Source of the DNA: Antarctobacter heliothermus
GTDB lineage: Bacteria > Pseudomonadota > Alphaproteobacteria > Rhodobacterales > Rhodobacteraceae
Assembly (NCBI RefSeq): GCF_002237555.1
Contig: NZ_CP022540.1
Coordinates: 2,547,001 to 2,611,000, forward strand
Reading direction: 5' to 3'
Length of the DNA stretch: 64,000 nt
In this document: piece by piece, positions 1-64,000 of the stretch
How the letters are laid out: each line of letters begins with the position of its first letter
How positions within the stretch are numbered: position 1 is the first letter of the stretch
The notes under the pieces: model-generated
What the model saw: only the letters and a program-made list of their open reading frames with translations
What the model was told of the DNA's origin: nothing
Databases searched by the model: none
Made by a program: the position numbers and the translations under genes

Positions 1-363
1 CGCCCGCGCGCCAAAGGTCGCCGCCCCTGCGGCCACGGACAGCCCGTGATTGCCTGCACTGGCGGCGACATAGGTGCGCCCGTTTGCCGAGGGCGGGTCC
101 ACCCTGCTAACATCGCGCGCGATCACATAGGCCGCACCAAGCGCCTTGAAGCTGCCCAGCCCCATACGCCCGCTTTCGTCTTTTATGCGCAGATCAGCCA
201 AACCGCAGACCTGCGCTAGATCCGGCGCGGTGCGCAGCGGGGTCACGCCATGTTTCGGACAGCCAGAGAGCAAGGCCGCGACAGGCGTAGGGTCATCCTT
301 GGGCAGGGACCAATCGGAAAGAAGGCCGGTGCCCCGGAACGGATTGGCAAAACTCTTTGGCAC
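1..363 (-). CDS. PLP-dependent ammonia-lyase, diaminopropionate ammonia-lyase-like (partial)
   Basis: Only the N-terminal 121 codons are inside the window; the rest runs off the left edge. A GTG start at 363 is preceded by GGAG seven bases upstream. The protein carries the fold-type II PLP motif SFKALGAAYV, with K73 as the expected Schiff-base lysine, and the phosphate-binding ASAGNHG at about residues 101-107. The opening (SFANPFRGTG, then TPLRTAPDLA) resembles diaminopropionate ammonia-lyases and related lyases that release ammonia from amino acids to give 2-oxo acids. Other threonine-dehydratase-like or hydroxyectoine-utilisation lyases cannot be excluded from this fragment. It is transcribed away from the sugar-acid operon. 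Confidence 0.7.
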   Translation of the reverse strand, partial: MPKSFANPFRGTGLLSDWSLPKDDPTPVAALLSGCPKHGVTPLRTAPDLAQVCGLADLRIKDESGRMGLGSFKALGAAYVIARDVSRVDPPSANGRTYVAASAGNHGLSVAAGAATFGARA

Positions 364-767
364 GGGCGGCCTCCGGCAATGATGTGTCACCCTGCCAAGC
401 GTAGGCGCATTCGAAATGGGGCGCAAACCACGCAACCGGCAGGCTTGGGAGAAATTCGACGTTTGCCTCACATGCGCTGTCTTTTCATATGGGCGTCGTT
501 GGCATGTGGCGGTCTGCCTGTCGGATTTGTCTGGGAAACAGGATTGCATTGCAAATTAGACTAGTATACCAGTTTGGTGATTGCTACTCCGGTCCTGACA
601 GACTCTTGTGGCAGGCTGCGTATAGGGGGAGGCAGGCGGTGGAGTTTTGCACATGGCGATGGGCAAATGGCGGTTGGCACGCGACCACGCCGGGCAGCCA
701 CCCGTGTTTGAACAGTCTCCTAGCCTGATGTTCATGTTTTCGCAGCCTATATCTTGAGGGGATTGAG
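364..767. other. Intergenic region between divergent genes, no coding sequence seen
   Basis: This stretch separates two divergent genes. It has no convincing reading frame. An AT-richer patch at about 545-590 holds the palindrome at 558-575. The dehydratase start at 768 is preceded by GAGGGG as ribosome binding site. Nothing else was recognised. Confidence 0.6.
558..575. promoter_or_regulatory. Candidate GntR/FadR-type operator
   Basis: An 18-bp palindrome with two mismatched pairs, core CTAGTATACCAG, centred on GTATAC. Known UxuR/ExuR-type and other FadR-subfamily operators that control sugar-acid genes are built around TGGTATACCA, which this matches closely. It lies about 190 bp upstream of the pentonate dehydratase. 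No GntR gene lies in the window, so the regulator is unknown. Confidence 0.45.
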
Positions 768-2501
768 ATGTGTGTTAAGAGACCTGAAGATCTTCGTTCC
801 GCGCGTTGGTTTGCGCCGGATGATTTGCGCAGCATGGGTCATCGGAGCCGTGCGATGCAGATGGGGTGGTCTGCGGATGACTGGGAGGGCAAGCCGGTTG
901 TCGCGGTGATCAACACCTGGTCGGATCTGTCGCCGTGCCACCATCACCTGCGCGACCGGGCCGAGTGGGTCAAGCGCGGCATCCTGAAGGCGGGGGGCAC
1001 GCCGGTCGAGATGCCGGTGCATTCGTTTTCCGAACAGTTCCTGAAGCCGACCTCGATGCTGTATCGCAACATGGGCGCGCTGGAGGTCGAAGAGACGCTG
1101 CGCAGCCATCCCATCGACGGGGCGGTGCTGCTGGGGGGCTGCGACAAATCCACTCCGGCGCTGGTCATGGGTGCGGTCAGCATGAACCTTCCGTTCATCT
1201 TCATGCCGGCAGGGGCCATGCTGCGCGGCAATTACGCGGGGGAAAAGCTGGGCTCGGGGACCGACGTCTGGAAGTACTGGGATGAGCGCCGCGCGGGCAA
1301 TATCACCAAGGACCAGTGGGACGGCGTGCAGGGCGGCATCGCGCGCAGCTATGGCACCTGCATGACCATGGGCACCGCCAGCACGCTGATGTCGATTGCC
1401 GACGGCTGGGGGCTGACGCTGCCCGGCGCCTCATCGATCCCGGCGCCGGATGCGGGGCACAAACGCATGGCTGCCGCCTGTGGCGCGCGCGCGGTCGAGA
1501 TGGTCTGGGAGGACATGACGCCGGACAAGATCATGACCTGGGAAAGCACGCGCAACGCGGTCACCGTGGCCATGGCGACGGGCTGTTCGACCAATGCGAT
1601 CATCCACCTGATCGCGATGGCGCGGCGCGCAGGCGTCGACCTGACGCTGGATCACCTCGACGAGATCGGCCACACCACGCCGGTGCTGGCCAATATCCGA
1701 CCCTCGGGCAAGGACTACCTGATGGAGGATTTCTATTACGCGGGCGGCCTGCCGGCACTGATGAAAGAGCTGGGCGACAAGCTGGACCTGTCGGTGATGA
1801 CGGTGAACGGCCAGACCATGGGCGACAACATCGCAGAGGCGGTGAACTACAACGACGATGTGATCCGGCCGCTGTCCAACCCGGTGTACCAGCAGGGGTC
1901 GCTGGCGGTGCTCAAGGGCAATCTGGCCCCCGATGGCGCGGTGATCAAACCCGCCGCCATGGACCCCAGGTTCCAGACCCACAAAGGCCCGGCGATTGTC
2001 GCCGACAGCTATGCCGAGCTGAAGACGATCATCAACGACGAAGATTATCCGATGACACCGGACCACGTTCTGGTGCTGCGCAATGCCGGGCCGCTGGGCG
2101 GGCCGGGGATGCCGGAATGGGGCATGATCCCGATGCCCAAGGCGCTGCTCAAGGACGGCCACCGCGACATGGTGCGGCTGTCGGATGCGCGCATGTCGGG
2201 CACATCCTACGGTGCCTGCGTCCTGCATGTGGCCCCCGAGGCCTATATCGGCGGCCCACTGGCGCTGATCCAGACCGGCGACATCATCGAGATGGACATC
2301 CCCAACCGGACGCTCAACGTCGTGCTGACGGACGCAGAACTGGAGGCGCGCCGCGCCGCCTGGACAGCGCCCGCCCCACGGTTTGAGCGCGGCTATGGCC
2401 AGATGTTCAGCAAACATGTGGAACAGGCGGACAAGGGCTGCGACTTTGACTTTCTGCGCAGCGATTTTGGCGGCCCCGTGCCGGAACCGGAGATCAATTG
2501 A
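768..2501 (+). CDS. IlvD/Edd-family sugar-acid dehydratase, L-arabinonate dehydratase-like
   Basis: Predicted to dehydrate a pentonate (L-arabinonate or a related aldonate) to the 2-keto-3-deoxy acid, the first committed step after sugar oxidation. The 577-residue length fits the pentonate branch of the IlvD/Edd family. The three family cysteines for a [2Fe-2S] cluster are visible: C57 in SDLSPCHHH, C125 in GGCDKSTP and C198 in SYGTCMTMG. The start has a GAGGGG ribosome binding site. It heads an operon with a DapA-family enzyme, an RraA-like protein and an alpha-ketoglutarate semialdehyde dehydrogenase, the enzyme set of the oxidative (Weimberg-type) pentose route. Exact substrate cannot be read from sequence; D-xylonate or L-fuconate are alternatives. 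Confidence 0.85.
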   Translation: MCVKRPEDLRSARWFAPDDLRSMGHRSRAMQMGWSADDWEGKPVVAVINTWSDLSPCHHHLRDRAEWVKRGILKAGGTPVEMPVHSFSEQFLKPTSMLYRNMGALEVEETLRSHPIDGAVLLGGCDKSTPALVMGAVSMNLPFIFMPAGAMLRGNYAGEKLGSGTDVWKYWDERRAGNITKDQWDGVQGGIARSYGTCMTMGTASTLMSIADGWGLTLPGASSIPAPDAGHKRMAAACGARAVEMVWEDMTPDKIMTWESTRNAVTVAMATGCSTNAIIHLIAMARRAGVDLTLDHLDEIGHTTPVLANIRPSGKDYLMEDFYYAGGLPALMKELGDKLDLSVMTVNGQTMGDNIAEAVNYNDDVIRPLSNPVYQQGSLAVLKGNLAPDGAVIKPAAMDPRFQTHKGPAIVADSYAELKTIINDEDYPMTPDHVLVLRNAGPLGGPGMPEWGMIPMPKALLKDGHRDMVRLSDARMSGTSYGACVLHVAPEAYIGGPLALIQTGDIIEMDIPNRTLNVVLTDAELEARRAAWTAPAPRFERGYGQMFSKHVEQADKGCDFDFLRSDFGGPVPEPEIN

Positions 2502-2539
2502 TGGCTGTGACGAACACCGCCCCTGACCTGATCCGGAAC

Positions 2540-2593
2540 CTGATCCGGGGCCTGCACCTTTCCCGCCGGGAGGTCCCGGGACAGGCCCGGGAC
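2540..2593. repeat. Intergenic palindromic repeat, copy 1
   Basis: The 106-bp gap between dehydratase and DapA-family gene holds a perfect 8-bp inverted repeat GTCCCGGG-N5-CCCGGGAC at 2573-2593, and CTGATCCGGGGCC at 2540-2552. Both modules recur at 10966-11050 in the opp operon: the palindrome differs by one base when the strand is flipped, and the second module recurs as its complement. This marks a dispersed intergenic repeat family. Confidence 0.7.
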
Positions 2594-2607
2594 GCGGGGC
2601 TTCTGAC

Positions 2608-3507
2608 ATGAGCGCTCTCGCCAAGGCGCTGACCGGCGTGTCCGGCATCCTTGTCACGCCGTTTGACACGGCGGGCGAGATCGCGCCGGACCTGCAAAAG
2701 CCACTGGTCGACCGCGCCATTGCCGCAGGCGTGCATGTGCTGACCGCCAATGGCAACACCGGCGAGTTCTACGGGCTGACGCTGGACGAGGCCTGCGCCA
2801 TGGTTGCGGCCAGCGGCACGCATATCGCGGGCCGCGTGCCGCTGGTGGCGGGCGTCGGACGCGGGGTGCGCGACGCGCAGACCCTGGCCGAGGCGTCGCG
2901 CGCGGCGGGGGCAACTGCGCTGATGATCCACCAGCCGCCCGACCCCTTTGTCGCGCCGCGCGGCGTCATCGCCTATGTGCAGGCGGTGCGCGAGGCCGGA
3001 CAGGGGTTGCCGCTGATCCTCTACCTGCGCAACGATGCCATCGGGACTGATGCCATCGCCGCGCTGTGCCGCGTCGAGGGCGTGGTGGGGGTCAAATGGG
3101 CCACGCCCAACCCCATGCGGCTGAAGGCCGCCATGGCCGCCGCCCCCGATCACATCACCTGGACCGGCGGTCTGGCCGAGGTCTGGGCGCCGACGCTCTA
3201 CGCCGTTGGTGCGCGCGGCTTTACCAGCGGGCTGATCAATGTCTGGCCAGAACGGTCGGTGGCGATCAACACCGCACTGGAGGCGGGAGACTACGCCCGC
3301 GCCCGCGCGCTGATCGCCGACATGCAGGTGTTTGAGGATATCCGCGCCGAGGAACAGGGCGGGGCCAATGTGCCCGGCGTCAAGGCGGCGCTGGCGCTGA
3401 TGGGCGAGGACTGCGGCGTGGCGCGCCCGCCCGCCGCCTGGCCGCTGACCGACGACCAGATGATGCGCCTGCGCGGCTTCATGGCCGGCAACGGACTGCT
3501 GGCATGA
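2608..3507 (+). CDS. DapA-family (dihydrodipicolinate synthase-like) sugar-acid lyase/dehydratase
   Basis: A 299-residue TIM-barrel protein of the DHDPS/N-acetylneuraminate lyase family. The expected Schiff-base lysine is in VVGVKWATPN near residue 163, the family tyrosine is in LILYLRND, and the pyruvate-binding loop appears as NGNTGEFYGL. By position between a pentonate dehydratase and an alpha-ketoglutarate semialdehyde dehydrogenase it is predicted to be the L-2-keto-3-deoxyarabonate dehydratase (AraD type) that forms alpha-ketoglutarate semialdehyde. An aldolase giving pyruvate plus an aldehyde is the alternative. The ribosome binding site is weak and the upstream gap holds a palindromic repeat. 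Confidence 0.8.
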   Translation: MSALAKALTGVSGILVTPFDTAGEIAPDLQKPLVDRAIAAGVHVLTANGNTGEFYGLTLDEACAMVAASGTHIAGRVPLVAGVGRGVRDAQTLAEASRAAGATALMIHQPPDPFVAPRGVIAYVQAVREAGQGLPLILYLRNDAIGTDAIAALCRVEGVVGVKWATPNPMRLKAAMAAAPDHITWTGGLAEVWAPTLYAVGARGFTSGLINVWPERSVAINTALEAGDYARARALIADMQVFEDIRAEEQGGANVPGVKAALALMGEDCGVARPPAAWPLTDDQMMRLRGFMAGNGLLA

Positions 3508-3631
3508 GCCGCCCGCTGCGACACAGGCGGGACCAGGCGGCGGTCGAGCCGTCTGAACCGCGTTTCGAACCGCGTTCGAAGAGTTTTTGCCAAAGCCTGT
3601 CGAACGCAGATGTCACCCGAAGGAACCAGAG

Positions 3632-4357
3632 ATGACCGATCACCCCCTGACCCCCGACACCAAGGCCAAGCTGGAACAGGTCTCTGTCGCCACGCTGGCC
3701 ACCGCGCTGTACAAGCGCGGGCTACGCCATCAGGCGATCCAGGACGTGCGCCCGGTGGCCGCCAAGGGCCGCAACATGGTCGGCCCCGCCTTTACCCTGC
3801 GCTACATGCCTGCCCGCGAGGACCGCAACCAACTGGTCGAGTTCCGCAACCCCGAACACCCCCAGCGCGTCGCCATCGAGACCTGCCCGCCGGGCCATGT
3901 GCTGGTCATGGACAGCCGCAAATCGGCCACCGCCGCCAGCGCCGGCGACATCCTGATCACCCGCCTGATGATGCGCGGCGGCGCTGGTGTGGTCACCGAT
4001 GGCGGCTTTCGCGACGCGATGAACATCGGCGAACTGGAGATGCCAGCCTATCACAGCCGCCCCTCCAGCCCGACCAATCTGACCACCAACGAGGCCATCG
4101 ACATCAATGTCCCCATCGGTTGCGGCGACGCGCCGGTGTTTCCGGGTGACATCGTGGTGGGCGACGACGACAGCGTCATCATCCTGCCCGCGCATCTGGC
4201 CGCAGAGATCGCCGACGAGGCGATCGAGATGACCGCCTATGAGGATTTTGCCCTGGAGCAGGTCAAGAACGGCGCGGCCATCATCGGGCTGTATCCCGCC
4301 ACGCAGGAGGAGAACCTGGAAAAGTTCGCCGCCTGGCGCAAAACAAACGGCCGCTGA
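3632..4357 (+). CDS. RraA-like / HMG-aldolase family protein
   Basis: A 241-residue protein of the RraA-like fold, which includes 4-hydroxy-4-methyl-2-oxoglutarate aldolases, oxaloacetate decarboxylases and E. coli RraA. Visible family features are LATALYKRGLRHQAI near the N-terminus, the segment GDILITRLMMRGGAGVVTDGGFRD with its G-x-x-TDG..RD metal and substrate site, and GDIVVGDDDSVIILP. The start has AAGGA upstream; a longer start at 3587 lacks one. It sits inside the sugar-acid operon, so an enzymatic role in the same pathway is more likely than RNase E inhibition. The reaction is not known from sequence. Confidence 0.75.
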   Translation: MTDHPLTPDTKAKLEQVSVATLATALYKRGLRHQAIQDVRPVAAKGRNMVGPAFTLRYMPAREDRNQLVEFRNPEHPQRVAIETCPPGHVLVMDSRKSATAASAGDILITRLMMRGGAGVVTDGGFRDAMNIGELEMPAYHSRPSSPTNLTTNEAIDINVPIGCGDAPVFPGDIVVGDDDSVIILPAHLAAEIADEAIEMTAYEDFALEQVKNGAAIIGLYPATQEENLEKFAAWRKTNGR

Positions 4358-4362
4358 TGCCC

Positions 4363-4399
4363 TGACGGCCCCGCGCCAGTGCTGCGCAGGGGCCCGTCA
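4363..4399 (+). terminator. Hairpin without T-tract after the RraA-like gene
   Basis: TGACGGCCCC pairs with GGGGCCCGTCA with one bulged base, and an inner GCGC pair closes a short loop. It follows the RraA-like stop by five bases and has no run of T after it. It may slow transcription or stabilise the upstream mRNA. The remaining gap to 4640 has no gene. Confidence 0.35.
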
Positions 4400-4524
4400 C
4401 GCGGCGCGGCACGGGTCTCTGGTGCGGATCTTTGGCGCCGTTCTTTGGCGTCATGCGGTTTTGGAGGCCGGATGCGTTTTGTCTCCGACCGCCCAAATGC
4501 GCCCGCCGCCCAGCCCGCCGCCCG

Positions 4525-4554
4525 CCGGATCACGACAGACCGGATCACGTCAGA
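4525..4554. repeat. Short tandem repeat, 2 x 15 bp
   Basis: Two adjacent 15-bp units beginning CCGGATCACG differ at a single base. They lie about 90 bp upstream of the semialdehyde dehydrogenase start in a pyrimidine- and A-rich, gene-free stretch. Function unknown. Confidence 0.5.
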
Positions 4555-4640
4555 CCTGACCAGACCACAAACAGCCCGACCACACCGGGCAAGACGACAA
4601 AGGGCCAGACCACAACGGCCCGCCGACACAAGGATCGACC

Positions 4641-6161
4641 ATGCCCGACACCTACACCCCTCACGGCAAGCACCTGATCGCAGGCGAGTGGGTCGCCAGC
4701 GCGGCGACCTTTGCCTCTGACCCGGCGCACGGCCCGTCCCATGCCTATGCCATCGGCACCCCCGAGCTGGTCGACCGCGCCTGCATCGCGGCAGAGGCGG
4801 CGTTCGAGAGCTATGGCCAGACCTCGCGCGCCGACCGCGCCGCATTCCTGCACGCCATCGCCGATGAGATCGAGGCCCGGGGCCCGCAGATCACCCAGAT
4901 CGGCACCCAGGAAACCGGCCTGCCAGAGGCCCGTCTGAACGGCGAACGCGGCCGCACCACCGGCCAGCTACGCCTCTTCGCCGAGCATATCCTCAAGGGC
5001 GACTATCTGGACCGCCGCCACGACAAGGCCCTGCCGGACCGCGCCCCGCTGCCGCGTCCCGACCTCAAGATGGTGCAGCGCCCGATCGGCCCGGTCGCCG
5101 TCTTTGGCGCGTCGAACTTTCCGCTCGCCTTTTCCACCGCCGGCGGCGACACCGCCAGCGCGCTGGCCGCCGGATGCCCGGTGGTGGTCAAGGGCCATTC
5201 CGCCCATCCCGGCACCGGCGAGATCGTCGCCGAGGCCATTCACGCCGCCATCGCCACCTGCGGCATCCATCCCGGCACCTTCAGCCTGATCCAGGGCGGC
5301 AAACGCGATGTCGGCACCGCCCTTGTCCAGCACCCGCTGATCCGCGCCGTCGGCTTTACCGGCAGCCTCGGCGGCGGGCGGGCGTTGTTCGACCTTTGCG
5401 CCAGCCGCCCCGAACCGATCCCCTTCTTCGGCGAGCTGGGCAGCGTCAACCCGATGTTCATCCTGCCGCAGGCGACAGCGGCGCGCGGGGCGCAGATCGG
5501 CACGGACTGGGCGGCCTCCCTGACCATGGGGGCCGGACAGTTCTGCACCAACCCCGGCATCGCCGTGGTGGAAACCGGCCCACAGGGCGACGCCCTGGTC
5601 GCCGCCGCGGCCGAGGCGTTGAAGGGCGTTCAGACCCAATGCATGCTCACCGACGGTATCGCCGAGGCGTATAGAAACGGTAAACAGCGCTTTGACAGCC
5701 GCAATCCGGTGCGCCCGGTGCTGACCACCGACAGCGAGGGCCGCAACGCCGCCCCCAACCTCTATGAGACCGACGCCGCGCAGTACCTGCAGGATCACAG
5801 CCTTGGCGAAGAGGTCTTCGGCCCCCTCGGCCTGGTGGTGCGCGTTTCTGGCGCCGACGAGATGGAAACCCTCGCCCGCGGTTTTGAGGGGCAACTGACC
5901 TGCACGCTGCACATGGATACCGGCGACACCGACCTTGCCCGCCGCCTGATGCCGGTGCTGGAACGCAAGGCCGGCCGCCTGCTGGTCAACGGCTTTCCCA
6001 CCGGCGTCGAGGTCAGCGACACAATGGTCCACGGCGGACCCTACCCCGCCTCCACCAACTTCGGCGCAACATCCGTCGGAACCATGGCCATCCGCAGGTT
6101 CCTAAGACCCGTATGCTATCAAAACTTCCCAGATGACCTGCTCCCCGTTGATCTCAGGTGA
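4641..6161 (+). CDS. Alpha-ketoglutarate semialdehyde dehydrogenase (aldehyde dehydrogenase family)
   Basis: Oxidises 2,5-dioxopentanoate to 2-oxoglutarate with NAD(P)+, the last step by which pentonates enter the TCA cycle. The 506-residue protein has the ALDH catalytic glutamate E265 in FFGELGSVNP and catalytic cysteine C302 in AGQFCTNPG; these variants are typical of the ketoglutaric semialdehyde branch. The cofactor-site segment FGASNFPLAFST (about residues 155-166) precedes the ALDH motif VVKGHSAHPGT. It is the last gene of the sugar-acid operon, 283 bp after the RraA-like gene, and is followed by a terminator. Confidence 0.88.
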   Translation: MPDTYTPHGKHLIAGEWVASAATFASDPAHGPSHAYAIGTPELVDRACIAAEAAFESYGQTSRADRAAFLHAIADEIEARGPQITQIGTQETGLPEARLNGERGRTTGQLRLFAEHILKGDYLDRRHDKALPDRAPLPRPDLKMVQRPIGPVAVFGASNFPLAFSTAGGDTASALAAGCPVVVKGHSAHPGTGEIVAEAIHAAIATCGIHPGTFSLIQGGKRDVGTALVQHPLIRAVGFTGSLGGGRALFDLCASRPEPIPFFGELGSVNPMFILPQATAARGAQIGTDWAASLTMGAGQFCTNPGIAVVETGPQGDALVAAAAEALKGVQTQCMLTDGIAEAYRNGKQRFDSRNPVRPVLTTDSEGRNAAPNLYETDAAQYLQDHSLGEEVFGPLGLVVRVSGADEMETLARGFEGQLTCTLHMDTGDTDLARRLMPVLERKAGRLLVNGFPTGVEVSDTMVHGGPYPASTNFGATSVGTMAIRRFLRPVCYQNFPDDLLPVDLR

Positions 6162-6188
6162 GACGGGGGGAATGACTATAGACAAAGG

Positions 6189-6217
6189 GGCTCGGCAGCC
6201 TGTTGCCGGGCCTTTTT
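6189..6217 (+). terminator. Rho-independent terminator of the sugar-acid operon
   Basis: The stem GGCTCGGCA pairs with TGCCGGGCC (one G-T wobble) around a six-base loop and is followed by TTTTT. It lies between the convergent aldehyde dehydrogenase and methyltransferase genes. Confidence 0.8.
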
Positions 6218-6258
6218 CTGTTTCGGATCCTGATGTTCTTGGTAGGTGAACAGTCCTT

Positions 6259-7062
6259 CTAGCCCGGCTTTTGGGTTGTCGCACTGATGAACAGGATCGC
6301 CCCGTAGAAACTGCCATTTTCGGCCCGCCGCGCCGCTTCGGTGATGAACGCCTCTGACAGATCGAGCCCGCAGTCGCCCGCTTTGGCCGCTGCCGCGACG
6401 CCGCGTGCCATCAGCGATTTCATATACGCAGGGTTTTGGGTTTGGACAAAGCCATGTGCCTCCGTCCGGGACCTTTCAAAGCCAGCGTCTTCCATCATGC
6501 GTGGCAACCGACGCATGATATAGCCGTCATGTATCAAGTTGCGCTGGGTCGCAATCATGGCGGCCTGCAGAGGATCGCCATCAAACAGGGCGACGGTGTT
6601 GGTGGCATAATCCCCATCAAAGACCGCCAGCGTTCCGCCGGGTTTGAGGACGCGAAATGCTTCTGCCAAGGCCGCGCGCGGATCGGGGAGGTGGGAATAG
6701 ACAGTATGGGCGACGACGACGTCATAGGCCGCATCTGGCTGCTCGGTCTTGACCGCAGTCCCGACTGTAAAATTTACAGCCGTCCGCCCGGCGAACCGTT
6801 TGCGTGCACGATCCAGTAGGCCCTCGGCTGGGTCGATTCCGGTCATTTCTGATGGGTCGATTGCCCGCAGAAGGAGGGCTGTGCTGGCACCATTGCCACA
6901 GCCGATCTCAAGCACCTTTGCGCCCGGTTTGGGGAGACGCCCCATGTAGCTGGCGCAGATCGCCTGCATTGCCGGGTCATTTGCCCGATCGTCCATAGAG
7001 GCGGCAATCGCCTCAAGGACGGAATCAGGTTGCGTGGAAATGCTCAGATACAGATCTGCCAT
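6259..7062 (-). CDS. Class I SAM-dependent methyltransferase
   Basis: A 267-residue protein with the Rossmann-type SAM-binding motif VLEIGCGNGASTALLL (about residues 49-64), an acidic loop MTGIDPAEG, and the post-II/III segments VVVAHTVYSHLPDP and RVLKPGGTLAVFDGD. These are typical of ubiE/arsenite-methyltransferase-like small-molecule methyltransferases. The substrate is not evident. It follows the opp genes on the same strand with a 64-bp gap after oppF, so it may be co-transcribed with them. Confidence 0.8.
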   Translation of the reverse strand: MADLYLSISTQPDSVLEAIAASMDDRANDPAMQAICASYMGRLPKPGAKVLEIGCGNGASTALLLRAIDPSEMTGIDPAEGLLDRARKRFAGRTAVNFTVGTAVKTEQPDAAYDVVVAHTVYSHLPDPRAALAEAFRVLKPGGTLAVFDGDYATNTVALFDGDPLQAAMIATQRNLIHDGYIMRRLPRMMEDAGFERSRTEAHGFVQTQNPAYMKSLMARGVAAAAKAGDCGLDLSEAFITEAARRAENGSFYGAILFISATTQKPG

Positions 7063-7126
7063 CGCGCTCTCCTCAACCCGCGCAGTATAGCGCGAATTGA
7101 GGATTTCTGACAGCGTGGCGTCCTTG

Positions 7127-8119
7127 TCAGGCAGAGTGCTGCGCCTCTGTTTCCAACAGGCAGGCCACCTGGCGACCGTCGCGCGCCAACAGGGGGGGGC
7201 GGATGTTGGCGCAATCGGGAATGCGTTTCGGGCAACGGGACTGAAACAGGCAGCCTTGGGGCAGGTTCATCGGGCTGGGCAGATCGCCGGTCAAAAGCTG
7301 CGGCTGCGTGCGGACGCGCGGGTCCGGCACCGGCACCGCTGACAGCAATGCCTGCGTGTAGGGGTGGCGCGGATCGTGCACGAGGTCGCGCGCCGGGGCC
7401 ATTTCCATCATCCCGCCCATGTACATGACCAGAATGTCGTCCGAGATGTGGCGCACCACGCCCAGATCATGGGCGACAAAAATCAGCGTCAGCCCCATCT
7501 CGCCCTGCAATTCCTTGAGCAGGTTGATCACCTGCGCCTGAATCGACACGTCCAGTGCCGAGACCGGTTCATCGCACAGCAGGATCTGCGGACGCGCAAT
7601 CAGCGCCCGCGCGATGCCGATGCGTTGGCACTGACCGCCGGAAAATTCGTGCGGGAACCGGTTCATGTTGCGTTGCGGAATGCCGACACGGTCCAGCATC
7701 TCGACCACTTTTTGTCGCCGCTCCTTTGCCGAGAACTCGGGGCAGAAGTAGATCAGCGGTTCGGCCACGATCTCACGGATGGTCATGCGCGGGTTGAGCG
7801 AGGCCATCGGGTCCTGAAAGATCATCTGCATCCGACGGCGCAGGCGTTGCATCTCAGCGCGGCGTCGATAGTCGATCTCTTCGCCCTCCAGCGTGACGGT
7901 GCCGCTGTCGCGAGGCCCCAACCCCGCAATTGCGCGGATCAGGGTAGATTTGCCGCATCCGGATTCGCCGACCACGCCCAGCACCTTGCCGGGCATCAGG
8001 TCAAAGCTGACGCCGTTGACCGCATGCAGGCGACCGGGCGGCGACCACGGAAACCGCTTCCCCTGACGATGTGGGAAAGTGACGTGCAGATCGCGGACGG
8101 ACAGGATCGGGGTGGTCAT
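7127..8119 (-). CDS. oppF: Oligopeptide/dipeptide ABC transporter ATP-binding protein OppF-like
   Basis: The 330-residue ATPase has Walker A GESGCGKST, signature FSGGQCQRIGIARAL and Walker B ILLCDEPVSALD, then the C-terminal opp/dpp segment GCLFQSRCP...VACLLE with its conserved cysteines. It energises peptide import at the inner membrane as partner of the OppD-like ATPase. The start at 8119 overlaps the oppD stop by four bases (ATGA), which argues against the longer upstream start. It is the last transporter gene of the operon. Confidence 0.9.
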   Translation of the reverse strand: MTTPILSVRDLHVTFPHRQGKRFPWSPPGRLHAVNGVSFDLMPGKVLGVVGESGCGKSTLIRAIAGLGPRDSGTVTLEGEEIDYRRRAEMQRLRRRMQMIFQDPMASLNPRMTIREIVAEPLIYFCPEFSAKERRQKVVEMLDRVGIPQRNMNRFPHEFSGGQCQRIGIARALIARPQILLCDEPVSALDVSIQAQVINLLKELQGEMGLTLIFVAHDLGVVRHISDDILVMYMGGMMEMAPARDLVHDPRHPYTQALLSAVPVPDPRVRTQPQLLTGDLPSPMNLPQGCLFQSRCPKRIPDCANIRPPLLARDGRQVACLLETEAQHSA

Positions 8120-9069
8120 GTCAACTCCTCCACCGGGCGGATACAGGCGCGACCGTCCTGCATTGTCGGCAAGGTCCGGTGGCATTCGGGGATCGCATCG
8201 ACGCAGCGCGGGGCAAAGGGGCAGGCGGTGGGCGCGCCGGTCTGGTTCGGCGGGCTGCCGGGGATCGCCGACAGTTCGGCGTCGTCGTCGGTGATCCGGG
8301 GCACAGCACGCAGCAGACCACGGGTATAGGGATGGCCGGGCGCGTCAAAGATCGACAGCGTCGGTGCAGCCTCCATCATGCGGCCACCGTATAGCACCAT
8401 CGTGTCCTCACAGAACCCGGCGACCACTCCCAGATCATGGGTGATCAACAGAACGGCGGTGCCCATGTCGCGCTGGATGTCGTCCAGCAGCGCCATGATC
8501 TGCGCCTGAACGGTCACGTCCAGCGCAGTAGTCGGCTCATCCGCAAGGATCAGGCGCGGTTTGCAGATCAGCGCCATGGCGATCACGATCCGCTGCCGCA
8601 TCCCGCCGGAAAACTCATGCGGATAGGCCTTGAGCCGGTTCTTGGCATCGGGGATTTTGACTGCGTCCATGACCTCTAGCGCGCGTTTGCGGGCGTCGCT
8701 GCGGCTGGCCCCCTCATGCAGTTCCACGACCTCGCCCAATTGGCGTTCGATGGTCATGTAGGGGTTGAGCGAACTCATCGGATCCTGAAAGATCAGAGCG
8801 ATTTCCTTGGCGCGCAGGCGGTTCAGCTCTGCCGTGGGCAGGCCGATCAGGTTGCGCCCGTTGTACAGGATTTCTCCCTCGACCTCGGCGTTGCGGGCCA
8901 GCAAGCCCATGATGGCCATTGCGATCTGGCTTTTGCCCGATCCGCTTTCGCCGACCAGCGCCAGTTTCTGTCCCTGCGCCATGTCAAAGCTGACATCGTT
9001 GACCGCGTGGATTTTTCCGTCGCCGGAGCGGAAACGGATCTTGACGTTTCTTACGGACAGCAGGGTCAT
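8116..9069 (-). CDS. oppD: Oligopeptide/dipeptide ABC transporter ATP-binding protein OppD-like
   Basis: The 317-residue ATPase carries Walker [10 protein letters not shown], signature [15 protein letters not shown], Walker [13 protein letters not shown] and the terminal opp/dpp domain with CPFAPRC. The serine or threonine after Walker A GKS is Q here, as in many OppD proteins. It couples to oppC by an ATGA overlap at 9066-9069 and to oppF by another at 8116-8119. With the permeases and binding protein it forms a peptide or amino-compound importer. Confidence 0.9.
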
Positions 9070-10001
9070 CGGCGATCCTTGGGGTCGAGGGCGTCGCGCA
9101 ATCCGTCGCCGATGTAGTACAGAGACACCTGCGCGATCACGAAGAAGGCGGCGGGATATCCCAACTGCCAGAGCGTGCCGAATGTCATGGTTTTGGCCCC
9201 CTCGGAAATCAGCGCACCCCAGCTGGTGTTCGGTTCCTGAATGCCTACGCCAAGGAAGGACACAAGGCTTTCGGCCATGATGACCTCTGGGATGACGATC
9301 GACGTATAGATCACGATCACCCAGAGGATGTTGGGGGCAAGGTGTTTGAAGATGATGGCAAAATCGCTCATCCCCAGCATCCGGGCGGCATCGACGAATT
9401 CGCGGTTCTTCAGCATCATGACCTGACCACGCACGATCAGCAGACCGGCGGTCCAGTTCACAAGGATGATCACGATGATCATCTGCGTCAGCGAGCGACC
9501 AAAAAACGCCTGCCAGACGACAAAGAAGATGATGTAGGGGATGGAGATCCAGATCGTGTAGAAACCGACGATGATCTGGTCCAGCCGCCCGCCGAAATAG
9601 CCCGCCAGCGCGCCCAACGTGGCCCCCAGCAACACCGCCAGCGGCCCGGCAACGAAACCCACCATCAACGATGTGCGTGAGCCTTGGACGACGCGGGCAA
9701 ACAGGTCTCGGCCCAATTCATCGACGCCAAAGTAGTGGCCGTTTTCCCAGTTCGGCCCGCCCTCTGTCTTGATCAGGCCCAACAGGTTCCAGTCGATTTC
9801 TTCATAGCTCCACTGCGCAAAGGCATGGCCAAAGATGGCAAACAGCAACAGTGCCAGCAACATGAAGATTGAGAACACGGCCAACCGGTGTCCGAAAAAT
9901 CGGCGGCGTGCGTCGGCCCAGAAGGACCGCGAAACGATCATCTCTTCGGCGACGGTTTGAGCGAACTCTTGGGAATTCAGGCGTTTTTTGGCGTCTGTCA
10001 C
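9066..10001 (-). CDS. oppC: Oligopeptide ABC transporter permease OppC-like
   Basis: A 311-residue inner-membrane permease with a cytoplasmic N-terminus, a first helix near residues 35-60 (FSIFMLLALLLFAIFGHAF), the long N-terminal periplasmic stretch usual for OppC, and the inner-membrane transport signature around AARMLGMSDFAIIFKHLAPN that contacts the ATPases. The C-terminus GDGLRDALDPK is diagnostic of OppC/DppC. It overlaps oppB (stop 9998) and oppD by ATGA junctions. Confidence 0.9.
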   Translation of the reverse strand: MTDAKKRLNSQEFAQTVAEEMIVSRSFWADARRRFFGHRLAVFSIFMLLALLLFAIFGHAFAQWSYEEIDWNLLGLIKTEGGPNWENGHYFGVDELGRDLFARVVQGSRTSLMVGFVAGPLAVLLGATLGALAGYFGGRLDQIIVGFYTIWISIPYIIFFVVWQAFFGRSLTQMIIVIILVNWTAGLLIVRGQVMMLKNREFVDAARMLGMSDFAIIFKHLAPNILWVIVIYTSIVIPEVIMAESLVSFLGVGIQEPNTSWGALISEGAKTMTFGTLWQLGYPAAFFVIAQVSLYYIGDGLRDALDPKDRR

Positions 10002-10927
10002 AGGTTGCTCCGCACCTTGGGGTCGATCCAGGCGTACATGAGGTCTAGCAATAGGTTCAGCGTGAAGGTCAGCAGGCTGTACAGCACCGCAAGACCCAGC
10101 AGCATCGCGTAGTCGCGGCTATAGGCCCCGTCGATAAAGTCCTGCCCGATCCCGCCGGTCGAAAAGAAGACGTCGATAAAGACCGATCCGGTGATCATGT
10201 AGACAAAGACCGGCCCCATGTAGGTCAGCGTTGGCAGCAGTGCCGGTTTCAGCGCATGTCGCCAGATAATGGTACGTTCGGGCAGGCCCTTGGACCGCGC
10301 AGTCAGGATAAAGGGCGCGTTTAACACCTCCAGCAAGGACCCCCGCGTCAGGCGCGCGACGCCGGCCATGTAGGATGTCCCCAGCGCGATGGCGGGCATG
10401 ACGATGTATTCCCATTGCCCGCCGTTCCACCCGCCGCCGGGCAGTAATCCCCATGACAGGGTGAACAGCAGAACGAGGATCGGCGCGAGGACGAAGTTGG
10501 GAAAGATCTGGGAAAAGATGGCGAGGCCCGTCATCGTGTAATCCCAGAAACTGTTGTGCCGCAGCGCCGCGACGATCCCCAGCGGGATGCCCAGCACCAG
10601 CACAAAGACCGCCGACCAGAACCCATAGGTGAGCGTCACCGGAAACCCTTGGGCGATCACGTCGTTCACCGTCCGGTCCTTTTGGGCAAAGCTGGGGCCG
10701 AAATCGAAGTGGAAGACGATGTTCTTTATGTAGGTCCAGAGCTGGACATACAGCGGCTGATCCATCCCGTAGCGTTCCAGCACGTTCTGCATCACTGCGG
10801 GCGGCAGGGGCTTCTCAGAGGTGAATGGACCGCCGGGGGCCAGTCGCATCAGGTAAAAGGAAAAGATGATCAGCACCAACAAGGTCGGAACGACCGTCAG
10901 GATGCGGCGCAGGGTATAGTTGAACAT
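9998..10927 (-). CDS. oppB: Oligopeptide ABC transporter permease OppB-like
   Basis: A 309-residue permease beginning MFNYTLRRILTVVPTLLVLI, the classic OppB N-terminal helix, with the ATPase-contact segment ILTARSKGLPERTIIWRHALKP and a C-terminus ending in YAWIDPKVR. The start at 10927 is chosen because the longer frame upstream would translate a palindromic repeat. The gap to oppA (151 bp) holds that repeat, which may lower expression of the membrane parts relative to the binding protein. Confidence 0.9.
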   Translation of the reverse strand: MFNYTLRRILTVVPTLLVLIIFSFYLMRLAPGGPFTSEKPLPPAVMQNVLERYGMDQPLYVQLWTYIKNIVFHFDFGPSFAQKDRTVNDVIAQGFPVTLTYGFWSAVFVLVLGIPLGIVAALRHNSFWDYTMTGLAIFSQIFPNFVLAPILVLLFTLSWGLLPGGGWNGGQWEYIVMPAIALGTSYMAGVARLTRGSLLEVLNAPFILTARSKGLPERTIIWRHALKPALLPTLTYMGPVFVYMITGSVFIDVFFSTGGIGQDFIDGAYSRDYAMLLGLAVLYSLLTFTLNLLLDLMYAWIDPKVRSNL

Positions 10928-10965
10928 GAAGGGTCCAGTGCAAAGGGCGTCGGGCGCGAAACCCC

Positions 10966-11050
10966 GTCCCGGGCCTGACCCGGGACCTTTTGCCAGCAGC
11001 AAAAGGCCCCGGATTGGCAACAGGGCAGAGGCCCCGGATCAGGTCCGGGG
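10966..11050. repeat. Intergenic palindromic repeat, copy 2, between oppA and oppB
   Basis: Contains two perfect inverted repeats: GTCCCGGG-N5-CCCGGGAC at 10966-10986 and CCCCGGA-N5-TCCGGGG at 11032-11050. A smaller TTTTGC...GCAAAA hairpin lies between them. The first element matches the one at 2573-2593 in 20 of 21 positions on the opposite strand; the second shares 13 bases with 2540-2552. Confidence 0.75.
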
Positions 11051-11078
11051 CGGTGGTCGCCAGTTGGCGTTGTCGCGC

Positions 11079-12695
11079 CTATTCGGCGACCTTGTAGAGG
11101 TCTTTTGCGTACCACGTCTGTTCGACGTTGTTGATCGGCCAGCCTTGGATTGAGTCGCTCAACATGATGTTGGTCGAGTAGTGGTAGATTGGGATCACCG
11201 GCATTTCGGCGGCAAGGATCGCTTCGACCTCGGCATACAGCGGATTAGTGTCCTGCGAGGATTTTGCCTCTGCCATCAACTCATCCACGCGGGCGTTGCT
11301 GAACTTGCCATCGTTGTAACCCGACTGCGTGGTCAGCAGATCGAGGAAGGTCGAGGCTTCGTTGTAGTCACCGCACCATGCACCGCGCGCCAATTCAAAG
11401 TTCTGGTTGCCGCGGGTTTCAAGGAAAACCTTCCATTCCTGATTTTCCAGCGTCACCTCTACACCCAGTTTCTGCTTCCACATCTGGCTGGCCACAATGG
11501 CGATCTGCTGGTGGCTCTCGGAGGTGTTGTAAAGATAGGTGAACGACAGTTTTTCACCGTCCGGACCGTATCCCGCCTCTGCCAGCAGTTCCTTGGCCTT
11601 CGCGTCACGCTCTGCCTGAGTCATGTTGGCGTAGTCGACCTCAGGAACCTCAAACCCGTCTGTGGCACCGGGGGTAAAGGTATAGGCCGAAAACTGGCCG
11701 CCTTGCAGCACGCGGTCAACGATCACGTCGCGGTCTAGTGCATAGGACAGCGCCTGACGTACGCGCACGTCCTGAAACGGCTCTGGGCCGTTCTTGACGT
11801 TGAAGGTCATGTAGTAGTTGCACAAGCGCGGAAGGGCATAAGCCTCATCCGGGAACTCTTCTTTCAGGGTCGGGTATTGGCCCGAAGGGATCTCTGTCTT
11901 GTCGACCTCACCGGCGCGCCAGCGGGTCAGTCCCTGTGCGTCGTCGCCGATGACCAGTGTCACGACCTTGTCGAGCACGGTCTTGTCGTTGTCCCAGTAC
12001 ATCTCGTTGCGCTCGCGGACCGAGCGTTCCTTGGGGACGTGTTCGGTCAGGACATAAGCGCCGTTGCTGACGATGTTCTCGGGGCGGGTCCATTCGGACC
12101 CGTGTTCGTCGATCACCCATTTGGGCGAGGGGAAAGTGGTTGCATGGCTAACCATCTTGGCGAAATAGGGCAGCGGCTGCGACAGTTGCACAACCAGTGT
12201 GTGATCGTCAGGGGCCGAGACGCCCAGATCGGTGATCGGCTTTTCGCCCGCGATGATGGCCGCGCCGTTCTCGATCGACATCAGTTCCATGTACCACGCA
12301 TAGGGAGAGGCCAGCTCAGGCTCGACCGCGCGCTGCCATGCGTAGACAAAGTCGCCGGCTGTGACGGGGGTGCCGTCAGACCACTTGGCATCATCGCGCA
12401 GGGTAAAGGTGTAGGTCTTGTTGTCTTCGCTGACGGTGTGGCTAAGGGCGACGCCGGGAACGATCTCGCCGTCGGCGTTCTGGTTGTAGAGCCCTTCGAA
12501 CAGGTCGCGCACAACCTCGGAGCCGTTCACATCCTCGACCACCTGCGGATCGAACGACGAAAACTCGTCCAGCACCCGGTAGGTAAAGACCTGTTCGGCG
12601 GCAAGCTGTGTGCCATCGGGGACATCGGCGGCAAAGGCTGCGGTGACCAGCGTAGTTGACAACAGCATCGGAATAATCGCGGAACGAATTTTCAT
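11079..12695 (-). CDS. oppA: Periplasmic oligopeptide-binding protein OppA/MppA-like
   Basis: A 538-residue family-5 solute-binding protein. It has a Sec signal peptide ending in LVTAAFA before ADVPDG, then the family motifs YTFTLRDDAKWSDGTPVTAGDFVYAWQ (residues ~93-120) and a C-terminal ligand lobe with GAWCGDYNEASTFLDLL. These match OppA/MppA more than DppA. It captures oligopeptides in the periplasm and hands them to OppBC. The start has GGGGAG upstream. It is first in its operon; a 200-bp gap upstream probably contains the promoter, though I could not pick a convincing -35/-10 pair. Confidence 0.9.
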   Translation of the reverse strand: MKIRSAIIPMLLSTTLVTAAFAADVPDGTQLAAEQVFTYRVLDEFSSFDPQVVEDVNGSEVVRDLFEGLYNQNADGEIVPGVALSHTVSEDNKTYTFTLRDDAKWSDGTPVTAGDFVYAWQRAVEPELASPYAWYMELMSIENGAAIIAGEKPITDLGVSAPDDHTLVVQLSQPLPYFAKMVSHATTFPSPKWVIDEHGSEWTRPENIVSNGAYVLTEHVPKERSVRERNEMYWDNDKTVLDKVVTLVIGDDAQGLTRWRAGEVDKTEIPSGQYPTLKEEFPDEAYALPRLCNYYMTFNVKNGPEPFQDVRVRQALSYALDRDVIVDRVLQGGQFSAYTFTPGATDGFEVPEVDYANMTQAERDAKAKELLAEAGYGPDGEKLSFTYLYNTSESHQQIAIVASQMWKQKLGVEVTLENQEWKVFLETRGNQNFELARGAWCGDYNEASTFLDLLTTQSGYNDGKFSNARVDELMAEAKSSQDTNPLYAEVEAILAAEMPVIPIYHYSTNIMLSDSIQGWPINNVEQTWYAKDLYKVAE

Positions 12696-12895
12696 GGTTC
12701 TCCCCTTGGTTTGATGATTTTGGCAAAGCGTGCCTCAGTTGAACGCCGAAGCAAAGGCTTTTCTCCAGTGGCACTCGCGCGCCGTCGGGTCAACCGTAGA
12801 GGGTAAATATGAGCGCCGACTATCGGCCCAAATCGTCAGAACACGCGCGGGCAATTGCGGTGTCAGATTGTGCCAGATCGTGGTGGCGTTGCCTG

Positions 12896-13690
12896 TCAGG
12901 CCGGGTCGCAGATCAGGGGCGTATTGGCCATGTTGGCCCAGTAGGCCGCGATCTCAGGCAGGCTGTCTGCCTTGAAGATCAAGGCCACAGGGCCGGTTTC
13001 CGTGTGGACTAGCCCGAGTGCCAAATCCGCGTCAACCCGGCGAGTCATGAGTAGAATTTCATTTTCCTTCAGGATGTTGCCCAGATTATTTTGGTCGTCA
13101 AAAGCCTTGCCTGCAAGATTGGACAGATCGTCGGGAAGGGGCTGCCCCGGTTGTGTCACAAGAGGTTTCTGGCCCGGGCGGCAAATCGCGATCAGAACCT
13201 CGTCTGCGGCCTCAATCAGATAGGCAAGGCGGTCGGGCACGGCCAAGTCAAACGAGGTCAGGCCCAATGTGTGCAGCATCGCCGGGCAGGTCAGCCCCGC
13301 GTGCGTCGGATCGGACGCGGCCCCATGTGGCGAAGTCGAAAACGTGATGACCTGCTCACCAGGAAAGGCCCTGGATAAGAGAGCGGCAACCGGCCCCAGA
13401 TCGGCGGGTCGCAATGGACGACTTATCAGGTCAGCACACCCTGCACGCAGAGAGGTGGAGGCGTCGATCAGTTGCATCAGGTTTCCGGAAGCGACCTCCA
13501 TCCCAAGAAGCAATCCGCTCTCGTCCGAGACTGTCATTCTGCGCGGCAGGATGCAGGATGCAATTGCGTCCAGCACAGAGCCGAGCGCCTCTTCTGATGT
13601 GGCGACCTCGATCCGACGGGGACCGGTGCCTAGTGCCGCTGCTCTGGACAGGATGGTCGCAAGATCGGCGGGCACTTCCTTGCCGGTCAT
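12896..13690 (-). CDS. Unknown protein, last gene of the kinase/GTPase operon
   Basis: A 264-residue soluble protein that I do not recognise. The start ATG at 13690 overlaps the stop of the Roadblock-like gene by four bases (ATGA), so the longer upstream frame is rejected. The middle segment (MTVSDESGLLLGMEVASGNLMQL, then PVAALLSRAFPGEQVITFSTS) alternates short strands and helices and could be a divergent profilin-like or Roadblock-like fold, but that is speculation. No signal peptide or transmembrane helix is evident. Its coupling to the Roadblock-like gene suggests the two proteins act together. Confidence 0.75.
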   Translation of the reverse strand: MTGKEVPADLATILSRAAALGTGPRRIEVATSEEALGSVLDAIASCILPRRMTVSDESGLLLGMEVASGNLMQLIDASTSLRAGCADLISRPLRPADLGPVAALLSRAFPGEQVITFSTSPHGAASDPTHAGLTCPAMLHTLGLTSFDLAVPDRLAYLIEAADEVLIAICRPGQKPLVTQPGQPLPDDLSNLAGKAFDDQNNLGNILKENEILLMTRRVDADLALGLVHTETGPVALIFKADSLPEIAAYWANMANTPLICDPA

Positions 13691-14028
13691 GCCACGCGGT
13701 CCCGGTGAAACAGGGCGGCACCGGCTGCGCAGGCGGCACCAAGGTCCGCCGCCGGTCCGAACAATCCGCAAAGCACCTCTGTCGCGTCGTCGGGCGATTG
13801 CACAAAGACCCGGCTGCCGGTGGGGCCGGCCAGGATGGCGGTTCCTGTTGCCGCCAAATCACCGGTAAACACTGACCGTGCCAGATCACAGAGGTGATCC
13901 AGCCGTTCCTGACCGAAATGCACATCGCTGTCAGACATCAACACTGTGCCGGTCGACAGATCGACGAGCGTCAAGAGTTCGCAGGTGCCTATACCGGCGC
14001 GAAACCGGGAAAGATCGTCATGGGTCAT
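13687..14028 (-). CDS. Roadblock/LC7-like small protein
   Basis: A 113-residue protein whose order of elements fits Roadblock/LC7 domains: a helix, a strand pair LLTLVDLSTGTVLMSDSD, a long helix LDHLCDLARSVF, then strands and a final helix DLGAACAAGAALF. Roadblock proteins such as MglB act as regulators or scaffolds of small GTPases. It lies in an operon with two intact GTPases and one degenerate one, 97 bp after GTPase A. The sequence around its start is duplicated: CATGGGTCAT occurs at 14019-14028 and 14033-14042, giving a five-codon leader frame whose stop overlaps the chosen ATG. Family assignment is by eye only. Confidence 0.6.
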   Translation of the reverse strand: MTHDDLSRFRAGIGTCELLTLVDLSTGTVLMSDSDVHFGQERLDHLCDLARSVFTGDLAATGTAILAGPTGSRVFVQSPDDATEVLCGLFGPAADLGAACAAGAALFHRDRVA

Positions 14029-14125
14029 AGGACATGGGTCATGGAGCCGCCTTCACGCCCCAGTCATGGCCCATCGTGGGTTAATTTCACCTTACGAATG
14101 GCTCGACGACGGATCGACAACCGGG

Positions 14126-14971
14126 TTAGGCGGGCCTGTTTTCCGACGCCGCGCGATGGTCGCCGGATTTTGTGCGGATTATCCTACGCGGCACAACCCG
14201 ACCGGGGCGGGCTGGATTGGCGGGCGCAGGGGCGGCCGTCGCTTTCGGGCGCGGCGGTGTGGCAAGCGGCGCAGTGCGCGGGCTATCCAGCCCTTCGAGA
14301 GCGTGGCATAGGAACTCTACCAGCGCCGCAGCACCTGTCGCGCCCAACACCTCGTCGTCGTCTCGTCCCGCCAGCGCACCGGTCAGCGAGATCGGCAACA
14401 CGTCACGAAAAAGTGCACCGGCCTCGGCTCGCACGCGGGCCATGACACGGGCGCGGTCCCGTTCGGTCTGCATTTGGTCGATGCGGGTGACCAGCAGCAG
14501 GCTTTTGGTCCAGAGCAGCGGCGGCACCTGTTCCCACAGCGCCGCCTCTGACTGTCGCCACGCCTGATTGGCAGGGGTGCACCAGATCGCAAGATCGACC
14601 TCAGGCAGGAAGCGGGACCAGAAATCCGGGGCCATGTTGGGGTCCGCCGTTCCGGGCATGTCGATCAGGTCACAGGCGTGCAGAATGTCCGCCCCCAGTC
14701 CGACAGAGATCATGCGCGTGTCATCGGGCCGGACCTGCGACCAGTCGTCAATCGGCAGTGGCTCTGACCGGCCGTCAATGTCGATGCGCTGCGCCTCTGG
14801 CGGGCCTTGCCTGTACCAGACCGGTGGCAGCTGCGTCGCCGTGACCTGCACCGGAGATCTGTCCTGCCCAAGCAGCAGGTTTGCCAGCGTGCTTTTTCCG
14901 GCGCTAAATTCGCCCATCAGGGCGACGCGCGGATTGCGGGGCTTGGGGGCGGTTGGGGACTCTGGTGTCAT
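14126..14971 (-). CDS. Dynamin-like / 50S-type P-loop GTPase A
   Basis: A 281-residue protein with a complete set of G motifs: G1 GEFSAGKST (20-28), a threonine-containing G2 region VTATQLPP, G3 DMPG (104-107) and G4 TRID (162-165). The glycine-glutamate-phenylalanine-serine G1 is usual for bacterial dynamin-like GTPases. The C-terminal tail (about 230-281) is proline/alanine-rich, basic and probably disordered. It overlaps the stop of GTPase B by ATGA, so synthesis is coupled. Predicted to form a hetero-complex with GTPase B; role unknown. Confidence 0.8.
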   Translation of the reverse strand: MTPESPTAPKPRNPRVALMGEFSAGKSTLANLLLGQDRSPVQVTATQLPPVWYRQGPPEAQRIDIDGRSEPLPIDDWSQVRPDDTRMISVGLGADILHACDLIDMPGTADPNMAPDFWSRFLPEVDLAIWCTPANQAWRQSEAALWEQVPPLLWTKSLLLVTRIDQMQTERDRARVMARVRAEAGALFRDVLPISLTGALAGRDDDEVLGATGAAALVEFLCHALEGLDSPRTAPLATPPRPKATAAPAPANPARPGRVVPRRIIRTKSGDHRAASENRPA

Positions 14972-16971
14972 CTGGCTGACCTCTTGAGGCGGTTCACAGG
15001 GGCGGTGGGGGGCAATTCTATTGCAGGCGGTGCGGCAGCTTGCTGCGCAAGGCCAAGAAGGACATCGCGTTGACCCTGCATGAAATCGCTCAGTGTTTGG
15101 CGCATTGCCTGAGCATGGGGCGCGGCGCATTGCTGGTGCAGCGTCTCCACGACCGGCTTTGTCTCTTCATGGATCAGCCGGGCAAAGTCCTCTGAAAACG
15201 CCTCATACCCGCGCTGACGCCGCCAGAATCGTGCCCACCAACTGCCGCGCAGGTCCAATGCGATGGTCTGGCCAAGGCCGATTGGCGCGGGAACGGCGGG
15301 CAGGGGCGGGGGGGCGATGGCCGGCCCGTCAGAGGCCAGACCAAAGGCATGATGATACAGCGCGCTGATGTCATTGGCGGCATTGGTCAGAACGGCGGCT
15401 CCGGTCTTTCCCGCCCCCTGCGCAAAGACCTTGTAGGCGCTGCGCAGCAGCATCCGCAGGCCGGAGGGGTCATAGGTCCAGATCTCGTCCTCACCAAACT
15501 GTTCCAGGTGCTTGATCAGTGACCCGGTCGCCCGTCCCAGAAAGGCGCGGCGGGCATTGTCGGTGCGCCCGGCAAAACTGCGGTGAACCTTGTCCAGCCC
15601 CGATTCCAGCGCGGCGTGCGCGCGGTCCTCGATCTGATCGAACTGCTGGACCAAATCCTGCGGCGTGATTTGCAGGTGACGCGGCCCGGCATTGGCGGAG
15701 GTGTCCTGTTGCGTCCTCGCAGCCAATCCTGTTCGCAGGTTTCCCAGCGCAACCCCCAGCGATTCCTCAAGTCGAGCACCGGGCCCCTTGTCGATCCGAT
15801 CTGATATTGCGTCGCCAAGGGCCCGCAACCCGGACAGATGCCATATTATCTCACGCGGGGATAACTGTGCCAGTGCGCCGGTCACATGTGTCTCTGCCCA
15901 GGACACCAGCGCCTTCGCGCTGTCCGCGCCTAGTTCGGCAAAACTGTCCGCGACCGCGTGGTGGGCCCAAAAACCACTGCCAAACAGGATCTCGGCCTCT
16001 TGCGGGCCGTCGAATTTGCGCAGTGTCTCGACAATGCTGGCGCGGATCTGGGGAACCGCCTGAACCGGGTCGGCCAACTCATCGATACGATTGACAAAGA
16101 TGATCACCTCACGCGCTTTGACGTTGGAAATCAGCCGGATCAGCCCAAGGTCGACCGAAGACAGCGCCTGTTGCGCCGACAGGACCACCACACATAGACG
16201 GCTGCCGCGCAGTGCGTTGATGGTGATCTGTTCGCGGATCATGAAGGTGTCGTTCACCCCCGGCGTGTCGCGTAGGCACAAGGGCAAGGGCAGGTCAGGC
16301 CCGGCAAACCACAGGTCTGCGGATTTGGTGATGTCGGCGAAACGGCCCTGATCCGGGCTGCCGTCTGCCTCCTCCCAGAAATCGTCGCCAAGGCAGACGT
16401 AGCGCTGGATCAGTTCCTTGTCGAACGTCTCATAGTTGTGGGTCTGTCCCAGCAGCATCTGGAACTTGCGCCCCAGCCGTGCCTTTGATTTCTCGCGCAT
16501 CTCGTCCAGTTGGGCGCGGACCTTTTCAAGCTCATCCTCGGCCCCGGCGCGGGCGGCAATCTCTCCGACGCGGCCCCCCTGACGGATCAGGTTGTCCCAT
16601 TCGTCGTTGGTAAAGAACCGAAACGCAGAGCGTCGGTCCTGCCGGCGCATCTGCGGCTGCATGTGCAGCGAGGTGACAACAGACGTCCACGGGTTGACGT
16701 CGGCCGGCAGCAGATCGGGCCAGCCGGTGAGCGCGTTCACAAGGGTTGTCTTGCCCGCCTTCACCTGACCGATCAGCGTCACAGAAGGTTCAAACCCGCG
16801 CAACTGGCGGCGCAATTCGCGTGCTTGATGGGCAATCGATTCCTCACCGCAACCGGCCAGTTCGATCATGGCCTCGTCCAGCGCGCCAAGACGGGTGGCC
16901 AATGCGCCCAGCCCGGAAAACGCACTTAACGCGGGCCGGTCTTTGGGCGTTGTGGGGGCCTGCGGTGTCAT
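14968..16971 (-). CDS. Dynamin-like GTPase B, large
   Basis: A 667-residue GTPase with G1 GQVKAGKTT (68-76), a G2 threonine near 96, G3 DTPG (235-238) and G4 NRID (294-297). A long insertion (about 105-225) separates G1 from G3. The C-terminal half is helical, as in dynamin-like proteins, and contains an aromatic-basic cluster WWARFWRRQRG at 578-588 that could be a membrane-contacting paddle. The start at 16971 has GAGG eight bases upstream. It sits 46 bp after the degenerate GTPase C and overlaps GTPase A. Predicted membrane-remodelling GTPase regulated by the neighbouring kinase system. Confidence 0.82.
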   Translation of the reverse strand: MTPQAPTTPKDRPALSAFSGLGALATRLGALDEAMIELAGCGEESIAHQARELRRQLRGFEPSVTLIGQVKAGKTTLVNALTGWPDLLPADVNPWTSVVTSLHMQPQMRRQDRRSAFRFFTNDEWDNLIRQGGRVGEIAARAGAEDELEKVRAQLDEMREKSKARLGRKFQMLLGQTHNYETFDKELIQRYVCLGDDFWEEADGSPDQGRFADITKSADLWFAGPDLPLPLCLRDTPGVNDTFMIREQITINALRGSRLCVVVLSAQQALSSVDLGLIRLISNVKAREVIIFVNRIDELADPVQAVPQIRASIVETLRKFDGPQEAEILFGSGFWAHHAVADSFAELGADSAKALVSWAETHVTGALAQLSPREIIWHLSGLRALGDAISDRIDKGPGARLEESLGVALGNLRTGLAARTQQDTSANAGPRHLQITPQDLVQQFDQIEDRAHAALESGLDKVHRSFAGRTDNARRAFLGRATGSLIKHLEQFGEDEIWTYDPSGLRMLLRSAYKVFAQGAGKTGAAVLTNAANDISALYHHAFGLASDGPAIAPPPLPAVPAPIGLGQTIALDLRGSWWARFWRRQRGYEAFSEDFARLIHEETKPVVETLHQQCAAPHAQAMRQTLSDFMQGQRDVLLGLAQQAAAPPAIELPPTAPVNRLKRSAR

Positions 16972-17017
16972 CTGTGTTGCCTCATGTGGTTGCGCGGACT
17001 GTCCATGTGTTGGGCTT

Positions 17018-18187
17018 TCAGGCGGCCAGCCGTTCCTGAATGTCGTGGCGGACCTGCACCAGCAGATGCGCGGCGTCGCCCAATTGTTCTGCGCCGCCCT
17101 CGATCCGCAACAGCAGGGCAAGGTCGTGGGCCTGCGTCACTTGGGTGGCCAGATCGGGCCACGTCTCTTGCAGGGCGACGTCCCCGGTGACCCGATCGGC
17201 CAACGCCTCGAAAATCTGTTCGAACTGCATCAGTAGGGTGTCGGTATTGCCTGCGGTCCCATCGTAAAGCCTGCGCAGCATGTCCTGGGCAGAGGTGCGG
17301 ACCGCCTGAAACAGTCGTGCGAGCTCTGCAATGGCCTCGGGTGGGACTTGGGGTGCCACGGCGGGTGAGGCGGGGCGGGGGATGGTGGCGGTTTGGGTAA
17401 CTTCATCCGCTTGTGATGGAGGCGCCGGCAAAGATGGCCGCGCGGATAGAGCACCGTTGCGTTGCAGAAACATTTGCGCGGCATGAATATCGTGCAGGCA
17501 GGCGTCTTTGATGGTTCGGTCCAGATAGGTGGCCAGTTCTGAAAAACTCTCAGCACCCGACTGACCAGCGCTGCTGAACCGGGTCTCAAACCCATCTGCC
17601 GCCGGATCGCTTCGGCGCTGCCCCTTCCCGGTGACAAACAGGATCGCGTGATTGCGCAGACTGTCCGGTGCGGTATGCCAGACCTGCCGTTCTGCCTCTG
17701 ACCAATCCACCGTACACCATAGCGCGATGTCGATACGGGGCGCGGCCCATGTCAGAGCGGCCTGCAGATCCTCGGCGTTGGCTTCGGTCGAGACAAGCAG
17801 AACACACCGCCCCACCAGCGCCTTGTCCGGGGATGTCACCTGCAAAAAGACCGGTTGCTGTGCCAACAGGGCCGGGTCCGGCAGGCCGGACGCCTCAAGC
17901 CTGCCGCCATCCACCATCATGGCCGTGGTCGCAGGCACCGGGCCATAGGTGATTTCCAAGGTCGGAGCCCAACCCGGATGGTCGGCTACAGTAAGTCCGG
18001 TCAGGGCGTGTAGCACACGGCGTTTTCCGGCCCCGGGCAGGCCAAACAGGCCAATTCGGACCGGCCTGTCCAGTTTCTCTAGTAGAGAGGCACATGTCGC
18101 CCCGGCCCGCGCGGCCAGTTTGCCGTGCTGTTGCAAGGTGGCCAGGCCTTTGAGCGTCTCGGATCTGAGCATGTCCTGATCTGTCAC
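17018..18187 (-). CDS. Degenerate (pseudo-)GTPase C
   Basis: A 389-residue protein with a recognisable but altered P-loop, GLPGAGKRR (49-57): the serine/threonine that binds Mg2+ is arginine (R56). No DxxG G3 motif is present where expected (VLLVSTEANAED), and the G4 region reads VTGKG instead of N/TKxD. A proline/alanine-rich linker at about 250-300 precedes a helical C-terminal domain. The layout matches a dynamin-like partner that has lost catalysis. Its ATG overlaps the phosphatase stop (ATGA at 18184-18187). A regulatory or scaffolding role towards GTPases A and B is inferred. Confidence 0.75.
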   Translation of the reverse strand: MTDQDMLRSETLKGLATLQQHGKLAARAGATCASLLEKLDRPVRIGLFGLPGAGKRRVLHALTGLTVADHPGWAPTLEITYGPVPATTAMMVDGGRLEASGLPDPALLAQQPVFLQVTSPDKALVGRCVLLVSTEANAEDLQAALTWAAPRIDIALWCTVDWSEAERQVWHTAPDSLRNHAILFVTGKGQRRSDPAADGFETRFSSAGQSGAESFSELATYLDRTIKDACLHDIHAAQMFLQRNGALSARPSLPAPPSQADEVTQTATIPRPASPAVAPQVPPEAIAELARLFQAVRTSAQDMLRRLYDGTAGNTDTLLMQFEQIFEALADRVTGDVALQETWPDLATQVTQAHDLALLLRIEGGAEQLGDAAHLLVQVRHDIQERLAA

Positions 18188-19080
18188 GGACCCGTCCTTC
18201 GGCCCACGGCGCGCAGGGCTTGGCTGCGGATCGGAAAGAGGGGGCGGATCAAATCAGCCAACTGGGAAGCGATCCGCGCGCCGGACAACGACGAGGACTC
18301 GACAAGGGCCAACCGGATTACGACCAGCGTGACGTTGTCCTGTTGCGGGGCTTTTTGTGTGCGTACCGCGTCCAAAAGCGCGCCGGTCATCGCCACACTG
18401 TCTTTGTGGGCGTTTCGTTTGAGGATCTGCGCGATCTCTGCCTCTGACAGGACATTCAACCCGTCGCTGGCGAGAATGATGCTGTCGCCGGGTTCAAGTG
18501 TCAGGGCCTCGCCGGGGCAATCGACGTGCGGGATCTCGCCCCCGGTTACGGCTGAGGTCAGGCAATGGCGATGCGGGTGTTGCGCGGCGGCGCTGGCCTC
18601 CATCGCGCCGGTTTTCACCATCAGATCCAGTTGGATGGCCATGGAATGCAGTTGGTTCAACTGCTGCAACCGACCGTCGCGGTACAGGTAGAGCGGACTG
18701 TCGCCAACCGACATCCACCGCAGTGCGCGCCCCTCGACAGTAACGCATACCAACGTGCCGCCGGTGTCGACGCTGATGTATCCGGCGTCGATGTGTTGTT
18801 TCAGGCGCGCGTTTGTCCGTTCCAGCGCGGCGTGAAACACCTCTTCCGGCGTTTCGCTGCGTCGGTCTGGGCGAGCCGCTGCAAGATACATCTCGCCGAA
18901 CATTTCGCTTGCGAGAATGCGACCAGCCAGATCCCCGTCGTCATGTCCGCCCATGCCGTCCGACAGGACGGCAACCCCCGGCATGTCGCCCTGCGGGAAC
19001 TGCGCGATAACCGCGTCTTCTTGGCGGCTGCGCGCGCCGATGTACTGGCCGCTGGCGGCCTCTGCGACCAGATCAGTCAT
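18184..19080 (-). CDS. PP2C-family Ser/Thr protein phosphatase
   Basis: A 298-residue PPM phosphatase containing the metal-site motifs RSRQEDA (17-23), VLSDGMGGHDDG (38-49), ILASDGL and a C-terminal QQDNVTLVVIRL. It removes phosphate from Ser/Thr with Mn/Mg. No transmembrane helix is seen. The start at 19080 overlaps the FHA stop by eight bases (ATGACTGA). Within this operon it is the natural antagonist of the kinase and may act on the FHA protein or the GTPases. Confidence 0.92.
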   Translation of the reverse strand: MTDLVAEAASGQYIGARSRQEDAVIAQFPQGDMPGVAVLSDGMGGHDDGDLAGRILASEMFGEMYLAAARPDRRSETPEEVFHAALERTNARLKQHIDAGYISVDTGGTLVCVTVEGRALRWMSVGDSPLYLYRDGRLQQLNQLHSMAIQLDLMVKTGAMEASAAAQHPHRHCLTSAVTGGEIPHVDCPGEALTLEPGDSIILASDGLNVLSEAEIAQILKRNAHKDSVAMTGALLDAVRTQKAPQQDNVTLVVIRLALVESSSLSGARIASQLADLIRPLFPIRSQALRAVGRRTGP

Positions 19081-20023
19081 TGCCGATCCCCGACGCATCC
19101 GTGTCGGCCCAGGAAAACCCGTCATCGCATAGCCCGACAAAGCGCAGCACCGTCTTGCCAATCCGGACCGTGTCGCCGTCGTTGAGTTCCTCAGTCGTCA
19201 AAAGCGGCCTGTCATTGTGGCGCACGATGTTGCTTTTGCCGCCGTGGCCGATGTATGTCCGACCGTCCTCGTCGTCATGGGCGATAGAGATATGCCGCTC
19301 ACGCGAGATGCTGGTATCGCCAAAATCCAGTGTAACGGTCTGGTCCGCGTCACGTCCGACGGTCGACAGTCCCGCTGTCAGGGCAAAGGACGCCCCGCGA
19401 CCGGGGCCTTCGATGACAACGATCCAACCGATAGGAAAGCGCGGCGCGCTGGCTGTGGGGATGACCGCGGGGGCGGCAAAGGGGTCGGGAGTGCCTGCCT
19501 CGCTGTGAAAGCCCAGGAGCCGTGTCTTGACCCGTTCAGAGGTCGGGCGCGGTAGGGGATCGGCGGGCGCGACCAACCCAGCGGCGCTGCGCGCTAGTGG
19601 CGAAACCGTTTCCGCAGGTTCAGAGTGCAGCTGGTCCGATACGTCGGACCGGGCGGGGGCGGCCGCTGCGGCCGAAGGGTCCAGATCCCAGATCTTTGGC
19701 GTACTACCGGTGCTGGTCCGGGTTAGGGGGGCAATACCGGGATCAGCCCGTGGTGCCACAATCGGCTCTGGCGAGAGGTCGCTTTCCGGGTCCAAAGCGG
19801 ACGGCGCCCATTCCTGACGGGGCGAGGGCTGTGGTCGCTCTGGCCTGGGAATGTGATCGCGCGCAGCCCGGGCGTTGTCCTTGTCACAGGTCCGAGGGTC
19901 CGGCTTTGTGCCCACACGGGCGTGCAACTCTTCCCATGGATCGACCAGCGGTTCGGGATCGGTCCCGGAGGCAGGGTCCGATGCGGGACGCCGTCTTGCT
20001 ATCAGGTTCCTGATGCCCTGCAT
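19073..20023 (-). CDS. FHA-domain protein with long disordered N-terminus
   Basis: A 316-residue protein. Residues 1 to about 195 are low-complexity, rich in P, A, S, T and charged residues, and probably disordered; TSTGST in this part is a plausible phosphorylation site. The C-terminal FHA domain (about 200-297) shows G223-R224, S240, H244, N265 and the closing ELNDGDTVRIGKTVLRF, all expected for a phosphothreonine-binding domain. It starts 16 bp after the kinase stop and overlaps the phosphatase gene. It probably reads the kinase output and recruits partners. Confidence 0.9.
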   Translation of the reverse strand: MQGIRNLIARRRPASDPASGTDPEPLVDPWEELHARVGTKPDPRTCDKDNARAARDHIPRPERPQPSPRQEWAPSALDPESDLSPEPIVAPRADPGIAPLTRTSTGSTPKIWDLDPSAAAAAPARSDVSDQLHSEPAETVSPLARSAAGLVAPADPLPRPTSERVKTRLLGFHSEAGTPDPFAAPAVIPTASAPRFPIGWIVVIEGPGRGASFALTAGLSTVGRDADQTVTLDFGDTSISRERHISIAHDDEDGRTYIGHGGKSNIVRHNDRPLLTTEELNDGDTVRIGKTVLRFVGLCDDGFSWADTDASGIGND

Positions 20024-20039
20024 TGCAATTCACCTTTTC

Positions 20040-21353
20040 TCAAACATTAGTCTGGATGCCGTCGCGCGCACTGCGCGAGGGCCAGGGCAGCAGAGCGCTC
20101 AGCGAAAATCGGCGCTGGCGTCGCGCCGGCGGAGCGGATGTTTCGATCTGCGCGCTTGCCGGGATAGGGTCGGGGGCCGTTTGCGGTGCCCAATCGGCGG
20201 GATCCTCGTTCAGAATGGCCCAGTACGCGCGCTCTGCCGCGCGCTTTTCCGCCTCTGGGTCCGGTGTTCGGGTTTGGGCCGCGGGGGCTGTGGGGTGCGC
20301 CGAATCCGCCTCGATGGCCTGATGGTTGCTGGCCACGAGTTCGGCGATTTTCGACTCGATCTCTGGGTCATCCTGAGGGGGCCGGGGGATGGCCGCTGCA
20401 GGTGGCGCGACAGCCGCAGTGCTCTGGCGACCCGACAACGCGTCAAGCCAGGCGTCGGCGCTTTGCAGACGGTCCTTGGCAAACAGGTTCAGGCATTGGT
20501 CGATGGCCGCCAGCAGACGCTGATCCTGCGCCGGGAACCGCCCCAGCAGAGGGCGATAAGGGTCTGGCTTTTGCTCCGCCACGGCTGCCAGCCGTAGACT
20601 GCTATTGGGGGGCGGATGCCCCTCGATCAGGTGCACAAAGGTGGCCGCCAGCGCGTAGAGGTCACTGGACCGCGATTGCGCGCTGCCCGCGATGTAAAAC
20701 TCTTGCGGGGAATACCCGTCCTTGACGGTATGGACGCGGGACAACACGCGGCTTGCCTGACTGGCACCCTGCCGGGCCGCGCCGAAATCAATCAGGACAG
20801 GCGTACCCATCGTGTCGAGCAGAATGTTGTCGGGTGAGATGTCGCGGTGCAGGATGCCGTTGCGATGCACATAGCTGAGCGCCTGCAACAGGATCACCGC
20901 CAGTTCGCGGGTCGCCTCGGGTGTCAGCGCGTTTGGGCTATAGTCGATCATGTCGAACAGATCGGTCCCCTCGACGAAATCCAGCGCCATGTAGGCCGTG
21001 CCATTGGCCTCAAATATCTGGTGGACGCCCACAATGTTGGGATGCTGCAAATGTGCCAGCGCGCGCGCCTCTTTCTGGAACAATTCGACCGCGCGGCTGA
21101 AATCCACGTCAAAGGTCTGGGACCGCAGGCGCACGGCCTCACCGGCGCGACAGCAGATCGCGTTGGGAAAACACTCTTTGATGACAACGCGGCGGCCTAG
21201 GCTGTCACGCGCCAGATATGTGATCCCGAACCCGCCAGCATTCAGGTATTTGTCGACAGTGTATTGCCCGTTGCACAGGGTGGTGCCGGGGGGCAACCCA
21301 TCGCCAACGTGCTGTGAGGCGGCAGGTGCCTGGATCTTCGACTGATGCGTCAT
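20040..21353 (-). CDS. Ser/Thr protein kinase (Hanks type), soluble
   Basis: A 437-residue kinase with glycine-rich loop NAGGFGITY (38-46), VVIK lysine K59, helix-C glutamate near E95, HRD catalytic loop (H169, D171, N176) and DFG (189-191). It is the subclass with GGFGITYLARD and IKECFP. The kinase domain ends near residue 308 and is followed by a helical and proline-rich region (to 437) without a clear transmembrane segment. The start at 21353 has a strong GGAGG eight bases upstream; the longer frame lacks one. It is the first gene of the eight-gene operon and presumably phosphorylates the FHA protein and/or GTPases. Confidence 0.92.
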   Translation of the reverse strand: MTHQSKIQAPAASQHVGDGLPPGTTLCNGQYTVDKYLNAGGFGITYLARDSLGRRVVIKECFPNAICCRAGEAVRLRSQTFDVDFSRAVELFQKEARALAHLQHPNIVGVHQIFEANGTAYMALDFVEGTDLFDMIDYSPNALTPEATRELAVILLQALSYVHRNGILHRDISPDNILLDTMGTPVLIDFGAARQGASQASRVLSRVHTVKDGYSPQEFYIAGSAQSRSSDLYALAATFVHLIEGHPPPNSSLRLAAVAEQKPDPYRPLLGRFPAQDQRLLAAIDQCLNLFAKDRLQSADAWLDALSGRQSTAAVAPPAAAIPRPPQDDPEIESKIAELVASNHQAIEADSAHPTAPAAQTRTPDPEAEKRAAERAYWAILNEDPADWAPQTAPDPIPASAQIETSAPPARRQRRFSLSALLPWPSRSARDGIQTNV

Positions 21354-21550
21354 TCCGGGTCCTCCTGAGTAACGTGAGCAGCCCGCGTTTTGTGGCAAAC
21401 GGGGGGCGCTGCACGGCGGACACCGTCAAATCATCAGCAAATGCGGCCCGGGCGGTGTTCTAAACTGGACGAAAACATGTCGCTTTGGGCGAGTTAAATT
21501 AAACCTTTACAATAGTTTGTCAGGATATCGGTGCACAAGGGGCGACCATG
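21354..21550 (-). promoter_or_regulatory. Probable promoter region of the kinase/GTPase operon
   Basis: A 197-bp gap upstream of the kinase, with an AT-rich patch at about 21490-21520 in otherwise GC-rich DNA. Reading leftward, CTGACA is followed 17 bases later by AATTTA, a poor -35/-10 pair, so the exact promoter is not claimed. Confidence 0.35.
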
Positions 21551-22153
21551 TCACCGCATCTTGCGGGTTTTGCGCAACTTGAGGACCAGAAGCGTGGCGA
21601 GGGTCACGGTCATGGCGGCAGAGACAATCATGCCCGACCAGTCTGTGACGATGTCCGTCAATTCCTCCAGCCGACTGCCAAAGGCAAAGCCCAGTGTCAC
21701 ATAGGCCGTGACCCAGATCGTTTCCCCGGCCACGTCCCAGACCGTGAATCGCCAGCGTTCCAGTCGCGCGGCCCCGGCGATCAGGTTGACCCAAGGCCCC
21801 AGAGGCGCAAACAGCCAAGTCGACAGGAACACGCCAATCCCGCCCCAATGGTGGACCGTATCGCGCGCCCGACCGATCAGTTTGTGGCGGCCGGTGCGCC
21901 GTGCAATGGCGTCGATCAGGGGCGGGCCGCCCCAGCGCCCGATGTGAAACCCGGTCTGGTCGCCCAGAACCGCGGCCAGCCATGCGGTGCCCAGCACTTG
22001 CCAAAACACCAGATCCCCCGCCGCCGCAAATCCCCCTGCGGCCAGCATGATGACGGCCGTGGGAATCGGAATAGCGAGACAGGACAAAAACGCCGAACCG
22101 GCGACAACCCACAGGCCATATGTCGACACCAAAGCAAACAGCGTCTCAGTCAC
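21551..22153 (-). CDS. DedA-family membrane protein
   Basis: A 200-residue integral membrane protein of the DedA/VTT family, which is implicated in lipid translocation and membrane homeostasis. Characteristic stretches are FLSCLAIPIPTAVIMLAAGGFA, LGDQTGFHIGRWGG and the F/GxxxR-containing FAPLGPWVNLIAGAARLERWRF, with a basic C-terminus KLRKTRKMR. The start is GTG at 22153, overlapping the stop of the preceding small membrane gene (GTGA) with AGAGG upstream. The two form a small operon read towards the kinase locus. Confidence 0.85.
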   Translation of the reverse strand: MTETLFALVSTYGLWVVAGSAFLSCLAIPIPTAVIMLAAGGFAAAGDLVFWQVLGTAWLAAVLGDQTGFHIGRWGGPPLIDAIARRTGRHKLIGRARDTVHHWGGIGVFLSTWLFAPLGPWVNLIAGAARLERWRFTVWDVAGETIWVTAYVTLGFAFGSRLEELTDIVTDWSGMIVSAAMTVTLATLLVLKLRKTRKMR

Positions 22154-22515
22154 GGGTGCACCTCTCGGTGGAGGGCAATAGCGGCCTCCAGTTCGGCGAT
22201 CAGCACCTCGACCGGCACGCCGCGGTCTGCCGCCAATTGCCCCAGCGTGATCCGCCCGCCCGTGCCATCGTGCGTAAGGGCCAGCGTATCGGCCACCATG
22301 TCCGGCGGTAGGCGCCACGAATGCGCGACAAACCGCGGTGTCATCCAGGGGGCGGGCGGTACATCGCGGTGCGCCGGGTCGGCCCAGTAAATCGCACCGG
22401 CCACAAAGCGGCCCGCAAAAAACAGCGTGCAGGCAAGTGCCAGGACAAATGCCCCAGTTAGCCAGGGCGCGTCCTGCCACAGCCGTTTGATGACGCCCGG
22501 TCGGGTTCCAGTCAT
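22150..22515 (-). CDS. Small single-pass membrane protein, unknown
   Basis: A 121-residue protein with one strong transmembrane helix (about residues 19-41, LTGAFVLALACTLFFAGRFVAG) and a periplasmic or cytosolic tail containing LGQLAADRGVPVEVLIAELEAAI. The start at 22515 has GGAG eight bases upstream. It is coupled to the DedA gene by a GTGA overlap, which suggests a joint role. No family recognised. Confidence 0.7.
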   Translation of the reverse strand: MTGTRPGVIKRLWQDAPWLTGAFVLALACTLFFAGRFVAGAIYWADPAHRDVPPAPWMTPRFVAHSWRLPPDMVADTLALTHDGTGGRITLGQLAADRGVPVEVLIAELEAAIALHREVHP

Positions 22516-22641
22516 TCGGGTTTCTCCAATGGGCGCCCTCTGCAATTGGCGCTTTGGGTTTCATCGTCGGACGCTTGTCGCTACAAAAACGGTAAGACAC
22601 CGGGTCGTACCGGTGCCACACCATCTTCGGGGATATTCGAC

Positions 22642-24309
22642 ATGATACGCAACGGCGGGCAACTTTTGGTCGATTGCTTGATCGCACTGGGTGCGACAAA
22701 GGGTTTCGGCGTTCCGGGCGAAAGCTATCTGGCGGTGCTGGATGCGCTGCACGACACCGGCGGCAAGCTGGACTTCGTGTTGTGCCGGAATGAGGGCGGC
22801 GCGGCCTTCATGTCCGCCGCATGGGGCAAGCTGACGAATAGCCCCGGCATCTGTTTTGTGACGCGTGGTCCGGGTGTCACCAATGCCTCGATCGGGATTC
22901 ACACTGCGATGCAGGACAGCACGCCGATGTTGATTTTTGTCGGACAGGTGGGCACCGACATGAAGGGACGCGAGGCGTTTCAGGAAATCGACTACCGGGC
23001 GGTTTTTGGCTCCATGGCCAAATGGGCTGTGGAAATCGACGATGTGGACCGCGTGCCGGAAATCCTTGCCCGTGCGTGGAAGACCGCCACCACGGGCCGC
23101 CCCGGTCCGGTGGTAATCGCTCTGCCAGAGGACATGCTGACCAACATGACAGAGGCGGCACCGCTCGCGGGTGCCTCTGTCGTGCGCGAGCCGTCGACGG
23201 ATGGCGCGACGGTGGCGGACGTGGCGGGGCTGCTGAGCGGGTCCAGCCGACCGCTGATCCTGATGGGTGGGTCCAACTGGTCGGCAGAAGGCGCGACAGC
23301 GCTGCAATCCTTTGCCGAAGCCTCTGACATTCCGGTCATTGCCGCCTTTCGCTATCAGGACCAGTTCGACAACCACTCACCGGTCTTTGCCGGAGAGGCC
23401 GGGGTAGGGATGCCGCCCCATGCGCGTCGCCTGCTGACAGAGGCCGACACCATTCTGGCCATCAACGTGCGCTTTGGTGAGATGACCACCGACGCCTATA
23501 CGCTGCTGAAGGTGCCCGAACCGCAGCAAAAGCTGATCCATGTGCATGCCTCGGACGCGGAAATCGGCAAGATTTATGTTCCTGCGCTGGGCATACAGGC
23601 GGGACCGAACGCCTTTGCCAAGGCACTGACCCCGGTCAAAGGCGGCTGGGCTGACTGGCGCGCGCAAGCGCGGGCAGAGTTCGAGGCCAGCCTTGATGCA
23701 CCGGCGCAACCTTCACCGGTGGATATGGGGACGGTCATGCGCCACCTGACGCAGGTTCTGCCCGACGATGTGATCCTGACGAACGGCGCGGGCAACTTTT
23801 CCGTCTGGCCGAACAAGTTCTTCAAATTTGGCCCCAAGGCGCGCCTGCTGGCACCGCAGTCGGGCGCGATGGGGTACGGCCTGCCCGCTGCTATCGCGGC
23901 GCGGGTGGCCTTTCCGGATCGTATGGCGATCTGTTTCGCCGGGGACGGCGACTTTCAGATGAACCTGCAAGAGCTGGCGACAGCGGCGCAGGCGGGGGCG
24001 CAGCCGATTGTCCTGATCCTCAACAATGGCATCTACGGCACGATCCGCGCCCATCAGGAGAGGCACTATCCGGGGCGGGTGTCCGGGACAGATATGGTCA
24101 GCCCGGATTTTGCCATGCTGGCGCGGTCCTATGGGTTTCATGGCGAGCGGGTCGAGCGGACAGAGGATTTTGCGGCGGCGTTTGAGCGGGCCCGCGCGTC
24201 GGGCACCGGGGCGGTGTTGGACCTTGCGATTTCCGAAGAGGCGCTGACCCCGCGCCGGACCCTGAGCCAGATGCGTGAGGCGGCGCTGGCGGCGCAAGGC
24301 GCTGGCTAA
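22642..24309 (+). CDS. Thiamine diphosphate-dependent enzyme, acetolactate synthase-like
   Basis: A 555-residue ThDP enzyme of the acetolactate synthase/POX superfamily. The N-terminal Pyr domain has GVPGESYLAVLDAL and the catalytic glutamate in VLCRNEGGAAFMS; the C-terminal PP domain has the ThDP/Mg motif CFAGDGDFQMNLQELATA with following NN. No FAD-binding signature stands out. The short, non-biosynthetic form, with no small regulatory subunit nearby, suggests a catabolic carboligase or decarboxylase and not IlvB. Divergent from the DedA pair across a 126-bp gap. Confidence 0.8.
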   Translation: MIRNGGQLLVDCLIALGATKGFGVPGESYLAVLDALHDTGGKLDFVLCRNEGGAAFMSAAWGKLTNSPGICFVTRGPGVTNASIGIHTAMQDSTPMLIFVGQVGTDMKGREAFQEIDYRAVFGSMAKWAVEIDDVDRVPEILARAWKTATTGRPGPVVIALPEDMLTNMTEAAPLAGASVVREPSTDGATVADVAGLLSGSSRPLILMGGSNWSAEGATALQSFAEASDIPVIAAFRYQDQFDNHSPVFAGEAGVGMPPHARRLLTEADTILAINVRFGEMTTDAYTLLKVPEPQQKLIHVHASDAEIGKIYVPALGIQAGPNAFAKALTPVKGGWADWRAQARAEFEASLDAPAQPSPVDMGTVMRHLTQVLPDDVILTNGAGNFSVWPNKFFKFGPKARLLAPQSGAMGYGLPAAIAARVAFPDRMAICFAGDGDFQMNLQELATAAQAGAQPIVLILNNGIYGTIRAHQERHYPGRVSGTDMVSPDFAMLARSYGFHGERVERTEDFAAAFERARASGTGAVLDLAISEEALTPRRTLSQMREAALAAQGAG

Positions 24310-24318
24310 GGCAGGATG

Positions 24319-24340
24319 GGCTGTCCACGCGTGGACAGCC
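24319..24340 (+). terminator. Hairpin terminator after the ThDP enzyme
   Basis: A perfect 22-bp palindrome, GGCTGTCCACG followed directly by its complement, ten bases after the stop codon at 24309, then TTT. The T-tract is short, so it may be a weak terminator or also serve the opposite strand. Confidence 0.6.
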
Positions 24341-24725
24341 TTTCACCCACTATAAATCAATGGGTTACAGAGACGGTTTTACCTTTCGGTAACACTTGGG
24401 GCAGCGGGGTGGACCGTCTGGCCCGCCTTTGGTGCAGGCTGCGGGCAGGCCAAGTGGCAACGAATCCCGCCCGACGGCATCGGCCTAGGCCAGCGGTCGA
24501 TGCGGGCCATGCGCGCCGCTGCGTAGGTTGCCCAAATGTGTCCTCGTTGTGTGATCTGATCCGAAAAACCAACCTGACCGACCATTTGCGCGCTTTGCCG
24601 GCCTTGAAAACGGACGTGTAGTTGGCCGGGCGCGACCTGTTCAAGTTTGGGATCGTCGGCGGGAGGGCATCAAGGCCCATAGCAAAATGGATGGGTTCCG
24701 ATTTCCGTCAATCAACGGGAGTCGG
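24341..24725. other. Gene-free stretch of unclear origin
   Basis: About 385 bp with no frame I would defend. Short frames of about 100 codons on both strands have arginine-rich, shadow-like composition and no ribosome binding site. Composition is less GC-rich than the neighbours. It may be decayed sequence at the border of the orphan block. Confidence 0.4.
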
Positions 24726-24932
24726 TCACTCCGGTCCTTTTTGCGCGGCGATGGCGTCTGCAATTATTTTATGGGCGGTGGCCACATCCACACCGGCGCT
24801 GATGGCGCTCTGCTCTGTCGTGCCACCATGCGCATAGCAGTTGAGCACATCGGCGATCACGGTCCGGTCGATGGCGTGTTGCGTGGTTTCGTCTGCGGCG
24901 GGGCCTGCGCCGCCTTGCTTTTCATCGTTCAT
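24726..24932 (-). CDS. Small protein with possible helix-turn-helix, unknown
   Basis: A 68-residue acidic protein. The segment RTVIADVLNCYAHGGTTEQ followed by AISAGVDVATAHKIIADAI reads like two helices and a turn, as in small DNA-binding or antitoxin-like proteins, but no family is recognised. GGTGAG lies five bases before the ATG. It is 81 bp downstream of the coiled-coil gene on the same strand and may belong to its operon. Confidence 0.55.
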   Translation of the reverse strand: MNDEKQGGAGPAADETTQHAIDRTVIADVLNCYAHGGTTEQSAISAGVDVATAHKIIADAIAAQKGPE

Positions 24933-25013
24933 TTTTACTCACCAAGGTTATCTCCGGTCGCCTGAGCATGGATCGAGCGTTCGGCTGGAACCAGAACGCG
25001 GCCCATGCCGGAT

Positions 25014-26126
25014 TTAGGCTGACGATAAATTCGCCGCGTCAGAAAGGAGGTGGTCAAGTGTATCGTTCCGAAGCGGGGACAGTCCGGTCTGGATCGCCTC
25101 CAGCGTGGCGCGTTTGTCTGGCTGGGACGCGATATGGCGGACTGCCAAATCCCGGTGTTCGCCCTTCCAATCCTCAAAATCGGTCTTGATTTGGTCCAGT
25201 TCCTTTTGCACGCGCGAAATGTCGTAGAGCAGCGGGGTGTCTTGTACCGTGATGGGCGTTGGGGATTTGAGCCGTTCCTCTAACCTCCTGACCCGACCGC
25301 GCAGTTGCGTAAGTTCGGCTTCCAAGCGGGCGATTTCTGCCTCGCGGTGGCTAGGGTTGCATTTGAGCGGGGTCAGGACAAACCCCGACACGAGATCGTT
25401 GATGATGTCGGGCCGCTGGTCCCGCGCAGCACGCGCAACTGGTCCCATAATTGCAGCCCCCAATTGCCAGCGTGCTTTGATTGAGCCGCTGGTCAGACCC
25501 ATGATGCCATTTGCAACCTCCTGACAGAAGGTGTGCATCACGTCCCCGCGCTGGACCACATGAAAGGTTACAATTCGCCCGATGTCTTTGGCGGCATCGG
25601 AGCCCTGTGTAAGGAGAAAGAGGGTGAACGAGAATGCGTGTTCGGGAAACGACATCAAGACATCGGGAAGGACGCGCACCACCCCGGCGTATAGCTTTAT
25701 GCCGTCACCCGTTGCCGAGGCATGATGAAAATAGAGCGAAATGAGCGCGTCCACCGGCTGGGCAAGCTCTGGTTGCTGCTTTGCCGCTGCGGTCATCTGG
25801 CGGATCAGCCACAGGATTTTTTCGTTATGCCGTGCCAAGCGTGTCTGGATCGCAGGTCGTGAACCGATCCCAGTCAGGTAACGTTGGTCGGATACAGTCG
25901 TCAGGAAAACCGTGGCGGTTTTCGGAGTGAACTTATGGGCGGGGTCGGGACGGTGCGTCCCGCCCAAAAGCGTTTCGCCTGCGTCGATGATCAGCTCATA
26001 AAGCGTGTCAAAGTGGTCAAAGTCCGTGGCGCAAATCTCTGCCCACGTTTGCCTGACCCTGTGCATTTCGGTGAGGTCACTCACGTCGACAGAGGCGAGC
26101 CGTTCCAGTGTCGGGGTGAAAATCAT
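25014..26126 (-). CDS. Unknown 370-residue protein with C-terminal coiled coil
   Basis: A largely helical protein that I cannot assign. Residues 1 to about 255 are mixed hydrophobic/charged with several histidines (YFHHASATGDG at 132-142). Residues 261-287 (REAEIARLEAELTQLRGRV) form clear leucine heptads, with a second amphipathic helix at about 303-320. There is no signal peptide. Its ATG overlaps the stop of a 41-codon frame upstream (ATGA), suggesting coupled translation. Neighbours give no functional hint. Confidence 0.7.
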   Translation of the reverse strand: MIFTPTLERLASVDVSDLTEMHRVRQTWAEICATDFDHFDTLYELIIDAGETLLGGTHRPDPAHKFTPKTATVFLTTVSDQRYLTGIGSRPAIQTRLARHNEKILWLIRQMTAAAKQQPELAQPVDALISLYFHHASATGDGIKLYAGVVRVLPDVLMSFPEHAFSFTLFLLTQGSDAAKDIGRIVTFHVVQRGDVMHTFCQEVANGIMGLTSGSIKARWQLGAAIMGPVARAARDQRPDIINDLVSGFVLTPLKCNPSHREAEIARLEAELTQLRGRVRRLEERLKSPTPITVQDTPLLYDISRVQKELDQIKTDFEDWKGEHRDLAVRHIASQPDKRATLEAIQTGLSPLRNDTLDHLLSDAANLSSA

Positions 26127-26248
26127 CGCGCGTCCACCAGTCGTTCGGCGAACCGATTGCGGAATGCGTTGTGGTCTCTGCCCTCATCAAGGATCGGCCT
26201 GAATGCCCCGGATTTGATGAGGCAGCGTTTGCAAATGGCAAAGGTCAT
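26123..26248 (-). CDS. 41-residue CxxC microprotein, coupled to the coiled-coil gene
   Basis: A short basic protein opening MTFAICKRCLIKSGAF, with a C6-x2-C9 pair and an arginine-rich second half. The stop TGA overlaps the ATG of the 370-residue gene. An in-frame stop lies seven codons upstream of the ATG, so the frame cannot be longer. Only a weak AAGG is seen as ribosome binding site. The overlap and the cysteine pair support a real gene, possibly a metal-binding partner or a leader peptide. Confidence 0.45.
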   Translation of the reverse strand: MTFAICKRCLIKSGAFRPILDEGRDHNAFRNRFAERLVDAR

Positions 26249-26531
26249 GATCGTGCCGGGCCTTTTTCACCGGGTCTGGAGCCGGAAATCTGGTGTTCGA
26301 AGCACAAATTTTTCATGTGAAAACTCTTAATATTGTCCCATTGGGGTGAACAGTGACAGGCTATGGACGAGACGCATTCCCGGCAATGGTTCAAAGGCGA
26401 GCAGCGGGTACTTTTGCCGGGGCTGCGCATGTCGGTTCCCCCATCGCCACGCACGATGGCCGCGGAAATCCCTGTTCTGCCTTCTAACCGGGTTGCCAAG
26501 GCGCTGCATTCTGACCAAGAGTGCCGCCGAT
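26249..26531. promoter_or_regulatory. Upstream region of kynA with inverted repeat
   Basis: This gap separates the divergent microprotein and kynA. An AT-rich segment holds the inverted repeat TTTTCA-TG-TGAAAA at 26310-26323, followed by TTAATATTG. It is the best candidate for the kyn promoter/operator. A longer kynA frame exists here but its composition is not protein-like. Confidence 0.4.
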
Positions 26532-27395
26532 ATGACCCAGACACCCGACGATACCAGCCCCGCCGCCGCCTTTGATCCCGCCCATGACGGGGCGAAGATG
26601 GGCTTTGCCGATGCCATGTCCTATGGCGATTATCTGCGGATCGATACGTTACTGGGGCAGCAACATTGCCTCAGCGATGCGCATGATGAATTGTTGTTCA
26701 TCATCCAGCACCAGACCTCTGAGCTGTGGATGAAGCTGGCGATCCATGAACTGGGCGCGGCGCGCGATGCGCTGTTGTCCGACGATACCGCCAAGATGTT
26801 CAAGATGTTGGCCCGTGTGAGCCGCATCCTTGAACAACTCAACAACCAGTGGGACGTGCTGCGGACGATGACGCCCGCCGATTACACCCGCTTTCGCGAG
26901 GCGTTGGGCCCGTCGTCGGGGTTTCAGTCCTACCAGTACCGGCAGATCGAATACATTCTTGGCAACCGCAACACCCACATGATGCACCCGCACGACCACC
27001 TGCCAGAGGTGCGCGGCGTGTTGGAGGCGGAACTGGCCCGGCCCAGTTTCTACGATGAGGTTGTGACGCTGCTGTTCCGCACGGTTGATGGCGACACCGC
27101 AGCCATGCCCGCGCCGCAACTGGATAGCCCCCATACGGCGGTGCCAGAGATTCAGGCGCGGTGGAAGGTGGTCTATGAGGACATCGAGACCTATTGGACG
27201 CTTTACGAACTGGGCGAAAAGCTGATGGATCTTGAGGATTACTTTCGCCGCTGGCGGTTCAACCATGTGACGACCGTGGAACGGGTGATCGGGTTTAAAC
27301 GCGGCACTGGCGGCACCTCTGGCGTGGCCTATCTGCGGCGCATGTTGGGCGTCGAACTTTTCTCTGAACTCTGGCACCTGAGAGGTGAGCTATGA
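26532..27395 (+). CDS. kynA: Tryptophan 2,3-dioxygenase
   Basis: A 287-residue haem enzyme that opens the indole ring of tryptophan to N-formylkynurenine in the cytosol. Family segments are clear: SYGDYLRIDTLLGQQ, FIIQHQTSELWMKL, SGFQSYQYRQIEYILGN and RVIGFKRGTGGTSGVAYLR, with histidines for the haem. The start at 26532 gives the standard bacterial length. The stop overlaps kynU by ATGA. The formamidase step is not encoded in the window. Confidence 0.96.
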   Translation: MTQTPDDTSPAAAFDPAHDGAKMGFADAMSYGDYLRIDTLLGQQHCLSDAHDELLFIIQHQTSELWMKLAIHELGAARDALLSDDTAKMFKMLARVSRILEQLNNQWDVLRTMTPADYTRFREALGPSSGFQSYQYRQIEYILGNRNTHMMHPHDHLPEVRGVLEAELARPSFYDEVVTLLFRTVDGDTAAMPAPQLDSPHTAVPEIQARWKVVYEDIETYWTLYELGEKLMDLEDYFRRWRFNHVTTVERVIGFKRGTGGTSGVAYLRRMLGVELFSELWHLRGEL

Positions 27396-28582
27396 CCAAT
27401 TTGCCCCGCAAAGAGCTGTTTCACCTGCCCGAGGGCGTGATCTATCTGGATGGCAATTCGCTGGGGCCGCTGCCCAAAGGCGCGACAGAGCGGATGCAGC
27501 AGGTCATGACGGCGGAATGGGGGCAAGAGCTGATCCGGGCGTGGAACACCGCCGACTGGATGGCGCTGCCTGCCAAGGTTGGTGATCGCATCGGCCGTCT
27601 GATTGGCGCGCCCGCCGGGTCGGTGGCCACCGGCGACACGCTGTCGATCAAGGTCTATCAGGCTTTGGCGGCGGCGCTGAAGATGCGGCCCGACCGGCGT
27701 GTGATCCTGTCCGATGCAGGCAACTTTCCCAGCGATTTGTATATGGCGCAGGGGCTGATCGGCACCATCGACAAGGGGTACGAATTGCGCACCCCCGCGC
27801 CCGAGGACGTGGCAGAGGCGATCACCGATGAGGTGGCCGTGGTGATGCTGACGCAGGTCGATTACCGCTCTGGCCGGATGCACGACATGAAGGCGATCAC
27901 CGAGCGCGCCCATGCGGCGGGGGCTGTCATGGTCTGGGATCTGGCGCATAGCGCGGGGGCCGTGCCGGTGGACGTGACGGCCAGCGGGACAGAGTTTGCC
28001 GTGGGCTGCAGCTATAAATACCTCAACGGCGGGCCGGGGGCACCGGCCTTTATTTACGCGCGTCCGGACATTGTTGAGTCGATCGAACCGGCGCTGTCTG
28101 GCTGGCTGGGCCATGCCGCGCCCTTTGCGATGGAGCCGGGATACCGCCCCGCCATGTCGACCGAACGGATGCGTGTCGGCACGCCGCCGATCCTGCAGCT
28201 GGCCGCGCTGGACGCGGCGCTGGATGTGTGGGAGGGCGTCGACATGGCCGACCTGCGCGCGGCCTCTGTCGCCTTGTGTGAGCGGTTCATCACCGAGGTC
28301 GAGGCGCGCTGTCCGATGCTGACGCTTGCCTCGCCGCGCGACGGCACGCAGCGCGGGTCGCAGGTATCGTTTGCGTTCAAGGACGGCTACGCCGCCGTGC
28401 AGGCGCTGGCGGATCGGGGGGTGATCGGCGATTTCCGCGCGCCCGATATCATGCGCTTTGGCTTTACCCCGCTCTACATTGACGAGGCCGATGTGATCGC
28501 GGCGGTGGACGTGATGGAAGAGATTCTGCGCGATGAGATCTGGCGGGAGGCCAAATATCAGGTCCGATCGCGCGTGACCTGA
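27392..28582 (+). CDS. kynU: Kynureninase
   Basis: A 396-residue PLP enzyme that cleaves kynurenine to anthranilate and alanine. The PLP lysine is in GCSYKYLNGGPG, the aspartate motif in MVWDLAHSAGA, and the N-terminus YLDGNSLGPLP is typical. It is coupled to kynA by an ATGA overlap, giving a tryptophan-to-anthranilate pair. Its last 25 bases overlap the 3' end of the convergent Hint gene. Confidence 0.96.
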   Translation: MTNLPRKELFHLPEGVIYLDGNSLGPLPKGATERMQQVMTAEWGQELIRAWNTADWMALPAKVGDRIGRLIGAPAGSVATGDTLSIKVYQALAAALKMRPDRRVILSDAGNFPSDLYMAQGLIGTIDKGYELRTPAPEDVAEAITDEVAVVMLTQVDYRSGRMHDMKAITERAHAAGAVMVWDLAHSAGAVPVDVTASGTEFAVGCSYKYLNGGPGAPAFIYARPDIVESIEPALSGWLGHAAPFAMEPGYRPAMSTERMRVGTPPILQLAALDAALDVWEGVDMADLRAASVALCERFITEVEARCPMLTLASPRDGTQRGSQVSFAFKDGYAAVQALADRGVIGDFRAPDIMRFGFTPLYIDEADVIAAVDVMEEILRDEIWREAKYQVRSRVT

Positions 28583-29286
28583 AGGCTCAGGCCGGATCGG
28601 GCCAGTTCGGGCCTGTCACGGGTTCGCAACAGGGTTTGGACAAGATCGGACGGGACAGGCGGACGGGCCGGGGGCGCAGAGCCGTCTTTGGTCAGGGCAG
28701 GGCCTGCGGCAAGTAGCGCGTCCTGCGTGGCACGCGGCAGGCGGGCCAGTACAGCGGACGTCAATCGCAGGCTGTCGGTCCAGACTCCTTCGACCATCAC
28801 AACTTCATGCCGGTCGAACAGTATCTGAACGTAGGTGCCGGGGCTGTGGTGCAGTGCCGTCACGCCCTTCAGTCTGGTCAGTTGCGCGGCGGTCACTGTG
28901 GCCTCGGCCAGTCCAAGCAGGTGGCGAAGGCGCGCCCCGCCGATCACGAAACGCTGTTCCGGCGCGACAAGCATGACCCGTTCCGGCAGGCCGTGTCCAA
29001 GAACGCCCTTGCGAATGCGGATCGCGGCAACGGCGGGTGATCCGTCGGGCGTTCGCCCGCTCCACCGCAGGGATTGATAGCCATTGTCGCGCGTCAGAAC
29101 GCGGTCGCCGGGGCGCAGATCACCGGCCCGCCGCTCACCCTGAAGGGTCTTGATCCGCGCGCAACACGGCAGACCGCCCGCGATTTCAGGCGAACAGGTC
29201 CGCACCCGACCAGGGGGCAGCCCGGTCTCGTCCATGACGTCCACCGGAACCGCCCCGTCGACCGGAAAAATGCCACTGCGTTCCAT
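28558..29286 (-). CDS. Hint-domain protein
   Basis: A 242-residue protein with a Hedgehog/intein-type Hint domain as found in many Rhodobacteraceae. The domain begins at the double cysteine CCARIKTLQG and continues with AGDLRPGDRVLTRDNGYQSLRWSG, the hallmark of this family. The usual CFxxGT start is degenerate here. Start at 29286 has GGAGGG close upstream. Function of these proteins is unknown; autoprocessing or extracellular attachment is assumed for relatives. Converges on kynU. Confidence 0.8.
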   Translation of the reverse strand: MERSGIFPVDGAVPVDVMDETGLPPGRVRTCSPEIAGGLPCCARIKTLQGERRAGDLRPGDRVLTRDNGYQSLRWSGRTPDGSPAVAAIRIRKGVLGHGLPERVMLVAPEQRFVIGGARLRHLLGLAEATVTAAQLTRLKGVTALHHSPGTYVQILFDRHEVVMVEGVWTDSLRLTSAVLARLPRATQDALLAAGPALTKDGSAPPARPPVPSDLVQTLLRTRDRPELARSGLSLQVTRDRT

Positions 29287-29561
29287 CGACCCTCCGACTC
29301 GATTGTCGCTTGCCGGACAATGTGTCCTGTGAGGGGTCAGGATCTTCCCAACACGGACAGGCAAAACGCGACGGTTTTTAGGCGAAATCTTTGGGTCGGG
29401 GCACAGCGACGTCGCGCACAGGTGCACATGCGCAGACCGGGCACGGGGAGAGGGGCGAAGTCGCCCCTGTTCAACGCACCGGTCCTGGTGAACACTCTGG
29501 CGCGAGGGGGACCGCGCCGAGGGAGATTGGCGCGGGGCGCATGACTGGGAGGACACGGCGT

Positions 29562-31085
29562 ATGACGGGGACATTTGCGGACCTGATGGCGACACATCCG
29601 GACGCGGCGCAGGCTATCGGCGCGCCGTCAAAAGGCTGGCTCAGCTTTGGCGGGCTGCGCGCGCTTGCGGGGGATGTGCGGGCCCGGCTGCGCAGTGCGG
29701 GCATCGGGCCGCAGGACCGTGTGGCGATTGTGTTGCCGAACGGGGCCACCATGGCCACCGCCTTTGTCACTGTCGCTGCGTCGGCGACAACCGCCCCGCT
29801 GAACCCGGCCTATCGCGAAGAGGAATACGCCTTTTACCTTGAGGATCTGAAAGCAAAGGCGATCATCCTTGAGGCGGGCTATGACGGTCCGGCACTGGCC
29901 CCGGCGCGCCGCTTTGGCCTGACAATCCTTTGGTTGCATGAGGACGCGCAGACCGCCGGTCTGTTCCGGCTGGAACCTGACGGCGCGGTCGTGGCGGCGC
30001 GGGACGGCACACCGGGGCCGGAGGACGTGGCGCTGATCCTGCACACCTCGGGCACCACGTCGCGGCCTAAGATCGTGCCGTTGATGCAGTCGAACATCGC
30101 AGCGTCAGCGCGGCATATCGCAACGTCTTTGGCGCTGACGCCGCAGGACCGTTGCCTGAACGTGATGCCGCTGTTTCACATCCACGGGTTGCTGGCGGCG
30201 GTCTGTGCCTCTTTGTCGGCGGGGGCATCGGTCTTTTGCGCGCCGGGGTTCAACGCCTTGGCCTTCTTTGCGCAGATGCGCGAGGCGCGCCCGACGTGGT
30301 ACACGGCGGTGCCGACCATGCATCAGGCGATCCTGTCACGCGCGCCGCGCAATGCGGAGGTGATCGGCGATGTCCCGCTGCGGTTCCTGCGGTCTTCGTC
30401 GGCCTCATTGCCCGCGCAGGTCATGGCGCAGCTGGCCGAGACCTTTTGCGCGCCGGTGGTCGAGGCCTACGGCATGACAGAGGCAGCGCATCAGATGTGC
30501 TGCAACCCTCTGGACCGGCAAAAGCCGGGGTCTGTCGGTGTGGCGGCGGGGCCAGAGGTGGCCATTGCCCATGAGGTTGAAAACAGCCTGATCGACGGTG
30601 TCGGAGAGGTTGTGATCTCTGGTCCCAATGTGACGCCGGGCTACGAGGCGAACCCCGAGGCCAACGCCAAGAACTTTTTCGAGGCAGGCGGCACGCGCTG
30701 GTTCCGAACCGGCGATCAGGGGGCCTTGGACGCGGAGGGCTTCCTTAGCCTGACGGGGCGGTTGAAAGAGATCATCAATCGGGGCGGCGAGAAGATTTCG
30801 CCGTTGGAGGTGGACGGCGTGCTGATGGATCACCCCGCAGTGGCGCAATGCGTGGCCTTTGCCCTACCGCACCCCAAGCTGGGAGAGGAAGTCGCGGCGG
30901 CGGTTGTGCTGCGAGAGGGCTGCGTCGCGACCGAGCAGGAGATCTGTGGGTTTGCCGCCGACCGCATGGCCGATTTCAAGGTGCCGCGCCTGGTGGTGAT
31001 TTTGGAGGAGATCCCCAAGGGCGCGACGGGCAAGATGCAACGCATTGGCATGGCTGAAAAGCTGGGGCTTGTTGCAACCACCTGA
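29562..31085 (+). CDS. Acyl-CoA synthetase, oxalate--CoA ligase-like
   Basis: A 507-residue ANL-superfamily ligase with the AMP-binding loop LHTSGTTSRPKIV, the A5 motif VEAYGMTEAAHQM, A8 segment GRLKEIINRGGEKISPLEVD and the terminal catalytic lysine in GATGKMQR. The combination with GPNVTPGYEANPEAN resembles plant AAE3 and yeast Pcs60 oxalate--CoA ligases, so it probably activates a short dicarboxylic or other small acid with ATP and CoA. The start at 29562 is favoured over 29541 because GGGAGGA precedes it by eight bases. Confidence 0.82.
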   Translation: MTGTFADLMATHPDAAQAIGAPSKGWLSFGGLRALAGDVRARLRSAGIGPQDRVAIVLPNGATMATAFVTVAASATTAPLNPAYREEEYAFYLEDLKAKAIILEAGYDGPALAPARRFGLTILWLHEDAQTAGLFRLEPDGAVVAARDGTPGPEDVALILHTSGTTSRPKIVPLMQSNIAASARHIATSLALTPQDRCLNVMPLFHIHGLLAAVCASLSAGASVFCAPGFNALAFFAQMREARPTWYTAVPTMHQAILSRAPRNAEVIGDVPLRFLRSSSASLPAQVMAQLAETFCAPVVEAYGMTEAAHQMCCNPLDRQKPGSVGVAAGPEVAIAHEVENSLIDGVGEVVISGPNVTPGYEANPEANAKNFFEAGGTRWFRTGDQGALDAEGFLSLTGRLKEIINRGGEKISPLEVDGVLMDHPAVAQCVAFALPHPKLGEEVAAAVVLREGCVATEQEICGFAADRMADFKVPRLVVILEEIPKGATGKMQRIGMAEKLGLVATT

Positions 31086-31183
31086 GCTATTGCTCTGGCG
31101 GCGGTATCTGTGGCCGGTGTCGGAGCCTCCGGCGGGGGGTATTTTGACAGAGAAGAAGCACGGGGCGCGTGCGAGGGGACGGG

Positions 31184-32161
31184 ATGAAGATCTGCATTTT
31201 CGGGGCCGGGGCGATCGGCGGGTATCTGGGCGTCAAGCTGGCGCAGGCGGGCGCGGATGTGAGCCTTGTGGCGCGCGGGCCGCATCTAGCGGCGATGCAG
31301 GCGGATGGGCTGCGGTTGATTGAAGAGAGCGGTGAGACCTGCGTGCCGGTGCGGGCGTCCGAGGATCCGGCGGCGTTGGGCGTGCAGGACTATGTGATTG
31401 TGACCTTGAAGGCGCATTCGGTGCCGGGCGTAGTGGCGAAGATGGCGCCATTGATTGGTCCGGAGACGACCGTGGTCAGCGGGGTGAACGGCGTGCCGTG
31501 GTGGTATTTCCATCGCGTCGGCGGGGAACTGGAGGGCACGCGGCTGGCCTCTGTTGATCCGGGTGACGTGCAGTGGGACGGGTTTGGACCTGATCGGGTG
31601 CTGGGCTGTGTTGTCTATCCGGCGGCGGAGGTGATCCGGCCGGGTGTGATCCGGCATGTGGAGGGCAATCGTTTTTCGCTGGGCGAGCCATCGGGGGAGA
31701 AGTCAGAGCGGGCGCTGGCCTTGTCCAAGGTCTTGGGCGCCGCGGGGTTGAAGGCGCCGGTGCGGCCGCGTTTGCGCGATGAGATCTGGGTCAAACTGTG
31801 GGGGAACCTGTCGTTCAATCCGATCTCGGCGCTGACCCATGCGACCTTGGACGTTTTGTGTACTGATCCGGGCACGCGTGGAGTGGCGCGGGGGATGATG
31901 GGTGAGGCGCAGGAGATCGCTGAAAAGCTGGGCGTGAAGTTCCCCATCGATGTGGAGCGGCGGATTGATGGCGGGGCGGCTGTGGGGGCGCATCGGACCT
32001 CTATGCTGCAGGATTTGGACGCAGGTAGGCCGATGGAGATCGATGCTCTGGTGGGGTCTGTTCAGGAGCTGGGGCGGATCACGTCGACGCCCACGCCGAC
32101 CATTGATACGGTGCTGGCGCTGGTGCAATTGAGGGGGCGTGTGGCGGGCCTGTATGGGTGA
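31184..32161 (+). CDS. Ketopantoate reductase family (ApbA/PanE-like) oxidoreductase
   Basis: A 325-residue NADP-dependent reductase with the N-terminal Rossmann motif CIFGAGAIGGYLGVKLA, the ApbA segment EIWVKLWGNLSFNPISALTHAT and a C-terminal helical domain with RTSMLQDLDAGRPMEID, which carries the family lysine/serine/glutamate region. It could make pantoate for CoA synthesis; such paralogues often serve other 2-oxo acids. GAGGGG lies before the ATG. It follows the CoA ligase by 98 bp on the same strand. Confidence 0.85.
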   Translation: MKICIFGAGAIGGYLGVKLAQAGADVSLVARGPHLAAMQADGLRLIEESGETCVPVRASEDPAALGVQDYVIVTLKAHSVPGVVAKMAPLIGPETTVVSGVNGVPWWYFHRVGGELEGTRLASVDPGDVQWDGFGPDRVLGCVVYPAAEVIRPGVIRHVEGNRFSLGEPSGEKSERALALSKVLGAAGLKAPVRPRLRDEIWVKLWGNLSFNPISALTHATLDVLCTDPGTRGVARGMMGEAQEIAEKLGVKFPIDVERRIDGGAAVGAHRTSMLQDLDAGRPMEIDALVGSVQELGRITSTPTPTIDTVLALVQLRGRVAGLYG

Positions 32162-32219
32162 GTGTCCACATGCGGCGGCCAAGGTGACGTCGCGTCTTCA
32201 ATGGCTTGCAGAGGCGAAT

Positions 32220-33287
32220 TTACCCTTCGTTAGGACTCGCGCGTGGGTCTAGCTCTAGCTTTCGGCCCTCGGCGGCGGAGGTGTAGACGGCGTTTTCGAT
32301 GCTGATGACGGGCAAGTAATCGCGGGCCGTGTTCTCGGGCATGTCACCGTTGCGCAGGCAGGACACCACATGGCTTTGCAGGGCAAATACGCAGTCGCCG
32401 CCGAAGGTGTCGGAGGTGTCGGGCGGCAGGATCGTCTGTGCCTCTAACGCGCCAAAGCGGCGCAGGTGCAGCGCGCCGTCCCCGGTCAGGGTCAGCGTGC
32501 CTGTGGTGCCTTCGGCCAAAGCCTCTCCCATGGTGCAGCGGGTGTTGGTGGCGGCGTGATCCAAGAGGCGGTTGCCATCGAACAAGGCGCGTGCGCCGCC
32601 CGGATGATCGAACAGGATATAGCCCGCGTCCTCACCCGCGATCACCGGATTGACCTGCCGCAGGTCGGCATAGACCGCCGAGGGCGCGCCCAGCAGATAG
32701 CGGAAGGTGTCGATCCAGTGAACGGCGGTTTCATGCACCAGAAAGCGCGGCATCTGTTGGAAATAGGGTTGCCGGTCAAGGTAGGCATCCGGCCCCTGAC
32801 CGTCGCCGGGGCGCAGGCGAAAGGTGATCTGCTGGACGGTGCCGATCTCTCCCGCGTCTAGGCGCGCTTTCATCACGCGATACCACGGCTGAAAGCGGAA
32901 ATTTTCGTGGATGACCAGCAGCGCGCCTGCGGTTTCGGCCTCTTGGGTGATGGCAAGCGCCTCTGCCGGGGAGGTGCAAAAGGGCTTTTGACAGATCAGC
33001 GCGCGAACCCCTGCGGCCAGTGCCGTGCGGATGGCCTGTGCCTGCGCCGGGGGCGGCACGATCACATCCAGCAGGTCTGGCGTTGTCTCGGACAGCATGT
33101 TGGCCAGATCGTCAAAGGCGGGCGCACCGGTGTCGCGCGCCTTGGCGATGTCGTGGTCACAGGCCCCGACCAGATCGACGCCCGCAATGCGCCGCCATCC
33201 GTCATAGTGAAAGCGGCTGAAATAGCCCGCGCCAAGGCAAGCCACCCGAAGAGGGCGGGTGTCGTTCGCTCGGTCGTTGAATGTCAT
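32220..33287 (-). CDS. Gfo/Idh/MocA-family oxidoreductase
   Basis: A 355-residue NAD(P)-dependent sugar or polyol dehydrogenase-like protein. The N-terminal dinucleotide fold has VACLGAGYFSRFH, the E/QKP motif appears as ALICQKPFC, and the C-domain contains RFLVHETAVHWIDTFRYLLG where catalytic H/D residues of the family lie. The start at 33287 has GGGAGGA upstream. It is divergent from the ABM/hydrolase pair. Substrate unknown. Confidence 0.85.
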   Translation of the reverse strand: MTFNDRANDTRPLRVACLGAGYFSRFHYDGWRRIAGVDLVGACDHDIAKARDTGAPAFDDLANMLSETTPDLLDVIVPPPAQAQAIRTALAAGVRALICQKPFCTSPAEALAITQEAETAGALLVIHENFRFQPWYRVMKARLDAGEIGTVQQITFRLRPGDGQGPDAYLDRQPYFQQMPRFLVHETAVHWIDTFRYLLGAPSAVYADLRQVNPVIAGEDAGYILFDHPGGARALFDGNRLLDHAATNTRCTMGEALAEGTTGTLTLTGDGALHLRRFGALEAQTILPPDTSDTFGGDCVFALQSHVVSCLRNGDMPENTARDYLPVISIENAVYTSAAEGRKLELDPRASPNEG

Positions 33288-33369
33288 GTGTCCTCCCGGT
33301 TTTGTGTGCAGCATAGACCTGTGCCACGGGCCTGCCTACAGTGCGCGCGAGGCAAGGGGAGGAAAGCCG

Positions 33370-33660
33370 ATGTATGCCGTGACCGTCCGTTTCGAGATCA
33401 ACCCGGAGACGGCAGATGCCTTTCTGGACCTGATGCGCCAGAACGCCCGCGCCTCTGTCCGCGATGAGCCGGGGTGCCATCAGTTTGACGTCTGCACCGA
33501 TGCCGACCGCCCCGGCGAGGTGTTCCTGTATGAGATCTATGACGACCGGGCCGCGTTTGAGGCGCATTTGACCACCGCGCATTTCATCAGCTTTGAGGCG
33601 GCCAGCGCGCCCTTTGTCAGTGACAAGCAGGTGCAATGCTTTGCGCGGGTGGACCAATGA
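33370..33660 (+). CDS. Antibiotic biosynthesis monooxygenase (ABM)-domain protein
   Basis: A 96-residue ferredoxin-like fold protein of the ABM/quinol monooxygenase (YgiN, LsrG-like) family, recognised from YAVTVRFEINPE, RDEPGCHQFDVCTD and FLYEIYDDRAAFEAHLTTAHF. Relatives are quinol monooxygenases or isomerases of small signal molecules. It is coupled by an ATGA overlap to a metallo-beta-lactamase hydrolase, which suggests consecutive action on one substrate. Confidence 0.85.
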   Translation: MYAVTVRFEINPETADAFLDLMRQNARASVRDEPGCHQFDVCTDADRPGEVFLYEIYDDRAAFEAHLTTAHFISFEAASAPFVSDKQVQCFARVDQ

Positions 33661-34469
33661 GCGATTGGGAGGTTTATGCCGTCTGCTATGCGGATCGCGT
33701 CGCGCGCGTGCGTGCCGACAGTTTCATCTTTGACGACAACCACGATGCGCCGCACCCGATGGAGTATTTCGTCTGGCTGCTGCGGCGCGGCGAGGAGGTG
33801 ATCCTTGTCGACACCGGCTATGACGATGCCGAGGCGCAGGCGCGGGGGCGGCCCATCCGGCTGGATCCGGGGGCGGCGCTGGCGCCGTTGGGGGTGACGC
33901 CCGAGGATGTGACACAGGTGATCGTGACGCATCTGCATTATGACCATGCGGGCGGGTTGCATCTGTTTCCCAATGCGACCCTGCATTTGCAGGCCGCCGA
34001 GATGGCCTATGCCACCGGGCCGTGCATGTGCCACGACGTGTTGCGGATGCCGTTTACCGCCGATCATGTCTGTGAGGCGGTTCGGCGGCTGTACGCGGGC
34101 AAGGTGATCTTTCACGACGGCGAGGCGCAGGTGGCTGAGGGCGTGACGGTGCATTGCATTGGCGGGCATTCCCGCGGCTTGCAGGCGGTGCGGGTGCGCA
34201 CGCAGGCGGGGTGGATGGTGCTGGCCTCGGACGCGGCGCATTTCTATGAGAACGTCTGGCTGCACAAACCCTTTCCCATCGTGGTTGATTTGCAAAACAT
34301 GCTGGACGGATTCGAGACGCTGAAGCGGCTGGCCTCGTCGCGCGAATTGGTGGTGCCGGGGCATGATCCGCTGGTGCGGCGGCTGTTTCCCGCAGGACCG
34401 GCGGCGCATGTGACGCGGCTGGACCCCGGCCCGCAAGAGGTGATCTCACCGGCGCTGTTCACGCTGTGA
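33657..34469 (+). CDS. Metallo-beta-lactamase-fold hydrolase, N-acyl homoserine lactonase-like
   Basis: A 270-residue enzyme with the dinuclear zinc motif HLHYDHAGG (about residues 98-106) and later ligands in GGHSRG, SDAAH and PGHDP. The N-terminal half, with EEVILVDTGYDD, and this ligand set match the AttM/AiiB-like lactonase branch, which opens lactone rings such as acyl-homoserine lactones. Other lactones or thioesters are possible. It overlaps the ABM gene, a pairing that could also degrade a quinone- or lactone-type metabolite. Confidence 0.8.
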   Translation: MSDWEVYAVCYADRVARVRADSFIFDDNHDAPHPMEYFVWLLRRGEEVILVDTGYDDAEAQARGRPIRLDPGAALAPLGVTPEDVTQVIVTHLHYDHAGGLHLFPNATLHLQAAEMAYATGPCMCHDVLRMPFTADHVCEAVRRLYAGKVIFHDGEAQVAEGVTVHCIGGHSRGLQAVRVRTQAGWMVLASDAAHFYENVWLHKPFPIVVDLQNMLDGFETLKRLASSRELVVPGHDPLVRRLFPAGPAAHVTRLDPGPQEVISPALFTL

Positions 34470-34628
34470 CAGGTGTGTGAGGGGTTCTGCGCGCGCGCCT
34501 CGCAGAGATGATAGAAAAACGCGCATTGTGCCGCCGGGTGGCTTGACCGGACCGCCCTTGGGCCCTGCATATCCGGACATGCCTGCGGCGCGGTTTGTCG
34601 CCGACTAGGTCCAAACCGGGAGAGAGAC

Positions 34629-35621
34629 ATGACACTTGGATTTGCAATTCTGGGCGCGGGCCGGATTGGTCAGGCGCACGCGCGGGCGATTTCGGCCACG
34701 GCGGGGGCGCGGTTTGTCGCGCTGTCAGAGCCGACGCAGACGGCGGCCGACGACATGAAGGCGCGGTATGGCTGTGACCTGCGCAGCATTGAAGAGATTG
34801 CCGCCAGCGAGGATATTGATGCGGTGGCGATCTGTACGCCGACCGACACCCACGCCGACCTGATCGAACAGTTCGCCAAGGCGGGCAAGGCGATCTTTTG
34901 CGAAAAGCCGGTGGATCTGTCGGCGGAACGCGTGCGGCAGGCGCTGGCCACGGTCGAGGACACCGGCGCCAAGTTGATGGTCGGGTTCAACCGCCGGTTT
35001 GACCCGGATTTCATGTCGGTGAAGGCGGCGATTGACGCGGGTCAGATTGGTGATGTGGAGATGGTGGTGATCACCTCGCGCGATCCCGGTCCGCCGCCTG
35101 CGGCCTATATCAAGGTGTCGGGCGGGATTTTCCGCGACATGACCATCCATGACTTTGACATGGCGCGCTGGCTGTTGGGTCAAGAGGTGGTGACGGTCAT
35201 GGCGCAGGGCTCTGTTCTGGTCGACCCCGAGATTGGCGCGCTGGGCGATTTCGACAGTGTGAACGTGATCCTGAAGACGGCGAGCGGCAAGCAGGCGGTG
35301 ATCACCAACTCTCGCCGGGCCACCTATGGCTATGACCAGCGGATCGAAGTGCATGGCTCTGCGGGGATGGCCTCTGCCGCGAACCGGCATGAAAGCACGG
35401 TTGAGGTGTCGGGGGGCGCGGGGTTCACCCGGCCGCCGCTGCTGAACTTTTTCATGGATCGCTATGCGGTGGCTTATGCCAACGAGATCGCCGCCTTTGT
35501 CGCGGCGGTGACGGCGGGCGGCGCGTTGCCAACCACAGGGCAGGACGGGTTGCGGGCGCTGGAGCTGGCCGATGCGTCGCTGGAATCGGCACAGACCGGC
35601 AAGGCCGTGACGCTGGGCTGA
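34629..35621 (+). CDS. iolG: Inositol 2-dehydrogenase-like (Gfo/Idh/MocA)
   Basis: A 330-residue NAD-dependent dehydrogenase. It has FAILGAGRIGQAHARAI, the EKP motif in IFCEKPVDLS, GFNRRFDPDF and GIFRDMTIHDFDMARWLLG, where H and D act in catalysis; this set is typical of IolG. It oxidises myo-inositol to scyllo-inosose or a similar polyol. GGGAGAGAGAC precedes the ATG. No other iol genes are in the window, so the true substrate may differ. Confidence 0.85.
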   Translation: MTLGFAILGAGRIGQAHARAISATAGARFVALSEPTQTAADDMKARYGCDLRSIEEIAASEDIDAVAICTPTDTHADLIEQFAKAGKAIFCEKPVDLSAERVRQALATVEDTGAKLMVGFNRRFDPDFMSVKAAIDAGQIGDVEMVVITSRDPGPPPAAYIKVSGGIFRDMTIHDFDMARWLLGQEVVTVMAQGSVLVDPEIGALGDFDSVNVILKTASGKQAVITNSRRATYGYDQRIEVHGSAGMASAANRHESTVEVSGGAGFTRPPLLNFFMDRYAVAYANEIAAFVAAVTAGGALPTTGQDGLRALELADASLESAQTGKAVTLG

Positions 35622-35862
35622 TTCTGTCGGCGCGTCCGGGGATTTCGGGCGCGCCTCAACACCTGCGTGTGCTGGGGGCGGGCCACGTTCCTATGGCGAA
35701 TGGCGGCGTCGCATTTTGCGGAATCCCTGTGCAAAATTTGTTTCCTAGTGGATTAATATGGACAATCGAGGCCTGACCTGCTCCTGTGAGGGCAGGGTGC
35801 AGGGGTGTGTGGACAGCTTTCGTCGGACGTCGTAAAACCGACCGCACGGGCGGGAAATTCAT

Positions 35863-35876
35863 TGCGATATAGTGCA
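35863..35876. promoter_or_regulatory. Candidate BoxR/BzdR-like operator, upstream of TRAP operon
   Basis: TGCGATATAGTGCA matches the ideal palindrome TGCACTATAGTGCA at 12 of 14 positions. A sister site TGCACTATAGTTCA lies at 42113-42126 in front of the BoxR-like regulator gene. TGCA half-sites are reported for BoxR/BzdR operators. It lies 192 bp upstream of dctP. Confidence 0.45.
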
Positions 35877-35962
35877 GCCTGTGCAAAATGATGCATACTC
35901 TCGGGTCATCCGGGGGGCGTTCTGAAGGGGAGGTCAGGATGGGTGGGCGGTCTCCAATATTT

Positions 35963-35978
35963 CGTTGCATATGCAACG
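35963..35978. promoter_or_regulatory. Perfect 16-bp palindrome, candidate operator
   Basis: CGTTGCATATGCAACG is an uninterrupted palindrome 90 bp upstream of dctP. A homodimeric repressor or activator of LacI, IclR or MarR type would fit. It has a TTGCA half-site in common with the MarR-associated palindrome at 61103, but the rest differs. Confidence 0.55.
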
Positions 35979-36068
35979 GAACGATGTATCACTTCTGTCG
36001 GGGTTGGGGAGATCCCTTCGTCCTGCCGTTCGGGACACAAGAATTAGAGTCATTCAGGGAGGTAAGAC

Positions 36069-37124
36069 ATGACCAATCGTAGAACTGTTCTGGGTTTCGC
36101 CGGGGCCGCGCTGGCCGCGATGATGACCACCACGCCGGCCATGGCGCAGGAGGTCACGCTGACGCTGCACCAATTCCTGCCGGCACAGGCCAACGTGCCG
36201 AAACTGGTGCTGGACGTCTGGGCGGACCGGGTTGAGGAAGCGTCGGACGGGCGGATCGAGATCGAGCGTTATCCGTCGATGCAGCTGGGCGGTAGCCCGC
36301 CGGAACTGATGGACCAGGCCGCAGACGGCATCGCCGATATTGTCTGGACCGTGGTTGGCTATACGCCGGGCCGCTATCCGACCACCGAGGTCTTTGAACT
36401 GCCGTTCATGGTCGAAGACGCGCGCGCCGCCTCTTACGCCTATTGGAAGATGTTCGAAGAGCATATGGAGAACGGCGAATTTGCCGATCTCAAGATCCTG
36501 GGTACATGGGTTCACGGACCGGGCATGTTCCACACCAACAAGCCGGTTGTGGTGCCGTCCGATCTGGAAGGCATGAAGATCCGTGGCGGCTCTCGTCTGG
36601 TGAACGACCTGCTGACACGCGTCGGCGCAGAGCCGATCGGGATGCCGGTTCCGGCCATTTCCGAAGCACTGTCCAAAGGCGTTCTGGATGGCACCACCAT
36701 CCCGTGGGAAGTGACCGCCTCGCTGAAAGTGCCGGAACTGGTGAGCAATCACACCGAATTCGACGGTCCGGCGCTGTATAACCTGACCTTTGTTTTGGCG
36801 ATGAACAAGGACATGTACGAAAGCCTGCCTGAGGATCTGCAACAGGTCATCGACGACAACTCTGGTCTGGAGTTCTCGATCTTTGCGGGCGGCACGCAGG
36901 CCGACGCGGATGGTCCGGCCCGTCAGATCGCCGTCGATCTGGGCAACAATATCGTCACCGTGTCCGAAGACGACGCCAAGGAATGGGACGCTCTGGTCAA
37001 CCCGATCTACGAGACCTGGGTTGCGGACATGAAGAGCAAGAACATCGACGGTCAGGCGCTGATCGACGAGGCCCGTGCGCTGATGGCGGAGTACACCTCT
37101 GAGATGGACACCTGGGCCAAGTAA
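36069..37124 (+). CDS. dctP: TRAP transporter substrate-binding protein DctP-like
   Basis: A 351-residue periplasmic binding protein. A signal peptide with RR near the N-terminus ends at AMA before QEVTLTLHQF. The DctP fold is shown by ERYPSMQLGGSPPELMDQAADG, MKIRGGSRLVNDLL and the conserved arginine region that binds a carboxylate. It captures an organic acid, and the downstream aryl-CoA ligase suggests an aromatic acid. GGAGG precedes the ATG. A hairpin after the stop separates it from the membrane genes. Confidence 0.9.
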   Translation: MTNRRTVLGFAGAALAAMMTTTPAMAQEVTLTLHQFLPAQANVPKLVLDVWADRVEEASDGRIEIERYPSMQLGGSPPELMDQAADGIADIVWTVVGYTPGRYPTTEVFELPFMVEDARAASYAYWKMFEEHMENGEFADLKILGTWVHGPGMFHTNKPVVVPSDLEGMKIRGGSRLVNDLLTRVGAEPIGMPVPAISEALSKGVLDGTTIPWEVTASLKVPELVSNHTEFDGPALYNLTFVLAMNKDMYESLPEDLQQVIDDNSGLEFSIFAGGTQADADGPARQIAVDLGNNIVTVSEDDAKEWDALVNPIYETWVADMKSKNIDGQALIDEARALMAEYTSEMDTWAK

Positions 37125-37137
37125 GACATTAACACTT

Positions 37138-37168
37138 GGGGCCGCGGGCAGATGTCCGCGGCCCCTTT
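37138..37168 (+). terminator. Attenuating hairpin between dctP and dctQ
   Basis: GGGGCCGCGG-N8-CCGCGGCCCC, a perfect 10-bp stem, followed by TTT. It starts 14 bases after dctP. Such partial terminators give more binding protein than membrane subunits. Confidence 0.75.
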
Positions 37169-37191
37169 CGAGACAAGAGGGGGCATCTGCG

Positions 37192-37785
37192 ATGACCGGT
37201 CTGCACCGCATCGTATTGGGACTTGCGCGCATCATGGCGCTAATGGGTGGGGTCGTGCTGATCTTGCTGGTCCTGATCACCTGCATTTCAATTCTGGGCC
37301 GCGTCGTGAACACCGCCTTGCATTCGGCTTTGATGATGTCGGTGGCCCCCGGTCTGGCGACCTGGCTGATTGATGCCGGCGTGGGGGCCATTCGCGGTTC
37401 TTACGAATTGGTCGAGGCCGGGATGGCGTTCTGTATTTTCGCCTTTATCCCGTTTTGTCAGGTGACCATGGGGCACGCCTCTGTCGATATCTTTACCAAC
37501 GCTTTGCCAACCCGGGCCAACCGGCTGCTGGAGCTGCTGATTTCGGTGCTGTTTGCGGTCGCGCTGGTGACCATCGCGATCCAGTTGAACGCCGGGATGC
37601 TGCGCAAGCTGAGCTCTGGTCAGACATCGCTGTTGCTGGAATTTCCGGTCTGGTGGGCCTATGCGGCCAGCCTTGTGGGGGCGGCCCTTGCCGCCGTCAC
37701 ATCCGTCTATATCGTCCTCATGCGGCTGTATGAACTTCTATCCGGGCGCATGATCGCGCCGAATGCCGTGGGAGCGGATCATTGA
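37192..37785 (+). CDS. dctQ: TRAP transporter small permease DctQ-like
   Basis: A 197-residue protein with four hydrophobic segments (about residues 15-40, 76-100, 112-136, 153-178) as expected of DctQ, and the usual FCQVTMGHASVDIF motif between helices. It joins the large permease in Na+-driven uptake. The stop overlaps dctM by ATGA-type coupling (37782-37785; dctM begins with TTG). Confidence 0.88.
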   Translation: MTGLHRIVLGLARIMALMGGVVLILLVLITCISILGRVVNTALHSALMMSVAPGLATWLIDAGVGAIRGSYELVEAGMAFCIFAFIPFCQVTMGHASVDIFTNALPTRANRLLELLISVLFAVALVTIAIQLNAGMLRKLSSGQTSLLLEFPVWWAYAASLVGAALAAVTSVYIVLMRLYELLSGRMIAPNAVGADH

Positions 37786-39098
37786 GCAATCTCGAAATCG
37801 GCATCTACTCCTTTCCGGCCCTATTGTTGTTGATCTTCCTGCGGGTGCCGATTGGTCTGGCAATGTTTGTTGCCGGGTTTGCCGGGTTCTACTTTGTCAT
37901 GGGCAGCACGCGGCTGCCGCTGGCGCAGCTCAAGGACCTGACCTATTCGACCTTTTCCAGCTATTCGCTGTCGATTGTGCCGATGTTCCTGCTGATGGGA
38001 TATTTCGCCACGCTGGGCGGCATGTCACAGGCGCTGTTCAAGGCCGCCGAAAGCTGGCTGGGCCATCGCAAGGGCGGTGTCGCCATGGCCGCCATCGGGG
38101 CCTGCGCGGGTTTTGGCGCGATCTGCGGGTCGTCGCTGGCCACCGCCGCCACCATGAGCCGCGTGGCTCTGCCGGAACTGAAACGCTATGGCTATGAGGG
38201 TGGCTTTTCCACCGCGACGCTGGCCGCTGGCGGCACGTTGGGCATTCTGATCCCGCCCTCTGTGGTGCTGGTGATCTATGCCATTCTGACCGAACAGAAC
38301 ATCGCCAAGCTGTTTCTGGCTGCCTTCATTCCCGGCGTTCTGGCCGCCATCGGCTATATGATCGCGGTGTCGATCTATGTGCGCATCAACCCAGAGGCTG
38401 CCGGTGTGCGAGAGCCGGTGCCGATGGCCGAAAGGTTCCGCGCCATCTTTGACGTTTGGCCGGTGCTGACGGTGTTTATCGCGGTGGTGGGCGGCATCTA
38501 TGGCGGTTTCTTTACCCCGACAGAGGGCGCAGCGGTGGGCGCATTGGGCACCGGCATCATCGCGCTGACCAGTGGCGGGCTGACGTGGCGCACGCTGTTG
38601 GACAGTTTCACCGATACGGCCCGGTCGTCCGCGATGATCTTTTTCATCGTTTTCGGCGCGGCCTTTTATAACCTGTTTCTTGCCCGCACGCGGGTGCCGC
38701 AGGAGCTGTCCAACTGGGTGGTTGAGCTGGGCATGTCGCCGATTGCGGTGCTGTCGCTGATCCTTGTCATCTACCTGTTGCTGGGCTGTTTTATGGACAG
38801 CCTGTCGATGATCCTGCTGACGATCCCGATCTTCTTTCCGGTGATCTCGGCGCTGGATTTCGGCATGAGTCAGGAACATGTGGCGATCTGGTTCGGTATC
38901 CTTGTTCTGATCGTGGTCGAGGTCGGGTTGATCACGCCTCCGGTGGGGATGAACCTGTTTGTGATCAACGCGATGGACCCGGCCACGCCGATGGTTCAGA
39001 CCTATCGCGCGGTGATCTATTATGTGGCGTCGGATCTTGTCCGGGTCGTCATCCTTGTGGCGTTTCCGTCGATCACATTGTTCCTGATACCGGGGTAG
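37782..39098 (+). CDS. dctM: TRAP transporter large permease DctM-like
   Basis: A 438-residue, about 12-helix permease. Family signatures include AAIGACAGFGAICGSSLATAATM, TLAAGGTLGILIPPSVVLVIYAI, TEGAAVGALG and the second-half ITPPVGMNLFVIN. It translocates the acid bound by DctP. The start codon is TTG within the dctQ stop. The next gene (SDR) begins 74 bp later and is probably in the same operon. Confidence 0.92.
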   Translation: MSNLEIGIYSFPALLLLIFLRVPIGLAMFVAGFAGFYFVMGSTRLPLAQLKDLTYSTFSSYSLSIVPMFLLMGYFATLGGMSQALFKAAESWLGHRKGGVAMAAIGACAGFGAICGSSLATAATMSRVALPELKRYGYEGGFSTATLAAGGTLGILIPPSVVLVIYAILTEQNIAKLFLAAFIPGVLAAIGYMIAVSIYVRINPEAAGVREPVPMAERFRAIFDVWPVLTVFIAVVGGIYGGFFTPTEGAAVGALGTGIIALTSGGLTWRTLLDSFTDTARSSAMIFFIVFGAAFYNLFLARTRVPQELSNWVVELGMSPIAVLSLILVIYLLLGCFMDSLSMILLTIPIFFPVISALDFGMSQEHVAIWFGILVLIVVEVGLITPPVGMNLFVINAMDPATPMVQTYRAVIYYVASDLVRVVILVAFPSITLFLIPG

Positions 39099-39172
39099 AG
39101 GGGCGCCTTTGGCGACTCCCCCTAGAGTACTTTTGACCAAGAAAAAGCCCCGCCGTGCTGGAGGAGGATACG

Positions 39173-39934
39173 ATGGACATCAAGGGTCAGGTCGCGGTCG
39201 TGACAGGTGGCGCAAGCGGTCTGGGGGCGGCGACGGCGCGGCGTCTGGCGGCGGATGGCGCGCGGGTCGGCATTCTGGACTTCGACGCGGACAGGGCCGC
39301 TGTGGTGGCGGCGGAAATCGGCGGTCATGCGGTTCATACGGATGTGGGCGACGAGGCGTCGGTTGGGGCGGCTATGGCCGAGGTGGTGGCCAAGCTGGGC
39401 GCGCCGCGTGTGGCGGTCAGTTGTGCGGGCATCGGACCGGCGGCGCGGATCGTGGGGCGTGAGGGCAAGCTGTCGACGGACCTGTTCGAACAGACCATCC
39501 GGGTGAACCTGATGGGCACCTATTATGTCATGTCCCATGCGGCGCGGGAGATGATGGCGCTGGACCCGCTGGAGACGGGCGAGCGCGGAGTGGTGATCAA
39601 CACCGCCTCTGTCGCGTTTCAGGATGGGCAGATCGGGCAATCGGCCTATGCGGCCTCCAAGGGGGCGATTGCGGCCATGTGCCTGCCCGCCGCGCGTGAG
39701 ATGGCCAAGCAGGGTGTGCGCGTGATGGCGATTGCGCCGGGGCTGTTCAACACGCCGATGATGGAGGGCCTGCCAGAGGAGACGACGGCGGGGATCGTCG
39801 CCAACGTGCCATTCCCGCACCGTTTGGGTGATCCGGCGGAATACGGTTTGATGGTCAGCCAGATCATCGCGAACCCCTACCTCAACGGCACCACGATCCG
39901 TCTGGATGCCGGTGTCCGGTTGCCGCAACGCTGA
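39173..39934 (+). CDS. Short-chain dehydrogenase, 3-hydroxyacyl-CoA dehydrogenase type II-like
   Basis: A 253-residue SDR with cofactor motif TGGASGLG (12-19), D-loop DFDADR favouring NAD, catalytic S in INTASVAF and YAASK, and the C-terminal LNGTTIRLDAGVRL. The insertion MALDPLETGERGVVINTAS is a hallmark of the HSD17B10/type II 3-hydroxyacyl-CoA dehydrogenase group. In front of an aryl-CoA ligase it likely oxidises a 3-hydroxyacyl-CoA formed during side-chain shortening. A strong GGAGGAGG marks the start. Confidence 0.88.
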   Translation: MDIKGQVAVVTGGASGLGAATARRLAADGARVGILDFDADRAAVVAAEIGGHAVHTDVGDEASVGAAMAEVVAKLGAPRVAVSCAGIGPAARIVGREGKLSTDLFEQTIRVNLMGTYYVMSHAAREMMALDPLETGERGVVINTASVAFQDGQIGQSAYAASKGAIAAMCLPAAREMAKQGVRVMAIAPGLFNTPMMEGLPEETTAGIVANVPFPHRLGDPAEYGLMVSQIIANPYLNGTTIRLDAGVRLPQR

Positions 39935-39944
39935 GGATCTCCCC

Positions 39945-41738
39945 ATGACCACCTATCGTGCCCATTCCGTCACACGTCAGGACCGGGCCGATGGCACCAT
40001 CCTGCTGCGCTCCGGCCATAAAATGTCTCGACCCGCGACCCGGACCGGCGATTGGCTGGACCATTGGTCCGATCTGACGCCGCACGCGGTGTTTCTGGCG
40101 GAACGTTCTGGGGCAGGCTGGCGCGAGGTCACCTATGCCGAGGCGCGCGAGGCGGTGCGCCTTATCGCGGCCAGCCTGCTGGAGCGGGGGATGGGGGCGG
40201 ATACGCCGATCCTGATCCTGTCGGGCAACGGGGTGGATCACGCCTTGCTGACGCTGGCGGCGCAGTATGTCGGCGTGCCCACCGTGCCTCTGGCAGAGCA
40301 ATACGCGTTGATCCCCGGCGCTTGGCCGCAGTTGGAGCATTGTGCGCGACTGGTGAACCCGGCGATGGTCTTTGCCGATGATGGCGCGCGGTACGGGACG
40401 GTGCTGGGACATGCGCTGTTTGATGGCGTGGAGCGTGTCGTGGCCCGCAATCCGCAAGCGGGCCAGACCGACCTGACAGCGATGTTGCGCGCAGGCGACG
40501 GGTTGGCAGTGGCGGCGGCAGCCTTGCAGGTCGGGCCGCAGACCGTGGCCAAGTATCTGATGACGTCCGGGTCAACCTCACACCCCAAGGCAGTGATCAC
40601 GACGCAGGGGATGATGTGCGCAAATCAGGCGCAGATCGCCGATGCGCTGCCCTTTTTGCGCGACCGCCCGCCGCGGATTGTCGACTGGCTGCCGTGGAAC
40701 CACGTTTTTGGCGGCTCGCACAATGTGAACATGATGCTGGCCAATGGCGGGGCGCTGTATATCGACGGCGGCAAGCCGATCCCGGCCAAGATCGCCGAGA
40801 CCATCGAAAACAACCGCCTGATGAACGGCACCATGGCCTTTAACGTGCCGGTGGGCTTTGCCATGTTGCGCAACGCCATGAAGGCGGATCGCGGATTGCG
40901 GCAACGGTATTTCGAAGATCTCGACATGCTGTTTTACGCCGGGGCGTCGCTGCCGCAGGACGTCTGGGCGGATCTGGAGGACATGGCGCGCGAGGTGCGC
41001 GGTGAGGTGCCCTTGATGAATTCGTCCTGGGGGCTGACGGAAACCGCGCCCGCCTGCCTGATCCAGCATGAGCCCACCACCATGTCCGGCATCATCGGGG
41101 TTCCGATGACCGGGGTCGAGGTCAAGCTGATCCCCGACTCTGAGATGCGCTGCGAGATCCGCGTGCGCGGGCCGAACATCATGCCCGGCTATCTGAACGA
41201 TCCGGAAAAAACCGCCGAAGCCTTTGACGAAGAGGGGTTCTTTTGTACCGGGGATGCGGTGCGATTTGTCGATGAGGACGACCTGACCAAGGGGATGCGG
41301 TTTGACGGGCGCATCTCTGAAGACTTCAAGCTGTTGACGGGCACATGGGTGCGCGCGGCGACCCTGCGGCTGGAACTGTTGATCGACTATGCGCCGCTGG
41401 TGCAGGACATCGTGATCTGTGGCGCGGATCGGGCGGAGGTCGGCTTGATGATCTTTCCCTCGACCGAGGCACTGGCGCTGGCGGGCGAGGCCGAAATCGA
41501 CGGCGCGCTGATGAGCGAAGCCTTGCGGAGCGCGCTTGCCGACAAGCTGGCCTTGCGGGCGGATCACGGCTCTGCCGCGCGGGTCATGCGGGTGATGGTG
41601 CTGGCCGAGCCGCCGTCCATGGGCGACGGCGAGATCACGGCCAAGGGCAACCTGAACACCCGCAAGGTGCTGGCGCGGCGCGCGGATTTACTGGAGCGGC
41701 TGTATGCCGAGGATGACCCGGCAGTTGTGCGGTTGTGA
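39945..41738 (+). CDS. fcs: Feruloyl-CoA synthase-like aryl/arylpropenoyl-CoA ligase
   Basis: A 597-residue ANL ligase of the feruloyl-CoA synthase group, longer than typical ligases. It has the P-loop LMTSGSTSHPKAV, WLPWNHVFGGSHNVNMML, the A5 motif NSSWGLTETAP, and a C-terminus with GNLNTRKVLARR that replaces the usual GK motif, as in this family. It activates ferulate, p-coumarate or another aromatic acid with ATP and CoA. It starts ten bases after the SDR stop. No hydratase-lyase (ech) or vanillin dehydrogenase is present nearby, so the substrate is open. Confidence 0.85.
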   Translation: MTTYRAHSVTRQDRADGTILLRSGHKMSRPATRTGDWLDHWSDLTPHAVFLAERSGAGWREVTYAEAREAVRLIAASLLERGMGADTPILILSGNGVDHALLTLAAQYVGVPTVPLAEQYALIPGAWPQLEHCARLVNPAMVFADDGARYGTVLGHALFDGVERVVARNPQAGQTDLTAMLRAGDGLAVAAAALQVGPQTVAKYLMTSGSTSHPKAVITTQGMMCANQAQIADALPFLRDRPPRIVDWLPWNHVFGGSHNVNMMLANGGALYIDGGKPIPAKIAETIENNRLMNGTMAFNVPVGFAMLRNAMKADRGLRQRYFEDLDMLFYAGASLPQDVWADLEDMAREVRGEVPLMNSSWGLTETAPACLIQHEPTTMSGIIGVPMTGVEVKLIPDSEMRCEIRVRGPNIMPGYLNDPEKTAEAFDEEGFFCTGDAVRFVDEDDLTKGMRFDGRISEDFKLLTGTWVRAATLRLELLIDYAPLVQDIVICGADRAEVGLMIFPSTEALALAGEAEIDGALMSEALRSALADKLALRADHGSAARVMRVMVLAEPPSMGDGEITAKGNLNTRKVLARRADLLERLYAEDDPAVVRL

Positions 41739-41847
41739 CGGTCTTTCGGTGAGACAAACTGTGCTGTCTTGATCTGGAACAAGGACGGGTGTTGCGGGGA
41801 GGGTAGTCTTGGGGACTGACCCTTCTGTTGCGAACAGGAAGACATCC

Positions 41848-42012
41848 ATGCAAGCAGACCGCCTGATTGGCTATGCCCCGCGCAGCCGCGCCTTTGGCGA
41901 AAAACTCCAAGCTGACCCAAGCACCTGTATCGGGTGCAAAGACTGTTCCGGGCTGTGTCTGGCGCTGATCGACGTGGTGATGGTGCCAGAGGTTATTCTG
42001 GGTCGCGACTGA
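41848..42012 (+). CDS. 54-residue four-cysteine protein with ferredoxin-like CxxCxxCxxxC motif
   Basis: A small protein containing C27-x2-C30-x2-C33-x3-C37, the spacing that binds one [4Fe-4S] cluster in ferredoxins, followed by a hydrophobic segment ALIDVVMVPEVILG. AGGA lies eight or nine bases before the ATG. It lies between the aryl-CoA ligase and the BoxR-like regulator. It is too short to be a classical ferredoxin and lacks the proline after the last cysteine; it could be a zinc-binding or single-cluster protein. Confidence 0.5.
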   Translation: MQADRLIGYAPRSRAFGEKLQADPSTCIGCKDCSGLCLALIDVVMVPEVILGRD

Positions 42013-42112
42013 GCGGCCAGGCGATCCACACCGCAAGAGCGCAGGATTATGCGTATGACGTAGCGTCCACTTTGCAAAAATCCTTCCTTTTCAGCGCCGT
42101 CCAACTCCGCTA

Positions 42113-42126
42113 TGCACTATAGTTCA
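42113..42126. promoter_or_regulatory. Candidate BoxR/BzdR-like operator, autoregulatory
   Basis: TGCACTATAGTTCA is a 14-bp palindrome with one mismatched pair, 31 bp upstream of the regulator's GTG start and so probably overlapping its promoter. The site resembles the one at 35863-35876 upstream of the TRAP operon. Confidence 0.5.
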
Positions 42127-42157
42127 CAGGAGCAGGCAGGGCGCGGAAGGGATCGCG

Positions 42158-43048
42158 GTGGCGGTGGAATTGGATGGACACAGGGTAACGGAAGACGCGG
42201 TTGCCGCGTTGATGACCCGTGTCGGAGAACGAGTCCGGCAGGTTCGGGAACAGCGCGGCATTTCACGCCGCGTGCTGTCCGAGACCTCTGGCGTGTCGCC
42301 GCGCTACCTTGCACAGCTGGAAAGCGGGGCGGGCAATATCTCGATCGGGCTGTTGTGCCGGGTGGCCGAGGCACTGGATTTCCGGATCGACTGGCTGTTG
42401 GGTGAGGACGATCCGTGGACCTCTGAGGCGCTGCAAATGGCGGATTTGTACCGCCAGTCAGAGGCAGCGGTGCAGGCGCAGGTCAGGGCGTTGTTGTTGG
42501 ACGGTGCGCCGGGTGGGCAGCGGGCGCAGCGCATCTGCCTTGTCGGACTGCGCGGCGCGGGCAAGTCCACGCTGGGGCGGATGGCGGGCACTGCTTTGGA
42601 GGTGCCGTTTATCGAACTCAACAATGAGATTTCCGAGGTCGGCGGGATGCCGGTGGCCGAGATCATGGCGCTGTACGGGCAAGAGGGCTTTCGCAAGCTG
42701 GAGGCGGATGCGCTGGAGCAGGTGATTGCGACCCATGAGCAGGTGATCCTTGCGGTGGGGGGCGGCATTGTGGCCGAGCCTGCCACCTACAACCGGCTGC
42801 TGTCGCATTTCCACACCATCTGGCTGAAGGCCGCGCCTGAGGAGCACATGGCGCGCGTTCGTGCGCAGGGCGATGAGCGGCCCATGGCGGGCCAGCCAGA
42901 GGCGATGGGGCAGTTGAAGTCGATCCTTCAGGCGCGAGAGACCCTGTATGAACGGGCGCATGCGCAACTGAACACTTCTGGTGCCTCTGTGACGGATACG
43001 TTGGAGCGGTTGCTGGCGCTGATCGCGCGGGAAAAGTTTCTTGGCTGA
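42158..43048 (+). CDS. BoxR/BzdR-like regulator: XRE helix-turn-helix fused to shikimate-kinase-like domain
   Basis: A 296-residue protein. Residues about 25-80 are an XRE-type HTH (VRQVREQRGISRRVLSETSG, then SPRYLAQLESG). Residues about 123-290 are a shikimate-kinase-like P-loop domain with GLRGAGKST at 130-138 and the RxxExxAL-like GFRKLEADALE. This architecture defines BzdR/BoxR, where the kinase-like domain senses benzoyl-CoA or related aryl-CoA. Start is GTG with AAGG upstream. It follows the aromatic acid operon and overlaps the next gene, so it likely controls the cluster in response to the ligase product. Confidence 0.85.
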   Translation: MAVELDGHRVTEDAVAALMTRVGERVRQVREQRGISRRVLSETSGVSPRYLAQLESGAGNISIGLLCRVAEALDFRIDWLLGEDDPWTSEALQMADLYRQSEAAVQAQVRALLLDGAPGGQRAQRICLVGLRGAGKSTLGRMAGTALEVPFIELNNEISEVGGMPVAEIMALYGQEGFRKLEADALEQVIATHEQVILAVGGGIVAEPATYNRLLSHFHTIWLKAAPEEHMARVRAQGDERPMAGQPEAMGQLKSILQARETLYERAHAQLNTSGASVTDTLERLLALIAREKFLG

Positions 43049-43670
43049 CACACTGGTCGAGCGGTTGCGCGGTCCGTTCCGGGACGCCGCAGAGGCGGTG
43101 TTTCTGCACGGCTCGACCCCTTGGGAGGTGGATGAGGCGCTGGAGGCGTTTGGGTTCACCGAAGGGCCGTTTGAGGCAGAGGACCGGATCGGGCTGGATC
43201 TGGCGTGGGCGCGGCAGGGGGCAGAGGCGTCGCCGATCCTGCGTCGGATGATGGAGCTGGGCAAGCTGGGGCGCACGGCGGGCGCGGGCTGGTATCGGTA
43301 TCCCGGTGGGGGCGGCAAGGTAGACGATCCGATCGTCGCGGATCTGGCGCTGGAAGAGGCGCATTTTCACCGCATGGTGCGGGTGGATTTCTCTGCGGAC
43401 GAGATACGAGAGCGGCTGTTGGTGGCGCTTGTGGTCGTAGCGGTGGAGCTATTGCAGGATGGTGTGGCGGAGGATGAGATCAACCGCGCCTCTGTCGTTG
43501 GGCTGGGCTTTCCGGCAGGATTGGGCGGTGTGCTGGTGTGGGCGCGCGGGATCGGCGCGGCGCGGTTGGGCGCGATGGTGCGCCGGGTTCAGGACGAGGG
43601 CAAGGTGCCGTTGCGGCCTGTGCCGGGGGTGGGGCCGGGGTTGGACAGCGGCCTAGTTCAAATCCTCTAG
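43041..43670 (+). CDS. Stand-alone C-terminal domain of 3-hydroxyacyl-CoA dehydrogenase
   Basis: A 209-residue protein made of the duplicated helical C-domain of FadB-type 3-hydroxyacyl-CoA dehydrogenases: first repeat TPWEVDEALEAFGFTEGPFEAEDRIGLD with GRTAGAGWYRY, second repeat VVAVELLQDGVAEDEINRASVVGLGFP. The N-terminal NAD-binding domain is absent. Start is TTG, inside the stop of the BoxR-like gene (8-bp overlap), so the two are coupled. It may pair with the SDR or bind acyl-CoA as a cofactor-free module. A truncated relic is possible but the reading frame is intact. Confidence 0.7.
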   Translation: MADTLVERLRGPFRDAAEAVFLHGSTPWEVDEALEAFGFTEGPFEAEDRIGLDLAWARQGAEASPILRRMMELGKLGRTAGAGWYRYPGGGGKVDDPIVADLALEEAHFHRMVRVDFSADEIRERLLVALVVVAVELLQDGVAEDEINRASVVGLGFPAGLGGVLVWARGIGAARLGAMVRRVQDEGKVPLRPVPGVGPGLDSGLVQIL

Positions 43671-45071
43671 CAGCCGTCCGTGGCGGCGGGTCTCTGCGAT
43701 TACCGCGCCAAAGGTGGTCAGGCCGCGCGCCTCTAGCATGGGCAGCATCCTGACCAGCACCTCGGCCGTGGCGCGGGCGTCCCCCAGCGCGGTGTGGCGC
43801 AAAGCCTCTGGGATTGTGACATCCAACCGTTCGCACAGGGCGTCCAGAGTGTGCGTCTCGGAGGCCCCGAACAGCACTGCCGACAGCAGGACGGTGTCTA
43901 GGATCGGGTGATCCCAGACCACCCCCATCCGGCCCTTGTGACGTTGCAGAAAGGCCATGTCGAACGGCGCGTTATGGGCGACGATCACGGAATCCCGTGC
44001 AAAGCAGTGGAACTGGCGTCCAGCGCGGGCGATGCCGGGCTGCCCGGCGACCATCGCATCTGTCACCTTGTGCACCTTGGTCGAGGCGGGGGGAATCGGG
44101 CGGCGCGGGTCGACCAGTTGGTCAATCACCTCGCCCGGCACGATGCGGCCATTCACAACCCGCACGGCACCGATCTGCACGATCTCATCCTTGTGCGGCA
44201 AGAGGCCGGTGGTCTCTGTGTCGAAGACGGTAAAGGTGAGTTTGCCAATCGGCGTCTCATCCAGCTTGGCCGTGCCGCGGCCCTGCATCAGGTCGAAATC
44301 ATAGACCAGCGGGCGCGCGGCCTCTGGCGAGATTTCGATATGGGCGGCGTCGATGATCATCATATAGCCGCCGCCCTGCATCGGCTTGAACCGCGCATCA
44401 TAGCTTTGTTGGCCATCCAGCCCCTCTAGCGGGCGGTTGATCTCTTTGCCGCCTTTGTTCATGGCGGTGCGCGCTGCCTTGATGCTGGCGGGGTCGAAGT
44501 AGTCGGCCAGCGGCGCGTTCAGGCGGGGGACGGCCTGTTGGGCCAGCACCTCTGCCGCCTGTCCGTCATACAGCACGATCTGATCGTCGGCGTTGATCAG
44601 CAGCGTGGCCACCGGGATTTCCGTCAGCAGGGCGGTCAGTTGCGTCTTTTCGGCGGTCAGGCGGGCGGTTTCGTTGGCAATCCGCTGGGCGGTCGAGACG
44701 GCGTTTTCCGACAGGGCAGCGGTGATGGCATCGGCGGCGGGGGCGAGATCGCCCAGATAGCGGGCGGCGTCCTTGTCCACGGTTGTGCCGGTCCCGGCGT
44801 GGGCTCGGGTGCGCAACCGGGCGGACAGCCGCTCGATCGGTTTGGCGACGTTTTCATCAAACAGCAGCCAGACGCCGGTGGTGAGCGCGACAAAGCCGAA
44901 ACTGGCAAGGATGCCAGCAAAGACAAAGCCGTTGGCCGGGGTGGTGGCAAGCGCGCGCGCGTGTCCAACCCAGAGCGCACCCAGCACGATGGCGGTCCCA
45001 CCAAGCGCGATCAGGCAGAAAAACAGAAAGATCCGCAGGCGTAGGCTGAGCTTGCTCATGGGGTTGGACAT
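43653..45071 (-). CDS. Membrane-anchored PAS-like protein fused to DEDDh 3'-5' exonuclease
   Basis: A 472-residue protein. Two transmembrane helices (about 11-33 and 48-71) precede a HAMP-like helix (75-140), a PAS-like domain (about 145-245) and a DnaQ-type exonuclease domain (about 278-450) with D284-x-E286, H366NAPFD371 and H426...D431. The nuclease resembles the DNA polymerase III epsilon fold, but the layout is that of a sensor. It is last in the acetate cluster, four bases after the preceding gene, and overlaps the convergent dehydrogenase fragment by 18 bp. A sensor whose output is a nuclease is unusual. Confidence 0.85.
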   Translation of the reverse strand: MSNPMSKLSLRLRIFLFFCLIALGGTAIVLGALWVGHARALATTPANGFVFAGILASFGFVALTTGVWLLFDENVAKPIERLSARLRTRAHAGTGTTVDKDAARYLGDLAPAADAITAALSENAVSTAQRIANETARLTAEKTQLTALLTEIPVATLLINADDQIVLYDGQAAEVLAQQAVPRLNAPLADYFDPASIKAARTAMNKGGKEINRPLEGLDGQQSYDARFKPMQGGGYMMIIDAAHIEISPEAARPLVYDFDLMQGRGTAKLDETPIGKLTFTVFDTETTGLLPHKDEIVQIGAVRVVNGRIVPGEVIDQLVDPRRPIPPASTKVHKVTDAMVAGQPGIARAGRQFHCFARDSVIVAHNAPFDMAFLQRHKGRMGVVWDHPILDTVLLSAVLFGASETHTLDALCERLDVTIPEALRHTALGDARATAEVLVRMLPMLEARGLTTFGAVIAETRRHGRLLEDLN

Positions 45072-45075
45072 GGGG

Positions 45076-45579
45076 TCATACCTCGGCGCAGACGGTCCTG
45101 ACGACCGGATCGTCGGGGCCGACGTCGCGCCACAGCGGCGGCGAGCCATCGCCCAGCACCGGGTCGGCGCGGCGATAGCCCGCACAATCCACCATGACCT
45201 GCACGATCTGGTTCGACCGCCAGCGCCCGTAGAAATAGAGCTTCACCAGGTACAGCCCCTCTGTCTCGGTGTTTTTGAGCGGGCTGGCGGTGTCGACCGC
45301 GACAAAGCGATCAGTCAGCGGATAGATGTAGGTCCAAGGCCGCCACAGGGCGCTGTTTTCGACCGTTTGCGCAATGCTCAGTCCCTTGTCGCGGGCGCTT
45401 TGTGCGGTGCGGCCATACCAGCTGTATTCCGTGGCGATCCCGGCGATCAGCATGGCGGCCCCCGCGCCAACCGGCACGATCCAGCGCGGCAGACGACGGC
45501 CGGTCAGTGCCGACAGCGCCATCATCAGACCCGCGCCGACAAACCCGGCCACAAAGACGGCGATCAGTTCCAGAAACAT
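45076..45579 (-). CDS. Membrane protein of unknown function
   Basis: A 167-residue protein with two hydrophobic helices at about residues 3-25 and 33-48 and a soluble C-terminal part including YLVKLYFYGRWRSNQIVQVMVDCAGYRRADP. It has no recognised family. It lies between the DUF294 gene and the PAS-exonuclease on the same strand and is likely translated with the latter; both are membrane proteins, which suggests an association. Confidence 0.7.
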   Translation of the reverse strand: MFLELIAVFVAGFVGAGLMMALSALTGRRLPRWIVPVGAGAAMLIAGIATEYSWYGRTAQSARDKGLSIAQTVENSALWRPWTYIYPLTDRFVAVDTASPLKNTETEGLYLVKLYFYGRWRSNQIVQVMVDCAGYRRADPVLGDGSPPLWRDVGPDDPVVRTVCAEV

Positions 45580-45644
45580 CTTTCTTCTCCTCCTCGGGGC
45601 CGGGTTATGCCCCGTTTGCCCCGCTTTCCGTCCGTCTTGCCGAC

Positions 45645-47468
45645 CTAGCCAAGCATCCCCTTGCCGTGACCTACAGCCGATTGCAGTGACTTGACCACGA
45701 CAAAGGCGTTTCGCAAATGGCTCCGCTCAAAATCCGACAGATCGGCGGGGGCCAGATAGTTGTCCGGCGCATTGCCTGCCTTGATCTGGCGGGCCTGATG
45801 TTCCAGCCGGGTTTCGGCGATCAGATCATAGGCATCCAGCAGATCCTGCCCGCCGGATTGACTGAGCACACTCGCCCCCATTGCGGTCTCTAGCCGGGCG
45901 CGGGTGTTGACCTGTGCCAGCGATCCTTGCAGCGCATAGACTCGGCCCAGATCGACGACCGGCACGACGCCGTTGTGTTTCAGGTCCAGCTGGTTTTTGT
46001 GCTCACCCGAGCGGATCGTGGCAAAGCCGCGCAGCAGGCCCAGCGGAGGTGTGTGTTTGAGTGAGTTCGAAATCATATGCGCCACGAAGATCGAATTCTT
46101 GGCCGCCTTTGCCAAGGTCTGTTCCTGAAGGTTTTCGAACAGGGTTGCCGTGCCGCCAATGGGGCGCAGGTCGAACATGACTGAGGCCAGCATCTGCGCC
46201 TCGGGGACGGGTTTGTTGATCCAACTGTCGAAATAACCGCGCCAGACGCGCAGCGGTTGGCACCAGCGCGGGTTCGAGGCCATCATATCGCCGGGGCAAT
46301 ATACATAGCCGCAGGTGTTCAGCCCGTCGGTGACGATTTTTGCCAGCCCTTCGAAGTAGGGGCGCATGTCCTCGGTGAAATCGTCGTGGAGGAATAGCAC
46401 GTTGTCCTGATCCGAGACGCCGGTCTGCTCTTGCCGGCCCTGACTGCCGCAGGCCGCCCAGAGGTAAGGCACCGGGGGCGCGCCCAGTTCCGCCTCGGCC
46501 AGCGCCAGCAGGCGGCGGGTGGCGGTGTCGGCGATGTCGGTGATCAGGCGGGTCACAACCTCATGCCGGTTGCCGCCTGCCACTAGTTGGACCAGCAGTT
46601 GCGGAATGCGGGTGGTGACACGGGCCATATCCTGTGGCGTGCGGGCATGGGCCAGTTCGGAAACCAGTTCGGCCGAAGTCATGGCCTGAAAGCGGGTGAG
46701 ATCGGTCTGGGTGACCATCCCCACCAGATTGCCGCCGTCGACGACGGGGACGTGACCGATGCGGCGTTCCATCATCATGTGCAGCACATCCGACCCGATG
46801 GCCGAGGGCGGCAAGGTCAGCGGATCGGCGGTCATGATCTCTGACAGCGGCGTGTCATAGGGCAGGCCGCCACCGACCACCTTGCCCGAGATGTCGCGGA
46901 TGGTGGCGATGCCGCGCAGCACCTTGCCCTCGGTGATGCAGACCGATGAGATGTGGCGCGAATGCATGAGCTGTGCCGCGTCGCGCACCGGCGTGTGCGG
47001 CGGGCAGGTCAGCGGGGCGGGGGCCATCAGGGTTTCGACCCGGCTGGTGGACAGATCGGCGCGTTTGGGTTTGGGCGCGCGCTGGCGGTCAAAGAACTTT
47101 TTCGCAGCGGGCTGCGTTTCGATCAAGTGGCGGAATTCGGCGGGGGGCAGCACCAGCAGGCGGCTTTCTTCGCGCGTGCGGGCAGAGGTTGCCGCCAAGC
47201 CGTCGCGCATGAGGCCGCGTTCGCCAAAGCTGTTGCGGGGGCCAAGTTGCGAAATCTGCGCGCCGTTCTGGTCGCGGACTTCGACGGTGCCTTTGTGGAT
47301 CAGGTAGAGCCCGTCCAGCGGTTGGCCCAGCGTATAGATGTCCTGATTGGTCTCCATCGTCTGCTGCTGGAAAGCGGGCAGCAGATCCTCCAGCACTTGC
47401 GGATCAAGCGCGTCATAGGGGTGGAGTGCGGACAGAAAACGGCGAAGGTCGGCGCGGTCGATGGGCAT
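45645..47468 (-). CDS. cNMP-binding / CBS / DUF294 nucleotidyltransferase-like protein
   Basis: A 607-residue cytosolic protein with four parts: a cyclic-nucleotide-binding domain (about 12-115, with YLIHKGTVEVRD and FGERGLMRDG), a CBS pair (about 144-262), a DUF294 nucleotidyltransferase-like domain with the ACGSQGRQEQ motif and DQDN, and a C-terminal DUF294_C helical domain. This family resembles GlnD-type transferases and is often found beside acs and symporters. It probably integrates nucleotide signals with acetate uptake; its target is unknown. Confidence 0.88.
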   Translation of the reverse strand: MPIDRADLRRFLSALHPYDALDPQVLEDLLPAFQQQTMETNQDIYTLGQPLDGLYLIHKGTVEVRDQNGAQISQLGPRNSFGERGLMRDGLAATSARTREESRLLVLPPAEFRHLIETQPAAKKFFDRQRAPKPKRADLSTSRVETLMAPAPLTCPPHTPVRDAAQLMHSRHISSVCITEGKVLRGIATIRDISGKVVGGGLPYDTPLSEIMTADPLTLPPSAIGSDVLHMMMERRIGHVPVVDGGNLVGMVTQTDLTRFQAMTSAELVSELAHARTPQDMARVTTRIPQLLVQLVAGGNRHEVVTRLITDIADTATRRLLALAEAELGAPPVPYLWAACGSQGRQEQTGVSDQDNVLFLHDDFTEDMRPYFEGLAKIVTDGLNTCGYVYCPGDMMASNPRWCQPLRVWRGYFDSWINKPVPEAQMLASVMFDLRPIGGTATLFENLQEQTLAKAAKNSIFVAHMISNSLKHTPPLGLLRGFATIRSGEHKNQLDLKHNGVVPVVDLGRVYALQGSLAQVNTRARLETAMGASVLSQSGGQDLLDAYDLIAETRLEHQARQIKAGNAPDNYLAPADLSDFERSHLRNAFVVVKSLQSAVGHGKGMLG

Positions 47469-47495
47469 GGATCATCCTTGCGCAGGAAGTGGGGT

Positions 47496-47585
47496 GTCCC
47501 GCCCGGCAGGGGCCGGACGGGACTGTGTTTAGTGGGGGCGGGATTGCCCCGCGGTCCCTGTCCCGGCGCAGGGGCCGGGACAGGG
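47496..47585. repeat. Double palindrome between symporter and DUF294 genes
   Basis: Two hairpins: GTCCCGCCCGGC with GCCGGACGGGAC (one mismatch) at 47496-47523, and a perfect 12-bp stem CCCTGTCCCGGC/GCCGGGACAGGG at 47556-47585. Read leftward they follow the symporter stop by about six bases, so they may act as terminator or mRNA 3' stabiliser. Confidence 0.7.
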
Positions 47586-47590
47586 CGTTT

Positions 47591-49378
47591 TTAGTGGTCG
47601 GCCGCTGCGGCACCGGCACCGCGCGGGACGCGGACCGATTCCACCAGCTCTTCGATCTCTTGCGGGATCGGCTGGGTCATCTTGGACACGATGAAGGCCA
47701 CCGCAAAGTTGATCATGGCTCCGACAGCCCCGAAGGAGGTCGACTGGATCGTGCCCAGTAGCGGGTCCGCATCGGTAAAGCTGTTGGTGTCCGGGATGAA
47801 CAACCAACCCTTGTGCAGGAAGATGTAGACCAGCGTCACCAGCAGGCCGGTGACCATGCCCGCAACCGCGCCTTTGTTGTTCACCTTGGTAAAGATGCCC
47901 ATCATCAGCGCCGGGAAGATCGACGCAGCGGCAAGACCAAAGGCCAAGGCCACCGTTTGCGCCGCAAAGCCCGGAGGGTTGAGGCCCAGATAGGTTGCCA
48001 CCGCGATGGCAACCGCCATGGCGATCCGTGCGGACAGCAGTTCACCCTTTTCCGAGATCGCGGGGTTGATAGAGCCCTTGATCAGGTCGTGGGAGACGGC
48101 AGAGGAGATCGCCAGCAGCAGGCCCGCAGCGGTTGACAGGGCAGCGGCAAGACCGCCAGCCGCGACCAGACCGATGACCCAGCTGGGCAGGTTGGCGATT
48201 TCGGGGTTGGCCAGCACAAGGATGTCACGGTCGAACTTGGTCAGTTCGTTTGCGTCACCCCAACCGGCGGCTTCCATCTTGGCAACCGTGTCGGCATCGG
48301 CATCGTTGAAGTAGACGATCTTGCCGTCACCATTCTTGTCTTCCCAGCCCAGGAGGCCGGTTTTCTGCCATGTCGCCATCCAGTCATATTCTGGATTGGC
48401 TTCGATCATTTCGACAGAGACAGGCTCTCCCGCAGCACCATTGGGCCACATCAGGTCGGTGATGTTCAGGCGTGCCATGGCACCCACAGCCGGTGCGGTC
48501 AGGTACAGCAACGCGATGAAAACAAGCGCCCAGCCCGCGGACCAGCGTGCATCGGCCACGCGCGGCACGGTGAAAAAGCGCATGATGACGTGGGGCAGAC
48601 CCGCCGTACCGATCATCAGCGACAGGGTGAACAGCACCATGTTGAGCGTGTCGGAATGGTGGGTCGTGTACTCGTTAAAGCCCAGTTCGGCGACGATGGA
48701 GTCCAGCTTGGCCAGCAGCGGCTCACCGCTTGCGACGTGATCGCCAAACAGGCCCAAGGCCGGGATCGGGTTGCCGGTCAGTTGCAGCGAGATGAACACG
48801 GCCGGAATGGTGTAGGCCATGATCAGCACGACGTATTGTGCGACCTGCGTATAGGTCACGCCCTTCATGCCGCCGAACACCGCGTAGGCAAACACCACGC
48901 AGGCCCCGATCAGAAGACCGGTTGTGTTGGAGACCTCAAGGAAGCGGCCAAAGGCCACGCCGACGCCGGTCATCTGCCCGATCACATAGGTGAGCGAGGC
49001 AACCAGCAGCGCGATGACGGCCACGACGCGTGCAGTCGGCGAATAGAAACGGTCGCCGATGAATTCCGACACGGTGTATTTGCCGAACTTGCGCAGGTAG
49101 GGCGCAAGCAGTAGCGCCAGCAGCACATAGCCGCCGGTCCAACCCATCAGGAAGGTCGAGTTATCATAGCCCGTGAAGGCGATGAGACCGGCCATACCGA
49201 TGAATGAGGCCGCCGACATCCAGTCCGCCGCCGTGGCCATGCCGTTGGTAACCGGGTGAACGCCGCGGCCCGCAGCATAGAATTCCGAAGTGGAGCCCGC
49301 ACGGGCCCAGATCGCGATGCCGATGTAGAGCGCGAAACTCGCGCCGACAAACAGCAGGTTGATGGTAAACTGATCCAT
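47591..49378 (-). CDS. Sodium:solute symporter, acetate/monocarboxylate type (large subunit)
   Basis: A 595-residue SSS-family transporter with about 13 helices; GMATAADWMSAASFIGMAG and YVIGQMTGVGVAFGRFL are typical. It belongs to the branch that works with a small DUF4212 subunit. A periplasmic-type insertion holds DKNGDGKIVYFN at about residues 346-357, which resembles an EF-hand calcium loop. It starts six bases after the DUF4212 stop and lies in the acs cluster, so acetate or a similar monocarboxylate is the likely substrate. Confidence 0.88.
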   Translation of the reverse strand: MDQFTINLLFVGASFALYIGIAIWARAGSTSEFYAAGRGVHPVTNGMATAADWMSAASFIGMAGLIAFTGYDNSTFLMGWTGGYVLLALLLAPYLRKFGKYTVSEFIGDRFYSPTARVVAVIALLVASLTYVIGQMTGVGVAFGRFLEVSNTTGLLIGACVVFAYAVFGGMKGVTYTQVAQYVVLIMAYTIPAVFISLQLTGNPIPALGLFGDHVASGEPLLAKLDSIVAELGFNEYTTHHSDTLNMVLFTLSLMIGTAGLPHVIMRFFTVPRVADARWSAGWALVFIALLYLTAPAVGAMARLNITDLMWPNGAAGEPVSVEMIEANPEYDWMATWQKTGLLGWEDKNGDGKIVYFNDADADTVAKMEAAGWGDANELTKFDRDILVLANPEIANLPSWVIGLVAAGGLAAALSTAAGLLLAISSAVSHDLIKGSINPAISEKGELLSARIAMAVAIAVATYLGLNPPGFAAQTVALAFGLAAASIFPALMMGIFTKVNNKGAVAGMVTGLLVTLVYIFLHKGWLFIPDTNSFTDADPLLGTIQSTSFGAVGAMINFAVAFIVSKMTQPIPQEIEELVESVRVPRGAGAAAADH

Positions 49379-49384
49379 AACGTC

Positions 49385-49666
49385 TTACTCCTCCTCGACG
49401 CCGTATTCACGGTCGAGCTTGTTCATCCGCCACGCGTAGAAGAAGATCAGCGCCAAGAAGACGATGATCGACCCTTGCTGGGCAAACCAAAAGCCCAGAT
49501 CGGTGCCGCCAACGGCAATGCCCGAGATCATCGGGCGCAGCAGGATGCCAAAGCCGAAAGACACCAGCGCCCAGATGATGAGACTGATGACGATGATGCG
49601 TACGTTTGCCTTCCAGTAGCCCGCATCGGACTTTGCCTGTTCGGCCTGTGATGTGTGGTCCGCCAT
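49385..49666 (-). CDS. DUF4212 small subunit of sodium/substrate symporter
   Basis: A 93-residue protein with two transmembrane helices (about 22-44 and 60-82) and the family sequence YWKANVRIIVISLIIWALVSFGFGILL, ending in a charged tail. DUF4212 proteins are obligate partners of an SSS transporter such as the gene that follows. The upstream sequence GAGGAGGAACCGC gives a strong ribosome binding site. Confidence 0.9.
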   Translation of the reverse strand: MADHTSQAEQAKSDAGYWKANVRIIVISLIIWALVSFGFGILLRPMISGIAVGGTDLGFWFAQQGSIIVFLALIFFYAWRMNKLDREYGVEEE

Positions 49667-49739
49667 GATGCGGTTCCTCCTCTTTCCTCCAGGGAACCCG
49701 CCGCGCGGCGAACGCGGCGGGCAATTCGTTTGGCGCCGC

Positions 49740-50429
49740 TCAGGCGGTCGCGGTCTTTACGATCGCGGACAGCTTGCCCGCGATATCGTCGATGTCGCCC
49801 ATTGCATTGATGCCGATCAGCGCGCCCTGACGGGCGTAGTGTTCGATCAGCGGCGCGGTCTGGGCGTGATAGGCCTCCAGCCGCGAGGCCACGGTCTCGG
49901 CGTTGTCGTCGGCGCGGCGCTTGAACTCTGTGCCACCGCACTTGTCACAGGTGCCGGCGGCCTTTGGCTGCTTAAAGCTATCGTGATAGCCTTCGCCGCA
50001 CTCGGCGCAGGTGTAACGGCCGGAAATCCGCGTTACCATGGCGGCGTCGTCGACCTCTAGGCTGACGGCGGCGTCGATCTTTTGGCCGTTTGCGGCCAGC
50101 AGTTCGTCCAGCGCCTCGGCCTGGGCCGTTGTGCGCGGGAACCCGTCAAGGATGACGCCCTTGGCGCAGTCCGGTTCGGCCAAACGGTCACGCAGGGTGG
50201 CAATGACGATATCGTCAGAGACAAGCTCACCCGCCTCCATCACCGCCTTGGCCTGCTTGCCCGCGTCGGTGCCTGCGGCCACAGCGGCGCGCAGCAGATC
50301 CCCGGTCGACAGTTGCACAAACCCGAATGTCTCTTCGAGCATCCGTGCTTGGGTTCCTTTGCCGGCCCCGGGGGGGCCAAGCAGGATCAGCACGGGGGCG
50401 GCGGCGGTTGTTTTGGTTCCGTCCATCAT
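49740..50429 (-). CDS. adk: Adenylate kinase with zinc-type lid
   Basis: A 229-residue enzyme that interconverts ATP + AMP and 2 ADP. The P-loop is GPPGAGKGTQ, the NMP-binding part STGDLLRAAV and the LID contains a four-cysteine zinc site (CAEC and CDKC). It starts just after the acs stop and is read in the same direction, so it can recycle the AMP made by acetyl-CoA synthetase. Start could be either of two adjacent ATG codons or an upstream GTG. The placement away from ribosomal protein genes suggests it is an additional, pathway-specific copy. Confidence 0.9.
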   Translation of the reverse strand: MMDGTKTTAAAPVLILLGPPGAGKGTQARMLEETFGFVQLSTGDLLRAAVAAGTDAGKQAKAVMEAGELVSDDIVIATLRDRLAEPDCAKGVILDGFPRTTAQAEALDELLAANGQKIDAAVSLEVDDAAMVTRISGRYTCAECGEGYHDSFKQPKAAGTCDKCGGTEFKRRADDNAETVASRLEAYHAQTAPLIEHYARQGALIGINAMGDIDDIAGKLSAIVKTATA

Positions 50430-50434
50430 GTCCC

Positions 50435-52408
50435 TCACGCCTTATTCATTCTGTTTTCGATGAGGTCATCTACGACGGTTGGGTCAGCGAGAGTTGATGT
50501 GTCGCCGAGGGCGCCGTAGTCGTTTTCGGCGATTTTGCGCAGGATGCGGCGCATGATCTTGCCGGAGCGGGTTTTCGGCAGGCCGGGGGCCCACTGGATC
50601 AGGTCCGGGCTGGCGATGGGGCCGATTTCGGTGCGGACCCAGGTGCGCAACTCCTTGCGCAGATCATCCGTCGGCTCGACGCCGTTCATCAGGGTGACGT
50701 AGCAGTAGATGCCCTGGCCCTTGATCTCGTGCGGGTAACCCACGACCGCCGCCTCGGCGACCTTTTCATGTGCCACCAGCGCCGATTCCACCTCGGCCGT
50801 GCCCATGCGGTGGCCGGACACGTTGATCACGTCGTCCACCCGGCCGGTGATCCAGTAATCGCCATCCGCATCGCGGCGGCAACCGTCACCGGAGAAGTAA
50901 TAGCCTTTGTAATCAGAGAAATACGTCTTCTCAAACCGCGCGTGATCGCCCCAGACGGTGCGCATCTGGCCGGGCCAGCTGGCCTTGATCGCCAGAACGC
51001 CTTCGGTCGGCGAGGCGTCGATTTCCACACCCGATTGCGGGTCCAGCACCACCGGTTCGATGCCGAAGAACGGCTTCATCGCGGCGCCCGGTTTGGTTGC
51101 ATGGGCGCCCGGCAGGGGGGTCAGCAGGTGGCCGCCGGTCTCGGTCTGCCACCAGGTGTCAACGATCGGGCAGCGGCCGCCGCCGACCACGTCGTTGTAC
51201 CAGTTCCACGCCTCTGGGTTGATCGGCTCACCGACGGTGCCAAGGATACGCAAAGAACTGAGGTCACATTTTTCAACAAATTCCGTGCCTTGTCCCATCA
51301 ACGCGCGGATCGCGGTCGGCGCGGTGTAGAACTGCGTCACTTTATGTTTTTCGCAAACCTGCCAGAAGCGGCTGGCGTCGGGGTAGGTCGGCACGCCCTC
51401 GAACATCACGGTGGTGGCGCCATTGGCCAGCGGACCGTAGACGATATAGCTGTGCCCGGTGACCCAGCCGACGTCGGCGGTGCACCAGTAGACATCGCCG
51501 TCATGCACGTCGAACACCACCTCATGGGTCAGCGCGGCATACAGGAGATAGCCGCCGGTGGAGTGCACGACGCCCTTTGGCTGCCCGGTCGAGCCGGATG
51601 TGTAGAGGATGAACAGCGGATCTTCGGCATTGATTTCAGCGGGTTGGCTGTAATCTGACGCCTCCAGCGCCATTTCGTTATAGTCAAAGTCGCGGCCATC
51701 GACCCATGTGGTCTGGCCGCCGGTGCGCTTGACCACAAGGCATTTGACGTCGTCCTTGCAGTGCAAGAGCGCCTTGTCGGCATTGGTTTTCAGCGGCGTC
51801 TTGCGGCCGCCGCGGGGGGCCTCATCCGCTGTGATCACAACTTTGGCGTCGCAGCCGTTGATGCGGGCGGAGAGCGCGTCAGGCGAGAAACCGGCAAAAA
51901 CAATCGAGTGGATCGCGCCGATGCGCGCGCAGGCGAGCATGGCATAGGCGGCCTCGGGGATCATCGGGAGATAGATGATGACCCGGTCGCCTTTGCGAAC
52001 GCCCAGCGTTTCCAACACGTTGGCCATGCGGCAGACGCGGCGGTGCAGATCGTTGTAGGTGATCGACTGGGCCTGTTCGTTGGGGTCGTCGGGCTCAAAT
52101 ATGATGGCGGTCTGGTTGCCGCGCGTTTCCAGATGGCGGTCGATGCAGTTGGCGGCGACGTTCAGGGTGCCATCGCGGAACCACTCAATCCCGACCTGGC
52201 CAAGGGTGAAGTCGACGTTCTTGATCTCAGTCGGGGCCTTCATCCAATCCAGCCGCTGCGCCTGTTCGGCCCAGAACCCCTCAGGGTCGCTGATCGAGGC
52301 CGCATACATCGCGTCATAGCGCGCCGCGTCGACGTGGGCCTTGGCCGTCAGATCCGCCGATGGCGGGTAAACGGGATTGCCGGTTACAGGTTTTGTCTGG
52401 TCGGTCAT
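50435..52408 (-). CDS. acs: Acetyl-CoA synthetase (AMP-forming)
   Basis: A 657-residue enzyme that converts acetate, ATP and CoA to acetyl-CoA, AMP and PPi. It carries the P-loop [37 protein letters not shown] and the acetylatable lysine in [11 protein letters not shown]. The start at 52408 gives standard length and follows GGAGAGGGAGC. It is first in the leftward acetate cluster with adk, symporter subunits and the DUF294 protein. Confidence 0.97.
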
Positions 52409-52842
52409 GGCAGGAGCTCCCTCTCCGAAGTGATCCGATGACGCGCCATTCCGTAGCGTCATCGGGTATAAGTTGGAATATATCGAAATCGGAAAATAAT
52501 GAAATAAACTATTAGAAATGAAGGATTTAGGTGTAAAATATTTTCACAGAAGGCTTGAAAATCGTAAACAAGTTTGCCCAACCCTCGCTAAACCCTTTGT
52601 TTACAACGGTGCAATGACACCTCGTCGCAGGCAGGTGAAAAGGGCTTGGCTAGCACCCGGTGGGGGCGAGTGGCCTGGGTCTCGGGTGTGACAAAACGAT
52701 GCGGTATGCCATGGTATGCGAAGTGTTAGCGCTCGCCCTTGCGAATCCCCAAGGTGCGGCAAAAGCCTTGCGGTATGGGTTCATTCGGCTAACCTCCCGC
52801 CCGAGGCGGAACATACCGCTGTCGAAAAATGGGGAGGACGAC
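52409..52842. promoter_or_regulatory. Divergent regulatory region between acs and second TRAP operon
   Basis: A 434-bp gene-free region. Positions about 52465-52620 are AT-rich and probably carry the acs promoter. The right part holds repeated GCGGTATG boxes at 52701-52708 and 52770-52777, an inverted copy at 52812-52819, and GGTATGC duplicated with 10-bp spacing at 52703 and 52713. These look like binding sites for one regulator of the TRAP operon. Confidence 0.5.
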
Positions 52843-53859
52843 ATGTCCAGCACTACTGCAAAATTGATGCTGAGCGTCGTGGCCGCGACGTTTGTAACCG
52901 AGGCCGCCGCTACCGAATGGAACGTATCCGTCTGGGGGTCACGTCGCGCCTTTACCGAGCACATCCACAAGATCGCTGACCTTGTGTCGGAAAAGACCGG
53001 CGGCGAGTTCACCATGAACATCTCTTACGGCGGTCTGTCCAAGAACACAGAGAACCTTGACGGTATTTCCATCGGCGCCTTTGAGATGGCGCAGTTCTGC
53101 GCCGGATACCACGCCGACAAGAACCGCGCGATCACCGTGCTGGAACTGCCGTTTATCGGTGTGTCCACGCTGGAAGAAGAGGTGGCTGTCAGCCACGCGG
53201 TCTATGCGCACCCGGCGGTGGCCGAGGAAATGGCGCAGTGGAACGCGCGGATGCTGATGACCTCGCCCATGCCGCAATACAACATTGTCGGCACTGGCGA
53301 ACCGCGTGACGAACTGGCCGAATTCGATGGGATGCGCGTGCGGGCCACGGGCGGTCTGGGCAAGGCGTTTACCGCAGTGGGCGGCGTGCCGACCAGCGTG
53401 ACCTCATCCGAGGCCTATCAGGCGATGCAGTCCGGTGTTGTCGACACCGTGGCCTTTGCCCAGCACGCGCACCTGTCGTTTGGCACCATCAATCAGGCGG
53501 ACTGGTGGACCGCGAACCTGAACCCCGGCACGGTGAACTGCCCGGTTGTGGTCAACATCGACGCCTACGAGTCACTGCCTGACGATCAGCGCGCTGCTCT
53601 GGACGAGTCCGTTGATGAGGCGATTGCCTATTACCTTGAGAATTACGGCGAGTTGCTGAAGCGCTGGGATGAGGTGTTGGAAGAGAAAGGCGTGACCAAG
53701 GTCATGCTGTCGGATGAGGAACTGGCCAAGTTCCGCGAAGTGGCGGGCAAACCGATCCATGACGCATGGCTTGCGGACATGAATGCGCAGGGCCTGCCGG
53801 CGCAGGAACTCTATGACCTCGTCTTCTCGACACTGGAAAAGGCGCGCGCCTCCAACTGA
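52843..53859 (+). CDS. dctP: TRAP transporter substrate-binding protein DctP-like, second system
   Basis: A 338-residue periplasmic binding protein with signal peptide ending near TEAAA before TEWNVSVWG. The DctP fold is supported by FDGMRVRATGGLGKAF, with the conserved arginine, and YQAMQSGVVDTVAF. It is divergent in sequence from the first DctP. Ligand unknown. The ATG at 52843 has GGGGAGGA upstream; longer frames upstream lack a signal peptide. Confidence 0.9.
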   Translation: MSSTTAKLMLSVVAATFVTEAAATEWNVSVWGSRRAFTEHIHKIADLVSEKTGGEFTMNISYGGLSKNTENLDGISIGAFEMAQFCAGYHADKNRAITVLELPFIGVSTLEEEVAVSHAVYAHPAVAEEMAQWNARMLMTSPMPQYNIVGTGEPRDELAEFDGMRVRATGGLGKAFTAVGGVPTSVTSSEAYQAMQSGVVDTVAFAQHAHLSFGTINQADWWTANLNPGTVNCPVVVNIDAYESLPDDQRAALDESVDEAIAYYLENYGELLKRWDEVLEEKGVTKVMLSDEELAKFREVAGKPIHDAWLADMNAQGLPAQELYDLVFSTLEKARASN

Positions 53860-53870
53860 GGTCGTGCGAT

Positions 53871-53942
53871 CCCGCCCCGGCCTTTTGTGCCGGGGCCTCG
53901 TGTCAAATAGGACAAGAGGCCCCGGCGCAGGGCCGGGGCGGG
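53871..53942 (+). terminator. Nested double-stem hairpin between dctP and dctQ
   Basis: An outer perfect 12-bp stem CCCGCCCCGGCC/GGCCGGGGCGGG (53871-53882 with 53931-53942) encloses an inner perfect 11-bp stem GCCGGGGCCTC/GAGGCCCCGGC (53889-53899 with 53916-53926). CTTTT follows. It occupies the same place as the hairpin in the first TRAP operon and likely limits read-through into dctQM. Confidence 0.75.
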
Positions 53943-53973
53943 CTTTTCCCTTTTACAAGACCGGAGAAAACTG

Positions 53974-54606
53974 ATGGCCGGACATGCCTCCGTCCTTGAG
54001 GATGGCAGCCTGCTTTCCAGGCTCGACCGGGTGCTGGCACGGGTAGAGTGGGGCATGGCCCTCATCTCTGGCCTTGGGGCCTTTGCGCTGATGTGCCTTG
54101 CAGTGGTGTCCGTCACCGGGCGCAATCTTTTCAACGAACCGCTGCGCGGCTATGTCGACTGGATCGAGACGGCGATGCCGTTCATCGCCATTTTCGGTAT
54201 TTCCTATGTCCAGCGCGCGGGCGGGCACATCCGGATGGACATTGTCGTGGGCGCGCTCAAGGGGCGCGCGCTGTGGGCGGCAGAGTTCATCACGACGTTT
54301 CTTGTCCTGCTGCTGATGGTGCTGCTGGTCTGGGGCACATGGGCGCATTTCGACCGCAGCTTTGACTTTTCCAAGCCGAACTGGAGCCGGGACAGTTCCA
54401 TCGACATCGGCTTGCCGATCTGGCCCGCGAAACTGGTGGTGCCGGTGGCGTTTTCGGTGATCTGCCTGCGGCTGGTGCTGCAACTGTGGGGCTATGGCCG
54501 CGCCATCATCTTTGGCCTGAGTGAACCGGTGGCGGTGCCGCTGGTCATGTCGGCGGCGGAACAGGCACTGGCCGAGGCCGATCAGGTACAGGGGCACGAC
54601 ACATGA
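53974..54606 (+). CDS. dctQ: TRAP transporter small permease DctQ-like, second system
   Basis: A 210-residue membrane protein with four helices (about 25-48, 65-82, 105-130, 155-178) and the DctQ region SYVQRAGGHIRMDIVVGAL. It overlaps dctM by ATGA. GGAG lies before the ATG. Confidence 0.88.
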   Translation: MAGHASVLEDGSLLSRLDRVLARVEWGMALISGLGAFALMCLAVVSVTGRNLFNEPLRGYVDWIETAMPFIAIFGISYVQRAGGHIRMDIVVGALKGRALWAAEFITTFLVLLLMVLLVWGTWAHFDRSFDFSKPNWSRDSSIDIGLPIWPAKLVVPVAFSVICLRLVLQLWGYGRAIIFGLSEPVAVPLVMSAAEQALAEADQVQGHDT

Positions 54607-56006
54607 CATCCATTGAAATTGGTCTCTGGGTGACCGGCGGCCTGTTGGTCATGGTCGTCCTTGGGATGCGGGTGGCCTTTGCCGCCGCCTTTTCCGGTCT
54701 GGTCGGTCTGATCTGGATCTTCTGGTCGAAAAAGGGCTACGACCCCGCCGATTTTGGCTGGGCGCTGACGGTGGCGGTCAAGACGGCGGGGCAGGTGCCG
54801 CATGGTAAGGTATCGTCGCAGGCGCTGTCGCTGATCCCGACCTTCATCCTGATTGGCTATCTGGCCTATTACGCCGGGCTGACCCGCGCGCTGTTCGAGG
54901 CGGCGAAACGCTGGATCGCATGGGTGCCCGGCGGGCTGGCGGTGTCGACGGTCTTTGCCACCGCAGGCTTTGCCGCCGTGTCCGGCGCATCGGTGGCGAC
55001 GGCGGCGGTCTTTGCCCGCATCGCCATCCCCGAGATGCTGAAGGTCGGCTATGACAAGCGGTTCGCGGCAGGGGTTGTGGCGGCAGGCGGCACGCTGGCC
55101 TCCCTGATCCCTCCTTCGGCGATACTTGTGATCTATGCGATCATCGTCGAGCAAGACGTGGGCATGCTGTTGCTGGCAGGGTTCATTCCCGGCGTCTTTT
55201 CGGCGCTGATCTACGCGATCCTGATCATCGGGCTGGCGCTGACGATCAAAGGGTTCGGCCCGCCGGTGGGCGGGTTCACATGGCGGCAAAGGTTTGAAAG
55301 CTTGCCGCCCGCGCTGCCCATCGTGGCGGTGGTCGTGATCATCATCTTCTTTGTCTACAACCCGTTTGGCGGCGACAGTTGGGGCACCCCGACAGAGGGC
55401 GGGGCCATCGGGGCCTTCATCGTTTTCCTGATGGCGCTTTGGCGGGGCATGCGCCTGAAAGAGCTGAAGGACGCACTGATCGAGACGGCGAAACTGTCGG
55501 TCATGATCTTTACCATCATCTGGGGCGTGCTGATCTATGTGCGGTTTCTGGGGTTTGCAGATCTGCCCTCGGCGTTTTCCGACTGGATCACCGGGCTGCC
55601 CTATTCGCCGATGTTGATCCTTGTCTGCATCCTCTTGGCCTATGCGGTGCTGGGGATGTTCATGGATGCCATCGGGATGTTGTTGCTGACGCTGCCGGTG
55701 GTCTATCCGGCGGTCATGGCGCTAAACGGCGGTTTGTTCGTCAGTGCCGAAGACGCGACATTTGGCATGTCAGGGCCGATGTGTGCGGTGTGGTTCGGTA
55801 TTTTGGTGGTCAAGATGGCAGAGTTCTGCCTGATCACCCCGCCCATCGGCTTGAACTGCTTTGTCGTGGCGGGAGTGCGGCCAGAGCTGTCGGTGCAGGA
55901 TGTATTCCGGGGGGTGACGCCGTTCTTTGTCGCCGACGGGATCACCATCGCGCTGCTGGTGGCGTTTCCAAGCATCGTCCTGTGGCTGCCGTCGCTGGCC
56001 ATGTGA
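54603..56006 (+). CDS. dctM: TRAP transporter large permease DctM-like, second system
   Basis: A 467-residue multi-helix permease. Signatures: TAGFAAVSGASVATAAVFARIA, AAGGTLASLIPPSAILVIYAII, TEGGAIGAF and LITPPIGLNCFVV. Slightly longer than the first DctM. It ends the second TRAP operon and is followed by a terminator. Confidence 0.92.
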   Translation: MTSIEIGLWVTGGLLVMVVLGMRVAFAAAFSGLVGLIWIFWSKKGYDPADFGWALTVAVKTAGQVPHGKVSSQALSLIPTFILIGYLAYYAGLTRALFEAAKRWIAWVPGGLAVSTVFATAGFAAVSGASVATAAVFARIAIPEMLKVGYDKRFAAGVVAAGGTLASLIPPSAILVIYAIIVEQDVGMLLLAGFIPGVFSALIYAILIIGLALTIKGFGPPVGGFTWRQRFESLPPALPIVAVVVIIIFFVYNPFGGDSWGTPTEGGAIGAFIVFLMALWRGMRLKELKDALIETAKLSVMIFTIIWGVLIYVRFLGFADLPSAFSDWITGLPYSPMLILVCILLAYAVLGMFMDAIGMLLLTLPVVYPAVMALNGGLFVSAEDATFGMSGPMCAVWFGILVVKMAEFCLITPPIGLNCFVVAGVRPELSVQDVFRGVTPFFVADGITIALLVAFPSIVLWLPSLAM

Positions 56007-56025
56007 TCGTGCCTGAATAGCCCGG

Positions 56026-56055
56026 CAAGACCCTGCGTTCCGGCGCGGGGTCTTG
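56026..56055. terminator. Hairpin between convergent dctM and aminotransferase
   Basis: CAAGACCC pairs with GGGTCTTG across a 14-base loop. It lies 20 bp after dctM, and TCCTT follows. It can serve both converging genes. Confidence 0.6.
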
Positions 56056-56074
56056 TCCTTACCGGCCTTCGGCC

Positions 56075-57274
56075 TCAGGCGGCGCGGGTCAGTTCCATCC
56101 GGGTTGCGTCGGCAAGGCGGCGCACGCCCTCGGCCAGCACCTCTGGCGGATTGAGGGTAAAGTTCACCCGGATCGCCCGACGGTCACGCCCCAGAGGGTC
56201 AAACACGCTGGAGGGAGAGACGCAGACGCCATGGTCCAGGCCGGTTTTCATCAGCCGGTCGGTGTCCAGTGACGGATCGCGGGCGACTGCCCAGACGAAC
56301 ATGCCGCCTGTGGGCACCTCCCATGTGAACAGGTCGGACAGGTCCGTCGCCATAGCGGCGCACAGCGCATCGCGCCGCGCGCGGTACAGATCAAGGATGC
56401 CGGGCAGGATGCGGTCCGGCACGCCTTGTTCCATCGCTTGCAGCGCAATCCGCTGGCACAATCCGCTGGTGAACATGTCCGACCCCTGTTTGGCGGTGGT
56501 CGTGGCGGTGATCACCGCTGGTGCGGCAATGACCCAGCCGACGCGCAGGCCCGGTGCCAGCATCTTGGAAAACGTGCCAAGGTAGATGACCTGACCGTCG
56601 TAGACCGGCGCACCGGTGGCGGAGAGGTCCAGCATCCGGGGCAGGGGGGCAGCGTCATAATACAGGTGGCCGTAGGGGTCATCCTCCGCCAGCCAGCAAC
56701 CGGTGGCCTGCGCCGCCGCAACCAGCGCGCGGCGCTGATCCACTGGTACCAGACGCCCCGAGGGATTGGAGAAATTGGGCACGGTATAGGCGAATTGCGC
56801 GCCCGTCATAGAGCCGTGCGGATCAAATCCGTTTTGTTCCAGCACCATGGCGCGGTACTGCGGGGTGCGCGGTTTCCAAGCGTCGATAGCGCCCAGATAG
56901 GCCGGTGATTGCGCCGCGATGGTGTCACCGCTGTTCAGCAGCACCTTGCCCAGCAACTCCAGCCCCTGCATCCCGCCGGTGGTGATCAGCACGTTGTCCC
57001 GCGTCAGTCGCAGATCGCTCCGGCTATAATCGGCGGCAATGCGGTCGCGCAGATCGGGCAGTCCGTCGATCGGGGAATATCCCAGTGCGTCCTGCGTGTG
57101 ATCCGCGACCGCGCGGCCTGCGAAATCCGCCAACTCCGGTGCGGGCCATGTCGATGGGTCCGGCAGGCCCCCAGCGAGGTTCACCAGACCGGGAATTTGC
57201 CCAGCGGACAAAAAGGTCTGGGTTACGTCGTTGGTGTCATCCAGCCAGCGGGCAAAGGGGGCGCGTCGGGACAA
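56075..57274 (-). CDS. PLP-dependent aminotransferase, class I/II (2-aminoadipate/multi-substrate type)
   Basis: A 399-residue fold-type I aminotransferase related to LysN and the catalytic domain of MocR proteins. Seen are the N-terminal LAGGLPDPSTWP, YSPIDGLPDLRDRIA, the PYxxPSG-like VPNFSNPSGRL, the DDPYG aspartate site and the PLP lysine in GTFSKMLAPGLRVGW, and a C-terminal arginine in RRAIRVNFT that binds the substrate carboxylate. No HTH is fused. Divergent from the arsenic operon; substrate unknown. Confidence 0.88.
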   Translation of the reverse strand: MSRRAPFARWLDDTNDVTQTFLSAGQIPGLVNLAGGLPDPSTWPAPELADFAGRAVADHTQDALGYSPIDGLPDLRDRIAADYSRSDLRLTRDNVLITTGGMQGLELLGKVLLNSGDTIAAQSPAYLGAIDAWKPRTPQYRAMVLEQNGFDPHGSMTGAQFAYTVPNFSNPSGRLVPVDQRRALVAAAQATGCWLAEDDPYGHLYYDAAPLPRMLDLSATGAPVYDGQVIYLGTFSKMLAPGLRVGWVIAAPAVITATTTAKQGSDMFTSGLCQRIALQAMEQGVPDRILPGILDLYRARRDALCAAMATDLSDLFTWEVPTGGMFVWAVARDPSLDTDRLMKTGLDHGVCVSPSSVFDPLGRDRRAIRVNFTLNPPEVLAEGVRRLADATRMELTRAA

Positions 57275-57380
57275 GGGATTCCTCCGGTATGCGTTACATG
57301 GCCAGTTGGCGGCTCTCCTAACATGTTTCGGTAAACAGATGGCAAGAACAGATAACAGGTTCGGCGCAGTCTTGCCGCAG

Positions 57381-57402
57381 TATTTCCGAATTTCTGGAAA
57401 TA
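57381..57402. promoter_or_regulatory. ArsR-type operator 1
   Basis: Inverted repeat TATTTCC-N8-GGAAATA in the gap between the aminotransferase and the ArsR-ArsC gene. A second related palindrome lies about 28 bp further on. AT-rich inverted repeats of this kind are usual ArsR sites. Confidence 0.6.
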
Positions 57403-57429
57403 GGGATTGAGCGTTTGGAATTATTTCCG

Positions 57430-57443
57430 TATTTCCGGAAATA
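57430..57443. promoter_or_regulatory. ArsR-type operator 2, abutting the start codon
   Basis: TATTTCCGGAAATA is a perfect 14-bp palindrome whose last base is the A of the ATG at 57443. With operator 1 it forms a pair centred about 45 bp apart. Binding here would block transcription or a leaderless start directly. Confidence 0.6.
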
Positions 57444-58270
57444 TGGAAAAAGAATCGCTGACTGCCCTTGCCGCCCTGTCACACTCCGGCCGTCTGGCCG
57501 TGTTTCGGTTGTTGATGCGGCGCTATCCCGATGCCGTTCCGGCGGGTGAGATCGCCGATGTGTTGAGCATGGCCCCATCCACTCTGTCAGCGGGATTGTC
57601 ACATCTTCGCAATGCGGGGCTGGTAACGCAGACCCGCAACGGCACCTCGCTGCTGTACTGTGCTGATGTTGGCGGTGCGGGGCGTCTGATCTCATACCTC
57701 GGCGCGGACTGCTGCCGGGGGCGTCCAGAAATCTGCCTGTCTCACGTCCTTACGGAGTCTCCCATGACGGATCGCAAATACAACGTCCTGTTCATCTGTA
57801 CCGGCAACTCTGCCCGGTCGATCTTTGCCGAAACGCTGTTGCGGGAACTGGCCGGAGATCGGTTTCAGGCCTTTTCGGCGGGCACCAATCCCAAAAGTGA
57901 CATGAACCCGATTGCGCTGAAGGTTCTGGCCGACAAGGGGCACGATATCTCTGGTCTGCGGTCCAAGAACGTGACCGAGTTTCAGGGAGAGGATGCGGTC
58001 AAGTTGGACTTTGTCTTTACCGTTTGTGACCGCGCCGCAAATGAGGAATGCCCGCCGTGGCCGGGTCAGCCAATGACAGGGCATTGGGGCCAGCCCGATC
58101 CGGTCAAGGCGACCGGCACCGAGGCGGAAAAGCTGTTGGCGTTCCAAGACGTCTATGGTGCCCTGCGCAACCGGATCGCGTCGTTCACGGCGCTGCCGAT
58201 TGGAACCTTGGACCGGGAAAGCCTGCAAGCCCGGATCGATGACATCGCCAAAACGAAAGATACGGTATGA
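57443..58270 (+). CDS. ArsR-type repressor fused to low-molecular-weight arsenate reductase (ArsC)
   Basis: A 275-residue fusion. Residues 1 to about 95 are an ArsR winged helix ([20 protein letters not shown], then [17 protein letters not shown]) with candidate arsenic-binding C90, C91 and C98. Residues about 110-275 are a LMW-phosphatase-like arsenate reductase with the loop C119TGNSARS and [12 protein letters not shown]. It combines sensing and reduction of arsenate. The ATG at 57443 lacks a good ribosome binding site and touches the operator; a TTG at 57407 is the alternative. It overlaps the GAPDH gene by ATGA. Confidence 0.9.
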
Positions 58271-59265
58271 CCACTTACGCCATCAATGGGCTGGGCCGTA
58301 TCGGCAAACTGATCGTGAGACCGATGCTGGAGGCAGGCGACACCATCGCCTTTCTCAACGATGCCGTCGGCGATCCGGCGATGCACGCGCATTTGCTTGA
58401 ATTCGATACGGTCCATGGCCGTTGGGATGCCACGTTCAGCGCCGACAGTGATAGTCTGAGCGTCAATGGCACCCGCATTCCGGTGTTCGGGACGCGCAAC
58501 CTAGACGATCTGCCGCTAGAGGGTGTGGACGTGGTGGTGGACTGCACGGGTTATTGCAAGACGGCCGAGCGTATCGCGCCCTATTTTGAGCGCGGCGTGA
58601 AAAAGGTGGTTGTCTCTGCCCCGGTCAAGGACGGAGGGGCGGCGAATATCGTCATGGGTGTGAATGACGGTATCTATGATGCCGACACGCATGATATTGT
58701 CACGGCGGCCTCCTGCACCACCAACTGTTTGGCCCCGGTGGTCAAGGTCATTCACGAGGCGATGGGCATCAAACACGGGTCGATCACCACGATCCATGAC
58801 GTGACCAACACCCAAACCATCGTGGACCGGCCCGCCAAGGATCTGCGCCGCGCGCGGTCCGCGCTGAATTCGCTGATCCCCACAACCACCGGGTCGGCCA
58901 CGGCCATCACGCTTATTTATCCCGAGCTCAAGGGACGTTTGAACGGCCATGCGGTGCGGGTGCCGCTGCTGAACGCCTCGCTGACCGACTGTGTGTTCGA
59001 GGTGGAACGGGAGACCACCGCCGAAGAGGTCAACGCACTTTTCAAGGCGGCCGCAGGGGGCGAACTGAAAGGCATCCTTGGCTATGAGGAACGCCCGCTG
59101 GTCTCGACCGATTACACCAACGATCCGCGTTCTGCGATTGTGGACGCGCCGTCGACCATGGTTGTGAACGGCACGCAGGTGAAGATCTACGCCTGGTACG
59201 ACAATGAATGGGGCTATGCGCACCGGCTGGTGGATGTGGCCCATATGGTCGGCAAGCGCCTCTGA
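58267..59265 (+). CDS. Glyceraldehyde-3-phosphate dehydrogenase, ArsJ-associated
   Basis: A 332-residue GAPDH with NGLGRIGKL, the active-site SCTTNCLAP and the C-terminal [13 protein letters not shown]. In ArsJ operons this enzyme joins arsenate to glyceraldehyde-3-phosphate, giving 1-arseno-3-phosphoglycerate for export. It is coupled to the ArsR-ArsC gene and followed 70 bp later by arsJ. A housekeeping GAPDH is unlikely in this position. Confidence 0.92.
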
Positions 59266-59335
59266 GCCGCGGCTTCCTTGGGCTGAGCGGGCGTTGCCCC
59301 TCCGCCCATACCATCCTCTCGACCGGAGTCCGGAC

Positions 59336-60595
59336 ATGACCGACACTGCTTCCCAACGCCCCGAGGGAATGGCCGCCTATATGGCCGTGACCGCTGCCTA
59401 TTGGGCCTTCATGCTCACCGATGGCGCGCTGCGGATGCTTGTGCTGCTGCACTTTCACACGTTGGGCTTTTCGCCCGTCCAACTGGCCTACCTGTTCCTG
59501 CTTTATGAATTCGCGGGCATTGTGACCAACCTGTCTGCGGGGTGGATCGCCGCGCGCTTTGGCCTGACATCGACCCTGTATGCCGGGTTGGCGCTGCAGG
59601 TCGGCGCGCTGCTGGCGCTGGCGCAACTGGATCCGGCGTGGAGCCTGACTGCCTCTGTCATCTTTGTCATGGCGGTGCAGGGCCTGTCCGGCGTGGCCAA
59701 GGACCTGTCCAAGATGTCGGCCAAATCGGCGGTCAAACTGCTGGCGCCGTCAGGGCAGGGCGGGTTGTTCAAATGGGTGGCCCTGCTGACCGGGTCCAAG
59801 AACGCGATCAAAGGGCTAGGGTTCCTGCTGGGGGCAGCGATGCTGGCGATGTTCGGCTTTGTTCCGGCGGTGCTGGGGATGGCGGCGGTGCCGGGCGCGG
59901 TCCTGCTGGCGGTAAGCCTGCGGATGCCGTCCGGCCTGCCGACCGGCAAGAAAGGGGCGAAATTCACAGAGGTGTTTTCCAAGGATCGCAACGTGAACTG
60001 CCTGTCAGCGGCACGGGTGTTCCTGTTCGGGGCACGCGATGTGTGGTTCGTCGTCGGCATCCCAGTCTATTTCTACGCGGTACTGTCCGATGGCTCTGAG
60101 GCGGGCAACCGCTTTGCGTTCTTCACCATCGGCAGCTTTATGGCGGTCTGGACGATCCTCTACGGGGCGGTACAGGCCTATGCGCCCAAGGCGCTGCGCG
60201 CCGCAACCCGCCCGGCCTCTGAAATCGTCGGCGCGGCCCGTGGCTGGGCGCTGTCGCTGACGGTGGTGCCTGCGGTTCTGGCGGCGTTGGTGTGGTGGGC
60301 GGGGGCGCCGGCGGATTGGCTGACCCTGACCATCATTGCAGGACTTCTGGTGTTTGGCGCGCTGTTTGCGGTCAACAGTTCCCTGCACAGCTATCTCATC
60401 CTCGCCTTTTCAAAGGGCGAGCGGGTGACAATGGATGTCGGGTTTTACTACATGGCGAATGCGGCGGGCCGGTTGCTGGGCACGCTGTTGTCTGGCGTCA
60501 GCTATCAGATCGGCGGGCTGCCGCTGTGTCTGGCGACGGCGGCGGTCATGGTCGCGATCAGCGCCGTGGGAGCGTCGCGGCTGCGGGCGGACTGA
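59336..60595 (+). CDS. arsJ: ArsJ organoarsenical efflux permease (MFS)
   Basis: A 419-residue major facilitator with about 11-12 helices. It exports 1-arseno-3-phosphoglycerate, which then breaks down to arsenate outside. ArsJ-like stretches are DGALRMLVLLHFHTLGFSPVQLAYLFLLYE, GLSGVAKDLSKMSAKSAVK and ARDVWFVVGIPVYFY. The start at 59336 gives the usual length; the longer frame overlaps GAPDH. It ends eight bases before the convergent MarR gene. Confidence 0.92.
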   Translation: MTDTASQRPEGMAAYMAVTAAYWAFMLTDGALRMLVLLHFHTLGFSPVQLAYLFLLYEFAGIVTNLSAGWIAARFGLTSTLYAGLALQVGALLALAQLDPAWSLTASVIFVMAVQGLSGVAKDLSKMSAKSAVKLLAPSGQGGLFKWVALLTGSKNAIKGLGFLLGAAMLAMFGFVPAVLGMAAVPGAVLLAVSLRMPSGLPTGKKGAKFTEVFSKDRNVNCLSAARVFLFGARDVWFVVGIPVYFYAVLSDGSEAGNRFAFFTIGSFMAVWTILYGAVQAYAPKALRAATRPASEIVGAARGWALSLTVVPAVLAALVWWAGAPADWLTLTIIAGLLVFGALFAVNSSLHSYLILAFSKGERVTMDVGFYYMANAAGRLLGTLLSGVSYQIGGLPLCLATAAVMVAISAVGASRLRAD

Positions 60596-60602
60596 GCCCC
60601 CT

Positions 60603-61058
60603 TCATTCGGCGTCGAGGATCGCATCCAGCCCGGCTTCCAGCCCGGCAAAACTCTCTGCCAACGTCGCTTCGATCTTTTTCTGATAGGCCATCGCCAACG
60701 GCAGCAGGTCGGCCATTATCTGGCGGCCCTTGTCGGTCAGCGCCAGCCGCACCAGCCGCCGGTCGCCCGCATCCACCGTCTTTTCGACATAGCCCGCCGC
60801 CTCAAGCCGCGAGGCGGCGCGGCTGACCTTGGATTTCTCCATGGCAACGCGTTCCTCGATATCGCGGACAGAGATCGTGGCGGCGCCGTCCAGCGGTTGG
60901 GCCAAATGGACCAGCACCCGCCACTCCGGGATCGAGATCCCAAACCGTTCACGGTACTGCCGCGCAAGTGCCTCAGATGTCTTTTCCGCCGCGACCGCAA
61001 GGCGATAGGGCGTAAAGCTGGCAAGATCAAACGGTGGCGGGTCGGAACGGGTGGTCAT
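60603..61058 (-). CDS. MarR-family transcriptional regulator
   Basis: A 151-residue winged-helix repressor: ISIPEWRVLVHLA, the recognition part ERVAMEKSKVSRAASRLEAAGYV, and the wing DAGDRRLVRLALTDKG. It senses an unknown small ligand. A palindrome lies 45 bp upstream of its start and may be its own operator. It follows cobS on the same strand and converges with arsJ; neither neighbour clearly identifies its target. Confidence 0.9.
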   Translation of the reverse strand: MTTRSDPPPFDLASFTPYRLAVAAEKTSEALARQYRERFGISIPEWRVLVHLAQPLDGAATISVRDIEERVAMEKSKVSRAASRLEAAGYVEKTVDAGDRRLVRLALTDKGRQIMADLLPLAMAYQKKIEATLAESFAGLEAGLDAILDAE

Positions 61059-61102
61059 TTGGGCAGTCCATCAAGGGGCGATCCTGCCAGAGTATCCATG
61101 AT

Positions 61103-61122
61103 CTCATTGCAAGTGCAATGAG
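61103..61122. promoter_or_regulatory. Candidate MarR operator
   Basis: CTCATTGCA-AG-TGCAATGAG, a perfect 9-bp inverted repeat with two-base spacer, in the 78-bp gap between cobS and the MarR gene. Spacing and symmetry fit a MarR dimer and autoregulation. Confidence 0.65.
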
Positions 61123-61136
61123 GTTGAGGTGTCCCG

Positions 61137-61889
61137 TCAGAGTGTTGCGGCCAGTACTACCCACCCGGCGGTCTCAGCGGTCAGTTGTACCGCGCCCAGC
61201 ACGTCGCCGGTCTGGCCGCCAAGGCTGCGCCGCGCCTGACGCGCCACCAATGCTGTCGCCAACGCCATGGCAGTCAGCACCGCAAGTGCCGCAAGGCCAA
61301 GTATCAGCGCCGCCGCCAAAGACACGATCAAACCCGGCGCCCAGACGCTCAGGGAATTGGGGCCGCGCGCGCGCGCCGCCATGTGGCCCAGCCCGTCCAT
61401 CCGCGCGGGCGGCAGGGTGTCGAGCAGGATCAGCATGGCCAAACGGCTGGCCACGCTGACCAACACAAACCCGGCACCGGCCGAGGCGGGCAGCGCGCTC
61501 AGTGCCGATGCGGCCAGCCCCACCGCAAAGATCAGGGCAATGACTCCGTAGCTGCCGACCCGGCTGTCGCGCATGATCTCTAGCCGTTGGGTCCGGTCAC
61601 GCCCGCCCGCGCCGTCAGCGAAATCGGCAAAACCGTCGTGGTGCAACCCGCCGGTCAGCGCGGCCAGTGCGGCCAGCGTGGCAAAGGCACAGGTTAGCCC
61701 CGGCAGGTTCAGAGCCGAAGCCCCGGCAAACACCCCCCATGCCACCAGTCCCAGTGGTAGGCCCACCAGTGGAAAGGCCCACCTTGCTTGCGTCAGCGTA
61801 GGTGCCGGATCAGCCAGCCGCCCCATCGGCAGCCGCGTCAGCATCATCATCGCCAGCCGCAGTTCGTCCAGTGGGCGGCGCGGGGTCAT
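61137..61889 (-). CDS. cobS: Adenosylcobinamide-GDP ribazoletransferase
   Basis: A 250-residue inner-membrane enzyme that joins adenosylcobinamide-GDP and alpha-ribazole to form cobalamin. The signature GGLHHDGFADFADGAGG is clear, and several hydrophobic helices follow. Start 61889 overlaps the cobT stop by ATGA. The three genes cobU, cobT and cobS run leftward as an operon for the nucleotide loop. Confidence 0.95.
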   Translation of the reverse strand: MTPRRPLDELRLAMMMLTRLPMGRLADPAPTLTQARWAFPLVGLPLGLVAWGVFAGASALNLPGLTCAFATLAALAALTGGLHHDGFADFADGAGGRDRTQRLEIMRDSRVGSYGVIALIFAVGLAASALSALPASAGAGFVLVSVASRLAMLILLDTLPPARMDGLGHMAARARGPNSLSVWAPGLIVSLAAALILGLAALAVLTAMALATALVARQARRSLGGQTGDVLGAVQLTAETAGWVVLAATL

Positions 61890-62893
61890 GCGCCCGAAAT
61901 ACCTGCTTCGGCAAAGGTGGCCATACCGTTGTGGCAGGCCAACGCACCTTTGAGGATCGGCAAGGCCAGCGCCGCGCCGGACCCCTCGCCAAGCGCCATG
62001 CCCATGTCCAGCAATGGGGCCTTGTCCATCGCTTCGGCCAGACGCCGGTGGCCCGGTTCACGACTTTGGTGAGCGATCAGGCAATGGGCCAGCAGGTCAG
62101 GATCGGCGGCAAACAGCGGCGTGACGGCGGCGGTGCAGATGAACCCGTCCAGCAGCACCGGAATGCGCGCCATCCGCGCCGCCAGCACTGCGCCACACAG
62201 CGCGGCCTGTTCGCGCCCACCAAGGGCAGCAAGCCGCATCATGGGCGACAACGCCCCGTGTTTATCAACCGCCGCCGTGATCACGCGGGCCTTGAGCGTC
62301 ATGCCGTCCGCGTCGGATCCGGTGCCGGGACCAACCCAATCCTGCGCGGTGCCGCCAAAACTGGCAAAAGCGAGCGCGGCGGCAATGGTGGAATTGCCGA
62401 TGCCCATTTCCCCCAGCAGAAGGATGTCGGCATCCGTATCGACCGCCGCCGCCCCCCTTTGCAGCGCGTCGAGGCAGTCCTCTTCCTCCATCGCCGGGGC
62501 GGTGGTAAAATCGCGGGTGGGCCGGTCAAGATCCAGTGCAATGACATTCAGATCGGCCCCAGCCGCCTTGCACAACTGGTTGATCGCCGCGCCTCCGGCG
62601 GCAAAGTTTGCCACCATCTGCGCCGTCACCTCTTGCGGAAAGGGGTTCACGCCCTGCGCGCAGACGCCGTGGTTGCCGGCAAATATCAGCGCCTGTGCCC
62701 GCTCGATCCGCGGGCGGTCAGTGCCCCGCCAGCCCGCCATAAACGCGGCGAGATCCTCTAGCCGGCCCAGCGAGCCCGGCGGCTTGGTCAGTTGCATCTG
62801 CCGCGCGGTGGCGGCCTCGGCGGCGGCGCTGTCAAAAGCGGGCAGGTCAAGGGCGGTCACGCCGTCCAGCGACGTCAGGGGAAGGTGGGTCAT
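61886..62893 (-). CDS. cobT: Nicotinate-nucleotide--dimethylbenzimidazole phosphoribosyltransferase
   Basis: A 335-residue enzyme that makes alpha-ribazole phosphate for the lower ligand of cobalamin. Recognised from QMQLTKPPGSLGRLEDLA, IFAGNHGVCAQGVNPFPQEVT, GEMGIGNSTIAAAL and GMALGEGSGAALALP with its catalytic glutamate. Start 62893 overlaps the cobU stop (ATGA). Confidence 0.95.
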   Translation of the reverse strand: MTHLPLTSLDGVTALDLPAFDSAAAEAATARQMQLTKPPGSLGRLEDLAAFMAGWRGTDRPRIERAQALIFAGNHGVCAQGVNPFPQEVTAQMVANFAAGGAAINQLCKAAGADLNVIALDLDRPTRDFTTAPAMEEEDCLDALQRGAAAVDTDADILLLGEMGIGNSTIAAALAFASFGGTAQDWVGPGTGSDADGMTLKARVITAAVDKHGALSPMMRLAALGGREQAALCGAVLAARMARIPVLLDGFICTAAVTPLFAADPDLLAHCLIAHQSREPGHRRLAEAMDKAPLLDMGMALGEGSGAALALPILKGALACHNGMATFAEAGISGA

Positions 62894-63402
62894 GCGGGTT
62901 TGACTTTCAGTGGATGGCCAGCGACGCAGAACCAAAGTTCATCACAGGCGTCGGCGATGCGTTGATTGACCAGCCCCGCCGCATCGCGAAAGGCGCGGGC
63001 AAGGGCGTTTTCGGGGACGATCCCGGCGCCAACCTCATTGGTAACAAAGATGACCGGCGCGGACTGGTGCGCCAGTTCCGCCGCCAGCGCGTGTGTCGCC
63101 GCCTGCCAGTCCTCATCGGCCAGCATCAGGTTGGTGAGCCACAGCGTCAGGCAGTCGACCAGCCGAGGCTCGGTGCCGTCGGTTTCACGCAACGCGCCGA
63201 TCAGGTCGCGCGGTGCCTCGACCGTGCGCCAATCGGCGTCGCGGCGGGATTGGTGCAGTGCGATGCGGTCGGACATTTCGGTGTCGTGGGCTTGGGCGGT
63301 GGCAATGTAGATCGCGGGCCGCCCCAGCGCCAGCGCCATACGCTCTGCCAGGGTGCTTTTGCCCGAGCGTGCGCCGCCGGTGATGAGGATCGACTTTCCC
63401 AT
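62890..63402 (-). CDS. cobU: Adenosylcobinamide kinase / guanylyltransferase
   Basis: A 170-residue bifunctional enzyme. It has the P-loop ITGGARSGKST (about 7-17), YIATAQAHDTEM and LVDCLTLWLTNLML, all typical of CobU/CobP. It phosphorylates adenosylcobinamide and adds GMP. The start at 63402 gives family length; an ATG at 63420 would add six residues. First gene of the leftward operon, 45 bp from the divergent phosphatase gene. Confidence 0.94.
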   Translation of the reverse strand: MGKSILITGGARSGKSTLAERMALALGRPAIYIATAQAHDTEMSDRIALHQSRRDADWRTVEAPRDLIGALRETDGTEPRLVDCLTLWLTNLMLADEDWQAATHALAAELAHQSAPVIFVTNEVGAGIVPENALARAFRDAAGLVNQRIADACDELWFCVAGHPLKVKPA

Positions 63403-63447
63403 GCGGTCGTGACAAAGCATGTTCCGATCTGCTTGAAAAGCCCCGAA

Positions 63448-64000
63448 ATGACGCCGCCTGATGCCTCTGAACTGCTGTTGATTCGCCATGCCCCCGCCCG
63501 ACATGGCGGGCGTTTGTGCGGGTGCACGGATGTGGAGGCCGACCTTGGTGATCCGGCGATCTGGCAGCCTTTGCAGGCGCTAGTGGCCGGGGTGTCGCGG
63601 CGCGTGGTCAGCCCCGCCGTGCGGTGCCGTCAAACGGCTGAGGCGCTTTGGTCCGGGGCCGAGGTCGTGCAGGATGCCCGGCTGTGGGAGCAGGACTTTG
63701 GCACGCAAGAGGGGATGCCGTTTGCCGACATCCCCGATCTTGGCCCCTTGTCTGCACAGGATCTGGCGGACCATCGCCCCCCGGGCGGCGAGAGTTTTGC
63801 CGATATGGTGGCACGGATCACACCCGCCCTAGGCGAACTGGCCGCGCAGGCGCGCGAGGCTGGTCCGGTGGCGGTGGTGGCCCATGCGGGAACAGTGCGC
63901 GTTGGGCTGGCGATGGCGCTGGGCTCGGTGCCTGTCGCGCTGGCCTTTGAGGTGGCGCCATGGTCGGTGACGCGGCTGCGGGTTTTTGAGGGCGGCCTGT
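63448..64000 (+). CDS. Histidine phosphatase, alpha-ribazole phosphatase (CobC)-like (partial)
   Basis: The first 184 codons of a phosphoglycerate-mutase-like phosphatase; the end lies beyond the window. The catalytic LIRHAPA (RHG-type) lies at about residues 10-16, the second histidine is in VVAHAGTVRVGLA, and GCTD and SPAVRCRQTAE fit CobC. It removes phosphate from alpha-ribazole phosphate (or adenosylcobalamin phosphate), the missing step beside cobU-cobT-cobS. Confidence 0.85.
   Translation, partial: MTPPDASELLLIRHAPARHGGRLCGCTDVEADLGDPAIWQPLQALVAGVSRRVVSPAVRCRQTAEALWSGAEVVQDARLWEQDFGTQEGMPFADIPDLGPLSAQDLADHRPPGGESFADMVARITPALGELAAQAREAGPVAVVAHAGTVRVGLAMALGSVPVALAFEVAPWSVTRLRVFEGGL

Follow-up and report, generated by a model that had tools for sequence, protein, structure and literature searches.

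Why should Antarctobacter heliothermus encode two dynamin-type GTPases (A and B) together with a Ser/Thr kinase (K), an FHA protein (F), a PP2C-type phosphatase (P), a further GTPase-related protein (C), a Roadblock-like protein (R) and an uncharacterised protein (U)? We addressed this for a locus in a 64,000-nucleotide stretch of the genome (the window), asking whether these genes form one unit and what such a unit may do.

Results

The eight genes lie on the minus strand at 12896 to 21353, with 0 internal stops in a reading-frame check; the limits, order and strand given in an earlier note on this DNA were confirmed. That note also counted overlaps at five of the seven junctions, and a recount gave four: K and F are 16 bases apart, F and P overlap by 8 and P and C by 4, C and A are 46 bases apart, A and B overlap by 4 (the start codon of B is the ATG at 14971, from the translation), a gap of 97 bases separates B from R, and R and U overlap by 4. 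The operon is likely to start in the intergenic stretch upstream of K (21354..21550, minus strand), where an AGGAGG-like ribosome site precedes the ATG; a consensus scan of this stretch found no sigma-70-like site. In Pfam searches with the eight window proteins, K, F, P, A and B reached a family cut-off and C, R and U reached none. Membrane action of any of these proteins is argued from homology, since no transmembrane segment is predicted in any of the eight.

The kinase, FHA and phosphatase genes recognised earlier look catalytically intact from their Pfam matches and conserved residues. K (437 amino acids, 20040..21353; Pkinase E 4.3e-31) keeps the ATP-binding loop, the catalytic Lys, HRDISPDN and DFG in the motif consensus over module loci, and its C-terminal tail is basic. 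A membrane-targeting, basic amphipathic character of this tail was considered and rejected, as it was found in 26/28 tails against 68% of shuffled tails, which is not clearly above the shuffles. F (316 amino acids, 19073..20023) has a long low-complexity N terminus followed by a C-terminal FHA domain (E 2.6e-5, 25.0 bits against a cut-off of 20.7) whose phosphopeptide-binding residues are conserved in the consensus over module loci. P (298 amino acids, 18184..19080) matches PP2C_2 (E 2.9e-8) and SpoIIE (E 2.4e-10) above their cut-offs and NCBIfam Stp1 (E 2e-35) under that model's cut-off, and its consensus retains the QED, DGMGGH, SDG and QDN motifs.

A (667 amino acids, 14968..16971) matches Dynamin_N above the cut-off (E 8.3e-11), and its nearest solved chains are 5owv_A (E 6.9e-13) and 2j68_A (E 1.8e-12). 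In the alignment the motifs GQVKAGKT, DTPGVND and NRID are intact, so that by sequence A can be assigned to the dynamin superfamily, whose GTPase domain is recognised by a P-loop GxxxxGK[ST], DTPG and NRxD. Near its C terminus an aromatic/basic WWxxFW motif is conserved, which is only suggestive of a dynamin lipid-binding tip. B (281 amino acids, 14126..14971) also has a dynamin-type GTPase domain (Dynamin_N E 1.8e-9, 38.3 bits against a cut-off of 27), and its nearest solved chain is 5owv_C (E 7.7e-20), so that the two proteins differ in the 5owv chain that each prefers. Among modules of this type, the P-loop is canonical in 117/118 A and 116/116 B proteins, and DTPG[VI]ND is present in 117/118 A proteins. 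Of two intact dynamin-like GTPases claimed earlier, both thus have the domain and its motifs, but B is not a full dynamin: it consists of the GTPase domain and a low-complexity tail, without the long C-terminal region of A. This tail carries RVVPRRI, and the corresponding motif [VIL]xP[RK]R[VIPM] occurs in 32/37 tails compared to 19/1850 shuffled tails, and in only 7/23 B proteins from other layouts.

C (389 amino acids, 17018..18187) is related to B. The description of C as a degenerate GTPase holds for the protein here, whose P-loop reads GLPGAGKR, but in modules of this type the P-loop is still canonical in 80/116 C proteins, a count that includes 11 loci sampled twice. In a B/C tree (unrooted, one method), the 38 C proteins group in a single clade (support 0.993) within a clade of 59 that includes 16/18 partners of a second A-type protein, A', plus 2 partners of A and 3 others. 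The best explanation would be that C is the remnant partner GTPase of a second pair, A'-C, and not a third dynamin.

In structure prediction R (113 amino acids, 13687..14028) has a Roadblock/LC7 fold, in line with the earlier designation. It is filed by fold and not by sequence family, because 0/44 members match Pfam Robl_LC7 at E up to 1; searches of its sequence against solved structures gave only insignificant, unrelated matches. A second, putative Roadblock family, R2, has 2/8 members matching Robl_LC7 below the cut-off (best E 0.0058) and no sequence match among solved structures, and the profiles of the two families do not align (probability 3.6). A Roadblock-type domain is present in 56/61 loci, in 5 of which it is fused to the partner GTPase; L089 and L090 encode such a GTPase with a C-terminal Roadblock domain. 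The C-terminal half of U (264 amino acids, 12896..13690) may be a second Roadblock/longin-like domain in its predicted model, and for the N-terminal half a second paralogous fold could not be established. For the models of both R and U, Rag/Ragulator chains were among the structures listed. In a Leisingera plasmid record R, U and C are annotated as "hypothetical protein", and their identity comes from HMM matches. The alignment of R (A1) held 46 matches minus the long or fused L061 and L085, and that of U (A2) 43 matches minus L036 and L039-L042; alignments of chosen sequences held 28 (A3, for A), 8 (A4) and 16 (A5).

We surveyed 295 genomes, 77 of them A-positive and 218 A-negative. Sixty loci, hand-picked for long contigs and variety, represent 55 of the other 76 genomes with A; a further 80 are the best of 499 loci confirmed from a capped list and are therefore biased to close relatives, and 11 of them repeat an A already sampled. 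Gene order is conserved in 31/60 loci of the first set and in 63 of the best 80 of 499, and F and P are grouped with A-B in 40/60. The earlier note would have been contradicted by GTPases that seldom occur with the kinase/FHA/PP2C genes, but this is not what the survey shows: of the 77 genomes with A, 62 also have K. U is accompanied by A in 65/65 genomes and K by A in 62/66; such K and U absences are soft, because at most 5 candidates were scored per genome for K and at most 8 for U. With K missing from 15/77 genomes and the P-C-A-B-(R,U) block absent from 24/60 loci, not every A-B pair needs the phosphorylation part.

The gene set is more than chance, as its order recurs across genera and dN/dS is 0.01-0.36 where computable (59/64 gene comparisons), values that point to strong purifying selection on the module. 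In most pairs compared, A is the best conserved of the eight genes. The genes are supported as one functional unit, as the earlier note proposed. Inheritance of the set was assessed by flank sharing: flanking genes are common to 150/180 locus pairs whose A proteins share 70% identity or more and to 30/2305 pairs below 70%. Outside the module, just one family recurs in many loci, a cluster that includes ABC ATPases and is loosely linked (14/61 loci). A link with photosynthesis, and so with intracytoplasmic membranes, was also considered. PF00124 occurs in 39/77 A-positive and 82/218 A-negative genomes (p 0.059), and in 34/65 U-positive and 87/230 U-negative genomes (nominal p 0.045); this is not convincing, because the tests ignore phylogeny and several were made.

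Discussion

We think it probable, with modest confidence, that the locus encodes a machine of Rhodobacteraceae dedicated to tethering or remodelling membranes, with a dynamin pair under the control of a kinase and of Roadblock proteins. From homology, conserved motifs and adjacency, A would be the dynamin-like subunit that acts on membranes, with B as its partner GTPase, and the two may form a heterotypic pair like Cj-DLP1/Cj-DLP2. The fold of R, its position and the gene fusions suggest that the short GTPases B and C are bound by R, probably together with U, and that R may regulate or scaffold them in the way that Roadblock proteins serve small GTPases. Paralogy and the variable P-loop are consistent with C being kept as a partly non-catalytic subunit, perhaps a scaffold. 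The target of K would be a module subunit, with the disordered tail of B, C or F as the probable site; given the intact kinase, FHA and PP2C residues and their co-conservation, F may read and P may remove the phosphothreonine. The outcome would be a pair switched between assembled and disassembled states.

One of the closest known systems is that of Campylobacter jejuni, where adjacent genes likewise encode a long and a shorter dynamin-like GTPase. According to the available text of PMC6104087, Cj-DLP1/Cj-DLP2 (PDB 5owv) form a 2:2 tetramer that tethers liposomes, and the operon is mentioned with an HcpA-like beta-lactamase gene and with no kinase, FHA, PP2C or Roadblock gene. Cj-DLP2 has a helical trunk that makes it an adaptor, whereas B has no trunk. 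BDLP1 (2j68) fits A almost as well as 5owv_A does. We know of no kinase or Roadblock partners of BDLP1 or other bacterial dynamin-like proteins.

Alternatively, the locus could be a spatial switch, in which B and R mark a pole or site like MglA/MglB, A is recruited there and K, F and P provide timing. MglA/MglB and the actinobacterial conservons also pair a GTPase with a Roadblock protein, and in the conservons a kinase and an uncharacterised protein come in addition; in the part of PMC4316618 available, their GTPases are Ras-type and their kinases histidine kinases, in contrast to the dynamin-type GTPases and Ser/Thr kinase/FHA/PP2C proteins here. The word "dynamin" does not appear in that paper. 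Up to E 1, the Pfam families listed for A, B and C include none of Ras or MglA type, the best solved relative of B is dynamin-like, and the conservation of A suggests a core component rather than a client, so that we regard a polarity switch as unlikely, if worth keeping in mind.

A role in anti-phage defence, in which the module would be a kinase-switched relative of Eleos (LeoA/LeoBC), would agree with the patchy presence of the module (77/295 genomes), its plasmid copies and the matches of PADLOC models to A (LeoA, E 7.7e-13) and of defence-system kinase models to K. The LeoA matches to A and B are weak, however, and the PADLOC matches are partial and to generic families; the gene set differs from that of Eleos, the genomic position is stable, with flank sharing lending no support to an island, purifying selection is strong and there was no match in 50,697 phage records. 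This role therefore seems quite improbable.

It is also possible that K-F-P with C forms one operon and A-B-R-U another, independent one, and that the two are simply neighbours. A-B-R-U occurs without K-F-P nearby (for example, in L072), and gaps of 97 and 46 bases lie within the set. Still, the parts re-associate in several arrangements: A-B-R-U-A'-C-K-F-P (L077), A-B-R-U-C-K-F-P (L078) and an inverted K-F-P beside A-B-R-U-C (L079), and they stay together on plasmids of Leisingera, including that of strain S132, and Ruegeria. K and U are found together in 60 genomes and one without the other in 11, and by these counts mere neighbourhood is very unlikely.

Type VI secretion has the kinase/FHA/phosphatase set PpkA/Fha/PppA, the same three kinds of proteins as K, F and P, and such triads control it elsewhere. 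That the locus is a type VI control module that captured dynamins, or lies in a type VI cluster, as the earlier note considered, is hardly credible and is rejected here, provided that the VipB model does not overlook type VI genes of this genome: the sheath protein VipB (PF05943) has no match in the host (E. coli control positive), F reaches only E 0.15 with the TagH model, 53/77 A-positive genomes have no VipB, and the weak positive trend (24/77 A-positive against 47/218 A-negative, odds ratio 1.65) is not significant (p 0.12).

For the preferred kinase- and Roadblock-controlled dynamin pair, a more far-reaching version can be imagined, to which we give a small chance. Eukaryotic Rag/Ragulator combines GTPases with C-terminal Roadblock domains, comparable to the L089/L090 fusions, with separate Roadblock scaffolds; the resemblance is one of architecture only, and sequence relation is no part of it. 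By convergence or deep kinship, R and U might serve as a Roadblock platform; depending on phosphorylation, it would keep one active GTPase (B) and one partly inactive GTPase (C) on the membrane and so license dynamin A to tether or fuse membranes in the alphaproteobacterial cell.

The earlier note knew of no system joining these parts to dynamin-like proteins, and we found none described; a dynamin pair with its own Roadblock regulator and its own kinase, phospho-reader and phosphatase appears to be a new combination in this sense. In our judgement, little is settled about what turns dynamin-like proteins of bacteria on and off. At this locus, conservation links a dynamin pair to the two kinds of switches that act on membrane GTPases in eukaryotes, namely a circuit of phosphorylation and regulators of the Roadblock type, and as the set is present in the culturable relatives Leisingera, Ruegeria and Yoonia, the question can be approached by deletion and imaging.

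Results

The eight genes run from 21353 to 12896 on the minus strand with no internal stops in the window sequence, in the order K (Ser/Thr kinase), F (FHA protein), P (PP2C phosphatase), C (a GTPase), A (long dynamin-like GTPase), B (its short dynamin-type partner), R (Roadblock/LC7 fold by structure prediction) and U (264 residues). Pfam models identify K, F and P as kinase, FHA protein and PP2C phosphatase and place both A and B in Dynamin_N; no family is matched above its cut-off by C, R or U. With the B start at 14971, neighbouring genes overlap at four junctions (by 8, 4, 4 and 4 bases) rather than at the five that the earlier note had counted, and at the remaining three they are separated by 16, 46 and 97 bases. 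Nothing unusual flanks the set. Downstream lie genes of a peptide-type ABC transporter (7127-12695); on the other side lie a thiamine-diphosphate enzyme and a VTT-domain (DedA/SNARE-associated type) membrane protein (21551-22153, minus strand), which ends 197 bases upstream of K and is not conserved beside the module in the loci compared.

The eight genes form a module. Of 60 A-containing regions taken from 55 further genomes, 31 have the exact order, 36 the P-C-A-B-(R,U) block and 40 F and P anywhere within the locus; the exact order recurs in 63 of the 80 closest named loci (the best 80 of at least 499 confirmed) and on a plasmid of Leisingera aquaemixtae. On a Leisingera S132 plasmid, A-B-R-U and C-P-F face each other, with K farther along. 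Outside the module, a loose cluster that includes ABC ATPases recurs in 14 of the 61 loci compared, and every other neighbour family is limited to 6 loci or fewer. Closest to A are relatives from Antarctobacter (89-91% identity), then Mameliella (75%). Flanking genes are common to 150 of 180 locus pairs with A at least 70% identical versus 30 of 2305 pairs below 70%; among close relatives, then, the locus keeps its position. That the genes are mere chance neighbours ranks third among the rival explanations.

Among 295 Rhodobacteraceae genomes, one per genus, A occurs in 77, K in 66 and U in 65, with no more than 5 K and 8 U candidates scored in each genome. A accompanies U in 65/65 genomes and K in 62/66 (Fisher p 2e-53 and 5e-44, phylogeny ignored). 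K is present in 62 of the 77 genomes with A, so the rare co-occurrence that the earlier note would have taken as a refutation is not seen. Beyond the family, A was not found: of 289 genomes sampled across the class, two match with E 1e-30, and both belong to the family, one of them being the host itself. As many as five kinases of the K type in one genome (G151, G185, G191 and others) lie distant from A, many as open frames of 700-1000 residues. One locus, L155 (Loktanella sp. RGIG994), has C-A-B-R-U but lacks K-F-P despite 10 kb of upstream sequence, and the phospho part can therefore be lost or moved. In L046, an in-frame TGA splits A (8991-11060, minus strand) in an otherwise complete module.

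A keeps the P-loop, DTPG and NRxD. In a sequence comparison with solved structures its top matches are 5owv_A (E 6.9e-13) and 2j68_A (BDLP1; 1.8e-12), 5owv_C being weaker (4.6e-6), whereas B prefers the opposite chain, 5owv_C (7.7e-20), to 5owv_A (4.3e-7). We take 5owv chain A (732 residues) to be Cj-DLP1 of Campylobacter jejuni because of the masses in PMC6104087. According to that paper, Cj-DLP1 and Cj-DLP2 form a 2:2 tetramer able to bind and tether liposomes, in which Cj-DLP2 serves as adaptor; it also states that the majority of bacterial dynamin genes are operon-paired. Unlike Cj-DLP2, B has no helical trunk.

In consensus over module loci, K retains GGFGxTY, the catalytic Lys, HRDxSPDN and DFG, F the FHA residues GR, SR..H and N, and P the PP2C metal-binding motifs, which is consistent with working enzymes. 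In 32 of 37 module loci the tail of B bears [VIL]xP[RK]R[VIPM], versus 19 of 1850 shuffled tails and only 7 of 23 other B proteins; this short motif may be a docking site.

C is a relative of B. An unrooted, single-method tree of partner GTPases groups the 38 C proteins from window-type layouts in one clade (support 0.993), nested in a larger one with 16 of 18 partners of A' (a second dynamin), 2 A partners and 3 others. This tree, together with A-B-A'-C layouts (L082-L086), suggests that C is the remainder of a second pair once A' was lost. Intermediate layouts, A-B-R-U-A'-C-K-F-P (L077), A-B-R-U-C-K-F-P (L078), inverted K-F-P beside A-B-R-U-C (L079) and L181, suggest the path of that loss and the shift of K-F-P from a place behind the dynamins to one in front. 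The P-loop of C, GLPGAGKR in the window, is canonical in 80 of 116 window-type modules, a sample in which 11 named loci duplicate a non-named one, and in 11 of 12 of other layouts. With dN/dS of 0.06-0.35 where computable, C is under purifying selection all the same.

Roadblock domains are also linked to GTPases within single proteins. Partner GTPases in L089 (7762-9024) and L090 (10985-12388) bear a C-terminal Roadblock-type domain, a domain order matching that of eukaryotic Rag GTPases. A single protein in L085 (5247-7094, minus strand) carries a dynamin-type GTPase and a Roadblock domain together with a domain resembling dual-specificity tyrosine phosphatases; a stand-alone phosphatase similar to that domain adjoins R-U in L091 (5699-6241).

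Discussion

We favour a mechanism in which the A-B pair would tether or remodel membrane, R, perhaps with U, would act on B and C in a putative complex, and K-F-P would switch the assembly by phosphorylation. What the data establish are the module, its folds and motifs, and the linkage of Roadblock domains with GTPases; the complex, its action on membrane and its gating by phosphorylation are inferred. A polarity switch is the first alternative to this reading. A defence system comes second, and the absence of A relatives from 50,697 phage records argues against it. A link to type VI secretion was rejected: the host genome lacks the sheath protein VipB, so the locus does not lie inside a known type VI cluster, a placement that the earlier note would have taken as a refutation. 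Across the family, VipB occurs in 24 of 77 genomes with A versus 47 of 218 without it (odds ratio 1.65, p 0.12).

In titles and abstracts, from a literature mostly without subscription papers and preprints, there is no description of Roadblock proteins and a Ser/Thr phospho-circuit joined to a dynamin pair, and the word dynamin is absent from a paper surveying Ras-type GTPases of prokaryotes together with the Roadblock proteins that partner them (PMC4316618). The individual parts are of known kinds, and their union in this module of the Rhodobacteraceae appears to be new.
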